This document shows positions 1 through 64,000 of a stretch of 64,000 nucleotides of DNA, in pieces. The notes under the pieces are model-generated. The model was not told where the DNA came from. It ran no database searches and saw nothing but the letters and a program-made list of their open reading frames with translations. Position 1 is the stretch's first letter. Every line of letters begins with the position of its first letter. The stretch covers positions 310,001 to 374,000 of the forward strand of contig NZ_BMYU01000003.1 of assembly GCF_014652435.1 (NCBI RefSeq), read 5' to 3'. Origin of the DNA: Cognatundibacterium squillarum. GTDB taxonomy: Bacteria > Pseudomonadota > Gammaproteobacteria > Burkholderiales > Burkholderiaceae_D. The translations under genes were made by a program, and so were the position numbers.

Positions 1-2049
1 TTGCTGCAACTGAAAGCTGAACTGAAAAAGACCGGTATCAGCATTCCGGCAGAAAAACTGGCGGATCTGCGTAAGCATCCGATGTCGGCGATTGTGTCGC
101 TGGGCGGCTGTTCCGCTTCGTTTGTCTCGCCGCAGGGTCTGGTCGTCACCAACCATCACTGCGCTTACGGCGCGGTGCAGCGCAACTCCAGCGCGACGCA
201 AAACTATATTGCGGACGGTTTTCTGGCGAAAACCATGGCAGATGAGCTGCCTGCCGGCGCGGATTCGCGCATGTATATCACCGATAAGCTGGAAAACGTG
301 ACCGACCGTATCAATGCCGGTATCACCAAGGGCATGAGCGGCAAGCAGCGTCATCAGCATATCGAGAAAAAAATCAAAGAACTGATCGCGGAATGTGAAC
401 AGGACAAGGCTTACCGTTGTTCGGTGCCGAGCTTCCACCGTGGTCTGGAGTATTACCGTATCCGCCAGATGATGATCCGCGATGTGCGTCTGGTGTACGC
501 GCCGTCGGACAAAATCGGCAATTACGGCGGCGAAACGGATAACTTCGAGTTCCCGCGTCATACCGGCGACTTTGCTTTCCTGCGCGCTTACGTTGGCAAG
601 GATGGCAAACCGGCCGATCCGTCTGCCGACAATGTGCCTTACCAGTCGAAAGATTTTCTGGTGGTGTCGGCGCAGGGTCTGAAAAACGGTGATCCGATTC
701 TGCTGGCCGGTTATCCTGGCCGCACCAGCCGCTATAAGCTGCCGGAGGAAATCCGTTTTGCACGCGATATCAGCTATCCGGCACTGGTAGCAGAAGCGAA
801 TGCGGATATTGCCACTATCCGCAGTGCGAGCGAAAGCAATCCGGAATGGCAGGTACGTTACGCCAGCGTGGTCAAAGGCATACAAAACCGCCTGAAGAAA
901 ACCCAGGGCTTGCTGGATGGCTTCATGCGCAAGGATATTGCAGCGATCAAAGATACGCAGGATGCCGAGTTCCGCAGCTGGATTGCGCAAAACAAGCGTG
1001 ATGATGCGTTTATCAAAGAGCTGGAAAATGTGATCGCTGCCGATATGCGTTTGTCGGAACGTGAATTCGGCTGGTCAGTTGCGACCAACAGCGATTTGCT
1101 GCGTACTGCGCGCACGCTGTACCGCCTCGCACTGGAAAATGAAAAGCCGGATGCAGAGCGCAAAGCCGGTTATCAGCAGCGTGACCGCAGCACGATTGCC
1201 GGCCGTATGAGCCGTCTGCAGCAATCCTTCGCACCGGAAATCGATCTGGCCCGCTTCAGTGCCGGTCTGAACCGTTATGCGGCACTCGGCGCTGCCAGCC
1301 ATCCTGCCGGTCTGGATAATCTGCTGCCGAAAGTCAGTGAACTGCCGGTGATGTACACGCAAACCGGTTTGCTGCGTGCCGATGAACGTCTGGCATGGAT
1401 GACACGTCCGGTCGCGGAATTCCGCAACAGCGATGATCCGTTTATCCGTCTGGCAGTACGTCTGCACGAAACCGGTATGGCGCTGGAAAATGAGCGCGAA
1501 GAAAACGATGGCAATCAGTCGCGCATCATTCCGCAATACATGCAGGCAGTGATCGACTGGAAAAAGTCGCTGGGTAAGCCAGTGTATCCGGATGCGAATT
1601 CGACGCTGCGCGTGACTTACGGCACAGTCGCGCCGTACAGCCCGCGTGACGGCGTGATCAAAGGTCCGTTCACGACGGTGGAAGGCATTGTTGAGAAACA
1701 TACCGGCAAAGCGCCGTTCAACGCACCGCAGGCATTGCTGCAGGCGGTACGCGAAAAACGTTACGGCGAATTCCGTGATCCGGTGCTGGGCACCGTGCCT
1801 GTCGATTTCTTATCGAGTGCAGATACCACCGGTGGTAATTCCGGTTCTGCTGTCATGAACAAAAATGGTGAGCTGATCGGTCTGAACTTTGATTCGACTT
1901 ACGAGTCTATTACCAAAGACTGGTATTTCGATCCGGCAATTACCCGCGCGATTCACGTCGACATCCGCTATATGCTGTGGGTGATGAAAGAAGTGGATCA
2001 TGCAGATAATCTGCTGAAAGAAATGACGATCCGTTTCCCTAAGCGGTGA
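1..2049 (+). CDS. S46 family serine dipeptidyl-peptidase (DPP7/DPP11 type), 5' end missing
   Basis: Exported peptidase that removes dipeptides from peptide N-termini in the periplasm. The reading frame is open from base 1 and no signal peptide is visible, so the true start lies outside the window; family members are about 700 residues and 682 are present. The catalytic triad is readable: His53 in TNHHCAY, Asp190 in FPRHTGD and Ser614 in GGNSGS. The residue 18 after the Ser, which sets P1 preference in this family, is Ser632 in NFDS. Family knowledge links Gly here to DPP7 (hydrophobic P1) and Arg or Ser to DPP11 (Asp/Glu P1), so DPP11-like specificity is inferred. An intrinsic terminator follows. 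Confidence 0.9.
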   Translation: MLQLKAELKKTGISIPAEKLADLRKHPMSAIVSLGGCSASFVSPQGLVVTNHHCAYGAVQRNSSATQNYIADGFLAKTMADELPAGADSRMYITDKLENVTDRINAGITKGMSGKQRHQHIEKKIKELIAECEQDKAYRCSVPSFHRGLEYYRIRQMMIRDVRLVYAPSDKIGNYGGETDNFEFPRHTGDFAFLRAYVGKDGKPADPSADNVPYQSKDFLVVSAQGLKNGDPILLAGYPGRTSRYKLPEEIRFARDISYPALVAEANADIATIRSASESNPEWQVRYASVVKGIQNRLKKTQGLLDGFMRKDIAAIKDTQDAEFRSWIAQNKRDDAFIKELENVIAADMRLSEREFGWSVATNSDLLRTARTLYRLALENEKPDAERKAGYQQRDRSTIAGRMSRLQQSFAPEIDLARFSAGLNRYAALGAASHPAGLDNLLPKVSELPVMYTQTGLLRADERLAWMTRPVAEFRNSDDPFIRLAVRLHETGMALENEREENDGNQSRIIPQYMQAVIDWKKSLGKPVYPDANSTLRVTYGTVAPYSPRDGVIKGPFTTVEGIVEKHTGKAPFNAPQALLQAVREKRYGEFRDPVLGTVPVDFLSSADTTGGNSGSAVMNKNGELIGLNFDSTYESITKDWYFDPAITRAIHVDIRYMLWVMKEVDHADNLLKEMTIRFPKR

Positions 2050-2091
2050 GTTTGTCGTTCCTGAGTACTTAGTCTGTTACTGCTATTTCAG

Positions 2092-2117
2092 CGGAGCCCT
2101 TGTGGCTCCGTTTTTTT
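2092..2117 (+). terminator. Intrinsic terminator of the S46 peptidase gene
   Basis: Seven-base-pair stem CGGAGCC/GGCTCCG with a five-base loop, followed directly by seven T residues, about 45 bases after the peptidase stop codon. Confidence 0.85.
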
Positions 2118-2229
2118 ATGCCGGGAAATCCGGTGTATTCCGCGCTTCCGGATTATGAAAACTGCATAGCAGAGCCTGCCTGTATGCATTATCGTCATCG
2201 TCTTTGCCTGTTTCCGGTGGAGACGCTGC

Positions 2230-2580
2230 ATGCACCCCCGCTTTTTTCATTTCCGCACGCTGCATGATCAGCTGGTCCTGCTGTTTGTCCTGCTTTGCGC
2301 CGCCGTCTGCACGATATTTCTGACGGCATGGGAATTCAGTTTTCCGTTTGTGATGAGTCTGGATCAGCACGGTAACCCGAATGCTTTTTTCGGATTGCTT
2401 TATCTGTATTTACTGATTGCCGCACTGCTGAGGCCATTGCTGTGGCAAATGGGTGGCCACAGCCAGCCCGGCCTGCTGTTCTCTTTGCTGATTTCTGCAA
2501 TCCTCAGCTATTTATGCGGCTGGACCGGCATCTGCGTGACGGTGATTGTGCTGAGCCGCTATCTGATCGGACGCCGCTGA
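2230..2580 (+). CDS. Small hydrophobic membrane protein, unknown function
   Basis: I do not recognise this 116-residue protein. It has hydrophobic segments at about residues 14-33, 53-71 and 81-108, the last long enough for one or two helices, and an Arg-rich C-terminus, so an inner-membrane location is likely. GGAG eight bases before the ATG supports the start. It ends four bases before the convergent priA stop, and the terminator upstream suggests its own promoter. An overlapping minus-strand frame is hydrophilic and has no ribosome site, so this frame is preferred. Confidence 0.55.
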   Translation: MHPRFFHFRTLHDQLVLLFVLLCAAVCTIFLTAWEFSFPFVMSLDQHGNPNAFFGLLYLYLLIAALLRPLLWQMGGHSQPGLLFSLLISAILSYLCGWTGICVTVIVLSRYLIGRR

Positions 2581-2583
2581 CCG

Positions 2584-4617
2584 TCAGATATCCACAGGAT
2601 CGACTTCCACCGACCACTTCACACGGCTGCGCAAAGTACGCAGCGCCGGCAACCATTCGCGCAGAAACGCCTGCAACGCCGGACGCGCCGCCGATTCGAT
2701 CAGTAACTGCGCACGCTCACGGTTCGCCAGCCGGGTCAGCGTCATCGGTACCGGATCATGCACTATCACTTGCGGATGGCTGAGCAATTCCGAAGCCTCT
2801 TTTAAAAAGGCAACTGCCTGCGCCAGCTCAGCAGCTTCAGCACGTAATAAAGCCTGATACACATACGGCGGGAAGCCGGCTTGCTGACGTTCCAGTAAGA
2901 TGTCTCTGGCAAAACCCGGATAATCATGGCGCATCAGTGCGTGGTAGAGCGGATGGTCAGGATAGCGGGTTTGCACCAGCACTTCCGCCGGTGTCAGATT
3001 CCCGCCGGCACGCCCTGCCCGTCCGGCCACCTGCATCAGCTGCGCAAACAGACGTTCACTGGCGCGGTAATCCTGCGAAAACAGCGCTGCGTCCGGATTC
3101 AGTGCAGTCACCATGGTCAGACGTTTAAAGTCATGGCCTTTTGCCACCATCTGGGTACCGACCAGAATATCCACCTCACCGTCATGCACCTTGTCAAACG
3201 CAGCTTCGGCGCTGCCCTTCAGTCGGGTCGAATCCGCATCAATACGGAATACGCGGGCATCCGGAAACAAGGTCGCCAGCACTTCTTCCAGCCGCTGTGT
3301 ACCGCGTCCCAGCGGCTGTAAGTCGATATTGCCGCAATCCGGACAGGTGTGCGGAATGCGTTGCTCCAGCCCGCAATGGTGACAGCGCAAACGGTGATCG
3401 CGCTTATGCAGCACCAGATTCGCACTGCAGCGCGGACAGGGGCTGACCCAGCCACAGGCTTCGCAGCTGAGCACCGGCGCATAGCCGCGCCGGTTCAGGA
3501 ACAGCAGCGATTGTTCACCAGCTTCCAGTCGCTTGGTGATCGCCGCAATTACACGCGGACTCAGGCCATCACTCGGGCGCTCGCGCTCCAGGTTCACAAT
3601 CCGGATCAGCGGCAGCGTCGCATCTTCGACCGCTCGCTTCGTCAGCGTACGCAGTTGATAGCGCCCCTGCTGCGCGGCATACCAGCTTTCCAGCGAAGGT
3701 GTGGCAGATCCCAGCAAAACCGGAATCGCACGCTGGCGTGCACGCCAGATCGCCAGATCACGAGCGCTGTAGCGCAAGCCTTCCTGCTGTTTGTACGACA
3801 CGTCATGCTCTTCATCGATGATGATCAGACGCAGCTTCGGTAGCGAAGCCAGCACCGCCAGCCGCGTTCCCAGCAGAATCCGTGCATGTCCCAGATGCGC
3901 GTTCAGCCAGTGCAGGGTACGTTCACCTTCCGACAAACCGCTGTGCAGCGTAGCCACCGGCATCCCCGGAAAACGGGCGCGTAAATGGTTTTCCAGTTGC
4001 GGCGTCAGATTAATTTCCGGCACCAGTATCAGAATCTGTGCATCCGGTTCCTGTGCCAGCAAGCGGGCTGCACTCTGTAAATACACTTCGGTTTTACCGC
4101 TGCCGGTCACACCGAACAGTAAATGGGTGGCAAAACCATTGCCCTGACACACCGCGTCGACGACCGCCGTCTGCTCTTCATTCAGCACTGGCGCACTGCT
4201 GACCTGCCAGACCGGTTGTGCCGGCTGCTTACTGATTTTTTTGAGTGCTTTGTCCAGCGCGACTGTTTTCAGGGCTTTCAGATTTTTCGGCAGGGCCGGC
4301 AACATCACTTCACCTGCGGGGCGATGATAGTAAGCGGCGGCGAAACCAGCCAGTGCCAGCCATTCCGGGTTCAATGCCGGTAATTGCGGACGGGTGGCCA
4401 GTACATCACGGATTTTTTCCGGTGGCACATCGGTTTCCTGCAAAACTTCCAGCACCATCGCGGCGACTTGCTGACGTCCGAACGGCACTAACACCAGCTG
4501 GCCGGGTTGCGGCAGTACCTGCTGTTCCGGTGGCAGTACGCCGGGGTCAAAGCGGTAATCAAACAAACTGGCCAGCGGCGTATCAAGCGCCACGCGCAGA
4601 TAAATTGCAGAATTCAT
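2584..4617 (-). CDS. priA: Primosomal replication protein N' (PriA helicase)
   Basis: 3'-to-5' superfamily 2 DNA helicase that recognises stalled forks and reloads the replisome. The 677 residues contain the N-terminal 3'-OH-binding region, Walker A GVTGSGKT at 169-176, the DEEH box at about 268-271 and GSATPS motif III near 303. Eight zinc-binding Cys form four CxxC pairs at about 385/388, 394/397, 412/415 and 425/428. Helicase motifs V and VI follow (VGTQMVAKGHDF, QVAGRAGR). Length is a little below the E. coli protein. The upstream region holds DnaA boxes, which is suggestive but does not show DnaA control. Confidence 0.97.
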   Translation of the reverse strand: MNSAIYLRVALDTPLASLFDYRFDPGVLPPEQQVLPQPGQLVLVPFGRQQVAAMVLEVLQETDVPPEKIRDVLATRPQLPALNPEWLALAGFAAAYYHRPAGEVMLPALPKNLKALKTVALDKALKKISKQPAQPVWQVSSAPVLNEEQTAVVDAVCQGNGFATHLLFGVTGSGKTEVYLQSAARLLAQEPDAQILILVPEINLTPQLENHLRARFPGMPVATLHSGLSEGERTLHWLNAHLGHARILLGTRLAVLASLPKLRLIIIDEEHDVSYKQQEGLRYSARDLAIWRARQRAIPVLLGSATPSLESWYAAQQGRYQLRTLTKRAVEDATLPLIRIVNLERERPSDGLSPRVIAAITKRLEAGEQSLLFLNRRGYAPVLSCEACGWVSPCPRCSANLVLHKRDHRLRCHHCGLEQRIPHTCPDCGNIDLQPLGRGTQRLEEVLATLFPDARVFRIDADSTRLKGSAEAAFDKVHDGEVDILVGTQMVAKGHDFKRLTMVTALNPDAALFSQDYRASERLFAQLMQVAGRAGRAGGNLTPAEVLVQTRYPDHPLYHALMRHDYPGFARDILLERQQAGFPPYVYQALLRAEAAELAQAVAFLKEASELLSHPQVIVHDPVPMTLTRLANRERAQLLIESAARPALQAFLREWLPALRTLRSRVKWSVEVDPVDI

Positions 4618-5016
4618 GCTGGATTTCAGGACAGTTTTTCACTGTCAGATCAGGGATTGCAGAGGATTGTAAGGAAAAGCCGTACATCTGTGGATAACTT
4701 TGTGAAAAAAGAGCGCTTGACAGTGGCAAAAGTCAAGCGGGACGCGGCTTTTGTGCGATTTCCGCGTAACTTCGCTTATTTTTTTCTTCTTTAAAATCAA
4801 ATACTTATAATTTTTACGCAGAAGCAACGTCGTTTTTCTGCCGAATATTCACAGCGCACGGATTTTGTGCATAAGTCACTTATGCACAGTATTGTGACGC
4901 ACTGCAAAAACCCAGTACTCATGCGGCTTTCCAGCCATTTTCCGTGTAAAAACCGCAATCCTGCTGGGTGTTGCCATGCAACATACCGTATCGGTGTGCT
5001 GTCATGCCGGATTTAC
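4618..5016. other. Gene-free, partly AT-rich region upstream of priA with DnaA boxes and a hairpin
   Basis: About 480 bases separate priA from hemE (4618-5098 including the hemE terminator). I see three TTATNCACA-type DnaA boxes: an exact TGTGGATAA at 4689-4697 and a divergent pair at 4866-4874 and 4880-4888 around a five-base spacer. An 8 bp inverted repeat lies at 4714-4739 (CGCTTGAC/GTCAAGCG), with a T-run on its minus-strand side. The priA promoter should be here. A diverged copy of the CCCAGTAYTCATGC repeat lies at 4906-4951. No convincing gene was found. Confidence 0.6.
4866..4888. promoter_or_regulatory. Divergent pair of DnaA-box sequences
   Basis: A perfect inverted repeat of TGTGCATAA and TTATGCACA separated by GTCAC. 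Each arm matches the DnaA box consensus TTATNCACA. The arrangement suggests cooperative DnaA binding between hemE and priA; binding is inference. Confidence 0.5.
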
Positions 5017-5054
5017 AAAAAAACAGCCCGCTGTCCGGACGGAACAACGGGCTG
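5017..5054 (-). terminator. Intrinsic terminator of hemE
   Basis: Read on the minus strand, CAGCCCG and CGGGCTG pair across a 17-base loop and are followed by seven T residues. It lies 45 bases after the hemE stop. Confidence 0.85.
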
Positions 5055-5098
5055 CAGATGCTGAATTCTGGTGCAGCTGCACCACGCCGCACAAGGAA

Positions 5099-6190
5099 TC
5101 AGGCAGCTGTCTGACGCTGACGACGGCTGTATTCGTGTACGGTTTCCACCAGCACGCTGACCGCTTCCGGCGGGGTATGCTGGGAAATTCCATGTCCGAG
5201 ATTAAAGACATGACCATGACCTGCAGACGGCGTGCCATAGGCGTCCAGCGTCGCAATCACCTGTTCACGAATCTGCGCAGGTTCTGCAAACAGGACCGCC
5301 GGGTCAATATTGCCCTGCAGAGCGACTTTATCACCGGCGCGACGACGTGCATCACCCAGATTCACTGTCCAGTCCAGTCCAATCGCATCCGCGCCACTGT
5401 CGGCAATTTGCTCCAGCCACAGGCCACCGCCTTTGGTGAACACGATCGCCGGAATACGCTGACCATCTTTCTCACGCTGCAGACCGCTGACGATACGGCG
5501 CATGTAGTCCAGTGAGAATGTCTGGTATGCCCCGTCTGCCAGCGCACCACCCCAGCTGTCAAAAATCATCACGGCCTGGGCACCGGCGTCAATCTGTGCA
5601 TTCAGATAGGTGGTAACGGCCTGTGCATTCAGCTCCAGAATACGGTGCATCAGATCCGGACGGCTGTACATCATTTTCTTCACTGTATGGAACTCGCGGG
5701 AGCCTTCGCCTTCGACCATGTAGCAGGCAAGCGTCCACGGACTGCCGGAGAAGCCAATCAGTGGTACGCGACCATTCAGTGCACGGCGAATCGATGTGAC
5801 CGCGTCATACACATATTGCAGGCTGCCCTCTTCCGGTACACGCAGGTTCTGCACATCGGTTTCGGTCGCCAGACGACGTTCAAATTTCGGCCCCTCTCCG
5901 TCCGCAAAGTACAGACCCAGTCCCATTGCGTCCGGCACTGTCAGGATATCGGAGAACAGAATCGCCGCGTCCAGCGGATAACGGTCTATCGGTTGCAGCG
6001 TCACTTCGGTGGCGAAATCCGGATTTTTCGCGAGTCCCATGAACGAACCGGCGACTTTACGAGTGGCACGGTACTCCGGCAGATAACGGCCGGCCTGACG
6101 CATCAGCCACAGTGGTGTGTAGTCGGTTTCCTGACGCAGCAGAGCACGCAGAAAAGTGTCGTTTTGAAGCGGAGCAAATTGTGAAGACAT
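5099..6190 (-). CDS. hemE: Uroporphyrinogen decarboxylase
   Basis: Cytosolic enzyme of heme biosynthesis that removes four carboxyl groups from uroporphyrinogen III to give coproporphyrinogen III. The 363-residue protein has the signature [12 protein letters not shown] with Arg31 and Arg35, Asp81 in [12 protein letters not shown], Tyr in [10 protein letters not shown], and the C-terminal [10 protein letters not shown] His. The ATG at 6190 (MSSQF...) was chosen over an in-frame ATG 13 codons upstream because the family starts close to the [11 protein letters not shown] motif. It is monocistronic with its own terminator. The long AT-rich upstream region carries DnaA boxes. Confidence 0.97.
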
Positions 6191-6673
6191 GGTATTCCGT
6201 CTGGGTTTTCTGGGAAAAATGGCCGGCAAATCCAGTGCTGGCGCGGATCAGCGTACATTATCGCTGATGATGGGGCTATCCACATCTGATCTGACGCAAT
6301 TTGCCGGAAAAACACTGTCCACAAACCGGCAAATTTCTGTGGATAACTTTGTGGAGATTTTTTTTTGAAAACAGTGTTTTTTACGAACTGTTAACCACTG
6401 TTAACAGAAATTTTACGTAACACATTGTTTTTAAAAAGATTTTTTTTAAAGTTACGGTTAACAAAAATATTTCGCCTGTTTTTTAAGCACTCAAATCTGT
6501 GCATAAGTCCGCAATCCTGATGAAAAAACCACTGAGCGTTTACACAGCAGGTAAGTGATTGCTACGCGCCGGAATGCCGTTAATACAGACAAGCCTGTTC
6601 GCATCGTTCCACTTGCGGGAGAACTGGTCTGCCGTACCTGCATTGCCGTATTGACAGGCCTGACAGAATGTTG
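6191..6673. other. AT-rich intergenic region upstream of hemE with DnaA boxes
   Basis: A gene-free stretch between hemE and the PPK2 gene. From 6338 to about 6490 it is strongly AT-rich, with runs of T and A and repeated GTTAAC-type motifs (6390-6470). Exact TTATNCACA boxes occur at 6338-6346 (TGTGGATAA) and 6498-6506 (TGTGCATAA), plus a one-mismatch box CTATCCACA at 6276-6284. A 7 bp hairpin at 6659-6678 overlaps the PPK2 stop but lacks a T-run. The hemE promoter must lie here; I could not pick one box pair with confidence. Confidence 0.55.
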
Positions 6674-7501
6674 TCAGGCAGGGACGCGCAAACTCGCATA
6701 TTCAGGGTGTGGTGCCGGATACTGCAGTTGCAGGTTATCCAGAATCTCTCTGACAATATGCGCTATCACCAGATTGCGTTGCGTTTTCGAATCAGCAGGT
6801 ATCACGAACCAGGGCGCATGTGGCGTATTCGTCGCCCGTATAGCGTTTTCATACGCCCGCTGGTATGTATCCCAGTATTCTCGCTCCGCAAGGTCTGAGG
6901 GATCGAATTTCCAGTGTTTCTGCGGATCTTTCAATCGCTCTTCCAGCCGCTGTTTTTGCTCCGCTTTGGAGATATGCAGGAAAAACTTCAGAATCACCGT
7001 TCCGGTATCTGCCAGCATGCGCTCGAAGTCACGGATATGACCGTAGCGCTGTTCACATTCCTGCGCAGAAATCCAGTCGTGGACACGGGTGATGAGTACG
7101 TCTTCGTAATGACTGCGGTTAAAAATCACAATCTCACCGGCACCCGGCACAGCCTGATGAATGCGCCACAGATAATCGTGGTCTTTTTCCTGCTGCGTCG
7201 GTGCTTTGAATGCCACCGTCCGTGCACCCAGCGGATTAATATCACCAAATACGGCTTTGACCGTACCGTCTTTGCCTGAGGTATCCATTCCCTGCAGGAT
7301 GATCAGCAGCTTTTTACTGCGGGAAGCGGTAAACACATCCTGCCATTCCGCAATCTGCTGTGCCAGCTCACGGGTCAGTTCTTTATCCAGTTGTTTTGCA
7401 TCCGGCACGCCTGCTGCTGCTGCACCCAGTCTGCGCAATGCGGCGTCCTCTTCCCTCAGCGTCAGGTTGTCGGGTGCCCGGAACATCTCAGCGTATTTCA
7501 T
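6674..7501 (-). CDS. PPK2-family polyphosphate kinase, class III-like
   Basis: Transfers phosphate from polyphosphate to nucleotides. The 275-residue single-domain protein has Walker A GMDTSGKDG at 71-79, a Walker B-like segment VIFNRSHYEDV at about 125-135, and the lid region RYGHIRDFERMLADTG. The series FFLHISKAEQKQRLEERL and WKFDPSDLAERE is what I know from class III PPK2 enzymes, which phosphorylate AMP and ADP; the class is inferred. The ATG at 7501 has AGGAG six bases upstream and overlaps the upstream stop codon as ATGA, so it is translationally coupled to the CoA-binding gene. Confidence 0.92.
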   Translation of the reverse strand: MKYAEMFRAPDNLTLREEDAALRRLGAAAAGVPDAKQLDKELTRELAQQIAEWQDVFTASRSKKLLIILQGMDTSGKDGTVKAVFGDINPLGARTVAFKAPTQQEKDHDYLWRIHQAVPGAGEIVIFNRSHYEDVLITRVHDWISAQECEQRYGHIRDFERMLADTGTVILKFFLHISKAEQKQRLEERLKDPQKHWKFDPSDLAEREYWDTYQRAYENAIRATNTPHAPWFVIPADSKTQRNLVIAHIVREILDNLQLQYPAPHPEYASLRVPA

Positions 7502-7965
7502 ACATGGCTCCTGTTGTTGCGTATTTGCGCAGCGCGCAGACGATGCTCCACCATCAGGCAGGCATCCATCACGACCAGCATACCGGCGGCGCGCGCCGCT
7601 TCTGCAGCCGCAGCATGCACAATACCAGATTGCAGCCACAGGCAGCCTCCGCCGCAGGCAATCGCCGCGTCGGTGATCGCGGGTACAGCATCCGGCTGAC
7701 GGAAAACATCGACAATATCCACAGGGCCTTCCGCAAACGCCGCTACCAGATCCGCCACGATTATTTGCCCGCGCCAGACTTGTCCTGCCAGTCCCGGATT
7801 CACCGGTATCACCTTATAACCCTGATCAGCCAGATACGCTGCAACATAATGGGAGGGCCGTTCAGGATTTGCGGAAAAACCCACCACAGCGATGGTTACG
7901 GCACGCTGCAGGCAGCACAGTACCGGATCCGGCGACGTGCGGCAGTGACGAATATGGTCGGACAT
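7498..7965 (-). CDS. CoA-binding domain protein (YccU-like)
   Basis: A 155-residue Rossmann-fold protein of the CoA_binding family. The nucleotide-binding turn reads VVGFSANPERPSHYVAAYL near residues 26-44, followed by GYKVIPVNPG and the conserved DIVDVFRQPDAVP and LWLQSGIVH segments. Family members bind CoA, but their role is poorly known. The ATG at 7965 (MSDH) has AGGAA upstream and is preferred over one six codons earlier. It overlaps the PPK2 start by four bases, so the two are co-expressed, and it lies just downstream of the second atpC copy. Confidence 0.85.
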   Translation of the reverse strand: MSDHIRHCRTSPDPVLCCLQRAVTIAVVGFSANPERPSHYVAAYLADQGYKVIPVNPGLAGQVWRGQIIVADLVAAFAEGPVDIVDVFRQPDAVPAITDAAIACGGGCLWLQSGIVHAAAAEAARAAGMLVVMDACLMVEHRLRAAQIRNNRSHV

Positions 7966-8025
7966 GGGGTATTCCTCAATCAATATGCATTGCAGACCGT
8001 AAATCCCTGCATGCCACAGAGTCGG

Positions 8026-8445
8026 TTATTTTTTCAGATAACGGTGTATGGTGGCCAGCTGCGCAATCGCCGAAGCCAGCTCCGCATGAACTTTGCTGTG
8101 ATCCACACTGGCATCCCGGCGCGCCAGTTCACGTTCGGCGTGATGACGAGCTTCATTCGCGCGCGCCTCATCGAGGTCACGCCCGCGGATCGCTGTATTC
8201 GCAAGAACAATCACTTTACCGGGCTGTACTTCAAGAAATCCTCCGGCGACGAATACCAGTTCTTCGCCTTGCTGCTGCGGCAAGCGTATCCTTACAGCTC
8301 CGGGACGAATACGGGTCATCAGCGGCGTATGCTGTGGATAAATGCCCAGTTCTCCGCTCTCACCGGGTAAAACAACAAATTCTGCCTCGCCGGAAAAAAT
8401 CGCTTCTTCGGCGGAAACCACTTCCACCTGTAATATCTGACGCAT
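8026..8445 (-). CDS. atpC: Second F1 epsilon subunit (atpC paralogue)
   Basis: 139-residue epsilon subunit, clearly similar over its full length to the product of the adjacent 8651-9073 gene. Both share the beta-sandwich ([21 protein letters not shown]), FVAGG.LEVQP and the C-terminal helical hairpin. It diverges mostly in the C-terminal domain and the strand around residues 55-60 ([10 protein letters not shown]). GGAG lies six bases before the ATG. It is cut off from the atp operon by an intrinsic terminator at 8597-8630, so it probably has separate expression or depends on read-through. It may form alternative F1 complexes or be a recent duplicate without a role. Confidence 0.9.
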
Positions 8446-8596
8446 GAAAACTCCGTTTATGAAGTATGCCGCGGAAAATGATGGGAATCATCACTGATAC
8501 GATGCATGAATCATAACGTTCTTTCCTGCATTTCCGGCGAGGTCCGCGCCGGAATTTGCTGCGTGGGAGCGCAAATGCTGTATCTGTTGCGTCAGC

Positions 8597-8630
8597 CCAA
8601 AAGCAAAAGGCAGCCAGAGGCTGCCTTTTG
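8597..8630 (-). terminator. Terminator at the end of the atp operon
   Basis: A perfect 12 bp stem (arms 8604-8615 and 8619-8630) closes a three-base loop. On the minus strand it is followed by CTTTTGGG, and the stem itself ends in CCTTTTG. It lies about 20 bases after the first atpC and before the second. Confidence 0.75.
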
Positions 8631-8650
8631 ACGTCTTACTCACTGAAAAA

Positions 8651-9073
8651 TCAGCGTTTCTGACGTAATTTCTGAATTGCTGCGAGCTGCGCCACCGCTG
8701 CTGCCAGTTCCGCCTGTGCTTTCGCATAGTCGATTTTGGAGTCACGGTTCGCCAGCGCCTGCTCAGCCAGTTTCTTGGCTTCTGCTGCTTTTGCTTCGTC
8801 CAGATCATGTCCGCGAATCGCGGTATCTGCCAACACAGTTACGCCATCTGGCTGCACTTCAAGAATACCGCCGGCCACGAAAACAAATTCTTCGTCAGCA
8901 CGGCCGCTGATCTTGATGCGCACTGCGCCCGGTTTGATACGGGTGATCAGTGGTGTGTGTTTCGGATAAATACCTAATTCACCGGACTCACCTGGCAACG
9001 CGACGAATTCAGCCTCTCCGGAAAAAATCGATTCTTCCGCAGAAACCACGTCAACGTGAATTGTGTGTGCCAT
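8651..9073 (-). CDS. atpC: ATP synthase F1 epsilon subunit
   Basis: 140-residue epsilon subunit of the F1 stalk, which couples gamma rotation to the c-ring and inhibits ATP hydrolysis through its C-terminal helices. Sequence: N-terminal beta-sandwich with [19 protein letters not shown], the [12 protein letters not shown] signature, and an Ala/Lys-rich helical C-terminus (residues 90-140). It is the last gene of the atp operon, 70 bases after atpD and just before the operon terminator, so this is the canonical copy. Confidence 0.97.
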
Positions 9074-9143
9074 GTTAGACCCTTTGTATACGCTTGAAAA
9101 AGCTTATGCTGCGGTCACGGGTACCGCAGCATGTCTCACTGCA

Positions 9144-10577
<1,434 letters not shown>

Positions 10578-11447
10578 TTAGACCGCTGCCGCACCGGCGA
10601 CGATCTCGGAGAGCTCTTTGGTAATCGCAGCCTGACGGGTCTTGTTGTAGACCAGCTTCAGTTCTTTGATCACATTACCCGCATTTTCACTTGCTGCCTT
10701 CATCGCCACCATACGGGCCGACTGTTCGGACGCCATGTTTTCAGCGACAGCCTGATAAATCAGTGCTTCAACATAACGAATCAGCAATTCATCAATCACG
10801 GTAGGTGCATCCGGCTCATAGATGTAATCCCATGAATGGGAAGACTCATCCGCCTTCAGCTTGTCAGAACTCAGCGGCAGCAATTGCTCCAGCACCGGTT
10901 CTTGTTTCATCGTGTTGATAAAACGGGTATATGTCAGGTAAACCGCGTCGAGCTTGCCTTCCTGATATGCATCCAGCAATACTTTTACCGGACCAATCAG
11001 TTTATCGAGGTGCGGTGTGTCGCCCAGTTGCACAACCTGAGAAACCACTGGTGCACCGATACGATTCAGGAAGCCGAGGCCTTTATTACCAATCGCAACC
11101 GTTTCAACTTGTAAGCCTTTGCCTTCGAGTTCACGCAGCTTCTGGGTAACCAGACGCAGGACGTTGGTGTTCAAGCCACCGCACAGACCTTTGTCTGTAG
11201 TCACCACGATCAGGCCAACTTTTTTGGCCTGATCTTGCTGAATCATGAAAGGATGCGTGTACTCTGGATTGGCTTGTGACAGGTTCGCAGCGATATTACG
11301 AATCTTCTCACTGTATGGACGTGCAGCTCGCATACGATCCTGCGCTTTACGCATTTTCGATGCTGCTACCATTTCCATCGCTTTGGTGATCTTCTTCGTA
11401 TTTTCTACGCTTTTGATCTTGCCACGTATCTCTTTGCCTGCAGCCAT
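10578..11447 (-). CDS. atpG: ATP synthase F1 gamma subunit
   Basis: Central rotor shaft of F1. The 289 residues start with the conserved N-terminal helix ([28 protein letters not shown]) and end with the C-terminal helix carrying [19 protein letters not shown]. The middle [11 protein letters not shown] motif is intact. The gene sits between atpA and atpD with about 30-base gaps and normal length. Confidence 0.98.
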
Positions 11448-11476
11448 GAGTATTGACTCCTTCTAGCTACAGTCGA

Positions 11477-13018
11477 TTAATAGGCGCCGGATTTTTTGAA
11501 ATCAGCAATTGCGGCAGCCATGGCAGCTTCGCCATCTTTGTCCAGTTGCTTGGTTTCTTCGATCTTAGCGAGCAGCGCAGCGTGGCTGGTCTTCAGGAAG
11601 TTATGCAGACCGGATTCGAACGCCAGAACGCTCGAAACAGCTACATCATCCAGATAACCTTTGTTTGCAGCAAACAGACTCGCTGCCATCAGAGAGATGG
11701 ACAGTGGAGAGTATTGTGCCTGTTTGAGCAATTCAGTAACGCGTGCACCACGGTCCAGCTGCTTGCGGGTTGCTTCGTCCAGATCGGAAGCAAACTGCGC
11801 AAACGCTGCCAGTTCACGATACTGCGCCAGATCGGTACGGATACCGCCGGACAGATTTTTAATAACTTTAGTCTGTGCAGCACCACCAACACGGGAAACA
11901 GAAATACCCGCGTTAATCGCCGGACGAATACCGGAGTTAAACAGGTTAGTTTCCAGGAAGATCTGGCCGTCAGTAATCGAAATTACGTTGGTCGGAACGA
12001 ACGCAGAAACGTCACCAGCCTGGGTTTCGATAATTGGCAACGCAGTCAGGGAACCGGTTTTACCTTTTACTTCACCTTTGGTGAATGCTTCAACGTAGTC
12101 AGCATTAACACGTGCAGCACGTTCCAGCAGACGGGAGTGCAGATAGAATACGTCACCCGGGTATGCTTCACGGCCTGGTGGGCGGCGCAGCAGCAGGGAA
12201 ACCTGACGGTAAGCAACCGCTTGTTTGGACAGATCATCATAAATGATCAGTGCATCTTCACCACGGTCACGGAAGTATTCACCCATCGCGCAACCGGAGT
12301 ATGCAGCAACGTATTGCATCGCTGCAGATTCAGATGCAGTCGCAGCAACAACAATGGTGTATTCCATCGCGCCGTGTGCTTCCAGAGCGCGTACCACGTT
12401 TTTGATCGAAGAAGCTTTCTGACCGATCGCAACGTAGATACAGGTCATATTCTGACCTTTTTGATTGATGATGGCATCAATCGCTACAGCTGTTTTACCA
12501 GTTTGACGGTCACCGATGATCAGCTCACGCTGACCACGACCAACCGGAACCATCGCGTCAATCGCTTTCAGACCTGTTTGCATAGGCTGAGAAACGGATT
12601 CACGGGCGATAACACCCGGAGCGATTTTTTCGATCGGTGCAGACAGAGCTGCATTGATCGGGCCTTTGCCGTCGATAGGCTGACCCAGTGCGTTTACAAC
12701 GCGGCCGCACAGTTCAGGACCAATCGGCACTTCCAGAATACGACCGGTACATTTAACGGTATCGCCTTCGGAAATGTGCTCGTAGTCACCCAGAATAACG
12801 GCACCAACGGAGTCACGCTCCAGATTCAGCGCCAGACCAAATGTGTTACCAGGGAATTCCAGCATCTCACCTTGCATCGCGTCAGACAGACCGTGGATGC
12901 GGCAGATGCCGTCGGTGACGGAAATGACCGTACCTTGATTACGGATCTCAGCGGAATCACCAAGGCCTTGGATCCGGCTCTTGATCAGCTCGCTGATTTC
13001 AGATGGGTTGAGTTGCAT
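11477..13018 (-). CDS. atpA: ATP synthase F1 alpha subunit
   Basis: Non-catalytic nucleotide-binding subunit of F1. The 513 residues begin with [11 protein letters not shown] and contain Walker A GDRQTGKT at 169-176, [17 protein letters not shown] and the arginine-finger segment [10 protein letters not shown]. The C-terminal domain is full length. It lies 26 bases downstream of atpH in the operon. Confidence 0.99.
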
Positions 13019-13044
13019 ACTAACTCCTAATATGTATTACGTTC

Positions 13045-13578
13045 TTACGCTGTCAGAGCGGCCTGCATTTTCTGCAGCTTTGCGCGAACCGACGTATCGA
13101 GCACCTGATCACCAACCACTACACGCACGCCGCCGATCAGAGAAGAATCCACTGTGACGGTTGGGTGCAGCTTGCGGCCAAATTTCTTTTCCAGTGTCGC
13201 AGCCAGCTCATTGACCTGTTCTGCTGTCATTTCGAAAGCGCTGGTTACTTCTGCATCTGCTGCACCTTCGTGTGCGTTTTTCAGAGCATGGAACTGGAAA
13301 GCGATTTCCGGCAGCAAAGTCAGGCGGTCATAGTCAGCAATAGTGTTGATGAAGTTTTTCACTTCAGCGTTTGCTGGCGTTTTGAGCGCAGACAGGAAAA
13401 TCTCAGCACGCTGTGCGGCCGAGACTTTGGGGTTGTGTGCAAGAGCTTGTACATCGGGATGCGCAGCTACCTGTGCTATTTCAGAAACCAGTTCTGCCCA
13501 TGCGGACAGATCACCGGCCTGAGCAACACGAAACAGCGCTTCAGCGTAAGGACGAGCGATCGTTGCGAGTTCGGCCAT
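13045..13578 (-). CDS. atpH: ATP synthase F1 delta subunit
   Basis: Peripheral-stalk subunit joining b to alpha. The 177-residue protein has the typical N-terminal helical domain ([18 protein letters not shown]) and the C-terminal [21 protein letters not shown] motif. It starts two bases after the atpF stop, which indicates tight translational coupling. Confidence 0.97.
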
Positions 13579-13580
13579 GA

Positions 13581-14051
13581 TTACAGCTCGGTTTTGAGTT
13601 GAGTCAACAGATCTGCGTGAGCGGATGCATTGATTTCACGCTTCAGAATCTGCTCTGCGCCTTTCACTGCCAGTACGGCAACCTGGTCGCGCAGCTCTGC
13701 ACGTGCTTTAGTAACTTGATTGTCAGCGTCTGCTTTAGCAGCAGCGATGATGCGGGCAGCTTCAGCAGCCGCTGCATTTTTCGCTTCTTCGATGATCGCC
13801 AGTGCACGCTTTTCTGCGTCGCCAACACGTTTCTGACCTTCTTGCGCTGCTGTTGCCAGCTCAGCCTGAACACGTTTTTCTGCAGCCTGCATTTCTGCAC
13901 GGCCACGGTCAGCAGCTGCCAGACCGTCCGCGATTTTATTGCGGCGTTCATCAAGTGCAGCGATGATTGGCGGCCATACGAACTTCATGGTGACCAATGC
14001 CAAAACAAAGAATACTATGCACTGATAAAATAAAGTTGCATTTAAGTTCAC
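13581..14051 (-). CDS. atpF: ATP synthase F0 subunit b
   Basis: Membrane-anchored peripheral stalk. The 156 residues have one N-terminal membrane helix (about 6-26) followed by a long charged, Ala-rich coiled coil ([20 protein letters not shown]...). There is a single b gene, so a b2 homodimer is expected as in E. coli. It lies between atpE and atpH. Confidence 0.97.
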
Positions 14052-14121
14052 GGTATTTCCTTATCTAAATGGATCAAGCCGGAAGCGAAAACCACTTCCG
14101 GCACAGAAAGGAAAAATCGTA

Positions 14122-14373
<252 letters not shown>

Positions 14374-14450
14374 TCAAAAAAAATTAAAATGAACCAAAAA
14401 ACAAAAACACAAGAATGAAATCGCGCTTGCCGCTTATTCTAACCAGATGC

Positions 14451-15272
14451 TTAGTGCGCATCATGAGCCTGACCAATGTATACCAGGGTCAGCATCATGA
14501 AAATAAACGCTTGTAAGAACACGATCAGAATATGGAAAATCGCCCAGGCAGAACCTGCAATCACCTGGCCGATACCGCCACCGATACCAACCATACCGCC
14601 AAGCAGTGCGATCAGCAGGAACAGCAGTTCGCCGGCAAACATGTTACCGAACAACCGCATACCCAGGGAAACCGTTTTTGCAGCGAACTCGATCAATTGC
14701 AGCAGCAAATTGAAAGGCGCCATTTTAATGCCAAACGGAGCGGACAATAATTCGTGAATAAAACCACCCAGACCTTTGATTTTGACGCTGTAGTACAGCA
14801 TCAGCAGCAATACGCCGAGGGAAATACCAATCGCGCCGTTCAGATCAGCGGTTGGCACTACGCGGTGGTGCATCTCTGCAGAAATACCCAGCAGAGGGAA
14901 AATCAGACCGGAGAACAGATCAACCGGCAGGAAATCGAGGGAGTTCATCAGGGAAACCCAGACGAACACGGTCAGCGCCAGCGGAGCGATGAAACTGCGG
15001 TCGCCGTGAACAATCGATTTAGACTGCTCTTCCACCATTTCCACCAGCATCTCAACAGCCGCCTGGAAGCGGGTTGGTACACCGGAAGTTGCCTTGCGGG
15101 CTGCAAGACGCATAATAATCAGTCCGAGAATACCGCAGAAAATGGACCAGAACAGCGTGTCCATATTCACGATAGAAAAATCTACGATGTTTTCCTGATG
15201 CTTGGTCGATAAATGTCCTAAGTGATGGACAATATATTCCGACGCGGATGGTGCGTGCTCAGTTGCGCTCAT
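14451..15272 (-). CDS. atpB: ATP synthase F0 subunit a
   Basis: Proton-channel subunit next to the c-ring. The 273 residues contain several membrane helices and the key Arg in [13 protein letters not shown], plus the C-terminal helix [25 protein letters not shown]. The start overlaps the atpI stop by four bases (ATGA). Confidence 0.98.
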
Positions 15273-15613
15273 GGTCGTTGTTTAAACAATAAAATGAAAT
15301 AACTTTTCAGTACCAGAATGAAGGCGATCACAAATGCCGCCCAGTTCACTCCCGGATACCAGATCACCACTGCCCCCATCAGGGCCAGGGTCATTGCAAT
15401 CTTTACAAATTCACCGATGAAAAATGTTACCGGTGATGCTCCGTCCACACGTTTGGTGCCGACATAAAGCCGCAACGCAAAAAACGCATTCGGAACCGCA
15501 CAGCAAACGCCGCCTGCCAGAGCAGAATACGCTGCTGAAGTATCACTGACGAGTCCGGCCAGCACTGCCACGATGAGGGCTGTTGCCAGCTGCAACAGGA
15601 CGATCCTGGCCAT
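15269..15613 (-). CDS. atpI: ATP synthase accessory protein I
   Basis: Small membrane protein (114 residues, about four hydrophobic segments) at the head of the atp operon. AtpI proteins help assemble the c-ring or import Mg2+; the exact role is debated. The motif [17 protein letters not shown] is typical. GAGGAAGGTGT precedes the ATG, and the two upstream promoters make it the first gene of the atp transcript. Confidence 0.93.
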
Positions 15614-15665
15614 ACACCTTCCTCTTATTCACTAACGAAAGTTGTTTTCGCCGCCGTGTTGCAGA

Positions 15666-15695
15666 ATTATTTTTGGCAGGGAAAATTCTCGTCAA
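15666..15695 (-). promoter_or_regulatory. atp operon promoter P2 (proximal)
   Basis: Minus-strand TTGACG, 18-base spacer, AATAAT. It lies about 50 bases upstream of the atpI start. This is a sigma70-type prediction from sequence only. Confidence 0.5.
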
Positions 15696-15708
15696 CTAAA
15701 ACCACGGA

Positions 15709-15738
15709 ATTATACGTGTTAGTTCGTAGCAACGTCAA
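15709..15738 (-). promoter_or_regulatory. atp operon promoter P1 (distal)
   Basis: Minus-strand TTGACG, 18-base spacer, TATAAT, a near-consensus sigma70 promoter about 95 bases upstream of atpI. Its -35 box overlaps the stop codon of the preceding hydrolase gene. Confidence 0.7.
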
Positions 15739-16331
15739 ACTTTCGTTACATCGGAATTCGGGGCCGAAATCGGCGTTTTTGCGTCAGTTAACCGAAAATC
15801 CAGCCATTCCTGCACAATCTGCCATCCGGCATCCCAATTTCCGAGTCCGGATTCGCTGTTGATATGTCCGCAGTTACCCACATCCCATACCGGCAATTGC
15901 CATTTTTCAGCCCATTGCATGGCTTTCTCTGCATCACACCACGGATCATCACGCGAAATAAGCACTTTACCCGGCACTTGCAGCGGAATTTGTGGCACTG
16001 GCGCAAAATCCGCTGCCGGAAAACCACGACGCTCAGCGTCTGGCGGTGCAACCAATAGTACACCGCGTATCTGCAGGGATGCATTAAGTCCGGGACAACC
16101 TGCACGTAACCAGTGCAACAGCAGAATACATCCCAGACTATGCGCGACGAAAATGACATCCTGCAGACAAAGGCTGACACGCTGGCTCAGCGTCGCCAGC
16201 CATTGTGTCAGTTGTGGCTGATCCCAGTTATCCTGCATCACCCTCTGCACTTGCGGGTGCTGCTGTTCCCAGCGGGTTTGCCAGTGTTCAGGGCCTGAGT
16301 TGTACAGACCGGGTAATGTCAGAATATGCAT
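15735..16331 (-). CDS. RBBP9/YdeN-family alpha/beta hydrolase
   Basis: Serine hydrolase of unknown substrate, 198 residues. It starts with the family pattern LTLPGLYNSGPEHWQTRWE; the nucleophile is Ser65 in AHSLG, the acid Asp is in SRDDPWCD, and the His is in GHINSESGLGNWDAG. It starts five bases after the parB stop, so it is likely co-transcribed with parAB. Burkholderiales often carry a gene of this type between parB and the atp operon. Confidence 0.88.
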   Translation of the reverse strand: MHILTLPGLYNSGPEHWQTRWEQQHPQVQRVMQDNWDQPQLTQWLATLSQRVSLCLQDVIFVAHSLGCILLLHWLRAGCPGLNASLQIRGVLLVAPPDAERRGFPAADFAPVPQIPLQVPGKVLISRDDPWCDAEKAMQWAEKWQLPVWDVGNCGHINSESGLGNWDAGWQIVQEWLDFRLTDAKTPISAPNSDVTKV

Positions 16332-16336
16332 GTTGT

Positions 16337-17230
16337 TTATTGGCCACGGATTTTGAGCAGAATCCCATCCAGCGTGTCCAGATCAGCAAAATCAATGATC
16401 AACTGACCTTTTCCGCGCTGGCCCATTTTCAATACCACCTGCGTTGCCAGCAGATCGGCGATCTCTTCTTCCAGGCGCTTTATGTCGCGGGACTTTTCCG
16501 GTTTTTCACGGCCTTTCGGCGTACCCGTTTGCTCCGCTGTGGTTTTCGCGACCAGTTTTTCCGCTTCGCGTACCGACATGCGCTTGGCCACAATCTGATT
16601 CGCCAGCTGAATCTGGGTTGCCGCATCGGTCGCCAGCAGGGATCGGGCGTGGCCCATATCAATATCCCCTGCCATCAGCATGGTTTGCACCGGTTTGGCC
16701 AGATTCATCAGGCGCAACAGATTCGATACGGCGCTGCGTGAACGTCCGACTGACTGGGCGGCCTGTTCGTGCGTAAAGTTGAAGTCGGTAATCAGGCGAT
16801 GTATGCCCTGGGCTTCTTCTAGCGGATTTAAGTCTTCACGCTGCATGTTTTCGATCAGTGCCATTGCAGCGGCAGCCTGATCATCCACATCTTTCACCAG
16901 TACCGGAACTTCTTCCATACCGGCCAGTTGCGAAGCACGGAAGCGGCGCTCACCGGCAATGATTTCGTAGCGCGTTTTGCCACCTTCATTGCCTATCGGT
17001 CTGACCAGAATCGGTTGCATCAGACCCTGTGCCTTTATCGACGCGGCCAGTTCCGCCAGCGCACCTTCATCCATGCGGGTACGTGGCTGATATTTACCTG
17101 CCTGCATTTGCGAAACTGCAAGCGTAGTCGGGGCTCCGGAGACAGTAGGTACTGACTCAGCAAAGTCCGATGCACCACCGAGCAGGGCATCCAGCCCGCG
17201 TCCCAGTCCTTTTTGTTTTTTCACTACCAT
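16337..17230 (-). CDS. parB: Chromosome-partitioning protein ParB
   Basis: 297-residue CTP-dependent clamp that loads at parS sites and spreads on DNA. It has the N-terminal ParA-interacting GLGRGLDALLGG motif, the CTP-binding GERRFRASQLAG box, and a helix-turn-helix (THEQAAQSVGRSRSAVSNLLRL). The linker from about 215 to 250 is Lys/Glu-rich before a conserved C-terminal dimerisation domain. It lies two bases after parA. Several TGTTTCACGTGAAACA-type sites in this window are its expected targets. Confidence 0.97.
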   Translation of the reverse strand: MVVKKQKGLGRGLDALLGGASDFAESVPTVSGAPTTLAVSQMQAGKYQPRTRMDEGALAELAASIKAQGLMQPILVRPIGNEGGKTRYEIIAGERRFRASQLAGMEEVPVLVKDVDDQAAAAMALIENMQREDLNPLEEAQGIHRLITDFNFTHEQAAQSVGRSRSAVSNLLRLMNLAKPVQTMLMAGDIDMGHARSLLATDAATQIQLANQIVAKRMSVREAEKLVAKTTAEQTGTPKGREKPEKSRDIKRLEEEIADLLATQVVLKMGQRGKGQLIIDFADLDTLDGILLKIRGQ

Positions 17231-17232
17231 GT

Positions 17233-18009
17233 TCAGTTATCCAGCTTTTTAATACGTTCTACCATCTCTGCACCGAATGCGATGTAAGCCTGCGCGCCCT
17301 TAGAGGACGGGTCAAACACCACACCGGGCATACCGTAAGAAGGGGCTTCAGCCAGCCGCACATTGCGCGGGATGACGGTACGGAATACCTTGTCGCCGAA
17401 ATGCTGTTCCAGCTGATCTGAAACCTGTTGCGACAGCGTCATACGCGGATCAAACATCACACGCAGCAATCCGACAATCTTCAGATCCGGGTTCAGACTG
17501 GCGGAGACTTTTTTGATGGTATTCGCCAGATCCGACAGACCTTCGAGTGCGTAGTATTCGCACTGCATAGGAATAATCACACCGTGCGCGGCACATAAGC
17601 CATTCAGTGTCAGCATCGATAATGCCGGCGGGCAGTCGATCAGTACGAAATCGTAGTCTTTATCGACCGCCGCAATTGCATTGCGCAGACGTTTGTCGCG
17701 GTTTTCCAGTTCCACCATTTCGACTTCGGCACCGGCCAGTTCGCGATTTGCCGGCAGTACATCGAAATGTCCGGTTTCTGAACGCTGGCGCGCAGCGCCA
17801 ATGTCTGCCATACCGAGCAGGACCTCGTAGACCGATGCTGTCAGACGGGCTTTGTTGATGCCCGCGCCCATGGTGGCATTGCCCTGCGGATCGAGATCGA
17901 TCAGCAGTACACGCTGTTCCAGCTTGGCCAGACCGGCAGCCAGATTGACGGTGGTGGTGGTTTTACCCACCCCACCCTTTTGATTGGCAACGCAAAAGAT
18001 TTTTGCCAT
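17233..18009 (-). CDS. parA: Chromosome-partitioning ATPase ParA (Soj)
   Basis: Deviant Walker A ATPase that moves ParB-parS complexes. The sequence starts MAKIFCVANQKGGVGKTTTTVNL with the deviant Walker A KGGVGKTT, followed by LLIDLDPQGN and the Walker B VLIDCPPALS. The 258-residue start at 18009 has AGGATGG upstream; an ATG three codons earlier overlaps that ribosome site and is less likely. It is in an operon with rsmG upstream (about 50-base gap) and parB downstream. Confidence 0.97.
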   Translation of the reverse strand: MAKIFCVANQKGGVGKTTTTVNLAAGLAKLEQRVLLIDLDPQGNATMGAGINKARLTASVYEVLLGMADIGAARQRSETGHFDVLPANRELAGAEVEMVELENRDKRLRNAIAAVDKDYDFVLIDCPPALSMLTLNGLCAAHGVIIPMQCEYYALEGLSDLANTIKKVSASLNPDLKIVGLLRVMFDPRMTLSQQVSDQLEQHFGDKVFRTVIPRNVRLAEAPSYGMPGVVFDPSSKGAQAYIAFGAEMVERIKKLDN

Positions 18010-18058
18010 AAAAACCATCCTATGGTGAATTTGTTATTTCCTGCTCATTGTCCCATGA

Positions 18059-18709
18059 TCAGGCAGCAGTTTTCTGTATAAAAATCAGATGTCGTTCTGC
18101 GTCCAGCCCCGGAACGGTCAGCGGCCGCACCTCTTTGACTTCCCAGCCTTCCGGTAAGCGCTCCATTTCACCCTGCGGATGTACACCTTTCATTGCGATA
18201 AAGCGCCCGCCCTCTGCCAGCAAGTGCTGCGACCAGTTGACGAAATTGTTCAGCTCAGAGAAGGCACGCGAGGTAATCACGTCAAACGGCTGATTCACTT
18301 GCAGGGATTCAACACGGGCGCTGTAGACCGTGACATTGTTCAGACCCAGTTCTGCTTTGGCCTGATTCAGAAAGGCGGTTTTCTTACTGACCGTATCAAT
18401 CATGGAGATTTTCTTGTCAGGATAGCAAATTGCCAGAATCATTCCCGGCAAACCGCCACCGGAACCGACATCCAGCACATTCTGCGCTTCGGTGAAGGCT
18501 GGAACTGCGGACAAAGAATCGAGGACATGATGCGTCATCATTTCTTTCGGATCGCGGATGGCGGTCAGGTTGTACACAGAATTCCATTTAGACAATATTA
18601 TCAAATAGTTAATAATCTTATCTTGTTGTTCTTTTGTTAACTTTATGCAAAGTGCATCTAATCCTGACTCGAGCACGGGTCTCAGATTTTCGATATGGCT
18701 TGCTGTCAT
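18059..18709 (-). CDS. rsmG: 16S rRNA (guanine-527-N7)-methyltransferase RsmG (GidB)
   Basis: SAM-dependent methyltransferase that modifies G527 of 16S rRNA. The 216-residue protein has the family stretch [13 protein letters not shown], the SAM loop [12 protein letters not shown] and later ITSRAF. The start overlaps the mnmG stop by four bases. The first 60 codons, around [13 protein letters not shown], use unusually AT-rich codons compared with the rest of the gene and its neighbours. Confidence 0.97.
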
Positions 18710-20652
18710 GCGTCGACTCCGCTTGCAGATGTTTCACGTGAAGCAGACTCAAATTCTTTGAAACCATGCTTCTTCAAATGGATCAGTAATAAGGACATTG
18801 CGGCAGGGGTCACGCCGGAAATGCGGCTGCACTGCCCCAGTGTCTCTGGTTGATGTTTGTTCAGTTTTTGCTGAACTTCGATCGACAAGCCTTGCACTTG
18901 CAAATAGTCAAAGCCGACCGGCATACGCAAATGTTCGTAGTGCGCCTGACGTTCCACCTCTTTGGCCTGACGGTCGATATAGCCGGCATACTTGATCTGA
19001 ATCTCAACTTGTTCGCGCACCGCCGGATCTTCTACCGCCGGCAAAGCCAGTTCCTGCCCTTCGGTTCCACGCAGGCTCATCAGGCTGTCGTAAGTCACTT
19101 GCGGACGACGCAGCAAATCGGCCAGCGAATATTCGCGTTCCAGTGCCTTACCTGCCACACGTTCTGCTTCAGCTGCACTGACGATGCGCGGGTTCACCCA
19201 GGTCGAGCGCAGGCGCTGCATTTCACGTGAAACAGTCTCACGTTTGGTTTCAAACGCTTCCCACTGTGCCTGTGTGACACAGCCCAGCTTGTAACCGGTT
19301 TCGGTCAGGCGCATGTCCGCATTGTCTTCACGCAGACTCAGACGGAACTCAGCACGTGACGTGAACATACGGTAAGGCTCTTGCACGCCTTTGGTAATCA
19401 GGTCGTCCACCAGTACGCCGAGGTAAGCTTCGTCGCGACGTGGTGTCCACGACTCTTTACCCTGCGTTTGCAATGCCGCATTCAGACCCGCGAGCAAACC
19501 TTGCGCCGCTGCTTCTTCATAGCCGGTTGTACCGTTGATCTGACCTGCAAAGAACAAGCCATCAATCTGACGTGTTTCCAGTGATGCTTTTAAGCCGCGC
19601 GGATCGAAGTAATCGTATTCAATCGCATAACCCGGACGCAGGATGTAAGCGTTTTCCAGACCACGCATAGAGCGCACCAGCTCCAGCTGCACATCAAATG
19701 GCAGACTGGTAGAGATACCGTTCGGATAGAACTCATTGGTGGTCAGACCTTCCGGTTCCAGGAAAATCTGATGCGATTCTTTGCTGGCAAAACGGTGAAT
19801 TTTGTCTTCAATCGAAGGGCAATAGCGCGGCCCCACCCCTTCAATTACCCCTGTGTACATCGGGCTGCGATCCAGTCCGGCGCGGATAATGTCATGGGTT
19901 TTTTCATTGGTATGGGTAATCCAGCACGGCACCTGACGCGGATGCATCGCCGTATTGCCCATATAAGAGAACACCGGCACCGGATCCAGATCGCCCGGTT
20001 GCTCGGACAATTGCGAAAAATCGATACTGCGGCCATCGATCCGTGGCGGGGTACCGGTTTTTAAACGCCCCTGCGGCAACGCCATTTCTTTCAAACGGGC
20101 AGATAGGGAGATCGCCGGCGGGTCGCCAGCACGGCCAGCAGCATACTGATTCAGGCCTACGTGGATTTTTCCATCAAGGAAAGTACCCGCTGTCAGCACC
20201 ACCGCGCGGGCTTTGAAACGGATACCCACCTGCGTTACGGCACCGACCACACGGTTACCTTCGAGGATTAAATCATCCACCGCCTGCTGGAAAATCCACA
20301 GATTCGGCTGATTTTCAAGGCGACTGCGGATCGCTTGTTTGTACAAAATCCGGTCTGCCTGTGCACGGGTTGCACGCACTGCCGGACCTTTGGAGGAGTT
20401 CAGAATTCGGAACTGAATACCGGATTCATCGGTTGCGATAGCCATCGCACCGCCGAGTGCATCGACCTCTTTGACCAGATGACCCTTGCCGATACCACCG
20501 ATGGATGGGTTGCAGGACATCTGTCCGAGGGTCTCAATATTGTGGGTCAGCAGCAAAGTTGCCTGCCCCATACGGGCGGAAACCAGGGCGGCTTCTGTAC
20601 CCGCGTGACCGCCGCCAACGACGATCACATCAAATTCTTTTGGATAATACAT
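18706..20652 (-). CDS. mnmG: tRNA uridine-5-carboxymethylaminomethyl modification enzyme MnmG (GidA)
   Basis: FAD-dependent enzyme that works with MnmE to modify U34 of certain tRNAs. The 648 residues contain the N-terminal FAD-binding [12 protein letters not shown], the conserved [22 protein letters not shown] motif and the C-terminal helical domain. Two parS-like sites lie inside the gene, at 18730-18745 near its 3' end and 19219-19234. A TATAAT lies 37 bases upstream. Confidence 0.98.
18730..18745. promoter_or_regulatory. parS-like site inside mnmG (one mismatch)
   Basis: TGTTTCACGTGAAGCA differs at one position from the consensus parS TGTTTCACGTGAAACA. It lies in the last codons of mnmG. 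Likely a ParB loading site. Confidence 0.75.
19219..19234. promoter_or_regulatory. parS-like site inside mnmG (two mismatches)
   Basis: The 14 bases TTTCACGTGAAACA match parS exactly and only the first two bases differ. The coding frame runs through it. Confidence 0.65.
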
Positions 20653-20688
20653 AGCGCATTCAAACTACTTTTGACGAAAGGAATTTCG

Positions 20689-20694
20689 ATTATA
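20689..20694 (-). promoter_or_regulatory. Probable -10 box of mnmG
   Basis: Minus-strand TATAAT, 37 bases upstream of the mnmG ATG. The matching -35 region is weak, so only the -10 is called. Confidence 0.45.
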
Positions 20695-20733
20695 GTTTGT
20701 TTTAATTCGCGACCATGTGAAATCAGGAAAAAT

Positions 20734-20767
20734 TAAAGGGTATGTTTCACGTGAAACATACCCTTTA
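20734..20767. promoter_or_regulatory. Consensus parS at the centre of a 34 bp perfect palindrome
   Basis: An exact parS (20743-20758, TGTTTCACGTGAAACA) is extended on both sides into a perfect 34-base palindrome with GGGTA/TACCC flanks. On the minus strand it is followed by ATTTTT, so as RNA it would also be a terminator for the TSUP gene. Both roles are inferred from sequence. Confidence 0.88.
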
Positions 20768-20852
20768 TCATGCGTCTGAATGTCTGACCGGAGGTCGGCA
20801 CCCCGAAAAATCTGACTAAATTTTAAGCAGAATATTGCTGCTTTTACTCCTA

Positions 20853-20868
20853 TGTTTCACGTGAAACA
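20853..20868. promoter_or_regulatory. Consensus parS site
   Basis: Exact TGTTTCACGTGAAACA, 110 bases from the first one and just after the TSUP gene stop. Paired consensus sites next to mnmG-rsmG-parAB are typical of origin-proximal centromeres. Confidence 0.9.
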
Positions 20869-20881
20869 TTGCCTTAACTGT

Positions 20882-21646
20882 TTAACGAAAGAAGGCATCA
20901 TAGCTGTTTTTTATTATCAAACAAACAACTACCAGTAAGAAGATTTTACGGACAAAACCACTGCCATGACGGATTGCCAGGCGACTGCCGAGCAAGGAAC
21001 CACCCACCTGACAGGCCGCCATCAGCGCACCAAGTGCCCAGATCACATGTCCGCTGACGCCGAATAACAACAAGGCTGAGGCATTGGTCGCCACATTCAG
21101 CACCTTAGAAACCGCCGATGCGCGCAGGAAATCGTAGCCGAAAAAACGGACAAAACAGAACACAAAGAAGCTGCCGGTGCCGGGGCCGAAGAAGCCATCA
21201 TAGAAACCAATCACCGCCGCCACCGCGGCAGCCAGCAGGATTTCCTGCCGTCCGGCGAAGCGGGGCTTATCGTTCACACCCAGATCTTTTTTGACGAAAG
21301 TGTACAAAGCCACCGCGCCGAGGATAAAAGGCAGTGCCTTACGCAGATAGGTTGGCGGCACGATAGTGACCAGCCAGGCGCCGAAAAACGAGCAGACAAA
21401 CGCTGCCAGCGCACCGCTGAGTAACAGCGCAGGACGGATTCTGACGGTGCGCAGATAGTTTTGCGCAGCCACCATCGTGCCCCAGATGCTGGCAAGTTTA
21501 TTGGTGCCCAGCAGGGTTGCCGGCACAGAACCTGGCATCACAGAGAACAGCGCCGGAACCTGAATTAGCCCGCCGCCGCCCACCATTGCATCCACAAATC
21601 CGGCAAAAAACGCCGCACCGCCTAATACCAGCCATTCGATTCCCAC
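20882..21646 (-). CDS. TSUP-family (TauE/SafE) membrane permease
   Basis: Predicted inner-membrane transporter of the sulfite/sulfonate exporter family, about eight helices in 254 residues. Signature stretches are FFAGFVDAMVGGGGLIQVPAL near the N-terminus and the mirrored GFYDGFFGPGTGSF in the second half. I place the start at GTG 21646, because GGGAGA lies just upstream and the next 22 codons further upstream do not resemble the family. The substrate cannot be told from sequence. parS sites follow. Confidence 0.88.
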   Translation of the reverse strand: MGIEWLVLGGAAFFAGFVDAMVGGGGLIQVPALFSVMPGSVPATLLGTNKLASIWGTMVAAQNYLRTVRIRPALLLSGALAAFVCSFFGAWLVTIVPPTYLRKALPFILGAVALYTFVKKDLGVNDKPRFAGRQEILLAAAVAAVIGFYDGFFGPGTGSFFVFCFVRFFGYDFLRASAVSKVLNVATNASALLLFGVSGHVIWALGALMAACQVGGSLLGSRLAIRHGSGFVRKIFLLVVVCLIIKNSYDAFFR

Positions 21647-21929
21647 ACCCGTTCTCCCTGCAAATGTATGCTGTTGTGTAGTCTGCCCTGTTGCAGACCA
21701 GCCTGTCAGCATAACAAGCTGCGCCAGCCTGTCCAGATACAGATAGCCCCGCCGGATCTGCGACAGTGCTGCGAAGCGCTGAAAACACCGGAAAATGGAC
21801 TGAAATGCGGATTCCGGTCACAAAAAAAGCAGACGTCCGCGAATTCTCTGGCTGAGCGGGCAGGTACCAAATCGCAATCGGCACAATCACAGGCATACAG
21901 ATGCCGGTCGGTCACAACTGTTCAGGCAT

Positions 21930-21959
21930 AAAAAAACCGCCGGACACAGGCCGGCGGTT
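21930..21959 (-). terminator. Terminator of the branched-chain-type ABC transporter operon
   Basis: Nine-base-pair stem AACCGCCGG/CCGGCGGTT with a seven-base loop, followed on the minus strand by a seven-T run. It lies about 20 bases after the livM-like stop. Confidence 0.9.
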
Positions 21960-21980
21960 GCAGACGAATCAGCGGAACAA

Positions 21981-22961
21981 TCAGCCGGATGCGGCCGTTC
22001 TGCGAGACTGCCACCAGGCGACCAGCTCGCCCACCAGCCCGCGCCGGAACAGCAGCACGCACAGTACGAAGATCAGACCGAGCACCATGGTCACCGAATC
22101 ACCAAGGCTGCGGAACCATTCGATGCGGGTAAGATCTGCCAGCGCCATACCGATTTCGCCCATCTTGTCTTCCAGCGCAATGATCAGGATTGCACCGACC
22201 ACCGGCCCGGTCAGCGTGCCGACACCACCAACCAGCGTCATCAGCACTACCAGTCCGGACATCGTCCAGTGCACATCACTGAGCGTCGCAAAGCCGAGCA
22301 CCAGCGCTTTCAGCGCCCCTGCCAGCCCTGCCAGTGCCGCCGACAATACAAAGGCCAGCAGCTTGATCTGATCGGCATGAAAGCCCAGCGAAACCGCCCT
22401 CGCCTCGTTATCGCGCACTGCCTTCAGGACTTGCCCGAACGGCGAATGTACGATGCGCACGACCAGCAGAAATCCAGCCACCGTCAGCGCCAGCACCAGA
22501 TAATACAAATGCAAATCCTGACCCAGATCGATGAAGCCGAGCAGACGGCCACGCGGTATGCCCTGCAAACCATCTTCGCCACCAGTGAACTTCGCCTGCA
22601 GAAACACGAAATACAGCATCTGTGCCAGCGCCAGCGTAATCATGGTGAAGTAAATCCCCTGCCGCCGTATCGCCAGCCAGCCGACCACCAGCCCGGTCAG
22701 CGCCGCAAACAACACTGCCAGTACCAGCCCTGCCTCTACCGGTAATCCGGCATCGCGCATTGCCCAGCCAGCCACATAGGCCGCGCCGCCAAAGAATGCT
22801 GCGTGTCCAAACGAGTTCAGTCCGGTAAAACCCAGCAGTAAATTGAAAGCACAGGCGAACAGGCAGAAGCACAGCACCTTCATCAGAAACACCGGATACA
22901 GCAGCAAAGGCGCCAGCAACAAGCCACCCACAACCAGAACAGCAAAAAGTTTTTGTCGCAT
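21981..22961 (-). CDS. Branched-chain amino acid-type ABC transporter permease (LivM-like)
   Basis: 326-residue inner-membrane permease. It contains the LivM/LivH signature GFTGLNSFGHAAFFGGAAYVA and a C-terminal LTLVGGVGTLTGPVVGA. Last gene of a five-gene operon (ATPase, ATPase, binding protein, permease, permease), 10 bases after the other permease. The Liv family also carries other amides and acids, so the substrate is open. Confidence 0.92.
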   Translation of the reverse strand: MRQKLFAVLVVGGLLLAPLLLYPVFLMKVLCFCLFACAFNLLLGFTGLNSFGHAAFFGGAAYVAGWAMRDAGLPVEAGLVLAVLFAALTGLVVGWLAIRRQGIYFTMITLALAQMLYFVFLQAKFTGGEDGLQGIPRGRLLGFIDLGQDLHLYYLVLALTVAGFLLVVRIVHSPFGQVLKAVRDNEARAVSLGFHADQIKLLAFVLSAALAGLAGALKALVLGFATLSDVHWTMSGLVVLMTLVGGVGTLTGPVVGAILIIALEDKMGEIGMALADLTRIEWFRSLGDSVTMVLGLIFVLCVLLFRRGLVGELVAWWQSRRTAASG

Positions 22962-22971
22962 GGTGGTCTCC

Positions 22972-23856
22972 TTATTTCTCTTTGCCGAACAAACCGGCAG
23001 GCCGCACCAGCAACACCAGCGCCATGATGATGAAGACCACGGTCGAGGAAATTTCCGGATAAAAGACTTTGGTCAGACCTTCAATAACACCGAGCGCCAG
23101 ACCGGTCAGCACCGATCCGAGGATGGAACCCATGCCACCGATCACCACCACCGCGAATACCGTGATGATCAGATTCGAGCCCATCAGCGGCGATACCTGA
23201 ATCACCGGCGCTGCCAGCACACCGGCCAGCGCCGCCAGCGAGACGCCGAAACCATAGGTCAGCGTCACCATCAGCGGCACATTAATGCCGAAGGCTTCCA
23301 CCAGCCGCGGGTTTTCCGTACCGGCGCGCAGATAAGCACCGAGCCGGGTTTTCTCGATCAGGAACCAGGTGGAAAAGCAGACCACCAGCGATGCCACCAC
23401 CACCCAGGCGCGGTAGTTCGGCAGAATCATGAAGCCGAGATTGGTCGCGCCGCTCAGCGCTTCCGGCACCGAGTAAGGCTGACCGGAGACGCCGTACACC
23501 GAACGGAATGCGCCTTCCAGCATCAGCGTTAGACCAAAGGTCAGCAACAGGCCGTATAAATGATCCAGCTGATACAGGCGGCGCAGCATGGTGCGTTCGA
23601 TCAGCATGCCGAAGGCGCCGACCAGCAGCGGTGCCAGCACCAGCATCAGCCAGTAATTCAGTCCCAGATATTCCAGCCCCATCCAAGCCAGAAATGCACC
23701 GGCCATGTACAGAGCACCGTGCGCAAAGTTAATGACATTCAGCAAGCCAAAGATCACGGCCAGCCCGAGTGACAGCATCGCGTAAAACGAGCCATTGACC
23801 AGACCGAGCAATAACTGGCTCAGCAAAGCCTGTAAGGGAATCCCGAACAAATCCAT
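22972..23856 (-). CDS. Branched-chain amino acid-type ABC transporter permease (LivH-like)
   Basis: 294-residue permease with the family stretch GLVNGSFYAMLSLGLAVIFG followed by LLNVINFAHGALYMAGAFLAW, and a C-terminal VIGGMGSILGSVLTGL. I use the ATG at 23856 (MDLFGIPLQ), with GGAG upstream, rather than one 14 codons earlier whose leading residues are not family-like. It pairs with the following permease in a heterodimer. Confidence 0.92.
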   Translation of the reverse strand: MDLFGIPLQALLSQLLLGLVNGSFYAMLSLGLAVIFGLLNVINFAHGALYMAGAFLAWMGLEYLGLNYWLMLVLAPLLVGAFGMLIERTMLRRLYQLDHLYGLLLTFGLTLMLEGAFRSVYGVSGQPYSVPEALSGATNLGFMILPNYRAWVVVASLVVCFSTWFLIEKTRLGAYLRAGTENPRLVEAFGINVPLMVTLTYGFGVSLAALAGVLAAPVIQVSPLMGSNLIITVFAVVVIGGMGSILGSVLTGLALGVIEGLTKVFYPEISSTVVFIIMALVLLVRPAGLFGKEK

Positions 23857-23987
23857 TGATGCACCATCTCCGTCGTGCACAATCTGCGACTTGTACACAG
23901 CCGCAGATTGTCAGATTAAAAACACTCTCAGATCAGCCGCTTCTCCCCGCCGCACTGCGTTTCACGGCGCAACGGGGATAAGCCGGA

Positions 23988-25196
23988 TTATTTCCACAGG
24001 CTGCATTTGGATTCTGCTTTGGTGGTGAACGCCTGTTCACCCGGAATGGTCTGGATCACTTTGTAGTAATCCCACGGTTCTTTGGATTCTGATTGCGGTT
24101 TCACCTGCATCAGATACATATCCTTGATCACACTGCCGTCGGCGCGCAGATATCCATCGCGGATATAAAAGTCTTTGAATTTCATGCTGCGCAGTTTGGC
24201 CATCACTTTCTCCGTATCATCCGAACCGGCCGCTTTAACGGCGTTCAGGTATTGCATGGTGGCGGAGTAATCAGCAGCCTGCAGACTGGATGGCATTTTT
24301 TTCATCTTTTCGAAATAACGGCGCGCCCAAGCGCGGGCTTCCGGTGTCTGGTTCCAGTACCAGCTGTCGGTCAGATACATGCCCTGCGTTGCGTTCAGCC
24401 CTAAGGAACGGATATCGTTAATGAACATCAGCAAACCGGCCAGCTTCATGGTTTTGGTCACGCCGAATTCATTTGCCGCTTTGACTGCATTGATCGTGTC
24501 ACCACCGGCATTGGCGAGACCCAGAATCTGGGCTTTGGATGCCTGCGCCTGTAACAGGAAGGACGAAAAATCTGAAGCAGACAAAGGATGTTTGACGGTG
24601 CCGGACACTGTGCCGCCGTTCGCTTTGACAACTTTCGCAGTATCCGATTCCAGCGCCGCACCAAACGCGTAATCCGCGGTCAGGAAATACCAGGACTTAC
24701 CGCCCTGCTTCACCACCGCAGCACCCGTGCCCTTAGCCAGTGCGACAGTGTCGTAGGCGTAATGCAGGGTGTAAGGCGAACACTCTTCATTGGTCAGCAC
24801 CGCAGTACCGGCACCGATGGAAATGAACGGACGTTTTTTCTCGGCCGCGATTTTTGCCATCGACAAAGCTGCACCCGAGTTGGTACCGCCGATCAGCATA
24901 TCCACACCTTCGCGGTCAAACCATTCACGCGCTTTGGATGCCGCGATATCGGCTTTGTTCTGGTGGTCGGCTGTGACTAATTCAATCTTTTTCCCCAGCA
25001 CCGTACCGCCAAAATCTGCAATCGCCATGCGGATCGCTTCTGCGCCGCCCTTACCGTCAATATCGGAATACACGCCGGATACGTCGGTGATAAAGCCGAT
25101 TTTCACCACATCACCGGATACCTGCGCCTGTGTGCTGGCATGCACACTGAGAGTGGCCGCGACGGCCAGGCTGAGAACTTTCCATTGCAGTTTCAT
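23988..25196 (-). CDS. Periplasmic substrate-binding protein of the ABC transporter
   Basis: 402-residue class of Liv/urea/amide-binding proteins. A signal peptide (MKLQWKVLSLAVAATLSVHASTQA) precedes the mature N-terminus VSGDVVKIGFITDVSGVYSD. The GGTNSGAALSMAKIAAEKK motif follows. Start at 25196 with GGAG at good spacing; the 13 codons upstream are not signal-like. It lies between the LivF-like ATPase and the LivH-like permease. Ligand cannot be deduced; neighbours suggest a carboxylate or amino-acid-like compound. Confidence 0.92.
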   Translation of the reverse strand: MKLQWKVLSLAVAATLSVHASTQAQVSGDVVKIGFITDVSGVYSDIDGKGGAEAIRMAIADFGGTVLGKKIELVTADHQNKADIAASKAREWFDREGVDMLIGGTNSGAALSMAKIAAEKKRPFISIGAGTAVLTNEECSPYTLHYAYDTVALAKGTGAAVVKQGGKSWYFLTADYAFGAALESDTAKVVKANGGTVSGTVKHPLSASDFSSFLLQAQASKAQILGLANAGGDTINAVKAANEFGVTKTMKLAGLLMFINDIRSLGLNATQGMYLTDSWYWNQTPEARAWARRYFEKMKKMPSSLQAADYSATMQYLNAVKAAGSDDTEKVMAKLRSMKFKDFYIRDGYLRADGSVIKDMYLMQVKPQSESKEPWDYYKVIQTIPGEQAFTTKAESKCSLWK

Positions 25197-25250
25197 TTGC
25201 TGACTCCAGACTGGGTTAAACAAGAATGTGCACAAGCTGTGCGTTATGCA

Positions 25251-25272
25251 CAGTTGCCGCCGGCGGCAACTG
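25251..25272. other. Perfect 22 bp palindrome between the ATPase gene and the binding-protein gene
   Basis: CAGTTGCCGCC followed by its exact complement. In mRNA it would form an 11 bp stem between the LivF-like stop and the binding-protein start, a position where hairpins often protect or separate the abundant binding-protein message. No T-run follows. Confidence 0.6.
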
Positions 25273-25282
25273 CTTCAAAAAT

Positions 25283-25990
25283 TCAGACGCCGAGTAACTG
25301 ATGCAGGACGGGCATTTTTTCACTGAGCGCAGTTGCGGCAAACTGTTCGACGATGGTGCCGTGTTCCATCACATAAAAATGATCAGCCAGCGGCGCGGCA
25401 AAGCGGAAGTTCTGTTCCACCATCACAATGGTGTAACCCTGCTGCTTGAGCGTGGTGATCATGCGTGCCAGTGCCTGCACAATCACCGGCGCCAGCCCTT
25501 CCGAGATTTCATCCAGCAACAGCAAACGCGCTCCGGTACGCAGAATCCGCGCGACTGCCAGCATTTGCTGTTCTCCGCCGGACAAGCGCGTTCCCTGACT
25601 CTGACGTCGTTCGTACAGGTTAGGGAACATTGCATAAATTTCATCTAATGACATACCGGCCGTTTCACGTGAAACCCGTGGCGGCAGTAACAGATTTTCT
25701 TCAGCGGATAAGGATGAAAATATGCCGCGCTCTTCGGGGCAGTAGCCCACACCCAGATGCGCGATTTTGTGGGTCGCCAGATGGATGGCTTCCTGTCCGT
25801 GTATACGTACTGATCCGCTGCGGCGTCCGGTCAGCCCCATCACGGCACGTAAGCTGGTGGTGCGGCCCGCACCATTGCGCCCGAGCAGTGTTACCACCTG
25901 CCCGGCTTTTACCTGCATATTCACGCCATGCAGAATATGCGATTCACCATACCATGCCTGCAGATCGCGGATTTCCAGTGCATAGCTCAT
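25283..25990 (-). CDS. ABC transporter ATPase (LivF-like) with altered Walker A
   Basis: 235-residue ATP-binding subunit. The signature LSGGEQQMLAVARIL and Walker B LLLLDEISEGLAP are intact. The P-loop at 37-45 reads GRNGAGRTT, with Arg43 where the invariant Lys should be; I checked this against the nucleotides (CGC codon). The partner ATPase is normal, so this would be an asymmetric pair. The gene contains a parS core (25662-25675), and its start overlaps the upstream stop by four bases. Confidence 0.92.
   Translation of the reverse strand: MSYALEIRDLQAWYGESHILHGVNMQVKAGQVVTLLGRNGAGRTTSLRAVMGLTGRRSGSVRIHGQEAIHLATHKIAHLGVGYCPEERGIFSSLSAEENLLLPPRVSRETAGMSLDEIYAMFPNLYERRQSQGTRLSGGEQQMLAVARILRTGARLLLLDEISEGLAPVIVQALARMITTLKQQGYTIVMVEQNFRFAAPLADHFYVMEHGTIVEQFAATALSEKMPVLHQLLGV
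25661..25676. promoter_or_regulatory. parS-like site inside the LivF-like gene
   Basis: The 14-base core GTTTCACGTGAAAC is a perfect palindrome and matches parS; only the outermost base on each side differs. It lies about 5 kb from the consensus sites. Confidence 0.65.
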
Positions 25991-26760
25991 CCGTGTGCTC
26001 CCTGCAGTTCTGTATCGCTGCTGCCCATATACGCTTCCATCACACGCGGGTCAGCGGATACCTCGGCATAGCTGCCTTCCGCCAGTAATGCGCCGCGCTG
26101 CAATACCGAGATACGGTCACAGATACCGGACACCACCTGCATATTGTGTTCCACCATCAGGATGGTGCGGCCTTTGGACACGCGCTGTATCAGCTCAGTG
26201 ACGCGGTGTACATCTTCATGTCCCATGCCCTGCGTCGGTTCATCAAGCAGCATCAGTTCCGGCTCCATCGCCAGCGTGGTCGCGATTTCCAGCGCTCGCT
26301 TGCGGCCATACGGTAAGTCCACGGTTTTCACACCTGCCAGTGCCGCCAGATCCACGGTTTCCAGCAATGCCATCGCCTGTGCATCCCATTGTTTCAGCAC
26401 GTGGTCGCTGCGCCAGAACTGGAAGCTGCTGCCAAAGCGGCGCTGCAAACCGATACGCACATTCTCGAGCACGCTCAGATGCGGAAATACTGCCGAAATC
26501 TGAAATGAACGGATAATGCCCAGCCGCGCCACCTGTACCGGTGTCAGCCCGGTGATGTCACGTCCGTTGAATAAGATCTGGCCGGAAGTCGGTGCCAGAA
26601 AGCGGGTCAGTAAGTTGAAACAAGTCGTTTTACCGGCGCCGTTGGGGCCGATCAGCGCATGAATATGTCCGCGCCGGACTTGCAGATTGACTTCACTGAC
26701 GGCGGTGAATCCCTTGAATTCACGCGTCAGCTGACGGGTCTCCAGGATGACATCAGTCAT
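25987..26760 (-). CDS. ABC transporter ATPase (LivG-like)
   Basis: 257-residue ATPase, first gene of the transporter operon. Walker A GPNGAGKT at 38-45 is normal, the signature is LPYGRKRALEIA and Walker B is LMLLDEPTQGMGHED. It overlaps the LivF-like gene by four bases. The 272 bases upstream hold the likely promoter and a small hairpin at 26856-26881. Confidence 0.93.
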   Translation of the reverse strand: MTDVILETRQLTREFKGFTAVSEVNLQVRRGHIHALIGPNGAGKTTCFNLLTRFLAPTSGQILFNGRDITGLTPVQVARLGIIRSFQISAVFPHLSVLENVRIGLQRRFGSSFQFWRSDHVLKQWDAQAMALLETVDLAALAGVKTVDLPYGRKRALEIATTLAMEPELMLLDEPTQGMGHEDVHRVTELIQRVSKGRTILMVEHNMQVVSGICDRISVLQRGALLAEGSYAEVSADPRVMEAYMGSSDTELQGAHG

Positions 26761-26855
26761 CTTGTCTCCTTGTTGCGAACCACGAATGACAGCACTGAAC
26801 AGCGCTCAGACATCCTCAGTGCCTACCCACAACAATCACTCTCTGCGGAGTGTCC

Positions 26856-26881
26856 GGCATTCCGCGCAAAGCGGGAATGCC
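26856..26881. repeat. Small inverted repeat in the gap before the LivG-like gene
   Basis: GGCATTCC and GGAATGCC pair around a GC-rich loop. REP-like in look, with no second copy recognised in the window and no T-run. Confidence 0.35.
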
Positions 26882-27032
26882 CTCAGTAAGAAGTTTGAAA
26901 CCTGAAGCAAACGCCACACCCTTTACTGCCCCTGTACGCCGGAACAATCTGGGATGTGGCGTGAAAACCTTTGTTGATTATCCGGCATGTCACCGCATGC
27001 CGGTGCTGGTATTGCGTCAGAAACAACAATTT

Positions 27033-28667
27033 CTATGCGCCGGACAACACATCCTGCAACATCATTTGTGCGGCTTTTTCCGCAATCATCAGCGTCGGTG
27101 AATTGGTGTTACCGGAAGTAATCTGCGGCATTACCGATGCATCCGCGATACGCAAACCACGCAAGCCGCGCACCCTTAAGCGACTGTCAGTGACCGCCTG
27201 CGCATCATCTGCTTTGCCCATGCGGCAGGTGCCGGACGGATGAAAAATCGTCGTGCCGATCTCACCGGCGGCATGCTGCAATTCCTGCTCAGTCTGACAA
27301 TGCAGACCGGGGCGTATCTCTTCCGGCTGATATGCCTGCAATGCCGGTGCTGCAACAATACGGCGCGTCAGACGTAATGCCTGTGCCGCCACCTGCCGGT
27401 CATATTCAGTACCCAAATAATTCGGCGCAATCTGCGGTGCCTGCTGCGGATCAGGGCTGCTGATCTGCACCGTCCCGCGTGACGTCGGACGCAAATGGCA
27501 AACGCTGGCGGTGAAGGCCGGAAACGGATGTAAAGGATCACCGAATTTATCCAGCGATAAAGGCTGCACATGATATTGCAAATCCGGTGTGGCTACCGAT
27601 GCATCTGAACGGGTGAACAAACCCAGCTGCGACGGTGCCATCGCCATCGGTCCGCTCTGGCGCAACAGATATTCCAGACCAATCGCCGCTTTATTCCACC
27701 AGTGCTGCGTTAATCCATTCAGGGTTGGCACGCCCTGCACCTTGTACACAGAACGCAATTGCAAATGATCCTGCAGGTTTTTCCCGACGCCCGGCAGCGT
27801 ATGCAGCGGCGTAACACCCGCCGCTTGCAGATGTGCCGGATCGCCGATACCGGATAATTGCAACAGTGCCGGACTGCCAATCGCGCCTGCTGCCAGCACG
27901 GTTTCGCGCCGTGCCTGCGCCTGCCAGCGTGTACCGCCGCCGGTGAACTGCACACCGGTACAACGGGTGGCATCGTTGACGTCATCGAACAATAAACGCT
28001 CTGCCTGACAGCCGGTCATGATGGTCAGATTCGGCCGGCGCGATGCTTCGCGCAAATAGGCTTTGGTGGTGTTCCAGCGTATACCGCGTTTCTGGTTCAC
28101 TTCAAAATACGCACTGCCTTCGTTATCGCCACGGTTAAAGTCTTCGGTGTAGGGAATACCGGTTTCAGCTGCCGCAGCACGGAAAGCATCGAGAATTTTC
28201 CACGACAGACGCTGCTTTTCCACGCGCCACGGCCCGCCGCTGCCATGCCAGCGATCTTCGCCACCATGATAATCTTCACTGAGACGGAACCATTCCAGTA
28301 CCTTATCCCAGCGCCAGCTGTCATCACCGCAAACATCTGCCCAGTGGTCGTAATCACTGGCTTGTCCGCGCATATAAATCATGCCGTTAATCGAGGAGCA
28401 GCCACCCAGCACTTTACCGCGCGGATATAACAGACTGCGCCCGTGTAAGCCCGGTTCAGCGGCGGTACGGTACATCCAGTCCGTGCGCGGATTGTTAATG
28501 CAGTACAGATAGCCGACCGGCACATGTATCCACAGATAATCATCCTTACCACCCGCTTCGATCAGCAATACTTCATGCTGCGGACTGGCGGATAAACGAT
28601 GCGCCAGCGCACAGCCGGCGGTACCGCCACCGACCACAATAAAGTCATAAATTCCGGCAGACTGCAT
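27033..28667 (-). CDS. GMC-family FAD-dependent alcohol/choline dehydrogenase
   Basis: 544-residue flavoprotein of the glucose-methanol-choline family. The FAD fold VVGGGTAGCALAHRL is near the N-terminus, the ribose-binding LIEAGG follows, then GGCSSINGMIYMRG. The active-site His is in FHPSGTCRMG, with the Asn partner in TSGNTNSPTLMIAEKAA. ATG 28667 has GGGAGA seven bases upstream. It is third in a row after mmsA-like and nitronate monooxygenase genes, which suggests it oxidises an alcohol feeding the same pathway (inference). Choline dehydrogenase is the usual automatic name, but no betB or betI lies nearby. Confidence 0.9.
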   Translation of the reverse strand: MQSAGIYDFIVVGGGTAGCALAHRLSASPQHEVLLIEAGGKDDYLWIHVPVGYLYCINNPRTDWMYRTAAEPGLHGRSLLYPRGKVLGGCSSINGMIYMRGQASDYDHWADVCGDDSWRWDKVLEWFRLSEDYHGGEDRWHGSGGPWRVEKQRLSWKILDAFRAAAAETGIPYTEDFNRGDNEGSAYFEVNQKRGIRWNTTKAYLREASRRPNLTIMTGCQAERLLFDDVNDATRCTGVQFTGGGTRWQAQARRETVLAAGAIGSPALLQLSGIGDPAHLQAAGVTPLHTLPGVGKNLQDHLQLRSVYKVQGVPTLNGLTQHWWNKAAIGLEYLLRQSGPMAMAPSQLGLFTRSDASVATPDLQYHVQPLSLDKFGDPLHPFPAFTASVCHLRPTSRGTVQISSPDPQQAPQIAPNYLGTEYDRQVAAQALRLTRRIVAAPALQAYQPEEIRPGLHCQTEQELQHAAGEIGTTIFHPSGTCRMGKADDAQAVTDSRLRVRGLRGLRIADASVMPQITSGNTNSPTLMIAEKAAQMMLQDVLSGA

Positions 28668-28686
28668 ACAGTTATCTCCCATTGCA

Positions 28687-29721
28687 TCAGGACGACGGAT
28701 GCATCAGTTGCTGCACCAGTTCTGCCGCCGGCAATCGCTGACAACGGGCGACACCCTGCCCCGCCCACAAGGACATCAGCTCCGGATTGTCATGACGTGC
28801 CGCCTCGGCGCGAATCGCGGTGGTCAGCGCATTCTGTACCGGATAAGCCGGAACCTGATCCGCATGCTTATCCAGCAAACGCATCAGCCGGTTATCCAGC
28901 CCGCGTGCCAGCCGACCGGAAATCGCGCGGGTCTGGCGTGTGGTATCGCTGCTGGCAGCCAGCAGGCGCTCTTTATACACTTCCGGAATACCGGACTCCT
29001 GACAGCACAGAAACGCCGTTCCGAGCTGCGCCAGCGCAGCGCCTTCCGCACGGATCTGCGCGATATCCTGTGCGGACATCAGGCCACCGGCGGCAATCAG
29101 CGGTATGCGGATATGCGGCAGACACTGCGCCAGTAATTCGTGCAAGCCCAGCGTTGCGGCTTCCTGCCTTCCGATAAACGTACCGCGATGTCCGCCCGCC
29201 TCCGTGCCTTGCAGACACACCGCATCAGCCCCCATCGCCTGCCAGACCTGCGCTTCCGCCAGCGTCGTGGCGGTTCCCACCACCAGAATACCGGCATCAT
29301 GCAAACGCTGAATCTGACTGCCATGCAGCACATCAAAGGTAAAACTGGCGACGGCTGGTCGCGCGGTAATCACCGCTTCCAGCTGCTCTTCAAAATCCAG
29401 ACACCAGCGCGCTGGTACCGGTACGCTGTCCCAACCAAGTTCATGACAAAACGGACGCAACAGGGCGCGCGCAGCTTCCACATCCTCGTCTGCCGGACGC
29501 GGGCGACAGAGGACGAATAAATTAATGGCGAAAGGCTTATCCGTCAGGCGACGAATCAGTTCTGCCTGCTCGATAATCGCCAGCGGCGGCAGCAATGCAG
29601 CCGCCAGCGAGCCCAGCCCGCCAGCCTGTGATACTGCCGCCACCAGCTCCGGTGTGGTTGCACCACCCGCCATCGGTGCCTGAATCAGCGGCAGCGGGCA
29701 CAGCGAAAGAAAGTCCTGCAT
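28687..29721 (-). CDS. Nitronate monooxygenase (class I type)
   Basis: FMN-dependent enzyme that oxidises alkyl nitronates. The 344-residue TIM barrel shows the class I signature QAPMAGGATTPELVAAVSQAG, then NLFVLCRP and the phosphate-binding GTEAGGHRGTFIG, and IPLIAAGGL. Known class I members act on propionate-3-nitronate and produce malonate semialdehyde plus nitrite or nitrate. CGGAG lies before the ATG. It sits 53 bases after the semialdehyde dehydrogenase gene and 19 before the GMC gene, so the three form an operon. Confidence 0.9.
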   Translation of the reverse strand: MQDFLSLCPLPLIQAPMAGGATTPELVAAVSQAGGLGSLAAALLPPLAIIEQAELIRRLTDKPFAINLFVLCRPRPADEDVEAARALLRPFCHELGWDSVPVPARWCLDFEEQLEAVITARPAVASFTFDVLHGSQIQRLHDAGILVVGTATTLAEAQVWQAMGADAVCLQGTEAGGHRGTFIGRQEAATLGLHELLAQCLPHIRIPLIAAGGLMSAQDIAQIRAEGAALAQLGTAFLCCQESGIPEVYKERLLAASSDTTRQTRAISGRLARGLDNRLMRLLDKHADQVPAYPVQNALTTAIRAEAARHDNPELMSLWAGQGVARCQRLPAAELVQQLMHPSS

Positions 29722-29774
29722 GATGTCTCCGAATTGTTAGGATTGTGGTTAAGCCATGCAAACGACAAGAACAA

Positions 29775-31262
29775 TTACTTCGCCACCGGCATCGTAAATT
29801 CTGCCCCTTTTGCGATGCTGTCCGGCCAGCGCTGCATCACCGATTTATAGCGGGTATAAAAGCGCACACCGTCTTCGCCGTAAGCATGCAGATCACCGAA
29901 CAGCGAGCGTTTCCAGCCACCAAAGGAATGCCATGCCATCGGCACCGGAATAGGGACATTCACACCCACCATACCGACCTGTACACGGCGGCTGAATTCA
30001 CGAGCGGTATTACCATCCGAGGTAAATAAAGAAACGCCGTTACCAAACTCGTGCAGGTTAATCAGTTCCAGCGCAGCGGCAAAATCCGGTACACGTACCA
30101 CGCACAATACCGGTCCGAAAATTTCTTCACGGTGGATGGTCATGCCTTCTCTGACATGATCAAACAAGGTGCCGCCGAGGAAAAATCCCTGCTCATGTCC
30201 GGCGACAGTCAGTTCGCTGCCATCCACCAGACATTGCGCACCTTCTTCTTTTCCTTTCTGAATATACGACTTAATTTTTTCTTTATGTGCAGCTGTAATG
30301 ACAGGTCCCATTTCGGATTGTTCATCCATGCCATTACCGATGCGTAAGGCTTTTACGCGCGGAATCAGCGCCTGTACCAGATCATCGGCAACAGCGCCGA
30401 CAGCCACTGCCACCGAGATCGCCATACAGCGTTCACCGGCAGAACCGTAAGCTGCACCCATCAGTGCATCGACTGCCTGTTCCAGATTCGCATCCGGCAT
30501 CACGACCAGATGGTTTTTCGCGCCGCCAAGTGCCTGTACCCGTTTTCCGTGACGTGTTCCTTCTGAATAAATATATTCAGCAATCGGTGTGGAACCGACG
30601 AAGGATAAGGCCGCCACCTGCGGATGACTGATCAAACGGTCAACTGCGGTTTTATCGCCCTGCACTACATTGAACACACCGTCCGGTAAGCCAGCCTGTT
30701 TCAGCAAGCGGGCAATCAGTAAAGAACAGGAAGGATCACGTTCGGATGGTTTCAGAATAAAACTGTTACCGGTGGCCAGCGCCAGCGGTGCCATCCACAT
30801 CGGTACCATGAAAGGAAAATTAAACGGCGTGATACCCGCCGTCACCCCCAGCGGCTGGCGCAGGTTGTAGTTATCAATACCACCGCCGATATTGTCGGAA
30901 AACTGGGTTTTCAGCAGTTGCGGCATACCGCAGGCAAATTCCACCACTTCGATGCCGCGCGTCACTTCACCCATCGCATCAGAAAATACCTTGCCGTGTT
31001 CTGCGGTAATCAGTGCCGCAATTTCGCGGTGATGCTGATCGAGTAATTCTTTAAAACGGAACATCACCCGTGCACGACGCAGCGGCGCGGTTTCTGCCCA
31101 TTCCGGTGCAGCAGCTGCCGCTGCCGCAATCGCCTGATCAACGATGGCGGTGTCTGCCAGTACCACCTGTTCTGTGACCTGACCGGTGGCCGGGTTATAC
31201 ACAGGCTGGCAGCGGCTGCCTTCCGGTACCAGTGTTTGTCCGTTAATCCAGTGTCCTATCAT
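29775..31262 (-). CDS. mmsA: CoA-acylating methylmalonate-semialdehyde dehydrogenase
   Basis: 495-residue ALDH-superfamily enzyme that converts methylmalonate or malonate semialdehyde to propionyl- or acetyl-CoA with loss of CO2. Catalytic Cys279 is in GSAGERCMA. The usual ALDH general base Glu is replaced by Asn250 in GGAKNH, a mark of this CoA-acylating branch. ATG 31262 has AAGGAG and is preferred over upstream in-frame starts. It is divergent from a LysR gene 127 bases away and leads an operon with nitronate monooxygenase and GMC genes; a valine-catabolism role is the alternative. Confidence 0.95.
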
Positions 31263-31389
31263 CCGAGTTCTCCTTGCTGTTATCCGGTTGAGCTTACGCA
31301 AAGGCTTAACAGAAATCCAATCAGTCTTTATCAATGAACATATAAAACATGCTTATAATTACCAAAAAGATACTTTTAACAGGATAACA
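31263..31389. promoter_or_regulatory. Divergent promoter/operator region, mmsA-like operon and lysR
   Basis: AT-rich 127-base gap. A dyad TTTAT-N10-ATAAA at 31327-31346 resembles LysR-type T-N11-A operators. Position suggests that the LysR protein controls both directions; this is inference. Confidence 0.4.
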
Positions 31390-32298
31390 ATGGATCTGAT
31401 TCAGTTACGTGCTTTTGCCGCCGTTGCCCGTGAAGGCAATCTGACCCGTGCAGCGGAAAAACTGCATGTGACCCAGCCAGCAGTCAGTCTGCAGCTGAAA
31501 GCACTGCAGGAAGAATTGCAATTGCAGTTATTCACACGCGGCGGCAGCGGTATGACGCTGACAGAGCATGGTGCGAAGTTACAACCGTTTGCCGAGAGGG
31601 CACTGGCCAGCGCACAGGAATTCCGGCAGGCGGCGCTGGCGCTGTGCTCCACTGTTTCCGGCGAACTGGCGATCGGCACCATCCTCGATCCGGAATTCAC
31701 GCGGCTGGGCATGTTCCTGAAACGGCTGGTAGAAAGTTATCCGCAGTTATCCACAAGACTGCAGCACGGCATGTCGGGTCAGGTGCTGCAAGCTCTGCGA
31801 CAAGGCCAGCTGGACGTCGGCTTTTATCTCGGCGAATTACCTGTGGATTGCGCGGAGGCTATCCACAGCGTGACGCTGACGCAATTCACTTACCGTGTGC
31901 TGGCACCGGCAGGGTGGCAACAACGGGTACAGGGAAAAAACTGGGAACAACTGGCGCAATTGCCATGGATATGGACACCGCCGGAGTCTGTGCATTCGCG
32001 TCTGCTGTTACCGATTTTTGCACAAGCCGGCGTACAACCGCATCAGGTGGCACTGGTAGATCAGGAACCGAGCATGCTGGATCTGGTGAAATCCGGTGTC
32101 GGATTGAGCTTAATCCGCGAATCGATCGCGGTGCGCGAAGCACAAACCCATGATCTGGTGATTGCCGACAGCGTGAGTCTGCAAACCGGTATGCATTTCA
32201 TCTGCGATCAGAAACGCGCCGAAGAACCGGTAATCGCTGCGGCGCTGCATCTGATTCAGCAGTGCTGGCACAGCGTTCCCAGCCTGCCTGACCTGTAA
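31390..32298 (+). CDS. LysR-family transcriptional regulator
   Basis: 302-residue regulator with an N-terminal winged helix (MDLIQLRAFAAVAREGNLTRAAEKLHVTQPAVSLQLKALQ) and a substrate-binding domain with VKSGVGLSLIRES in the effector half. I chose ATG 31390 because it begins at the conserved family start; an upstream ATG would overlap the divergent mmsA gene. It probably regulates the divergent semialdehyde dehydrogenase-nitronate monooxygenase-GMC operon in response to a pathway intermediate. Confidence 0.92.
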   Translation: MDLIQLRAFAAVAREGNLTRAAEKLHVTQPAVSLQLKALQEELQLQLFTRGGSGMTLTEHGAKLQPFAERALASAQEFRQAALALCSTVSGELAIGTILDPEFTRLGMFLKRLVESYPQLSTRLQHGMSGQVLQALRQGQLDVGFYLGELPVDCAEAIHSVTLTQFTYRVLAPAGWQQRVQGKNWEQLAQLPWIWTPPESVHSRLLLPIFAQAGVQPHQVALVDQEPSMLDLVKSGVGLSLIRESIAVREAQTHDLVIADSVSLQTGMHFICDQKRAEEPVIAAALHLIQQCWHSVPSLPDL

Positions 32299-32499
32299 GC
32301 TTGTGGATTTCTGCCAACATGATCCGCGAATGACTGTGGCTATTTCTGATGAAATACAATGCAAACTGATTCCTCTCAGCAATGCAATTCGCATACACCG
32401 CTATAATAATTGCCCGCTTCCGGCGCGCCGCATCCGTCCGGGCAGCGATACCGCGTCGCGCAGTCTGCTGTTCACCGTTACTCAACTATCAGGTATACC

Positions 32500-33231
32500 G
32501 TGCTGAAAGTATTGTCGATTCCCCTTCTCGCCGTTTCCCTGTCTGCCAGCGCCGGCGCACAGGCGCAAAGCATACAACTGTATATTCAGGAATACGGGCC
32601 GTTCACTCATACGGATCCGCAAAGCGGTGAAATCCGGGGATTTCTGACGGAAAAAGTCGCGGAAATCATGAAGCGTTCCAAAGAAACACCGGTGTTCACC
32701 AGTACCTCACTGGCGCGCGGACTGAATGCTGCGCTGACTGAATCAAATGCCTGTCTGTTCGGTTTCCGGCGCACACCGGAACGCGAAAAATTCTTTCAGT
32801 GGGTAGGCCCGCTGACCACAGACACCTGGGTACTGTACAAACGCCGCGACGACCCGCGCATGCTGAAGCAATTTGAAGATGCAAAGCCCTACAGCATAGG
32901 CTCGTACAAAAATGCCGCCACCGGCCTGCAACTGACCGAACAGGGTTACAACATTCAATTTGCCAGCACCGATGAAGATAATCCGCGTCTGCTGATTAAC
33001 AAACGTCTGGATTACTGGATTGTGTCCGAACTGCACGGTATGTTTCTGGCGCAACAGCAAGGCATCGGCAATGACATCGTCCGCGCCGTCAAATACCGCC
33101 AGATCGAGTTATACATGCTGTGCTATCCGGGCATGGATAAACAGCGCATCGAGAATTTCAACCGTATCAATAAAGAGCTGGACCACGAAGGCCTGACTGA
33201 AAAACTGCAACGTAAATACGGCATACGCTGA
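32500..33231 (+). CDS. Periplasmic amino-acid-type (SBP_bac_3) solute-binding protein, orphan
   Basis: 243 residues. A signal peptide covers about 1-23 (LLAVSLSASAGAQAQS), followed by a type 3 binding-protein fold with CLFGFRRTPEREKFFQWVGPL and YSIGSYKNAATGLQL. Translation probably begins at GTG 32500, with AGG just upstream. No permease or ATPase is nearby, so it may serve another transporter or act as a sensor. Weakly recognised; ligand unknown. Confidence 0.8.
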   Translation: MLKVLSIPLLAVSLSASAGAQAQSIQLYIQEYGPFTHTDPQSGEIRGFLTEKVAEIMKRSKETPVFTSTSLARGLNAALTESNACLFGFRRTPEREKFFQWVGPLTTDTWVLYKRRDDPRMLKQFEDAKPYSIGSYKNAATGLQLTEQGYNIQFASTDEDNPRLLINKRLDYWIVSELHGMFLAQQQGIGNDIVRAVKYRQIELYMLCYPGMDKQRIENFNRINKELDHEGLTEKLQRKYGIR

Positions 33232-33310
33232 CGCAATGCTGCTTTTTGCTTTTTGATGGCAGCCGCCTTTTGTACAATGCCGACCTGACCTTCTCTCTGA
33301 ACGAAAGACC

Positions 33311-33754
33311 ATGATGTACAAATTTGTTGCTCCGTTTGTGCTGGCGCTGGCCAGTCTGTCTGCTCTGCCTGCCAACGCCCAAAGCACCGCACCGGATGCG
33401 GCGGCACAGGCCAGTGGTTTGCAAAAGATTGATGTAAAAACCGGTGAAGGCCGCGAACTGCAGCCGGGCCAGACTGCCGTGGTGCATTACAGCGGCTGGC
33501 TGTATGACTCATTCGCACCGAGAGAACGCGGACAACTGTTCGACAGCTCATCCGGACGCACACCGCTGACTTTCCGTGTCGGTGCCGGTCAGGTGATTAA
33601 AGGCTGGGATCTGGGCGTTGCAGGTATGAAAATCGGTGGCAAACGCACGCTGGTGATTCCGTCTGAACTCGGCTACGGTGCACGCGGTGCCGGTAACATG
33701 ATCCCGCCGCACTCGACGCTGATTTTTGATGTGGAACTGATTGATATCCGCTGA
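33311..33754 (+). CDS. Exported FKBP-type peptidyl-prolyl isomerase
   Basis: 147 residues. A signal peptide (about 1-22, ending LPANAQ) precedes a single FKBP domain: GQTAVVHYSGWLYD, GQVIKGWDLGVAGMKIGGKRTLVIPSELGYG and IPPHSTLIFDVELI, with active-site Asp, Trp and Tyr positions filled. It acts on prolyl bonds of proteins in the periplasm. Two adjacent ATGs, 33311 and 33314, are equally possible starts. Confidence 0.92.
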   Translation: MMYKFVAPFVLALASLSALPANAQSTAPDAAAQASGLQKIDVKTGEGRELQPGQTAVVHYSGWLYDSFAPRERGQLFDSSSGRTPLTFRVGAGQVIKGWDLGVAGMKIGGKRTLVIPSELGYGARGAGNMIPPHSTLIFDVELIDIR

Positions 33755-33830
33755 GCGGATCCTGAGTTCAGCGCTATTGCCAAGACGGTCCGGTAAGCGC
33801 TGATTGTGCAGAAGTCCGCATCTGACATTT

Positions 33831-33890
33831 ACGGAGAGCCGGACTTTCTGCCGACGACCGCCGGATTGCTATGCAAAAATCCGCATTCGG
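33831..33890 (+). repeat. Dispersed intergenic repeat, copy A
   Basis: About 60 bases that recur at 44465-44525. The first 36 bases differ at one position, then similarity fades. In one frame both copies read GEP-x-FLPTTAG, but no full gene surrounds it. It lies between the FKBP gene and the 85-residue membrane gene. Confidence 0.7.
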
Positions 33891-33914
33891 GGTCAAAAAT
33901 GGCTTATCCGGGGC

Positions 33915-34172
33915 TCAGAGCGATTCTTTCTGATGATCGCTGGTGTACATCACATAGAAAAAGCCGGATAACACCAGTGCCGTTACCAGCGTGCCGAGAA
34001 TAAAAATCCACTGCTGGGATGCCGGAAAAATGAACACATACCAGCCGTAAATACACTGTCCCATCAGCAGCATGGCCGCAATCCACCAGATCCGTGCTGA
34101 ACGGCGCAAACGGGCCACGCTCAGCAACAGCAGCGCCAGCAATGCGCTGCCAAAAAACATCAAGCCATCCAA
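33915..34172 (-). CDS. Small membrane protein, unknown
   Basis: 85 residues with three predicted membrane helices (about 3-20, 28-48 and 53-75) and a charged C-terminus, YTSDHQKESL. Not recognised. It is isolated between the FKBP gene and glpK, on the opposite strand. Minus-strand AT-rich sequence upstream (34260-34290) has GATAAT as a possible -10. Confidence 0.55.
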   Translation of the reverse strand: MDGLMFFGSALLALLLLSVARLRRSARIWWIAAMLLMGQCIYGWYVFIFPASQQWIFILGTLVTALVLSGFFYVMYTSDHQKESL

Positions 34173-34417
34173 TTCCGCCTCCCCCTGCCGGTGAACTTCA
34201 CCGCCGGACGGACTGCTTACCGCTACAGTCAGCCTGCTACCGGTTGTTCACACTCAAAATTTAACAATAAGTAAATTATCATAAATTCATGACAATCTGG
34301 TAAAGCATGTGTAACAAGTGCAAACAGCTGCTTCCTTGCTTGCATTTGCGACGCGCCCTGTTCAGCCGTACAACGGAGCGCTAACATACAAAGTACAAGC
34401 AACTTTTTCAGACTGCC

Positions 34418-35893
34418 ATGCCATATCTGTTAGCCCTTGATCAGGGCACCTCCAGCTCCCGCAGCATCCTGTTTAACCTGCAAGGCGAGATCGTTGCCTC
34501 CGCACAACGTGAATTCCGCCAGCTGTTTCCGCAACCCGGCTGGGTGGAACACGACCCGCTGGAAATCTGGGAAAGCCAGCTCGCCACCTGTCATACCGTG
34601 ATACGGCAGGCGGGCATTCAGGCATCCGAGATTCTGGCAATCGGTATCACCAATCAGCGCGAAACCACCATCGTCTGGGATAAACAAACCGGTCAGCCGC
34701 TGGCGAATGCGATTGTCTGGCAAGACCGCCGTACCGCAGATCAGTGCGAACAATTACGCGCTGCCGGCCACACAGACATGCTGCGCAACAAAACCGGACT
34801 GGTGCCCGATCCGTATTTTTCTGCGACCAAACTGAGTTATTTACTGCATCAGATTCCCGATGGCCATGCACGCGCTGCCCGCGGTGAAATCGCTTTTGGT
34901 ACCGTTGACAGCTGGCTCTGCTATCAGCTCAGCGAAAAACAGCTGCATATCACCGATGTCAGCAATGCCTCACGCACGATGTTGTTTAATTTACATACTG
35001 GACAGTGGGACTCCGAATTACTGGATTTGTTCAACATTCCGGCAGCGGTCTTGCCGGAAATCGTCCCGTCCGCCCACAAAGCCGGAAGCACCCGCCTGTT
35101 CGGTGCAGAAATTCCCTTGTGCGGGATTGCCGGTGATCAGCAGGCGGCCTTGTTCGGACAAGCCTGTCTGCGTCCCGGCATGGCAAAAAATACTTATGGC
35201 ACCGGCTGCTTTATGCTGATGCATACCGGTCAGCGCGCCGCCCTGTCTTCCAATGGACTGATCACTACCGCAGCCTGCAGTGCTGATGGCAATCCGGCGT
35301 ATGCAATGGAAGGCAGCGTGTTTATCGGTGGCGCGGTGGTGCAATGGCTGCGCGATGGCTTGCAGGCTATCCGTTCATCACCGGATGTGGAATTGCTGGC
35401 AGCGACCGTACCGGATTCCGGCGGCGTGGTGTTTGTCCCCGCCTTCACCGGCCTCGGCGCACCTTACTGGGATGCCAGTGCCAAAGGCGCGATACTCGGA
35501 CTGAGCCGTGGTACCACGGTCGCCCACATCGCCCGCGCCGCGCTGGAATCCATCGCCTTTCAGAGCACCGTGGTATTGCAGGCGATGATGCGCGATGCCG
35601 TTGCGCCGCTGGCTGAATTACGGGTCGATGGCGGTGCTGCTGCAAATCAGTTATTGCTGCAGTTTCAGGCCAATCTGCTCGGTATTCCGGTGATACGTCC
35701 GAAAGTGACAGAAACCACCGCGCTTGGCGCGGCATTGCTGGCCGGACTCGGCGCGGGCATTTTTGCATCAGAGCAGGAATGTGCAAGCCTGTGGCAACAA
35801 GACCGTCAGTTCCTGCCAACCATGAGCCGCGATCAGGCCGGACAACTGATGCATGACTGGGAAACCGCCATCCGCCAGGTGCGCTGCCCATGA
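34418..35893 (+). CDS. glpK: Glycerol kinase
   Basis: Phosphorylates glycerol to glycerol 3-phosphate. The 491-residue FGGY-family protein shows the ATP-binding [15 protein letters not shown] (8-16 core), [26 protein letters not shown] and [18 protein letters not shown]. Normal length. glpF, glpD and glpR are not adjacent. The next gene starts inside its stop codon (ATGA), which suggests co-expression. The 245-base upstream gap must hold the promoter. Confidence 0.97.
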
Positions 35894-36435
35894 AACTCCT
35901 GACCCGGATGTTGCTGCTGACCATCCTGCTGCTGAGCATCGCAGCAGGACTGATCGCATTGCAGCCGGATCACTTTCAGGTCAGACGCAGTATCCGTATC
36001 CAGGCAACGCCGGCGGCGATTTTTCCGCTGATTTCACGGCCGCGCGCATGGCCGGCATGGACTTACTGGCACCGCGCCGATCCCGAAATGCAACGTCAGT
36101 ACAAAGGGCCGGATCAGGGTAAAGATGCCGAATGGGAATGGCAAAGCCGTACACAGGGCAATGGTGGCATCCGCTTCACCGAGGTCTATGCAGATCAGGC
36201 GGTGTATTACGATATGCATCTGGAAGGTTTGCTGCGTCAGGCCAAAGGCAGTCTGGTGCTGATTCCCGACGGAGACGCCACCACTGTCGTCTGGGAAATG
36301 CAGGCCAGCACCGGCGAACGCTGGCTGCTGCGGGCGCTGGTCCCGTTTGCTGACCGGCTGATCGGCAATGATTTCGAAACCGGCCTGCAAAAACTGAAAG
36401 TTCTGGCAGAACAAACGCCTGTGCCGGCACACTAA
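35890..36435 (+). CDS. SRPBCC-family membrane-anchored protein
   Basis: 181 residues: an N-terminal membrane anchor (about 5-24), then a START/Bet v 1-like domain beginning with [20 protein letters not shown] and [16 protein letters not shown], and ending with [18 protein letters not shown]. These domains bind hydrophobic ligands; none can be named. It overlaps glpK by four bases. Confidence 0.8.
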
Positions 36436-36487
36436 GCGGCTGGCATCCGTTACACTGTGCACTCTGTCCGAACGAAGTATTCCCCCG

Positions 36488-36844
36488 ATGAAATCCAAGC
36501 TGATCCTGACGCTGGCGCTGTGCTGCACCAGCCTGACCGCCGCTGCGCAATCCAAGCCTGCCCAGGCAACGGCAACCCAACCGGTATTCGTTGTCACGCA
36601 GGAAGATGTCCCTGCATCTGCGGTCAAAATCAATGTGCCGACCATGCCGGAAGCGGAACCTGCAAAACCGGTCAAAGAAGTGACGGCGAAAGATGTCTGG
36701 AGCGGTCCGGTCGGCGTACACGGCATACCGCTGCTGCTGATTATGTCGATGCCGGTGATCGCTTCGATGTATTTCGCTTATCAGATCTTTTTATTTTTCC
36801 GTAACCGCCGCCGCAAACTGGCGATTCGTCATCAGGAAAGATAA
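36488..36844 (+). CDS. Exported or membrane protein with one C-terminal helix, unknown
   Basis: 118 residues: signal peptide (about 1-21, LTAAAQS), a Pro/Ala/Val-rich mature segment, a predicted membrane helix (about 79-101) and a basic tail RNRRRKLAIRHQER. Not recognised. The layout places the N-terminal part in the periplasm and the tail in the cytoplasm. It stands 52 bases after the SRPBCC gene. Confidence 0.65.
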   Translation: MKSKLILTLALCCTSLTAAAQSKPAQATATQPVFVVTQEDVPASAVKINVPTMPEAEPAKPVKEVTAKDVWSGPVGVHGIPLLLIMSMPVIASMYFAYQIFLFFRNRRRKLAIRHQER

Positions 36845-36963
36845 GCATCACCTGTAGCCTGTCCGTTGTGACTGACAGGCTTCACACAATCTTCACCAAA
36901 CTGTCACCAGATTGTCATTCTGATCTCCTATTGTGTTTTCACACAACAAACAGGAGACTTCCC

Positions 36964-38178
36964 ATGACAAGCAAAGCCCTGATCGACAGCGCCGTCATCA
37001 ATTCCACTACCGCAGGCAGTAAAGGTCTGGCAGACCGTCTGTTCGCACACTGGTTCAGTCGCCTCGTCTACGCACAGATTTGGGAAGATCCGCAATCGGA
37101 TATCGATGCGCTGCAACTGGAACCCGGTTCGCGCATTCTGACCATTTCTTCCGGCGGCTGTAATGCCCTGGCTTACCTGAGCACACGCCCGTCGGTCGTG
37201 CACGCAGTGGATCTGAATGCCGCCCATCTTGCCATGCTGAACATCAAACAGCAGGCGATCCGCCATCTGCCGGATTACCAGTCAGTACTGAGTTTTCTCG
37301 GCGATGCCGGTCAGGAAGATAATCTGAAACGGTATCAGCGCCATATCCGCGAACATCTGGACAGCAATGCCCGTGCATTCTGGGAGAAGCGCAGCATGAA
37401 TGGGAAACCACGTTATCATTATTTCACCCGTCAGACTTATCAGCACGGTCTGCTCGGCGAATTTATCGGTTTGTCGCACTGGCTGGCACGCCGGCTTGGC
37501 GGTGATCTGAGCAAAATGATGGAAGCACGTGATCTGCAGGATCAGGCAAGATTGTTCGATCAGTATGTGGCACCGGTATTCGACACCGCCTTTTTCCGCT
37601 GGATTGCACGTCAGCCTGTAGCCTTGTACAGCCTCGGTATTCCGCCATCGCAGTTTGAAGAATTACGCAAAGATGCACCGGACGGTCTGCATTTACTGTT
37701 CCGTGAGCGCATGCGTCATCTGGCCTGCGATTTCCCGCTGAACGAAAACTGCTTTGCACATCAGGCATTCGCACGCCGCTATGACACCAGCTGCCAGACC
37801 GCATTGCCGCTGTATCTGCAGGAACAGCATTTCCAGGCAATCCGCAGCCATATCGACCGCGTGCATGGCCATCACACCACGCTGACCGCCTTCCTGCAAC
37901 ACCAGCCGAATAACAGTCTGGATGCATATCTGTTTCTGGATGCGCAGGACTGGATGGATCAGGGCCAGCTGACCGGTTTATGGCGCGAAGTCACCCGTAC
38001 CGCCACACAAGGCGCCCGTGTCGTGTTCCGCACCGGTGGCAGCCAGTCACCGCTGGAAGAAAAACTGCCGTCGGGGATTCTGCAGCAATGGGAAACCGAT
38101 CCGGAACATAACCGCCGCCTGTACGCGACCGACCGCTCTGCCATCTACGGCGGTATGCATCTGTACCGCAAACGCTGA
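36964..38178 (+). CDS. BtaA-like (DUF3419) 3-amino-3-carboxypropyl transferase
   Basis: 404-residue protein of the DUF3419 family. The N-terminal IWEDPQSDIDALQL is followed by the SAM-binding region RILTISSGGCNALAYL and VHAVDLNAAHLAMLN, as in BtaA, which transfers the 3-amino-3-carboxypropyl group of SAM to diacylglycerol to make the homoserine head group of betaine lipids. The C-terminal GARVVFRTGGSQSPLEE is also typical. CAGGAGACTTCCC supports ATG 36964. No N-methyltransferase (BtaB) follows; the downstream gene, 17 bases on, is GNAT-like, so the lipid product may be different. Confidence 0.85.
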   Translation: MTSKALIDSAVINSTTAGSKGLADRLFAHWFSRLVYAQIWEDPQSDIDALQLEPGSRILTISSGGCNALAYLSTRPSVVHAVDLNAAHLAMLNIKQQAIRHLPDYQSVLSFLGDAGQEDNLKRYQRHIREHLDSNARAFWEKRSMNGKPRYHYFTRQTYQHGLLGEFIGLSHWLARRLGGDLSKMMEARDLQDQARLFDQYVAPVFDTAFFRWIARQPVALYSLGIPPSQFEELRKDAPDGLHLLFRERMRHLACDFPLNENCFAHQAFARRYDTSCQTALPLYLQEQHFQAIRSHIDRVHGHHTTLTAFLQHQPNNSLDAYLFLDAQDWMDQGQLTGLWREVTRTATQGARVVFRTGGSQSPLEEKLPSGILQQWETDPEHNRRLYATDRSAIYGGMHLYRKR

Positions 38179-38195
38179 CCCCGACAGGTGCCGAG

Positions 38196-39326
38196 TTGAA
38201 TTCGCCTTTACCATCTTCACAGGTGGCGGAGGCTCTGTGGCTGATGACCGCGAAAGCCCGCGGCGGCAGCCACTGGGTCAGTAATGCCGCGTGTCAGATC
38301 GATCAGCTGGAATGGGCCGGGCAGCATTTGCCGGTCAGCCTGCTGCAGAAATCTGATGCGGTTACCGCTTATACCTGCAGTCCGTATTCCGCCTGGATAC
38401 GCTACCCCCGTGACGAACTGCGCCAGCACGTTGCAGCACCTTGGCAAACTCTGGCATCGTTCGCTGCTTCCGTCGCCTTATCACCACTGGCTGCCATGAT
38501 GTGGCGCTGCAAACTGGATCAGGCGGCAATCATCGGTAACCATCTGGTGTCTACCAATCTGTATCAGCCCTGGCAAGCCGAACAGATTGCCTGTCTGCCA
38601 GCAGCCTTGCGACGTCAGTTTCCTGAACGGCCATGGATGATACGGAATCTGTGCCACAGTCTGCATCACGACACCATGCAGCATCTGCAACAGCAAGGCT
38701 GGCTGATGCTGCCTGCGCGCCGTATCTATCTGTGCGATCCGTCCGATCCTGCAGTCTGGAAACATAACCATGTAAAACAGGATGCCAAATTACTGAAACG
38801 TGCGGAAGTCAGCCTGATACATCATGATCAGTTGCAACCTGCCGACATTCCAGCCCTGCGCCAGCTGTTTCGTCAGGTGTTTATCCACAAGCATTCCGCA
38901 CTGAACCCGGATTTCAGTGAAGATTTTTTCGCGCTGTGTCTGGAAACCCGCTTCCTGCAGCTTTTCGCCCTGCGTTATGAAGGAAAATTATGCGGCGTAC
39001 TGGGCTTACAAACCGAACCGCATTCCGGCTGGATAACGACACCACTGATCGGCTATGACACCAGTCTGCCGGCAAAACTGGGCTTATACCGTCATCTGAT
39101 GGCTTTATTGCTGGATCAGGCCAGAGAACAGCAACTGCGCCTGCATTACAGTTCCGGTGCTGCCAGTTTCAAACTGGCGCGCGGTGGTAAAGGTGAAACA
39201 GAATACACCGCCATCCATCTGGCGCATCTGCCGGGTTGCCGCCAACTGACTAGCCATCTGATGCATCGCGTATTACAACAATGTGCACCGGCATTGCTGG
39301 AAAAAGCCGACACCATCCACCGCTGA
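38196..39326 (+). CDS. GNAT-like acyltransferase paired with the BtaA-like protein
   Basis: 376-residue protein with a TTG start and AGGTG upstream. The C-terminal half (about 200-360) looks like a GNAT/FemAB acyltransferase: ALRQLFRQVFIHKHSALNPD, LQLFALRYEGKLCGVLG and the tail SSGAASFKLARGGKGETEY. The N-terminal half is unfamiliar. Tightly coupled to the BtaA-like gene (17-base gap). I infer modification of the lipid head group or its amine; a function in acyl transfer to another target is equally open. Confidence 0.7.
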   Translation: MNSPLPSSQVAEALWLMTAKARGGSHWVSNAACQIDQLEWAGQHLPVSLLQKSDAVTAYTCSPYSAWIRYPRDELRQHVAAPWQTLASFAASVALSPLAAMMWRCKLDQAAIIGNHLVSTNLYQPWQAEQIACLPAALRRQFPERPWMIRNLCHSLHHDTMQHLQQQGWLMLPARRIYLCDPSDPAVWKHNHVKQDAKLLKRAEVSLIHHDQLQPADIPALRQLFRQVFIHKHSALNPDFSEDFFALCLETRFLQLFALRYEGKLCGVLGLQTEPHSGWITTPLIGYDTSLPAKLGLYRHLMALLLDQAREQQLRLHYSSGAASFKLARGGKGETEYTAIHLAHLPGCRQLTSHLMHRVLQQCAPALLEKADTIHR

Positions 39327-39329
39327 ACG

Positions 39330-39358
39330 TCAGGCAGGCTATCGTACGGCCTGCCTGA
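39330..39358 (+). terminator. Hairpin after the GNAT-like gene
   Basis: Ten-base-pair stem TCAGGCAGGC/GCCTGCCTGA with a nine-base loop, right after the stop codon. There is no T-run, so termination is uncertain. Confidence 0.5.
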
Positions 39359-40340
39359 AACTGCCCTCATCTCACCAAAAACTCTCCTGAAACCCGCTAA
39401 AAAAACAGTCTGTTTTCCTGTGGAAAAGCACTGGCTTTATCCACGGAAAATTTGGGGACAACACTGCATCTTTTCAGGCTGCATATTTTTATCCCGAAAC
39501 TGCCAGCAATTCTTACATGGCTTATCAATAGCTCTGTACAGGCACTAAGTGACTGTAAACGTGGATGTTTACGTACTTATCCACAACAAACCACCTGCGT
39601 TAACTATCTCTACTACAGATATATATATCTATTAAATTCATACAAAAGCATCGGGAAAATTTTTGCAGACAAATGTCTTTTCCAAAAAATCCAACTCAGT
39701 CACTTTTAAAACCAGACGGTCTTTTTTTTTATTTTTTCAGCTTGTCTCCAAACTTTCCTTTTTTGAAAAGTTCAGCAATGCACTTTTGATCACTCCTCAC
39801 CCTGAAATACCGGTTTTTTTTCTGAAGACCATCGCAAAACACCAAAAATGACCGTTCAACATCGTAAACGCGACAAAAAAACGGGCTGGTGAAAAATATT
39901 TTTGTGGATAACCCTGCTCATATCCCCTGCAATCTTTGTGATCAACTACTGGTTTACGCAAAACCGGATTTTTTGTTCAGTTAACGTCCGCCCTTTTTAC
40001 AGACTTTCTGCAAAACCTTATCCTGAAAGTAAACATTTGATTTTGTGGATGTTTACCAAGTTATCCACAAAAAGAACGCCCGTTAACCATTACTACCATT
40101 TTTGTATACAGTTATTCATTCTTAAGCTATCCACAGCCATTTTTCAGGCACTCGCTTTTTGCAAAAAAGGGCTTTAGAATCCGTGACTTAGAAAAGCCAG
40201 CACGCTAAATGACGATGCATCAGGCAGTATTGGGAGTACTGCGTCTGCAGCTTTTACGTGAATAAACTTGAACTTTTCCACCGGTGAACTAGGTTTTCTC
40301 TGTTTGCATTTTTGATTCCTCATCAGGAACGGAGAAAACC
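39359..40340. other. AT-rich, DnaA-box-containing non-coding region; candidate replication origin
   Basis: About 1 kb without a convincing gene. Exact DnaA boxes are at 39577-39585 (TTATCCACA), 39903-39911 (TGTGGATAA) and 40061-40069 (TTATCCACA). One-mismatch boxes are at 39419-39427, 39437-39445 and 40127-40135. Long T/A tracts lie at 39715-39745 and 39815-39850, as expected for an unwinding element. Four exact boxes elsewhere in genes show that the motif is common here. dnaA, dnaN and rpmH are not in the window, so origin function is inference. Confidence 0.5.
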
Positions 40341-40778
40341 ATGAAGAAATGGCTGTTTTGTTGTTTGCTGAGTCCCTTATCGGTATTTGCCTGTGATTTT
40401 TCGGCCGGAAAATTTCAGAAAATCACCGAATCAGAGTTTTCTGCTGAGCTGCAACTGGCAAAAAACGGGACTTTTACGCTGACACGCGAAAGCTGGATGC
40501 CTGGTCAGCATCCTTTTCGGGAGTCACATACCTGGCGTGGCACATGGGAATGCTCAAAAAATAAGCTGACACTTCACTATGCCGGACAAAGTGTCGAAGG
40601 TTACTGGGCTGAAGAAAGTTTATCCGGTGCGGGGCTGGCACAAACACCCAAATCTCTGCACTTTTCTGCACAAAATACGCAGGATGGTTTATTTGACGGG
40701 ACCAGTTTCTGGCCAGAAGCGATCAACCGTCGTTTTGCAGCAATGCAGGCAAAGTTGTCACTCGGTCAGAAAAGCTGA
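40341..40778 (+). CDS. Exported small protein, possible lipoprotein, unknown
   Basis: 145 residues. The signal peptide MKKWLFCCLLSPLSVFAC ends in a Cys, but Phe at -2 is unusual for a lipobox, so it may be a soluble exported protein with a disulfide (Cys18, Cys70). The mature part has alternating beta-like segments (GKFQKITESEFSAELQLAKNGTFTLTRE), like a small beta-barrel. ACGGAG precedes the ATG. Not recognised. It ends at a large hairpin before a convergent gene. Confidence 0.7.
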   Translation: MKKWLFCCLLSPLSVFACDFSAGKFQKITESEFSAELQLAKNGTFTLTRESWMPGQHPFRESHTWRGTWECSKNKLTLHYAGQSVEGYWAEESLSGAGLAQTPKSLHFSAQNTQDGLFDGTSFWPEAINRRFAAMQAKLSLGQKS

Positions 40779-40839
40779 AACAGCAGAAATGCCTGATGCA
40801 TTTGCCGTGCATTGTGTATCGGAAGAATACTGTAGGAAG

Positions 40840-40881
40840 AACTGTACTGTGGATATGCGGGCATCTGTCCACAGTACAGTT
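40840..40881. terminator. 14 bp inverted repeat between convergent genes
   Basis: Perfect 14 bp arms (AACTGTACTGTGGA and complement) with a 14-base loop. It lies between two gene ends and could serve both. No T-run on either side, so termination is possible but not proven. Confidence 0.45.
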
Positions 40882-40898
40882 GCAGTTAGGCTGGAAAA

Positions 40899-41882
40899 TC
40901 AGCGACCTGCCGGTGTCAGCAGATTTTCAGGCTGTCCGGCGGCAAACGCCAGAATATTGCTGAAAGCTGCGCGGAAATACAGCTCGTAACTGTCTTGCTC
41001 AACATAACCCAGATGCGGGGTCAGCAATACGTTTTCACGGCGCATGAGCGCATCCTGCAATGGCAAAGGTTCGGTTTCAAAGACATCCAGTGCAGCAAAA
41101 CCGGGGTGTCCTGCATCCAGAGCAGTAAGTAGTGCGCCGGGCGCAATCAGTTCTGCCCGGCTGGTATTGACCAGCAATGCATCACTTTTCATTGCTTGTA
41201 AGTCGTCGGTCGTTACGATATGCCGGGTCTGTTCATTCAGGCGCAGATGCAATGTCACCACATCGGATTCTGCAAAAAAAGTCCGCCGGTCCGGCGCGGT
41301 TTCCAGGCCATCCGCCTGTGCACGCTGACGGCCGGCTTCGCTGCCCCAGATCCAGACCGGCATACCGAAAGCCCGTGCATAGCCGGCAATCAGTTTGCCG
41401 ATTTTGCCGTAACCCCAGATGCCGAGCCGGCGTCCTTTCAGAACGCGACCGAGTCCGTTCAGTTCAGGTTTGATCGCAGAACTTTGCCATAAGCCTTGCT
41501 GCAGCAGATTGGCATAGTTCGGAATACGGCGGCTGGCCGCCATGATCAGCGCCCAGGTCAGTTCGGCTGGTGCAGTCGGATCACCGACACCTTCCGCGAT
41601 TGCAATACCCAGTTCACGTGCCGCTTCTACATCAATATTGCCGGATACCTTGCCGGTTTGTGAAATCAGTTTCAGATTCGGCAGTTTATTCAGCACAGCG
41701 CGGGTCAGGCGTGTGCGTTCCCGTATCAGGACAACGGCATCAAACGGCGCCAGCCGGATCGCCAGTTGCCCCGCGCCGCTGGCGCTGTGCTGAAACACTT
41801 TGACTTCGTGTTCTTTCAGTAAATCAAAGCAGCGTAATTGTCTGACGACATCCTGATAATCATCCAGAATCGCGATTTTCAT
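40899..41882 (-). CDS. D-2-hydroxyacid dehydrogenase family protein
   Basis: 327 residues with the family NAD-binding loop GIWGYGKIGKLIAGYARAFGM and the catalytic set Arg (NTSRAELI), Glu (DVFETEPLP) and His (LTPHLGYVE). The N-terminus is the half-typical DDYQDVVRQLRCFDLL. Related to phosphoglycerate- and glycerate-type dehydrogenases; I cannot name the substrate. It is transcribed alone, divergent from pckG. Confidence 0.9.
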   Translation of the reverse strand: MKIAILDDYQDVVRQLRCFDLLKEHEVKVFQHSASGAGQLAIRLAPFDAVVLIRERTRLTRAVLNKLPNLKLISQTGKVSGNIDVEAARELGIAIAEGVGDPTAPAELTWALIMAASRRIPNYANLLQQGLWQSSAIKPELNGLGRVLKGRRLGIWGYGKIGKLIAGYARAFGMPVWIWGSEAGRQRAQADGLETAPDRRTFFAESDVVTLHLRLNEQTRHIVTTDDLQAMKSDALLVNTSRAELIAPGALLTALDAGHPGFAALDVFETEPLPLQDALMRRENVLLTPHLGYVEQDSYELYFRAAFSNILAFAAGQPENLLTPAGR

Positions 41883-42038
41883 TGGAGTTTTCCCTCAGTT
41901 TGATGGCACATGCACCACAGATGAAAGCATTTCACTTTCAAAAAGCATAGTCGTATGCTAACGAAATTGACATAAAAAAGGTTCTCAAGCGTAGCGACGG
42001 GTGTACAATAGCCTGTTAAGTAGCTTTTGATTCTTCTG
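41883..42038. promoter_or_regulatory. Divergent promoter region, dehydrogenase and pckG
   Basis: Contains TTGACA at 41967-41972 and TACAAT at 42004-42009, but the gap is 31 bases, so these are not one sigma70 promoter. TACAAT with an unrecognised -35 is the best candidate for a pckG start. The 414-base gap 41883-42296 is otherwise covered by the leader element. Confidence 0.4.
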
Positions 42039-42153
42039 CCAGCTCCCCAGCAGGTGCTGGTTCGCCGCCCGGATTACCCGTCCGTCCGGTTTATTATCCG
42101 ACAGAACCGCCGCTAGGTTTCTGCATGCTGGAGCTGGAAAACCCCCGGTTTTC
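42039..42153 (+). ncRNA. Candidate structured leader upstream of pckG
   Basis: CCAGCTCC (42039-42046) pairs with GGAGCTGG (42130-42137); with a two-base bulge the pairing extends by AGCA/TGCT to 12 bp. The alternative is a local hairpin CCAGC-AGGT-GCTGG (42047-42060) that uses the same AGCA, so the two folds exclude each other. CCGGA/TCCGG (42069-42089) and a GAAAACC/GGTTTTC hairpin (42137-42153) complete the element. Whether it is a riboswitch or an RNA at all is inference; it matches no family I know. Confidence 0.4.
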
Positions 42154-42296
42154 ATTGTGCTCGCATCTGACCAACGACGATCCTGCCGTGCCGCTACACA
42201 GGTTTTTTATTAAACAGGACTTGCAGGCGTGAACCCTGACCGGTTCTCCGGCCCGTGCTTACGCTGAAAAGTCCGAATGGCATTGGAGGTAGTATC

Positions 42297-44153
42297 GTGA
42301 ATAACCCTATCATGGAAGGCGTGGTAGCGCTGAACGCACCCGCATACGTTAAGCACCAGAAACTGTTGAACTGGATCGCTGAAATCGCCGCTCTGACAAA
42401 ACCGGACAGCATCTACTGGTGCGACGGTTCCCAGGAAGAATACGATCGTCTGTGCGCACAGATGGTTGCTGCAGGCACCATGAAAAAACTCAGTCAGGAA
42501 AAACGTCCGAACAGCTATCTGGCCTGTTCCGATCCGACTGACGTTGCCCGTGTGGAAGACCGCACTTATATCTGCTCCGCGAAAAAAGAAGATGCAGGTC
42601 CGACCAATAACTGGATGGACCCTGCAGAAATGCGCGCTACCCTGAACCCGCTGTTCGACGGTTGTATGAAAGGCCGTACCATGTACGTGGTGCCTTTCTC
42701 TATGGGTCCGCTGGGTTCCCCGATTGCACATATCGGCGTGGAACTGTCTGACTCTCCGTATGTAGCCGTCAACATGCGCATCATGACCCGTATGGGCAAA
42801 GCGGTGTACGACGTGCTGGGCGCGGACGGTGACTTCGTTCCTTGCGTACACACTGTCGGTAAGCCACTGGCAGCCGGTGAGCAGGACGTTGCTTGGCCAT
42901 GCAATAACACCAAATACATCGTTCACTACCCTGAAACCCGCGAAATCTGGTCTTTCGGTTCCGGTTACGGTGGCAATGCGCTGCTGGGTAAAAAATGCTT
43001 CGCGCTGCGTATCGCTTCCACCATGGGCCGCGATCAGGGCTGGCTGGCAGAACACATGCTGATTCTGGGCGTGGAATCTCCGGAAGGCAAAAAACACTAT
43101 GTGGCAGCGGCATTCCCGTCTGCCTGCGGTAAAACCAACTTTGCGATGCTGATTCCGGCAATCAAAGGCTGGAAAGTCACCACCATCGGCGACGACATCG
43201 CATGGATCAAACCGGGCAAAGATGGTCGTTTGTACGCGATCAACCCTGAAGCCGGTTACTTCGGCGTGGCACCGGGCACCAATACCGCAACCAACTCCAA
43301 CTGCATGGCGTCCCTGACCGGCAACACCATCTTCACTAACGTCGGTTACACCGATGACGGCGATGTCTGGTGGGAAGGTATGACCAAAGAAGCGCCTGCG
43401 CATCTGATCGACTGGCAGGGTAAGGACTGGACACCGGAAATCGCGAAAGAAACCGGCCGTAAAGCCGCGCATCCGAATGCACGTTTCACCGTGTCTGCAA
43501 CCCAGAATCCGGTGCTGGACGCGGCATGGGATGATCCTGCAGGCGTACCGATCTCTGCCTTCATTTTCGGCGGCCGTCGTTCCACCACCGTACCGCTGGT
43601 AACAGAAGCCCGTAACTGGGTGGAAGGCGTGTACATGGCTGCAACCATGGGTTCGGAAACCACTGCTGCGGCAGCGGGTCAGCAAGGCGTGGTCCGTCGT
43701 GATCCGTTCGCGATGCTGCCGTTCATGGGTTACAACATGAGTGACTACTTCCAGCACTGGCTGAACGTCGGCAAAAAACTGGAAGAAGCAGGCGGCACAC
43801 TGCCGGCAATTTACTGCGTCAACTGGTTCCGTACAGATGAAAATGGTAAGTTCGTATGGCCAGGCTTCGGCGACAATATGCGCGTACTGAAATGGATGCT
43901 GGATCGTATCGAGGGCAAAGCAGCGGCAGGTAAAGAACACCTGTTCGGTACCAGCCCTGAATACGGCGATCTGAACTGGGAAGGTCTGAACTTCACTGAA
44001 CAGCAATTCGCACAAATCACTTCCATCGACAAAGCCGCATGGGAAGCTGAGCTGAAACTGCATGCTGAACTGTTCGACAAGCTGGCTTACAATCTGCCGG
44101 CAGAACTGGAACAGCACCGCCAGAAACTGGAAAGCGGTCTGGCATCGCTGTAA
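42297..44153 (+). CDS. pckG: Phosphoenolpyruvate carboxykinase (GTP)
   Basis: Converts oxaloacetate and GTP to PEP, CO2 and GDP, for gluconeogenesis. 618 residues starting at GTG 42297, with GGAGG eight bases upstream. Kinase-1a loop FPSACGKTN has Cys277, Lys279 and Thr280; the metal and substrate sites [14 protein letters not shown] and [10 protein letters not shown] follow. The codon use is typical of a highly expressed gene. An ATG 14 codons upstream is out of family alignment. A strong terminator follows. Confidence 0.97.
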
Positions 44154-44197
44154 TCCGCAACACGGTGCCTGCGATTCTGATCGCAGGCCTTGTGAAT

Positions 44198-44232
44198 AAA
44201 ACCCCTGACAGTGCGAACTGCAGGGGTTTTTT
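44198..44232 (+). terminator. Terminator of pckG
   Basis: Ten-base-pair stem AAAACCCCTG/CAGGGGTTTT with a 13-base loop and a six-T end. A smaller 8 bp hairpin GCCTGCGA/TCGCAGGC lies just before it at 44167-44188. Confidence 0.88.
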
Positions 44233-44684
44233 GCTGGATGAATGAAAACGCCGTGGAATGCCTGCGCCCTGCACAAGATATGAATGCCAGTTCAGGAATC
44301 CGCAATAGCACTGCAGCAGCCGTGTTCCTGCCGTTTTAAGTCGATCCGGACGGCGAAATTCGTCCATCGTGCGACGCCAGCGCTTATCCCCCTCCCAGTC
44401 CGTCCACGCCTGATCAGACAAGCTCAGCGTCAACACATCATGCAGATATCGTCATTTCACAAAAACGGAGAGCCGCACTTTCTGCCGACGACCGCCGGAT
44501 CGCTGTGCAGAACACCGCATTTCGGTCATTTTCAGCCGGTTTTGGCTTCCCACAGGGCTGGCGCAGGCTGGCACGCTTTGCAGCTAGCGATATACATCCC
44601 CGGTAAGCCCCGTGAATTGCGCGTGCTGTTGTCTCTGACTTAGCCAGTGCCATCCTGCCGGCGCATGTTTGTCGCCAGAAAAAC
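44233..44684. other. Gene-poor intergenic stretch containing repeat copy B
   Basis: About 450 bases with no convincing gene. Possible frames through it lack ribosome sites, and one reads through the repeat. The only structured content I see is repeat copy B at 44465-44525. Confidence 0.6.
44465..44525 (+). repeat. Dispersed intergenic repeat, copy B
   Basis: Near-identical to 33831-33890 over its first 36 bases (one mismatch), then diverging. Same orientation. Frame reading shares GEP-x-FLPTTAG with copy A, but the flanking residues differ. Confidence 0.7.
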
Positions 44685-44722
44685 AAAAAAGCACCATTTC
44701 CCGTTGGGATGATGGTGCTTTT
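44685..44722 (-). terminator. Terminator of the 105-residue membrane protein gene
   Basis: Eleven-base-pair stem AAAAGCACCAT/ATGGTGCTTTT. On the minus strand the arm is followed by TT and further T-rich sequence (TTTTTTGTTTTT). Confidence 0.85.
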
Positions 44723-44784
44723 CACTGAATATCTGCACGGCGGCAAGTGGCACGCCGTTCAGATTTTCGTGTTGCGATGCAGTA

Positions 44785-45102
44785 TCAGGTACGTGCGCCC
44801 ATTGCCTGCAGTTCAGCGGCCATGGCAGGCGAGCTCAGTTCGCTGTCATTTGCCAGACGACGCAGGGTCAGACGGGTGCGCAGCAAACGTTCTGCTGTTT
44901 CCTGTGCGCGGGTACGTGCCGGGAACAGGCTGACCCAGAAAGCGCGGGCGATACCGGACAACAGAGGACGGAAAGTGAAAAACACGCTGGTCAGCAATAC
45001 CAGGCAGGCAAACAGTTGCAGGGTAGTGGTAACGCCGCTGACAACAACATCGGAAGTGGCCCAGCTGGCTGTGGTTGGGAGTGCAATATTCAGGAAAGAC
45101 AT
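44785..45102 (-). CDS. Small membrane protein with helical tail, unknown
   Basis: 105 residues: one or two membrane helices in the range 20-62 and an Arg/Leu/Ala-rich helical tail (ETAERLLRTRLTLRRLANDSE). Not recognised. I use ATG 45102 (MSFLNIA) since the longer frame starts with unlikely residues. It has its own terminator and is divergent from the LysR gene at 45295. Confidence 0.65.
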   Translation of the reverse strand: MSFLNIALPTTASWATSDVVVSGVTTTLQLFACLVLLTSVFFTFRPLLSGIARAFWVSLFPARTRAQETAERLLRTRLTLRRLANDSELSSPAMAAELQAMGART

Positions 45103-45294
45103 GATGAAATCCGCTTGTATCGTAAGATAATGGGTGCATAATATTGCAACGCAACATAACATTCCAATTCCGATTTCTGATAAATGCTATACGGTTTGTG
45201 AATGGAATAAAAAACATCCCCGCAGGACAGTGATAAGAACGGGGAATAACGGTGCCCTCGCTGGCATCACCATTTGAGTGAGCGGAGACTACGC

Positions 45295-46275
45295 ATGAAT
45301 TTTCTTACCCTGGATCTGAATTTGCTGCGGGTGTTTGATGCGGTCATGATTGAACAGAATCTGACCCGCGCCGCAGACAAACTGGCTATGACCCAGCCGG
45401 CTGTATCGAATGCCTTAAAGCGCCTGCGCTATTCGCTGAACGATGAATTGCTGATCCGCACCGCCTATGGTGTGAAGCCGACGCCGCGTGCCGAAGCGCT
45501 GTGGCCTGTCATACGGCAGGCTTTATCCACGCTGGAATCGGCGCTGGCGCCGGGGGCCTTCGATGTCTCGCAGGCCGCAGTGACTTTCCGTATGGCGATG
45601 GCGGATGCAACGGCCGCCTTGTGGATGCCGACCCTGATGCGGGCGATTCAGACCGAAGCACCGGGCGTCAAAGTGCGCATGATGCCACTGACCACGCGCG
45701 AACCGCGTCCCATGCTGTTGCGTGGTGATATTGATATCGCGGTCGGTTTTTTCCCCGGCGTGGTCGCGCAACTGACTGGCGGGCAAGCTGCCGGTAACAG
45801 TGCAATCCGCCATGAACGCTTATACACCGGTCATTATGTCTGCGTGATGCGCAAAGACCATCCGCTGGCGCACAGCAAACTCACGGTCGATGATTACTGC
45901 AATGCGAATCACTTGCTGGTCAGTTTTTCCGGTCGTGCCCACGGTCTGATCGATGAAATTCTGGCTGCCAGCGGCCGCGAGCGCCGCATTCTGCTGACCG
46001 TGAATCAATTCTTCACCGCGGGCCGGGTGGTCGCAAATTCGGATCTGATCACGGTACTGCCGCGCCATCTGATTTCCGCGACCGGTATGACCGATGCGCT
46101 GATCTGCAAAGAACTGCCGTTTGAAACGCCGGAAGTCCACGTCGATATGCTGTGGCATGAACGCGATGGCCGCAATCCGGCGCATAAATGGCTGCGTGAT
46201 AATCTGGTCAACATGACCCATTCGAATCTGGTACCGGAACTGGAACAGGACGTTGCGCCACTGGAAGACGACTGA
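45295..46275 (+). CDS. LysR-family transcriptional regulator (NodD/NahR subgroup type)
   Basis: 326 residues. The N-terminal helix-turn-helix LDLNLLRVFDAVMIEQNLTRAADKLAMTQPAVSNALKRLR is of the NahR/NodD-like type. The effector domain contains GDIDIAVGFFPG. CGGAG lies before ATG 45295, which begins at the conserved MNFLTLDLN. A divergent membrane-protein gene lies about 190 bases away; the target is unknown. Confidence 0.9.
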   Translation: MNFLTLDLNLLRVFDAVMIEQNLTRAADKLAMTQPAVSNALKRLRYSLNDELLIRTAYGVKPTPRAEALWPVIRQALSTLESALAPGAFDVSQAAVTFRMAMADATAALWMPTLMRAIQTEAPGVKVRMMPLTTREPRPMLLRGDIDIAVGFFPGVVAQLTGGQAAGNSAIRHERLYTGHYVCVMRKDHPLAHSKLTVDDYCNANHLLVSFSGRAHGLIDEILAASGRERRILLTVNQFFTAGRVVANSDLITVLPRHLISATGMTDALICKELPFETPEVHVDMLWHERDGRNPAHKWLRDNLVNMTHSNLVPELEQDVAPLEDD

Positions 46276-46341
46276 GGCCGCGCAGAACGGGCGCTCCGAT
46301 TCCAGTTACAATCGCGGCTGGACTTAACAGGCAGACGAATT

Positions 46342-47043
46342 ATGTTTACAGGAATTGTTCAGGGCGTGGCCCGTATTGCAGAAATCCGCGATGTACCCGG
46401 TTTGCGTACTTTCCGCATCGCTTTCCCGGCGGGCTTTGCTGCCGGTCTGGAAATTGGTGCCAGCGTTGCGGTAGACGGCGTCTGCCTGACCGTCACAACC
46501 CTGCATGGCGGCGATGCGGCTTCGTTTGACGTGATGCAGCAAACCCTGAATATCACCACGCTGGGGCAGTATCAGACTGGCCAGGAAGTGAATGTGGAGC
46601 GGGCCGCGCGCGATGGTGCAGAAATCGGTGGTCATCCTTTGTCCGGCCATGTTGATTTTGCCGCCAGTGTTGCTGCGGTGCGCGAACTGGAAAACAATTA
46701 CGTGCTGCGTATTGCCGTGCCGCAACAATGGCTGCCATATTTGTTTGCGAAGGGTTATGTCGCCATCAATGGTGCCAGCCTGACAATCGCCGAAGTCAAT
46801 GTGGCGGAAAGCTGGTTTGAAGTCTGGCTGATTCCGGAAACCCTGCGCATGACGGTGTTCCGTCAGAAGCAAGCCGGTGCGGCGCTGAATATTGAAATCG
46901 AACGCAGCACGCAAGTGATTGTCGACACTGTACGCCGCCAGCTGGCCGATACACTGGCGCCATTGCTGCCGGCACTGGAACAGGTGTTGCAACAACAGGG
47001 CGGCGCAGATGCGTTGCGCATTCTGACCGGCAAACTGCGCTGA
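46342..47043 (+). CDS. ribE: Riboflavin synthase alpha subunit
   Basis: Makes riboflavin from two molecules of 6,7-dimethyl-8-ribityllumazine. 233 residues with two lumazine-binding repeats: MFTGIVQG, GASVAVDGVCLTVT, GGHPLSGHVD, then the second repeat LFAKGYVAINGASLTIAEV. The C-terminus resembles the E. coli RibC type, with a Gln-rich extension of about 20 residues. No FMN riboswitch or other rib gene lies next to it. Confidence 0.92.
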   Translation: MFTGIVQGVARIAEIRDVPGLRTFRIAFPAGFAAGLEIGASVAVDGVCLTVTTLHGGDAASFDVMQQTLNITTLGQYQTGQEVNVERAARDGAEIGGHPLSGHVDFAASVAAVRELENNYVLRIAVPQQWLPYLFAKGYVAINGASLTIAEVNVAESWFEVWLIPETLRMTVFRQKQAGAALNIEIERSTQVIVDTVRRQLADTLAPLLPALEQVLQQQGGADALRILTGKLR

Positions 47044-47224
47044 TCTTTTGTCCGGAAACTATTGGCTGGCGCTGAACACCATGACATGTCCGCCAGCCAG
47101 CATATTGCTTGATACAAATTGTCAAATCAGCAGCGAAAAACTGCACAGTCTTACTTTCCGGAACTAGAATGAAACTGCCCTGATGCCGTCGCAATGATGT
47201 GCATCCAGATCTGAGGAGTTTCCT

Positions 47225-48736
47225 ATGCAATTCCTGCAAGCTGAAGAACCGTCTCTGCCACCGTGGAAAGTGCTGGTGGTGGATGATGAGCCGGACGTGC
47301 ACACCGTGACACGGCTGACGCTCAGCCGTTTCCGGCTGGACGGCCGCAGCCTGCAGTTTCTGAATGCTTACAGTGGTGCCGAAGCCCGCAAAATCCTCGG
47401 CGAACATCAGGACATCGCGCTGATCTTTCTGGATGTGGTGATGGAAACCGAAACCGCCGGACTGGATGTGGTGCGCTGGTTACGGGGTGAAGTAGGGAAT
47501 ACTTTCACCCGCATCGTATTACGTACCGGTCAGCCGGGACAGGCGCCGGAAGAAAGTGTGATCGTTGAATACGATATCAATGATTACAAAGAAAAAACCG
47601 AACTCGACCGCAAAAAACTCTTCACTACAACTTTTGCCGCGCTGCGTGCTTACCGCGACATCATGGAAGTGGAACAGGCGCACCGTTTCCAGCTCTCTTA
47701 CCGCGAGGGTCTGGAGCGCGTGATTGATGCGTCCGCTCTTATTTTCCGGCAAAGAAACTTACACGATTTTGCGCAGGGCTTGCTGCAGCAAGTCGTTGCA
47801 CTGCTGCAGCTGGAACACAGTATGTTGTTGCGGGTACGCGGTGCAAGCGGCATTCAGGGCGCAGACCGCTATGAAATTCTGGCGCGGCTTGGCGATGAAG
47901 AACAGGCAACCGAAGCGTTCGACACTGTATTGCTGGAACAGCTGGACGCCACCTGCGTCAATAAAATATCCCATTTATACGGCGACACCTTTATCGGATA
48001 TTTTCCCAATCGCAGCGGGAAAACATCCTTACTGGTATTGCAGGGTGTGCATGATGTTTCGGAAATTGATGCGAAGCTGCTGGAAGTGTTTTCGTCCGGA
48101 GTGGCAATTGCGTTTGATAATATTTTACTGAATCAGGAAATTTCTGATACCCAGGGCGAACTGATTATGCGTCTGGGCGATGTGGTCGAATCACGTTCAC
48201 ATGAAGCGGGCAACCATGTGCGTCGTATGTCAGAAATCAGTTACATGATTGCACTGCAATCCGGCATGGATCCGGAAGAGGCGATGATTTTACGGCAGGC
48301 AGCGCCGATGCACGACATCGGAAAAATCGCAACGCCGGATGCAGTTTTGCTGAAACCGGGAAAGCTGGATGTGGAGGAATGGGAAATCATGAAACAGCAT
48401 CCGGAAGTCGGTATGTCGATACTGGCCGGATCGCAGCGCCCGATATTAAAAGCATCCGCCATTATCGCGCACCAGCATCACGAACGTTATGACGGACATG
48501 GTTATCCGCAAGGTCTGGCCGGCGAAGATATTCATCCGTTTGCGCGTATCGTCGCTGTTGCTGATGTATTCGATGCCCTGATACAAAAGCGTGTCTACAA
48601 ACCGGCATGGCCTGTCGATCAGGTACTGCAGCATCTGGAATCCGCTGCCGGATCGCACCTTGATCCTTACTATGTGAATATTCTGATTAAGAATGTGGAT
48701 AAAGCGCTGGAAATCAACAGTCGCTATCCGGACTGA
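47225..48736 (+). CDS. Receiver-DUF3369-HD-GYP response regulator
   Basis: 503 residues. A receiver domain (about 15-135) has LVVDDEPDVH and phosphoacceptor Asp70 in FLDVVM. A DUF3369 sensory region occupies about 150-310. The C-terminal HD-GYP phosphodiesterase (about 320-500) has His363-Asp364 in MHDIGK and HQHHERYDGHGYP, with the extra VADVFDAL helix. It should hydrolyse c-di-GMP; metal ligands appear complete. GAGGAG precedes the ATG. The sensor kinase at 48748-50667 converges on it with a 12-base gap, and the two are probably partners. Confidence 0.92.
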   Translation: MQFLQAEEPSLPPWKVLVVDDEPDVHTVTRLTLSRFRLDGRSLQFLNAYSGAEARKILGEHQDIALIFLDVVMETETAGLDVVRWLRGEVGNTFTRIVLRTGQPGQAPEESVIVEYDINDYKEKTELDRKKLFTTTFAALRAYRDIMEVEQAHRFQLSYREGLERVIDASALIFRQRNLHDFAQGLLQQVVALLQLEHSMLLRVRGASGIQGADRYEILARLGDEEQATEAFDTVLLEQLDATCVNKISHLYGDTFIGYFPNRSGKTSLLVLQGVHDVSEIDAKLLEVFSSGVAIAFDNILLNQEISDTQGELIMRLGDVVESRSHEAGNHVRRMSEISYMIALQSGMDPEEAMILRQAAPMHDIGKIATPDAVLLKPGKLDVEEWEIMKQHPEVGMSILAGSQRPILKASAIIAHQHHERYDGHGYPQGLAGEDIHPFARIVAVADVFDALIQKRVYKPAWPVDQVLQHLESAAGSHLDPYYVNILIKNVDKALEINSRYPD

Positions 48737-48747
48737 GCACTATGGAA

Positions 48748-50667
48748 TCAGGCTTGCGTGCCGGTAACCGACTTGTGAATTTTCGGAAAGCGGATTTCGT
48801 AGCGTAAACCCTGATCAGGTGCACTGTGCGCACGAATCTGGCCACCCAGTAAGCCAGTCACGAGGTTATACACAATATGTGCGCCGAGGCCGCTACCACC
48901 CTGCCCGCGTCGCGTTGTGAAAAACGGTTCAAACAAATGCTGTAAATTTTCAGCGGACATCCCGCTGCCATTATCTTCGTACTCAAGAAACACCGTTTCC
49001 TGATCATGTCTGACCAGCACGCTGATACGCGCATCACTGGTACTTTCCAGACCATGTGTCAGCGAATTCATGACCAGATTGGTCAGTATCTGCGACAGCG
49101 CACCAGGATACGTATGTAATTGCAGATTTTCCGGACAATCCAGCATCACTTTTACCTGACGCAGCCGGAGTTTGGGCTGCAATGCCAGCAGGGTTTCATC
49201 CAGATAACGCTTCAGATCAAAGTGGCGTGCCGCATCATGCGACTGATCCACCGCAACTTGTTTAAAACTGCGCACCAGCGCTGCACCGCGCTGGCTGTTG
49301 GTAGTCAGAATACGCAGCGACTCATCGCAGATTTCGAAAAACTCTTCCAGCATTTTCTGCGTCAGGGTTCCCTGTTGCAGGGCCTGACGTGTCAGCTGCA
49401 CTTCCTCTGCCAGATGACTGGTCGCCGTCACAACAATCCCCAGCGGCGTATTGATTTCATGCGCGACGCCGGCCACAAGACGGCCCAGCGACGCCAGCTT
49501 TTCCTGATGTATCAATTCAGATTGCGCAGTGGTCAGCGCCTGCAGGGTTTCTGTTAATTCGCGGTTGGATTTTCCCAGCGCTTCACTGGCTTGCAAACGC
49601 GCCAGTGCCGCTGCCACATGGCTTGCAACAAAGCTCAGTAATTCCAGATCAGCATCGGTGTAGCTGAGATCCGGATGATAGCTCTGGATGATAATCACGC
49701 CGAATAAATGCTCGTCGGCGAGCAAAGGCGCGCCCATCCAGCTGTAGGCAGACAAATTGCCGAGAATTTCAATTTCACCGCTGGCAGACATCCGTTCCAG
49801 CCGTTCGCGGCTGAATAATTGTGCCTGACGGGACTGCACCACATATGAAGTCAGACCGCGTCCCAGCGGAAAACGGATGCCGGTCTGGTCACCATCAATT
49901 TCATCGACAAAATACGCGATGCGGAACTCAGATGTGGCAGGTTCAAATAAAGCCACCATGAAATTCGGTACCGGAATCAGTTGCCCGATAATCTGATGCA
50001 GCCGCGCAAATTTGCGGTCACCGACGGAAGTGACGATAGATAATTCCGCGATCTGATACAGCACGCGCTGCAGGGTTTCTGCGCGTTGTTTTTCTTCGAT
50101 TTGCTGATGCAGGGCCGCTGTGCGCTCGCGCACCAGATGTTCCAGCTGATCCACACTGCGCAGACTTTGCAGCGTGGCGGAAACATGCGCAGCGATCAGG
50201 CCGAATAAAGCCTGATCTTCTTCTGTGTATAACTGATCAGCACGGTAACTCTGTATCACCATTGCACCGAATGCATTGCGGAACTGATCGAGTAAAGGAT
50301 AACCAACCCAGTGTTCAGAACGGGTGCCGTAACCCCAGGCTTTGTGTGAATCCTGTTCCGCTGTCATGACCAGCGGTTTGCGGTTCAGAATCACGGAAGC
50401 GGTCGGTGATTCTTCTGCTGACTGCAGTGTGAACCGCTTTTCCGGATCGAGTGGCGCATCGACTTCATCGACTTCATACACGAAGCGGATGGTGTTATCT
50501 GTTGCATCGTACAGCGCCACATAAAAATTGGCCGCATACATGATGCGGCCAATGATCTGATGTACCTCGCGCAGAAAACCGGAAATGTCGTTGCCACTGG
50601 CAGAGATTCTGCTGATTGCCAGTATTGCGTCCTGAACAGCTTCCAGTCTTTCCAGGCGGGCTTGCAT
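48748..50667 (-). CDS. Double-GAF sensor histidine kinase
   Basis: 639-residue kinase without membrane helices. Two GAF-type domains (about 20-170 and 205-360) share the repeats NFYVALYDA/NFMVALFEP and VIQSYRADQLYTEEDQAL/IIQSYHPDLSYTDADLEL, so they are internal duplicates. The phosphoacceptor His403 is in VAHEINTP. The ATP-binding domain shows N (LTNLVMNSL), G1 (EDNGSGM), F (EPFFTT) and G2 (GGSGLG) boxes. GAF ligands are unknown. It likely signals to the convergent HD-GYP response regulator. Confidence 0.92.
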   Translation of the reverse strand: MQARLERLEAVQDAILAISRISASGNDISGFLREVHQIIGRIMYAANFYVALYDATDNTIRFVYEVDEVDAPLDPEKRFTLQSAEESPTASVILNRKPLVMTAEQDSHKAWGYGTRSEHWVGYPLLDQFRNAFGAMVIQSYRADQLYTEEDQALFGLIAAHVSATLQSLRSVDQLEHLVRERTAALHQQIEEKQRAETLQRVLYQIAELSIVTSVGDRKFARLHQIIGQLIPVPNFMVALFEPATSEFRIAYFVDEIDGDQTGIRFPLGRGLTSYVVQSRQAQLFSRERLERMSASGEIEILGNLSAYSWMGAPLLADEHLFGVIIIQSYHPDLSYTDADLELLSFVASHVAAALARLQASEALGKSNRELTETLQALTTAQSELIHQEKLASLGRLVAGVAHEINTPLGIVVTATSHLAEEVQLTRQALQQGTLTQKMLEEFFEICDESLRILTTNSQRGAALVRSFKQVAVDQSHDAARHFDLKRYLDETLLALQPKLRLRQVKVMLDCPENLQLHTYPGALSQILTNLVMNSLTHGLESTSDARISVLVRHDQETVFLEYEDNGSGMSAENLQHLFEPFFTTRRGQGGSGLGAHIVYNLVTGLLGGQIRAHSAPDQGLRYEIRFPKIHKSVTGTQA

Positions 50668-50673
50668 GATCGT

Positions 50674-51132
50674 TTATTTGATCGGCAGGCAGGTCGTGTT
50701 TTTGACCTCTTCCATCACTGCGTAGGTATGGGTTTCGCGCACACCGTTTAACTGCAGCAGGGATTTGCCGAGGAAATCACGGTAAGCGTTCATGTCTTTG
50801 ACACGGGCTTTGACCAGATAGTCAAAACCACCTGCCACCATATGACATTCCAGCACTTCCGGAATTGCCTGCACACCACGGCGGAAAGCGTCGAACACGT
50901 CCGGTGTGGTACGGTCTAATACCACTTCGATGAACACCAGCAGCGCCACATCCAGCAGATGCGGATTCAGTTGCGCGGTGTAACCGAGGATGTAACCGGC
51001 TTCCTGCAGCTTGCGCACACGCTCCAGACAGGCGGCCGGAGACAGGTTGACGCGGTTTGCCAGTTCAACGTTGCTGATACGGCCGTCATTTTGTAATTCG
51101 GCCAGAATTCTTTTGCTGATTTTGTCTAACAT
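50674..51132 (-). CDS. Lrp/AsnC-family regulator of proline catabolism (PutR-like)
   Basis: 152 residues. The N-terminal HTH LDKISKRILAELQNDGRISNVELANRVNLSPAACLERVRKLQ is followed by the RAM ligand-binding domain (AGGFDYLVKARVKDMNAYRDF). Divergent from putA, where such regulators activate on proline in other proteobacteria. ATG 51132 begins exactly at the conserved MLDK, though its ribosome site is weak. It ends six bases after the kinase start. Confidence 0.88.
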   Translation of the reverse strand: MLDKISKRILAELQNDGRISNVELANRVNLSPAACLERVRKLQEAGYILGYTAQLNPHLLDVALLVFIEVVLDRTTPDVFDAFRRGVQAIPEVLECHMVAGGFDYLVKARVKDMNAYRDFLGKSLLQLNGVRETHTYAVMEEVKNTTCLPIK

Positions 51133-51256
51133 AGAAGGCGATGAAGATGGATCGGATTGGTTTTTAATATTATTTGGTGAGATTTTCTCACAAAAGACAA
51201 AATTTTGATATATCCGAAGATTTCCAGAATTAATCCTTGGCGAGCATCTATACAAT

Positions 51257-51274
51257 GAAACGATATTCGTTTTC
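51257..51274. promoter_or_regulatory. Dyad in the lrp-putA intergenic region
   Basis: GAAACGATATTCGTTTTC is an almost perfect dyad around ACGA-TAT-TCGT, 14 bases before the putA start. A likely binding site for the Lrp-type regulator; inference from position. Confidence 0.4.
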
Positions 51275-51288
51275 ATGGTTAATTTAAA

Positions 51289-54200
51289 ATGCCCACCAAT
51301 TTGCCAGTCAATTCTCAGCCGTTTGCTGCGCTGCGCGCAGAGCTGTTGTCTAGTCAGACTTCCCTGCGTCAGGCCATTACTGCTGCATACCGCCGTGATG
51401 AAGGTGAAACAGTTCAGTGGTTGTTATCTCAGGTAAATCCGCATACCAGTTTGCAACCGGATGTTGAAAAACTGGCACACCGTCTGGTCAGCTCGGTACG
51501 TCAGCAACGTACCCGTGCATCCGGCGTGGATGCGCTGATGCATGAATTCTCGCTGTCTTCCGAAGAAGGCGTGGCACTGATGTGTCTGGCGGAAGCGCTG
51601 CTGCGTATTCCTGACAGCCAGACCGCGGACCGTCTGATCGCTGACAAAATCAGTAAAGGTGACTGGGCCAAACATCTGGGCGAATCCCCTTCCCTGTTCG
51701 TTAATGCAGCGACCTGGGGTCTGCTGATTACCGGCAAGCTGGTCAGCTCTTCCAGCCAGAATGGTCTGGGCGCAGCGCTGACCCGTCTGATCGCCAAAGG
51801 CGGCGAACCGCTGATCCGCAAAGGCGTAGATCTGGCGATGCGTATGCTCGGTAACCAGTTCGTGACCGGTCAGACCATTGAAGAAGCCTTGCGTAACAGC
51901 GTTGATAATGAAAAACGCGGTTACCGTTATTCTTACGACATGCTCGGTGAAGCGGCGCTGACTGCCAAAGATGCTGAGTTCTATTACAAAGCCTACGAAA
52001 CCGCGATCCATGCGATCGGTAAAGCGTCTGCCGGTCGTGGTATCAAAAACGGTCCCGGCATTTCCGTGAAACTGTCCGCACTGCATCCGCGTTATTCGCG
52101 AGCACAGCGTGAACGCACGATGACGGAACTGCTGCCATTGTTGAAAAAACTGCTGGTACTGGCAAAGCAATACAACATTGGTCTGAATATTGATGCGGAA
52201 GAAACCGACCGTCTGGAACTGTCGCTGGATCTGATGGAAGCGCTGGCATACGACGCGGATCTGAAAGGCTTTGAAGGTATCGGTTTCGTGGTGCAGGCTT
52301 ACCAGAAACGCTGCCCGTTCGTAATCGATTATCTGGTTGATCTGGCACGCCGCAGCGGCAGCAAATTCATGATCCGTCTGGTCAAAGGTGCTTACTGGGA
52401 TGCGGAAATCAAACGTGCTCAGGTTGATGGCCAGACCGGCTTCCCTGTGTATACACGCAAGGTCTACACCGATCTGTCTTATCTGACCTGCGCGCAGAAA
52501 CTGCTGGCTGCCACCGATGTGATTTACCCGCAGTTCGCCACGCATAACGCGATGACACTGTCCACGATTTACACATGGGCGAATGCCGCCGGCGTCACCG
52601 ATTACGAATTCCAGTGCCTGCACGGTATGGGCGAAACTTTGTACGATCAGGTGGTCGGCAAAGACAATCTGAACAAACCTTGCCGTGTGTATGCACCGGT
52701 CGGTTCGCATCAGACCCTGCTCGCGTATCTGGTACGCCGTCTGCTGGAAAACGGCGCGAACTCTTCGTTCGTGAATCAGATCGTCGATGAAGCGGTGCCG
52801 ATTGAACAATTGCTGGCAGATCCGATCACCGTATCGCGCGAGCTGGGCGGCAAAATGCATTCCGGTATTGCGATGCCGGTCGCAATGTTCGGCAAAGAAC
52901 GTAAAAACTCCAAAGGTCTGGACTTATCGAACGAGCAAACGCTGGCTGAAATCACCGCGCATTTTGAAGCGGTGGCTGCTCAGCCTCAGCATGCTAAACC
53001 ATTGCTGCTGAACGCGGTCAGCGCAACGGCCAGCCGTCCGGTCAGCAATCCGGCCAATCTGGCAGATGTGGTCGGCAGTGTGACCGAAGCCGATGCGCAG
53101 GATGTACAGCACGCCTTGCAAGCCGCTGCAGAACACGCGCCGGAATGGGCTGCCGTAGCACCGGCACAGCGCGCTGCTGCGTTGTTTGCTGCTGCAGACC
53201 GTATGGAAGAACGCATGCTGGACTTCATGGCGCTGGCGGTACGTGAAGCCGGTAAGAGCCTTCCGAATGCCATCGCTGAAGTCCGTGAAGCGATCGATTT
53301 CCTGCGCTACTACGCCGCACAAGTAGAACATCAGGCACCGGTGCAGCCGCTGGGCCCTGTGGTCTGTATCAGCCCGTGGAATTTCCCGCTGGCGATTTTC
53401 ATCGGTGAAGTCAGTGCTGCACTGGCCGCCGGTAACGTGGTGCTGGCAAAACCAGCAGAACAGACTCCGCTGATCGCTTTCCGCGCGGTGGAACTGATGC
53501 ACGAAGCCGGTATTCCGCGCGCTGCACTGCAATTCCTGCCGGGCACCGGTGAAGTCGTCGGTGCGCAACTGGTGGCAGATTCCCGCGTACGCGGCGTGAT
53601 CTTCACCGGTTCTACCGAAGTTGCACAAATTATCAACCGCACACTGGCACGCCGTTCTGTGGAAGAAGGTATCGATATTCCGCTGATCGCTGAAACCGGT
53701 GGTCAGAATGCGATGATCGTCGACAGCAGCGCCTTGCCGGAACAAGTTGTGAATGATGTGGTGTCATCGGCATTCGACAGCGCCGGTCAGCGTTGTTCCG
53801 CACTGCGTATTCTGTGTCTGCAGGAAGATATCGCCGACCGCACCATCGAAATGCTGCACGGCGCGATGAAAGAATTACGCATCGGCGTGACTGACAGACT
53901 GGTCACCGATATCGGCCCTGTCATCGATGCAGAAGCGCAGCGTAATCTGCAGGCGCATATCGATCAGATGCGCAGCAAAGCACGCAATTTCCACAGCCTG
54001 ACGCTGGATGCACAATGCAGCAACGGTACTTTCGTGGCACCGACCGTCATGGAAATCAAAGACCTGTCGGAACTGAAAAAAGAAGTGTTCGGCCCGGTAC
54101 TGCACGTACTGCGCTATCACCGCGACCAGCTCGGTTCCCTGATCGATCAGATCAACGGCACCGGTTTCGGCCTGACACTGGGCGTGCATTCCCGTATCGA

Positions 54201-54942
54201 TGAAACCATCGACTTCATCGTCAACCGTGCGCATGTCGGCAATATCTACATCAACCGTAATATCGTCGGTGCGGTGGTCGGTGTACAACCGTTCGGTGGT
54301 GAAGGTAAATCCGGTACCGGTCCGAAAGCCGGTGGTCCGCTGTACCTGAAACGCCTGCAGCGTCAGCCGCAGATCGGTGTTGGCGGTAATACCGTGTTTG
54401 AACGTCAGACTCCGCAGGCACTGAACGCACTGCTGGTCTGGGCCAAAGCACAGAAACTGCCGGTTGTGGCGCTGGGTGAGCAATACGCACACCACAGTCC
54501 GTATCAGGTCACCATGCTGTTGCCCGGCCCGACCGGCGAACGCAATACCCTGAGCTTCGTACCGCGTGGTCAGATTTTCTGCGCCGCCAGCAACACCAAC
54601 ACCCTGCTGAACCAGATCGCGGCTGTTCTGGCGACCGGTAATCAGGCCGTGCTGCCACCGCAAACCGCTGCGCTGTTGCCAGCCAATCTGCCGGCAGAAG
54701 TGAAGGCGCAGATCGTACAGGCCGACGTTGCCCAGACCAGCGCACAAATCGCACTGGTCGCCAGCGACCTGCTGCGCCAGTACCGTCAGCCATTTGCGGA
54801 TAAAGACGGCGCGATTGTGTCCCTGATCGACACCAACGAACAGGACACCATCCCGCTGTGGCGTCTGGTCGCGGAACGTGCACTGTGCGTCAACACCACC
54901 GCCGCCGGTGGTAACGCCAGCCTGATGGCAATGGCCGCCTGA
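51289..54942 (+). CDS. putA: Bifunctional proline dehydrogenase/P5C dehydrogenase PutA (long type)
   Basis: 1217 residues; converts proline to glutamate. The PRODH barrel (about 190-510) has DAEETDRLELSLDL, RLVKGAYWDAEIKRAQ and GSHQTLLAYLVRRLL. The P5C dehydrogenase (about 600-1030) shows PWNFPLAIF, Glu802 in AETGGQNA and Cys836 in SAGQRCSA. A further ALDH-like C-terminal region (about 1070-1217) marks the long type. There is no N-terminal ribbon-helix-helix, so it cannot repress its own gene; the divergent Lrp-type gene fills that role. A terminator follows. Confidence 0.97.
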   Translation: MPTNLPVNSQPFAALRAELLSSQTSLRQAITAAYRRDEGETVQWLLSQVNPHTSLQPDVEKLAHRLVSSVRQQRTRASGVDALMHEFSLSSEEGVALMCLAEALLRIPDSQTADRLIADKISKGDWAKHLGESPSLFVNAATWGLLITGKLVSSSSQNGLGAALTRLIAKGGEPLIRKGVDLAMRMLGNQFVTGQTIEEALRNSVDNEKRGYRYSYDMLGEAALTAKDAEFYYKAYETAIHAIGKASAGRGIKNGPGISVKLSALHPRYSRAQRERTMTELLPLLKKLLVLAKQYNIGLNIDAEETDRLELSLDLMEALAYDADLKGFEGIGFVVQAYQKRCPFVIDYLVDLARRSGSKFMIRLVKGAYWDAEIKRAQVDGQTGFPVYTRKVYTDLSYLTCAQKLLAATDVIYPQFATHNAMTLSTIYTWANAAGVTDYEFQCLHGMGETLYDQVVGKDNLNKPCRVYAPVGSHQTLLAYLVRRLLENGANSSFVNQIVDEAVPIEQLLADPITVSRELGGKMHSGIAMPVAMFGKERKNSKGLDLSNEQTLAEITAHFEAVAAQPQHAKPLLLNAVSATASRPVSNPANLADVVGSVTEADAQDVQHALQAAAEHAPEWAAVAPAQRAAALFAAADRMEERMLDFMALAVREAGKSLPNAIAEVREAIDFLRYYAAQVEHQAPVQPLGPVVCISPWNFPLAIFIGEVSAALAAGNVVLAKPAEQTPLIAFRAVELMHEAGIPRAALQFLPGTGEVVGAQLVADSRVRGVIFTGSTEVAQIINRTLARRSVEEGIDIPLIAETGGQNAMIVDSSALPEQVVNDVVSSAFDSAGQRCSALRILCLQEDIADRTIEMLHGAMKELRIGVTDRLVTDIGPVIDAEAQRNLQAHIDQMRSKARNFHSLTLDAQCSNGTFVAPTVMEIKDLSELKKEVFGPVLHVLRYHRDQLGSLIDQINGTGFGLTLGVHSRIDETIDFIVNRAHVGNIYINRNIVGAVVGVQPFGGEGKSGTGPKAGGPLYLKRLQRQPQIGVGGNTVFERQTPQALNALLVWAKAQKLPVVALGEQYAHHSPYQVTMLLPGPTGERNTLSFVPRGQIFCAASNTNTLLNQIAAVLATGNQAVLPPQTAALLPANLPAEVKAQIVQADVAQTSAQIALVASDLLRQYRQPFADKDGAIVSLIDTNEQDTIPLWRLVAERALCVNTTAAGGNASLMAMAA

Positions 54943-54966
54943 GGCAGTTCAGCTTCAACCCGAAAG

Positions 54967-54991
54967 CGCCGGCGTAATCCGGCGTTTTTTT
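54967..54991 (+). terminator. Terminator of putA
   Basis: CGCCGG/CCGGCG stem with a six-base loop and seven T residues, 25 bases after the putA stop. Confidence 0.88.
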
Positions 54992-55110
54992 ATGTCTGCA
55001 CCCTCCCCGCTGCAAACTTTCTTCCAACAATACATCAGCGGCAACACCCGCCGTACCTTGCCAGTCACCCTCACATTACTGCTTCAGCCGGTACAGGCCA
55101 AAATCCGGCC

Positions 55111-55204
55111 AAAAAATACCCCCGGGGGTATCTGAAAACCCCCAGTATTCATGCCGACTACCAGCCGGTTTTATCCAAAACAGGGGGAGTATCTGCTTTT
55201 CAGT
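55111..55204. repeat. Direct repeat, left copy, flanking the NHL lipoprotein gene
   Basis: About 95 bases beginning with the palindrome ATACCCCCGGGGGTAT (55116-55131), then CCCAGTATTCATGCCGAC, AGCCGGTTTT and GGGGGAGTATCTG. It matches 57534-57627 with changes mainly at the joints. The rest of the 394-base gap 54943-55336 holds the putA terminator and a parS-like palindrome. Confidence 0.8.
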
Positions 55205-55252
55205 CAGGAAGCATTTAAATTCAGCGAAACAACGATGTTTAAAACACATCAA

Positions 55253-55268
55253 TGTTTCATGTGAAACA
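55253..55268. promoter_or_regulatory. parS-like palindrome before the NHL lipoprotein gene
   Basis: TGTTTCATGTGAAACA differs from parS at one central base and lies inside a longer near-palindrome (55251-55270). It precedes TACAAT near 55301. It may be a weak parS or an operator for the gene. Confidence 0.55.
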
Positions 55269-55336
55269 TTCTTGCTTGTTTTTCACATTGTTAAAAAAGT
55301 TTACAATGTTTCTTTTTTGTACAACTCATACACAAC

Positions 55337-57400
55337 ATGAATTCCCTGATCAAAACGGCAGTGTGCAGTGCAATCGCAGGTATCTTTCTGGCCGCGTGCG
55401 GTGGCGGCGGTGGCGGATCCGCAGACGCAGGAAACAGTGGTTCGGGCAGCGGCAGCGGAACAGGCGGGCCGGTAACGCCACCCGTTGTCACAGCTCGGGC
55501 AGACATACTGATGGGTGAAACAGGAGGTGCTGCATATCTTGACGGACAAGGAGACACGGCTCGCTTCTTCTATCTGAAAGATATTACCGCTGACAGCAAA
55601 GGTAATATCTATGTGGCTGACGGAAGTACGATCCGGAAAATTACCGCTGACGGCGTGGTAACGACATTAGCAGGCAAGTCTGGAGAGTACGGATATCAGG
55701 ACGGTACTGGTAGCGACGCACGCTTTAAGGCAGCTTTTTCTGTTGTAGTTGACAGTCAGGATAATGTTTTTGTCTATGACCTGGATTCAATCCGGAAAAT
55801 TACTCCCGCAGGTATTGTAACGACACTGATAAGCTTTAAAGTAAGTGATCCGAACAGCCCTCTTAATTACTACAAAGAAGACCTTTATACCCAGCCGCCT
55901 AATATGGTGATTGATAGTAAAGACAATTTGTATTTTCAAAACTTACATCAACGCGTTATAAAAAAGGTAAGTCCCAGCGGGGCTGTTAGCGACTTTGCCG
56001 GACCGGGAAATACATTCATCGGTGGTAAGCCAAACAATATAGGGACAGACTATCTGAGCTACATTGGCCGCCTGAATATCGATAACAATGACAAAATTTA
56101 TGTGAAAGATTTGCAATACAGTGTCGAGATTTGTATCTCTCAGGATCGTACTTTAACTATCAATAGTGATTTAGATAGAAATCTTTCTTACGATACGCAG
56201 GGCTTTCAACGATACGACAAGAAGGGAAATGTTTATCGTACAGAGGGGCACGCGATATTGATGCAGAGTACCGATAACATTCTTAAATTTGTTGCCGGAC
56301 GGCCGGGTGATGAAGCATCTTCCGATGGTATCGGTATCAATGCTACCCTGCAGAAGCCACTTGCGATGTTTCCAGATGCAAAAGGCAACTTATTTTTTAT
56401 TGATGGAAATACAATACGAAAGGCTGATACAGCAGGCAATGTATCGACTATCGCAGGTAAAAATATCTTTATTCCTGAACGAAATATACCGTTTGAATCG
56501 GCACTGCCAATAGTTCGTTTGACCGGATTGGTAGCTGGCCCTGACCAGTCACTGTATGTTGCCGACATCAGTCCAAGCACTGAGCGGGTACGTAAGTATG
56601 ATCTTAAAAATAAAGTGTTTACAACGACATACCAAAGTTACGAATGGGAAGACGGGCCAAATAATGTTATTTTCAAGCGCCCTGTCATAAAAATGAGTAA
56701 CGATCCTTCTGGCAATACCTATCTTGTCCACAATAACAAAAATAGTATTTATCTCTTAGATAAATCGGGAGCTCTATCCCGGATTTCCGGAAAAAATCCG
56801 AATGTACAGGACTTGCCTGAAATTAATGATGTAACAGTATCGAAATCCGGAAAGGTATATATTCAATATTCCGGAAATGCGATAGCGCAGTTCAATGCTG
56901 ATGGAACATATACTGAAATCGCTGGTAATACTGCTTACGCAGCAAGGGTTGATGGTGCCGGGAAAAATGCACGGTTTTCGTCTATCACGGATTTGGTAGC
57001 AGACTCTCAGGGGAACGTATTTGTTCTTGAAAATCAAATGGCCGCAATCCGTAAAGTGTCCAGTAACGGACAAACCACTCTGTACGCTGGCTCTTACACG
57101 AAAAAAGGTCATAAGGACGGTGTGCTGACAGATGCAGCCTTTCAGTGTCCTGCCAGTATTACGGTTGATGATCAGGACAATCTGTATGTCGCCGACACGT
57201 GTGATAACGCTATCCGTAAAATCAGTACAGACGGAAAAGTCAGCACGATTGAGCCGCAATGGACAACGGCTTCCGGCTTGAAGTCTCGTGTGATTCCTGC
57301 GCCGCGCCGTGTATTCTGGGTTAACGGCAAACTACATGTATTTGCAGGCGGGGATGCGCGCGAAATTGGTGGTGCCATTTTCCAGTTAACGCTGAACTGA
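55337..57400 (+). CDS. NHL-repeat beta-propeller lipoprotein
   Basis: 687 residues. The signal peptide ends in lipobox LAAC with Cys21, followed by a Gly/Ser-rich linker (22-45). NHL-type repeats follow along the body: GNIYVADGSTIRKIT, DNVFVYDLDSIRKIT, GNLFFIDGNTIRKAD and DNLYVADTCDNAIRKIS, with 40-60 residue spacing, so a beta-propeller anchored in a membrane is likely. Function is unknown; such propellers bind ligands or proteins. The gene is clearly richer in A+T than its neighbours and flanked by direct repeats, which suggests acquisition by transfer. Confidence 0.85.
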   Translation: MNSLIKTAVCSAIAGIFLAACGGGGGGSADAGNSGSGSGSGTGGPVTPPVVTARADILMGETGGAAYLDGQGDTARFFYLKDITADSKGNIYVADGSTIRKITADGVVTTLAGKSGEYGYQDGTGSDARFKAAFSVVVDSQDNVFVYDLDSIRKITPAGIVTTLISFKVSDPNSPLNYYKEDLYTQPPNMVIDSKDNLYFQNLHQRVIKKVSPSGAVSDFAGPGNTFIGGKPNNIGTDYLSYIGRLNIDNNDKIYVKDLQYSVEICISQDRTLTINSDLDRNLSYDTQGFQRYDKKGNVYRTEGHAILMQSTDNILKFVAGRPGDEASSDGIGINATLQKPLAMFPDAKGNLFFIDGNTIRKADTAGNVSTIAGKNIFIPERNIPFESALPIVRLTGLVAGPDQSLYVADISPSTERVRKYDLKNKVFTTTYQSYEWEDGPNNVIFKRPVIKMSNDPSGNTYLVHNNKNSIYLLDKSGALSRISGKNPNVQDLPEINDVTVSKSGKVYIQYSGNAIAQFNADGTYTEIAGNTAYAARVDGAGKNARFSSITDLVADSQGNVFVLENQMAAIRKVSSNGQTTLYAGSYTKKGHKDGVLTDAAFQCPASITVDDQDNLYVADTCDNAIRKISTDGKVSTIEPQWTTASGLKSRVIPAPRRVFWVNGKLHVFAGGDAREIGGAIFQLTLN

Positions 57401-57461
57401 TTTCACGCAACTCATTGTTCGCCCGTCATCCCCAACGGTCGGTTACTTTGCTCTCCCTTAC

Positions 57462-57489
57462 AACCCCGCACGCTGTTGCGGGGTTTTTT
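57462..57489 (+). terminator. Terminator of the NHL lipoprotein gene
   Basis: Nine-base-pair stem AACCCCGCA/TGCGGGGTT with a six-base loop, ending in a run of six T residues. Confidence 0.88.
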
Positions 57490-57533
57490 ATTCACAAAGC
57501 GTCCAACGTTCTCATAACGGTCATTTTTTGCCC

Positions 57534-57627
57534 GAAAAATACCCCCGGGGGTATTTTGTGGAGCCCAGTATTCATGCCGACAAGCAGCCGGTTTTGTTAA
57601 AAATCGGGGGGAGTATCTGTTTTGTCG
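57534..57627. repeat. Direct repeat, right copy, flanking the NHL lipoprotein gene
   Basis: Same orientation as 55111-55204. The palindrome is extended here to 22 bases (57536-57557). The 346-base gap 57401-57746 otherwise holds only the terminator; I see no gene in it. Confidence 0.8.
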
Positions 57628-57746
57628 TCTGAGTGACGCAGATTTGCGGTGGATATATGTGTATTTGCGCACAGTTCATCCGGTATGGCTGAGCGGAATT
57701 CCCGTGCTGATCATGTGCGGAAAGAAGCCGGAAATCTGCGCCCTGC

Positions 57747-58520
57747 TTACCATTCCATCGGCAGATTCCAGCCGTGGCCGGCGATGTCGTGGCGGACGGT
57801 GGCGGCTTGTTGCAGGTGGGTGGACAGATCGCGGGCGGGCCAGCTTTCTTTCCAGCCCGGTGGATAAGTCAGACGATGTGCACAGTCCGGCAGGCGGGCG
57901 CGTACCGGCATGGTCGGTAAATACAGCGGAAACGGCAATGTCGCATCGCCGCTGCCAAGGCTGAATGCGTAATCGGGCAAAAGTTGTTCACAGACTTGTG
58001 CAAACCACGCTGCGTAGTCTTCATCGCGACCAAGCGCCAGCGCGAGGCCTTCCGGATCAAACCGCGCCAGCGCGTCGATCAGTTCTTCGGTACCGGCGCC
58101 GGGCGCATCGCCCCAGCCCATAACGGGATTAAAAATGTAATCGGCACCGCTGCCATACCAGCCCTGCCGTAGCGGACGGTGCAGCCACTGGCGCGGTCCG
58201 GCGAACAGATGCCAGCGCCAGTGCAGGCCGGACGCAACCGGAAAGCTGTACAGATACAGGCGCTGATAACCGGCGCTGTGCAAGGCCCGCACCATCGCCA
58301 TCAGGCGCGCATGCGGCATGCGTTCCGGTGGTTGCAGGCGGAAGCGGATCGCTTCGCCATCCGCATGTTGTAACTGATCGGTGGATAAGTTCAGATCCAG
58401 ACAGCGTTGTTCCGCACCAAAGCGTGCGCTGACCCAGCCTGTCATCAGGTTAACGGCAGTCAGCACACCAAATCCGCGGTGGCGGTGAAAAATAACGGTT
58501 CCGGGGGCAATCGGCTTCAT
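57747..58520 (-). CDS. Unknown protein with N-terminal beta domain
   Basis: 257 residues, not recognised. The N-terminus GTVIFHRHRGFGVLTAVNLMTGWVSARFG has a beta-barrel look with the GFG/GW pattern of CarD/RID or similar domains. The rest is rich in Trp, Pro and Tyr (ASGLHWRWHLFAGPRQWLHRP). No ribosome site lies before the ATG at 58520, so the start is uncertain. A strong terminator-type hairpin lies only 10 bases upstream on the same strand. Confidence 0.6.
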   Translation of the reverse strand: MKPIAPGTVIFHRHRGFGVLTAVNLMTGWVSARFGAEQRCLDLNLSTDQLQHADGEAIRFRLQPPERMPHARLMAMVRALHSAGYQRLYLYSFPVASGLHWRWHLFAGPRQWLHRPLRQGWYGSGADYIFNPVMGWGDAPGAGTEELIDALARFDPEGLALALGRDEDYAAWFAQVCEQLLPDYAFSLGSGDATLPFPLYLPTMPVRARLPDCAHRLTYPPGWKESWPARDLSTHLQQAATVRHDIAGHGWNLPMEW

Positions 58521-58529
58521 ACATCATTC

Positions 58530-58566
58530 AAAAAAAACCGCAGCGGTCGCAAAAACGACCGCTGCG
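58530..58566 (-). terminator. Orphan intrinsic terminator on the minus strand
   Basis: Eleven-base-pair stem CGCAGCGGTCG/CGACCGCTGCG with a six-base loop, followed on the minus strand by eight T residues. No minus-strand gene lies upstream; it may end a small RNA or attenuate the downstream gene. Confidence 0.8.
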
Positions 58567-58660
58567 TGGTGCCGTGTGCCGGAAAATGCCGCTGACTGCG
58601 TTCTGAGACAGCGGGCCGGTGCACGGGCGTGGCTCAGCACAGTGTAGCAGCTTTCGGCAA
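58567..58660 (-). ncRNA. Candidate small RNA ending at the orphan terminator
   Basis: Transcript from a minus-strand TACACT near 58650 to the terminator would be about 100 bases, GC-rich and untranslated. Only the terminator and the lack of a gene support it. Confidence 0.25.
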
Positions 58661-58727
58661 AAGCGCAGGCAGGCTACAATCAGCATCAATTTGCATGACT
58701 TTCGACTTATCCACAGACAGGACGATT

Positions 58728-59213
58728 ATGAGCTTACGTATTCTCGCCACCGGCGGCACTTTTGATAAACATTACAATGAAATCGCAGGCAAACTGGATT
58801 TTGCGGAAAGCCATTTGCCGGAAGTGCTGCAGCGCGCGCGTCTGACCGTACCGGCGACACTGGAAGTCTGCATGCTGATTGATTCACTGGACATGGATGA
58901 CAGCCACCGCCAGACCATCCTGAAGGCTTGCCAGAATGCACCGGAAAAAGCGATCGTGATTATTCACGGCACCGATACCATGCGCGAAACCGCAGAAGTG
59001 CTGGGCGCGGCGAATCTGGACAAAACTATCGTGTTTACCGGCGCGATGATTCCTTACGAAGTCGCAGGTTCGGATGCGTTTTTTAACCTCGGTTTTGCCT
59101 GCGCTGCGGCACAATTATTGCCACCGGGTTGTCATGTCGCAATGAATGGCAAGATCTTTCCGTGGCATGATGTGAAAAAAGACCGTCAGGCTGGCGTGTT
59201 TATCAATAAATAA
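58728..59213 (+). CDS. Asparaginase-like protein, N-terminal domain only
   Basis: 161 residues with ATGGTFDK (first catalytic Thr) and IIHGTDTMRETAEVL (second Thr-Asp pair), followed by KTIVFTGAMIPY. Full asparaginases are about 330 residues and use a second domain for the tetramer contacts that complete the site; this protein stops after the first domain without a frameshift visible, so it is likely a distinct short subfamily. ACAGGACG precedes ATG 58728. The plus-strand TACAAT near 58675 may be its promoter. It is followed by an exported protein gene 27 bases on. Confidence 0.85.
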   Translation: MSLRILATGGTFDKHYNEIAGKLDFAESHLPEVLQRARLTVPATLEVCMLIDSLDMDDSHRQTILKACQNAPEKAIVIIHGTDTMRETAEVLGAANLDKTIVFTGAMIPYEVAGSDAFFNLGFACAAAQLLPPGCHVAMNGKIFPWHDVKKDRQAGVFINK

Positions 59214-59240
59214 ACCGGTATCAATAAAAAGGAGAAACGG

Positions 59241-59735
59241 ATGAAATCGCTGCTGGCTGCCCTCTTACTCAGCTGCTGCACACTGGTGCAGGCAGCAGAA
59301 GTCCGTTTTGATAATTTTTATTTTTATCAGTCCGAAGCCGTGATGAACAAAAAAGGCATCACGGTGGATAATCTGGGACGTTATTCACGCGGCGTGCAAA
59401 GCGCTGTTTATAAGGCACTGAAAAGCGCCAAACTCTCACCCAGTGCAGGTTATCTGGTAATTGCTGTCCGTTCCGACGGTGACGTTGCCACCTGGCTGGA
59501 TATGAAACCGGCAGTACACGAGTACTACGACAACCAGATCTACGAAACTGTGCGCCGTCTGCAGCCACCGCTGATCAAAGAAGGTATTTTCGTATTCGCG
59601 ATCAAAATGGCGATCGATACACCGGTGCACACCAAAAAGGCAGTACCGAATCCGCCGGGCTTTGATGAAGCGCGTAAAAAACTGGCAGACCCGAACAGCA
59701 TAGAACATCTGGTGCTGTCCATGTGGCCTGAATAA
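59241..59735 (+). CDS. Exported protein of unknown function
   Basis: 164 residues. The signal peptide spans about 1-18 (LLAALLLSCCTLVQAA). The rest alternates acidic and aromatic residues (VRFDNFYFYQSEAVMN, DMKPAVHEYYDNQIYETVRRL) with no family I recognise. AAGGAGAAACGG precedes the ATG, a strong site. It probably lies in one transcript with the asparaginase-like gene. Confidence 0.75.
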   Translation: MKSLLAALLLSCCTLVQAAEVRFDNFYFYQSEAVMNKKGITVDNLGRYSRGVQSAVYKALKSAKLSPSAGYLVIAVRSDGDVATWLDMKPAVHEYYDNQIYETVRRLQPPLIKEGIFVFAIKMAIDTPVHTKKAVPNPPGFDEARKKLADPNSIEHLVLSMWPE

Positions 59736-59780
59736 CGCCGGACTTATCCACGCCGCGCTGAACAGATCAGCGCAAAAATT

Positions 59781-60320
59781 TCAGGGCCAGACCAGCGGTT
59801 CGCTGCAGTTATCCACCAGTGTTTTTTGCGCACGTGCATCATTCGCGACATACACCTGATTCGTTGCGGATGCCGGTAATACTTCACCACTGGCGCATTG
59901 CGCGCTCTGCCCCGGCCCGATCACCACACGCACACCCGGTTTCAGGGTACAGGTTGCTGCCGCATTCAGCGGGCTCCATTCCGGACAAATCGCATTCTCA
60001 GCTGCATACTGCGTCCGTGGCCCCACCGGCACTTGCAAAGACCACCAGCGGCCATATAAAGATGCCGGCTGCGCAGCGTTATATACGCGGAACAAGCGCA
60101 CTGGTTTGTCCACTTCAAACACTTTGGCAGTGCATAAACTGCCTTTACCGGGTTCACCGAGCGTCGCTTTCAGTAAGCTCTCATCCTGTACTTCATGCAT
60201 ACCTTCCGGCGTGCTGATCACCTGACCGGTACAGACTTGTGCAAATGCCGGCAAGGCAGCAAGGCTGAGCAAGGTACTGAGGCAAATCTGTACTGGTGAA
60301 AAGAAAAATGGTTTCATCAT
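59781..60320 (-). CDS. Exported protein of unknown function
   Basis: 179 residues. A signal peptide (about 1-28, LSTLLSLAALPAFAQ) is followed by a Cys-containing mature part (VCTGQV, SLCTAKVF, CPEWSPL, TCTLKPG, QCASGEV, NCSEPL), suggesting several disulfides and a periplasmic or secreted protein. Two adjacent ATGs fit the start. Not recognised. Confidence 0.7.
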   Translation of the reverse strand: MMKPFFFSPVQICLSTLLSLAALPAFAQVCTGQVISTPEGMHEVQDESLLKATLGEPGKGSLCTAKVFEVDKPVRLFRVYNAAQPASLYGRWWSLQVPVGPRTQYAAENAICPEWSPLNAAATCTLKPGVRVVIGPGQSAQCASGEVLPASATNQVYVANDARAQKTLVDNCSEPLVWP

Positions 60321-60363
60321 TAAATAGATAAAAATGTCATTAAGATACAATAACATTGAAAGT

Positions 60364-60393
60364 AAAAAAGGTGTGCACAGAGCACACCTTTTT
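60364..60393 (-). terminator. Terminator of the 60451-61434 gene
   Basis: Twelve-base-pair stem AAAAAGGTGTGC/GCACACCTTTTT with a five-base loop and a T-run on the minus strand. Confidence 0.88.
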
Positions 60394-60450
60394 ACAGCCG
60401 TTGTTGCAGCCGGCATCACTGCTGGTTGCGAACAAACCGCAGTGCTGATC

Positions 60451-61434
60451 TTAGTCTTTGCGACGCAGGCGGAACCCGAAAAATTCGCTCGCACCCTGAT
60501 CGTTATCACTGACCAGCGCACCGCGCACTTCATGCTCATCTGCTTTCTGGAAAGCAATCGATTCGATTTTGGTCAGGACTGGTTTGCCATTCACTATCAC
60601 GGGTGCCGCGCTGCGGCTCAGGTCCAGCGTCTGGCCTTCGCGCAACTGGTGCAGCGGAATCACGCCGACGAAACTGCCGAGAATCGCGCCGTCGCCATAC
60701 GCATCACCGGTGGCTTCCACGGAAGCGGTGTAGACCAGTGCGCGCGCTTCGGGCCAGTAATCGGCGCCGGATAAGCCAGCTTCAAATTTGTCGATGACCG
60801 GCAGTTTCACATCGAATTTTTTAACTTCGGCAACCTGTGTGACTTTGCCTGCCAGATAGTCCGACATATCGGACAATTTCACGCGGAAAATCATATTGCT
60901 CGCAGAGTTGCCACGGTTCAGGAAGTACATGTACTGGTGGTCAACCGTCAGGCCTTCAATATTGATGGTCTGGGTTGGTGTGAGACCACCCGCCACAAAA
61001 AACTGTTTGTACAAATTGGTCAGACGGAATTCGACTTTTTGTTTGCCGTCATAGGACAGCAAAAAGCCATATTCGCGTAAATCCGGTTTGCTGCCGGAAC
61101 CGATCACCATGCTCCACAATTGCTTGTTCCAGACCAGCGGTGTCATCGCTTCAAAATCTGGTTTGACTTTCTTATCGATGCGGCCTTGCGCATTGACCGG
61201 ATAGTCTTTGATCAGGGTTTTCTTGACGACCTGAAATTTTGCATCTACTTCGAACAGATACGGCGAATCGTCTCCCACCACCAGATAACGGTGATTAAAG
61301 GTCGGGCTCATGCCGGAGCCGGACGGAATGGCAGTATTCAGTACCGGTGCGCCTACTTGTAACTGATAGGTCGGGCCGGCAGCGATGGCCAGACCGCTGA
61401 AGGCGAGACTGATCAGTCCTGTTAATAACTTCAT
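60451..61434 (-). CDS. Exported beta-propeller-like protein, unknown
   Basis: 327 residues after ATG 61434, with GAGGAAAACC upstream. A signal peptide (ISLAFSGLAIAAG) precedes blocks such as HRYLVVGDDSPYLFEVDAKFQVV, LWSMVIGSGSKPDLREYGFLLSYD and YMYFLNRGNSASNMIFRV. Their strand-turn look is that of secreted esterase-like or propeller proteins. Precise function unknown. It is followed by its own terminator. Confidence 0.75.
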   Translation of the reverse strand: MKLLTGLISLAFSGLAIAAGPTYQLQVGAPVLNTAIPSGSGMSPTFNHRYLVVGDDSPYLFEVDAKFQVVKKTLIKDYPVNAQGRIDKKVKPDFEAMTPLVWNKQLWSMVIGSGSKPDLREYGFLLSYDGKQKVEFRLTNLYKQFFVAGGLTPTQTINIEGLTVDHQYMYFLNRGNSASNMIFRVKLSDMSDYLAGKVTQVAEVKKFDVKLPVIDKFEAGLSGADYWPEARALVYTASVEATGDAYGDGAILGSFVGVIPLHQLREGQTLDLSRSAAPVIVNGKPVLTKIESIAFQKADEHEVRGALVSDNDQGASEFFGFRLRRKD

Positions 61435-61564
61435 GGTTTTCCTCGTGGTCAAGAAGCAGTATCGCAACGTGACGGTATGGTTTTCTGTTGCGGTCTGCTG
61501 TGGTGATACCAATCCGGTACGTTTGCCGGATCGGGCTGGCACGGTCTGGCGGATGGCTGCCGTG

Positions 61565-62551
61565 TTATTGCGCCGCAGCGTCGAGTTTCAGTTTCAGATC
61601 GAGTTTGCTGAAGCGGGCAATCAGGTTGTCATAGGTTTTTTTACGTTCGTCGGCAGAGCGGCTGGTGTCCAGTTCATTGGTGCGCAGCAAGTGAAACAGC
61701 TCCAGATCCGCAATCGGAATCAGTTGGGCATTGGTGGAACTGCGAAAGCCGGACCAGCCGGATAGTTCATCCAGAATCCGCGCCTGCTTAGGATTGTTTT
61801 TTCCGAACTGAAGGAAAAATTTCTCAAGTTTATTTTTGATATTTTCGGGAAGATCGTTGCGCATAATCACCGGATCATTCGGCAGCTGCGGAGATTTCCA
61901 GATGACTTTGATTTTTTTCGCATCCAGCGGGCGCTCGGTCTGCATCTTTTCGATGTATTCGCTGCTGTTGGTGGCGACGTCCGTTTCGTTTTTCAGAATA
62001 GCATCAAAATTTTTCTGGTGATTGCCAGTCGCGACTGATTTGAACAATTGCTGCGGCGAAGTTTTGTTTTTGGAAAAGACATGAAATGCCGGTACCAGCG
62101 ATCCGGATGTGGATTTCGGATCACCGTTCATAAACCGGTACTGACCACGCTGCGCCAGTAAATCCGGCAGACTGTTAAGCGGAGTGTCTGCACGGGTGAT
62201 CAGAACGGAGTGATAGCCGCGTTCGCCATTTTTTTTGACGACTTGCGCAAATACTTTACAAATGCCGCTTTCCACCAGTTCCAGCGACAGCTTATTGCCC
62301 ATCGAAATCTGAGCTTTGCCCTGACGCATCGCTTCCACCAGTTCGCTGTGTTTGTCAGATACCAGTGCCTGCACCGGAATGCCGGTGCGTTGTGACATTT
62401 CCTGCAGAAACGGCTCCCAGTCGCGCTTTACCTGATCCGGATGGCCGGAAGCGATAATGGCAAATGTCAGCGTGGCAGGTTCACTGGCAAGCGAAGGCAG
62501 GCACAGGGCAGAAAGCGCAATTGCGCAGAAGTGACGTCGGAACCGGTTCAT
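61565..62551 (-). CDS. PhnD-type phosphate/phosphonate-like binding protein, orphan
   Basis: 328 residues. The signal peptide (MNRFRRHFCAIALSALCLPSLAS) leads into the PhnD/SsuA/transferrin-like fold: ASGHPDQVKRDWEPFLQEMSQRTG, GKAQISMGNKLSLELVESG and FMNGDPKSTSGSLVPAFHVF. No permease or ATPase is close, so it may feed a distant transporter or bind a ligand for sensing. Start placed at ATG 62551, where the signal peptide begins, though its ribosome site is weak. Confidence 0.82.
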   Translation of the reverse strand: MNRFRRHFCAIALSALCLPSLASEPATLTFAIIASGHPDQVKRDWEPFLQEMSQRTGIPVQALVSDKHSELVEAMRQGKAQISMGNKLSLELVESGICKVFAQVVKKNGERGYHSVLITRADTPLNSLPDLLAQRGQYRFMNGDPKSTSGSLVPAFHVFSKNKTSPQQLFKSVATGNHQKNFDAILKNETDVATNSSEYIEKMQTERPLDAKKIKVIWKSPQLPNDPVIMRNDLPENIKNKLEKFFLQFGKNNPKQARILDELSGWSGFRSSTNAQLIPIADLELFHLLRTNELDTSRSADERKKTYDNLIARFSKLDLKLKLDAAAQ

Positions 62552-62775
62552 AGCGATCAGTATTGGGTATGCAGGCAGCCTGTGTATAAACGGGACATCG
62601 TCCACAGGCTGAATCACTGGTAATTAAAATACTGATGATATATTTATTGATTGATGAAAGACATGGCAGCGAAGGAAACCCCTAAGTTGTGGTGGATTGC
62701 CTTGTTTTTGCGCATGTTTTGTGCACAGGAATGTTGTTATCCACAAACGCAATTTGCTTGCGGAATCGTGCGGCA

Positions 62776-63288
62776 TTATTTCTTCTGATTCTTTTTCTTG
62801 TAACGTCCGAGTGTCAGAAAATTCAGCAGCGGCATCAGCAGTAATACCGCGCAGAAAACTTCCATCAGCCAGAACAGCCAGTGATCCGCACCGCTTTCCG
62901 CAAAACGCAGACCGGTTTGCGCCGCCATCAGAAATCCCGCCGCGAGGCTCATGGTTTCCAGCCACACCACCAGCGGCGCGCCGGCCGCGATTGCACCCTG
63001 CTTCAGATCCAGGATGGTGGTTTTACGTACCGAGAAAATACGCCAGCCGATATAGCCGAACTGTGCGCAGGACGCCAGTGTGTATAAGTCAGTCCATTGC
63101 TCCGGCGATTCCTGCATCGCCAGAAAAAAGAACACGGCCAGCAGACTGGCATTTGCACCCAGCAGCCATGGTAACCAGCGCTGGTAATGCAGCCAGTCCA
63201 CCACGCGGATATAACGCCGGGCCGGTGAAATCAGAAATGGAAAAAACGGGTTAATCCCCGCACCCTCGCGGGTCAAAATCAGAACCAT
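62776..63288 (-). CDS. Four-helix membrane protein, unknown
   Basis: 170 residues with four predicted membrane helices (about 31-55, 64-80, 97-125 and 138-158) and a charged C-terminus, GRYKKKNQKK. Not recognised. AAAGG precedes ATG 63288; a longer in-frame version has no ribosome site. It is divergent from the DyP gene. Confidence 0.6.
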   Translation of the reverse strand: MVLILTREGAGINPFFPFLISPARRYIRVVDWLHYQRWLPWLLGANASLLAVFFFLAMQESPEQWTDLYTLASCAQFGYIGWRIFSVRKTTILDLKQGAIAAGAPLVVWLETMSLAAGFLMAAQTGLRFAESGADHWLFWLMEVFCAVLLLMPLLNFLTLGRYKKKNQKK

Positions 63289-63500
63289 AGACAAACCTTT
63301 TGCTTCCCTGAGCAGCGGATGCTGCAGCACTGTCAGTGAACCCGTGGCAGTGCGGGTCAACGGCAGGCAATTCATACGAGTATAGCGGTTTTCCGTCTGC
63401 CCTGTTCCGGCTGGCCTGTCCGACACCGGCGTCTTTCTGAGGCATAATGAGCATCTGCCCGCAGCACCATGCGCGGATAACCGATGAAGGAGAGTAAGCA

Positions 63501-64000
63501 ATGTCGTATCAGCCAGCGATTCTGCAGGCCATTCCTGCCCATGCCAGTTATCTGACCTGGACTATCCGTTCCGGTGCCGACCGGACATCTGTGCAGCAAA
63601 GTCTGCACGCCTTACTGGCGCTGACCGATGGTGATCGAATTGTTACCGGTATCGGTGCAGCGCTTGCAAAGGTACTGGATTTATCCGTCAGCGGTTTACA
63701 GGAATTTACCGGTATTGCGGGCAGTCAGGTCAGTATTCCGGCAACGCCGGCAGCGTTGTGGATCTGGCTGCGTGCCGAAGAGCGCGGAGAACTGGTGCAT
63801 CAGCAATTGCGTATCGCGGAAGTGCTGACTCCGGCATTTGAGTTGCAGTACCAGACCGGCGCTTTCCGGTACGCAGAAGGCCGTGATTTGTCCGGTTACG
63901 AAGACGGCACGGAAAATCCACAGGACGATGAGGCGCTGGCGGTGGCAGTCACGGAAGCCGGTGGCAGCTTTGTGGCGGTTCAGCAATGGCAGCATGATTT
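63501..64000 (+). CDS. DyP-type peroxidase, 3' end missing
   Basis: The window ends after 166 complete codons. AGGAGAGTAAGC precedes the ATG. The ferredoxin-like N-terminal domain is visible and the family signature GxxDG appears as GYEDGTENP at about 133-141, with its catalytic Asp. These are heme peroxidases; the proximal His lies beyond the end. Cargo signals or a Tat motif are not seen. Confidence 0.88.
   Translation, partial: MSYQPAILQAIPAHASYLTWTIRSGADRTSVQQSLHALLALTDGDRIVTGIGAALAKVLDLSVSGLQEFTGIAGSQVSIPATPAALWIWLRAEERGELVHQQLRIAEVLTPAFELQYQTGAFRYAEGRDLSGYEDGTENPQDDEALAVAVTEAGGSFVAVQQWQHD

What the first reader, a model, noticed from the sequence alone, without database searches (positions are those of the whole stretch)
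27033..32298. Possible operon for 3-nitropropanol/3-nitropropionate catabolism with LysR control
A CoA-acylating (methyl)malonate-semialdehyde dehydrogenase, a class I nitronate monooxygenase and a GMC alcohol oxidoreductase form a tight operon (gaps of 53 and 19 bases), divergent from a LysR gene. Class I nitronate monooxygenases turn propionate-3-nitronate into malonate semialdehyde, the substrate the dehydrogenase can convert to acetyl-CoA; the GMC enzyme could oxidise the nitroalcohol. I see the genes and order; the pathway is inferred. The Liv-type transporter just downstream could be the importer.
Basis: partly seen in the sequence, partly recalled or inferred. Interest (0 to 1): 0.72.

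Follow-up and report, generated by a model that had tools for sequence, protein, structure and literature searches.

The report
3-hydroxypropionate operon carrying nitronate monooxygenase gene

Summary
Genes, order, strands and gaps are as described; the genome is an Undibacterium. The pathway reading is only partly right. LysR, the CoA-acylating semialdehyde dehydrogenase, the GMC enzyme and LivGFKHM match, in sequence and order, a Cupriavidus necator locus arranged like the published hpdR/mmsA-hpdH locus for 3-hydroxypropionate (3-HP) and share its promoter element. So the GMC gene is most likely hpdH (3-HP dehydrogenase), not a nitropropanol oxidase, and the transporter often follows hpdH with or without the nitronate monooxygenase (NMO). 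The unusual part is the NMO before hpdH. The 32 NMO rows from loci with hpdH, mmsA or Liv neighbours form one clade, patchy on the hpdH tree. It has four of five residues reported for a class I NMO but lacks the Lys. Best reading: 3-HP (via HpdH) and propionate-3-nitronate (via NMO) both give malonate semialdehyde, which MmsA turns into acetyl-CoA. The 3-HP part is well supported; the NMO substrate is inferred. I saw no paper describing the combination.

The parts
31390..32298 (+). lysR, HpdR-type regulator (302 aa), divergent from the operon
   Evidence: LysR HTH and substrate domains; 57% identical to the LysR next to mmsA in Cupriavidus necator UYPR2.512 (L163).
31313..31346 (-). conserved operator-like element in the lysR-mmsA spacer (consensus CTTATATT-N4-TTGATAATAACTCATTGGATTT, preceded by ATAAG)
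   Evidence: 5 of 30 mismatches; next best in the window 11; 20 shuffles of this spacer gave at least 12; its 22-base part is the only match in 64 kb (3 mismatches allowed), 0 in 100 shuffles; only match in the own genome. C. necator locus also 5 of 30.
29775..31262 (-). mmsA, CoA-acylating (methyl)malonate-semialdehyde dehydrogenase (495 aa)
   Evidence: TIGR01722 over cut-off; 75% identical to the C. necator mmsA at L163; next best aldehyde dehydrogenase in the genome only 33% identical.
28687..29721 (-). nmo, nitronate monooxygenase family protein of a subfamily linked to hpdH (344 aa)
   Evidence: PF03060 264 bits; nearest solved structures 3bw2, 5lsm, 4q4k; one clade of 32 rows from loci with hpdH, mmsA or Liv neighbours; residues.
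27033..28667 (-). hpdH, GMC-family 3-hydroxypropionate dehydrogenase (probable)
   Evidence: GMC_oxred_N/C; 65% identical to the GMC gene of the C. necator locus with the same neighbours.
25987..26760 (-). livG-like ABC ATPase
   Evidence: 76% identical at the same place in C. necator.
25283..25990 (-). livF-like ABC ATPase
   Evidence: 77% in C. necator.
23988..25235 (-). periplasmic binding protein of the Liv-type importer (TTG-start frame; the true start may lie inside)
   Evidence: Peripla_BP_6 375 bits; closest solved structure 3i09, 630 bits; 74% in C. necator.
22972..23898 (-). livH-like permease
   Evidence: 81% in C. necator.
21981..22961 (-). livM-like permease
   Evidence: 69% in C. 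necator.
21935..21959 (-). intrinsic-terminator-like hairpin at the end of the eight-gene run
   Evidence: 9 pairs, 7 G-C, T tail. A consensus match only; the scan found 20 such sites where shuffles gave a mean of 11.

Best explanation
This is an HpdR-type LysR-controlled 3-hydroxypropionate (3-HP) utilisation operon, mmsA-nmo-hpdH-livGFKHM, into which an NMO gene has been built between mmsA and hpdH. Proposed working: the Liv-type importer brings in a small acid such as 3-HP; HpdH (GMC flavoenzyme) oxidises it to malonate semialdehyde; MmsA converts that with CoA and NAD+ to acetyl-CoA and CO2; HpdR senses 3-HP and switches the genes on. The NMO gives a second entry to the same aldehyde: propionate-3-nitronate (the anion of the plant and fungal toxin 3-nitropropionate) is oxidised to malonate semialdehyde plus nitrite or nitrate. 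Shown here: gene content, order, likeness to the characterised locus, shared operator, one clade of NMOs from such loci. Inferred: all substrates, one transcript, induction.
For: Cupriavidus necator UYPR2.512 (named locus L163) has LysR (57%), MmsA (75%), GMC (65%) and LivGFKHM (69-81%) in the same order without NMO. Passages of PMC6572756 and PMC5431877 describe this arrangement in strain H16: LysR gene, mmsA, then a gene annotated choline dehydrogenase (hpdH) 27 bp further; mmsA2 and hpdH up 156- and 154-fold on 3-HP, hpdH deletion delaying growth on 3-HP by about 100 h. A GMC/MMSDH pair is up 119- and 116-fold on 3-HP in Halomonas, and its GMC gene is needed to use 3-HP as sole carbon source. 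The operator is shared: 22 of the 30 spacers outside the alignment from which the consensus was read match with at most 7 of 30 mismatches, C. necator with 5, and no shuffle of any of the 46 spacers scored below 10; it is unique in the own genome. Among 106 GMC orthologs in 145 genomes the commonest layout is MMSDH-GMC without NMO (53), then GMC with neither seen (30), NMO-GMC (15), MMSDH-NMO-GMC (8). The NMO link is specific: 32 NMO rows from loci with hpdH, mmsA or Liv neighbours are one clade, SH-aLRT 100, 1 change, 0 of 500 shuffles as low. P3N to malonate semialdehyde to acetyl-CoA is an established route (PMC9552603 passages; Nishino 2010 recalled, not held).
Against: The NMO lacks the lysine and the second tyrosine of PaNMO (Thr and Asn) and has Thr where PaNMO has His133, so its substrate may differ from P3N. 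NMO is absent from most hpdH loci seen, so it is no core part of 3-HP use. 15 NMO-hpdH loci have no mmsA beside them, and 20 such loci scanned lack the operator. In G009 the NMO follows mmsA but no hpdH or Liv gene is found in the 2.6 kb after it. Half of the named GMC loci were not seen to have Liv genes downstream (34 without, 6 too short to tell, of 80). I compared with C. necator UYPR2.512, not with strain H16 itself. The Pseudomonas HpdR half-site pattern was not found at the promoter. No activity or expression was measured.
Confidence: 0.6

Rival explanations
1. The NMO is a passenger for detoxification. It oxidises some other nitronate (or an unknown substrate) and its product does not feed MmsA; it sits in the 3-HP operon only for expression.
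For: Residues W97, W106, C107, Q186 and Y249 (window numbering) invariant in 32 of 32 rows of the clade and less common outside it, and absence of the PaNMO lysine, suggest a substrate of its own. Presence is patchy: 9 changes on the GMC tree. 15 loci have NMO-hpdH with no adjacent mmsA.
Against: Of the 27 best family NMO hits, 24 sit next to the GMC gene, 1 (G002) lies at a contig end behind mmsA, 1 (G009) lies behind mmsA with no hpdH seen, and 1 (G133) sits directly before Liv genes: a tight and apparently old link to enzymes of malonate semialdehyde metabolism. From recall (Su 2019, not held), single changes of the PaNMO tyrosines or lysine hardly affect P3N turnover.
Confidence: 0.27
2. 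One reading: a dedicated 3-nitropropanol/3-nitropropionate operon in which the GMC enzyme oxidises 3-nitropropanol and the Liv system imports nitro compounds.
For: Gene content allows it; NMO, MmsA and a LysR gene together would suit P3N use (a passage seen says that in other nitropropionate-degrading Pseudomonas the genes form an operon near a regulator).
Against: GMC, Liv, LysR, mmsA and the operator occur together without NMO in many genera, and a locus of the same arrangement is a proven 3-HP locus in C. necator H16.
Confidence: 0.07
3. The operon serves another small hydroxy acid (for example 3-hydroxybutyrate or a 3-HP precursor); HpdH and the importer have drifted from 3-HP in Undibacterium.
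For: P. putida HpdR also responds to both 3-hydroxybutyrates (abstract); 65% identity to the C. necator GMC gene leaves room for change.
Against: mmsA kept in the operon, conserved operator, and lack of a second MmsA and of a 3-hydroxyisobutyrate dehydrogenase over its cut-off point to malonate semialdehyde.
Confidence: 0.06

Closest known systems
Cupriavidus necator hpdR / mmsA2-hpdH 3-HP locus (PMC6572756, PMC5431877)
   Same: Divergent LysR, mmsA first, GMC hpdH next; in strain UYPR2.512 Liv genes after it and the same operator.
   Different: No NMO between mmsA and hpdH.
Pseudomonas denitrificans / P. putida hpdH and mmsA-hbdH operons with LysR regulators (PMC4617489, PMC6441110, PMC5431877)
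   Same: HpdH, MmsA and LysR activators responding to 3-HP (passages).
   Different: hpdH and mmsA lie in two operons; the published P. putida element is not seen at this promoter.
Halomonas DddA/DddC (PMC7940609)
   Same: Choline-dehydrogenase-annotated enzyme with CoA-acylating MMSDH, induced by 3-HP (passages).
   Different: No NMO in the five Halomonadaceae loci seen (L174, L175, L181, L191, L203); DMSP genes were not sought in the window.
Pseudomonas aeruginosa PaNMO (4q4k) and propionate-3-nitronate monooxygenases
   Same: Same profile family; catalytic His183 equivalent and M20, N69, Y254, Y299 kept.
   Different: Has other residues at Tyr109, His133, Tyr303 and Lys307; outside the clade.
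2-nitropropane dioxygenase of structure 3bw2
   Same: Best sequence match among solved structures (206.5 bits); also lacks the lysine.
   Different: Has His133; outside the clade of the window's NMO.

Membership tests
HpdR-mmsA-hpdH 3-HP operon | CoA-acylating methylmalonate-semialdehyde dehydrogenase | tested here: met
   TIGR01722 678 bits, cut-off 448.5; 75% to C. necator.
HpdR-mmsA-hpdH 3-HP operon | GMC-type hpdH orthologous to the Cupriavidus gene, same neighbours | tested here: met
   65% identity and shared order with L163; compared with strain UYPR2.512, not H16.
HpdR-mmsA-hpdH 3-HP operon | Divergent LysR gene and shared operator | tested here: met
   57% LysR identity; operator 5 of 30 mismatches in both window and C. 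necator.
HpdR-mmsA-hpdH 3-HP operon | mmsA directly followed by hpdH | tested here: not met
   NMO lies between them; this is the variant feature, the other tested parts are met.
HpdR-mmsA-hpdH 3-HP operon | 3-HP dehydrogenase activity and induction by 3-HP | not testable with these tools
   Needs enzyme and reporter assays.
Nitronate monooxygenase family (PF03060) | Family profile and catalytic His | tested here: met
   264 bits, cut-off 28; His183 equivalent in every row printed.
Class I nitronate monooxygenase | Active-site set Met, Asn, His, Tyr, Lys (PsNMO Met18, Asn67, His176, Tyr297, Lys305; PMC11510023 passages) | tested here: not met
   Four of five present; Lys is Thr in the window and Thr, Gly, Ala or Ser in the clade. 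The match of PsNMO to PaNMO numbering is my inference; the four motifs that the paper mentions were not seen and not tested.
Class I nitronate monooxygenase | Turnover of propionate-3-nitronate | not testable with these tools
   Needs purified enzyme.
Valine degradation (mmsA with 3-hydroxyisobutyrate dehydrogenase) | 3-hydroxyisobutyrate dehydrogenase in the genome | tested here: not met
   Best match 138.5 bits against a cut-off of 291.6; only one MmsA. Other valine genes not sought.
DMSP use (DddA/DddC) | DMSP-cleaving gene nearby | not tested
   No search made.

The most novel reading that the evidence does not exclude
A lineage of Oxalobacteraceae has built a new NMO subfamily into its 3-HP regulon, so that one regulator, one importer and one MmsA treat the toxin 3-nitropropionate as a nitro analogue of 3-HP: both acids are taken up and merged at malonate semialdehyde, turning detoxification into feeding.
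Probability: 0.35. Interest if true: 0.6.

Novelty: new variant of a known kind. Interest (0 to 1): 0.42.

Why it matters
3-nitropropionate is a widespread toxin of legumes and fungi, and the authors of PMC9552603 offer a new genetic marker for its breakdown as something of use (passages). If the NMO does feed malonate semialdehyde, its hpdH-linked clade is a further simple marker for bacteria able to use it, and it would show how a feeding operon gains a toxin-using branch by one gene. The operator found here would also help those who use 3-HP sensors, since it marks probable HpdR targets in Burkholderiales. If the NMO does something else, the finding still corrects a reading: the GMC gene in this run is most likely hpdH.

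Tried and rejected
Valine degradation as the role of mmsA: rejected. FabK-type enoyl reductase as the identity of the NMO: 123 bits against a cut-off of 453, rejected. Choline dehydrogenase proper as the identity of the GMC gene: both models stay under their cut-offs (576 of 605; 485 of 732). The aldehyde-dehydrogenase hits of 26-30% upstream of many relatives looked at first like a second semialdehyde dehydrogenase; in three of the four loci read (L049, L057, L059) they fall inside very long frames on the same strand (1,042, 1,050 and 1,225 aa) that I take for PutA by length and hit, without a family search; in L067 the longest frame called there is on the other strand, so it does not show this; the rest I only assume. 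The P. putida HpdR element: no site at the promoter; 9 matches in the window where 4.8 are expected. A paper on the solved structure 3i09 was sought and not found. A palindrome scan of the spacers gave nothing in 43 of 46; the alignment did better. Structure prediction was not run, since a fold would not settle the substrate.

Weak points. The GMC tree is a FastTree tree in which the window row pairs with a long branch (L116), so its place there is not trusted; L118 (G002) was labelled as without NMO although its NMO lies at the end of another contig. Adjacency was scored on rows copied by hand: I left out 19 second GMC copies of 43-52% identity, all NMO hits after the 27 best, and MMSDH rows that by eye lie on other contigs or far away; rows beyond the printed lists were not seen, and contig ends may hide neighbours among the 30 'neither' cases. 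Of the 83 NMO-free GMC places (53 + 30) I read 39. The operator consensus was read from 16 spacers; four of these 16 (L085, L097, L098, L100) themselves match with 8 or more mismatches, some through a one-base shift; C. necator L163 and L161 were on view in the same call but in a separate alignment. In one search one of the 23 GMC loci (L118) had only 40 bases to scan.

Of the 95 family genomes with an NMO hit I read the neighbourhood of 40 hits besides the window: 26 lie with hpdH, mmsA or Liv genes and 14 do not. The weaker hits were not examined. Nine class hits were listed including the window itself; of the other eight, none has hpdH, mmsA or Liv nearby.
Full report
What is there. Profiles name them at family level: CoA-acylating methylmalonate-semialdehyde dehydrogenase (TIGR01722, over its cut-off), nitronate monooxygenase (PF03060), GMC oxidoreductase, LysR. 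Downstream on the same strand come two Liv-type ATPases, a periplasmic binding protein and two permeases, then a terminator-like hairpin. Between the GMC gene and livG the scan shows only one weak hairpin on that strand (5 pairs, 3 G-C), so an eight-gene transcript is possible but not shown.

Whose genome. The window is contig 3, bases 310001-374000, of a 4.19 Mb genome.

The known core. I searched 145 genomes of the family for each protein and scored adjacency. Of 106 places with a close GMC ortholog, 53 have MMSDH directly before it and no NMO, 8 have MMSDH-NMO-GMC, 15 have NMO-GMC without MMSDH, and in 30 neither was seen. Liv genes (three or more subunits) follow the GMC gene in 20 of 22 NMO-bearing GMC loci (1 too short to tell, 1 without), in 27 of 39 NMO-free family loci read (3 too short, 9 without), and in 40 of 80 named loci from wider groups (6 too short, 34 without; 6 of the 40 have NMO). 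In Rhizobiales and their kin several have Liv genes on the other side of the GMC gene. So the GMC-Liv link is wider than the NMO link.

The match to a characterised locus. Cupriavidus necator UYPR2.512 has LysR, MmsA, GMC and LivGFKHM in the same order. Passages of two papers describe that arrangement of the first three in strain H16: LysR gene, mmsA, then 27 bp later a gene annotated choline dehydrogenase, named hpdH; mmsA2 and hpdH rise 156- and 154-fold on 3-HP, and loss of hpdH delays growth on 3-HP by about 100 h (PMC6572756; PMC5431877). A GMC/MMSDH pair is also induced by 3-HP in Halomonas, where the GMC gene is needed to use it as sole carbon source (PMC7940609 passages). I therefore call the window genes hpdR, mmsA and hpdH. 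I take UYPR2.512 and H16 to hold the same locus; H16 itself was not compared.

The operator. The spacer between lysR and mmsA holds a conserved stretch. Scored as a 30-position pattern, the window matches with 5 mismatches; its next best site in 64 kb has 11, and 20 shuffles of its spacer have at least 12. Of 46 spacers, 34 match with at most 7 mismatches; of the 30 outside the alignment from which the consensus was read, 22 do, C. necator with 5. The eight held-out misses are L156, L095, L099, L102 and four Halomonadaceae (L174, L175, L181, L191). A 22-base part occurs once in the window and in 0 of 100 shuffles, once in the whole own genome, and once each in 5 of 7 further genomes of the genus. 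Of these five, four have the full LysR-MMSDH-NMO-GMC layout and one contig ends beside LysR. One of the four is the U. hunanense locus that had gone into the consensus, so three are new. The 20 scanned NMO-GMC loci without mmsA lack the element (13 or more mismatches), as do the 23 GMC loci with neither (12 or more; one had only 40 bases to scan).

The odd part: the NMO. Of the 27 best NMO hits in the family, window included, 24 adjoin the GMC gene (23, plus G108, seen beside a cut GMC gene). G002 lies at a contig end behind mmsA. G133 lies directly before Liv genes. G009 lies behind mmsA, but the 2.6 kb after it show no hpdH or Liv gene. In a tree of 57 NMO rows, the 32 from loci with hpdH, mmsA or Liv neighbours form one clade (SH-aLRT 100), apart from the 25 others. 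On the tree of 141 GMC rows (28 with NMO), NMO presence needs 9 changes, against 26 for shuffled labels; starred branches force 4. So the link probably arose once and was then lost or passed on several times; the count cannot tell which. The 14 next-best family loci read and the eight class-level hits lack hpdH, mmsA and Liv neighbours.

Is it a class I enzyme? With PaNMO as ruler, the window has M20, N69, H183, Y254, Y299 but C109, T133, N303 and T307 where PaNMO has Y, H, Y and K. M20 is not kept in three rows of the clade (L054, L062, L137 have Thr). A paper on a class I enzyme lists Met, Asn, His, Tyr and Lys as active-site residues (PMC11510023 passages); the window has four of five. The clade has its own invariant W97, W106, C107, Q186 and Y249 (window numbering, 32 of 32 rows; C107 and Y249 also occur in 8 of 25 outside rows each). 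From recall of papers I could not read (Su 2019; Salvi 2014), single changes of the PaNMO tyrosines or lysine had small effects on P3N turnover, so the gap does not exclude P3N, but it makes the substrate an open question.

How it most likely works. 3-HP enters by the Liv system (inferred), HpdH makes malonate semialdehyde (the need for the gene is shown by mutants in Cupriavidus and Halomonas), MmsA makes acetyl-CoA, HpdR responds to 3-HP (shown for Pseudomonas relatives). NMO adds propionate-3-nitronate as a second source of malonate semialdehyde (the reaction is known for other NMOs; here inferred). I put about 0.85 on the 3-HP operon and about 0.5 on the NMO step, 0.6 on the whole as stated.

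What is new. The 3-HP operon is known, and the P3N to malonate semialdehyde route is known (PMC9552603 passages). In my searches (listings, open-licence PMC papers) I saw no paper that reports an NMO inside the 3-HP operon; in the two papers on the Cupriavidus locus the words nitronate and nitropropane do not occur in the main text. It is a new variant of a known kind, of moderate interest, with a clear and cheap test.

Noticed in passing
window 39450-40200 (exact DnaA boxes at 39577, 39903, 40061); and L049, L054, L057, L059, L061, L066, L105, L107, L120, L131, L135 upstream of NMO or GMC (for example L059:7014-7750): Clusters of exact DnaA boxes (TTATCCACA), pairs of them about 158 bases apart, next to AT-rich runs, look like a chromosomal replication origin. 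In Massilia/Duganella/Janthinobacterium-type genomes the cluster lies directly beside NMO or hpdH; in the window a like stretch lies about 7 kb from lysR, in a 55-56% AT gap between frames. In the single-contig genome G106, sampled GC skew is mostly negative from 1.3 Mb to this place (3.63 Mb) and mostly positive after it, weakly. Runs of three or more TAG units were found in only 2 of 8 loci checked and not in the window.
   Followed up: partly
L110:10407-11426: G061 has hpdH-Liv with only a 45-residue remnant match to mmsA and a broken-up lysR match beside it, while G083, close by on the GMC tree, has lysR directly beside hpdH: the loss of mmsA looks recent there.
   Followed up: no
window 36868-38178: Frame that looks, from memory of the family, like a BtaA-type enzyme for betaine lipids (DUF3419); not searched.
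   Followed up: no
window 32410-33231 (+): Small periplasmic solute-binding protein (SBP family 3, 26.6 bits against a cut-off of 26.4) next to lysR, kept beside lysR in several other Undibacterium loci; role unknown.
   Followed up: no
L170, L172, L177, L184, L190, L193-L196, L199, L201, L202: In many Rhizobiales/Rhodobacterales loci the GMC gene follows, rather than precedes, a Liv-type transporter of about 50-73% identity: the pair is kept with the order turned round.
   Followed up: no
G009 contig 472 (L068): mmsA-NMO pair with no hpdH or Liv gene in the 2.6 kb that follow; the long frames seen there are mostly on the other strand.
   Followed up: partly
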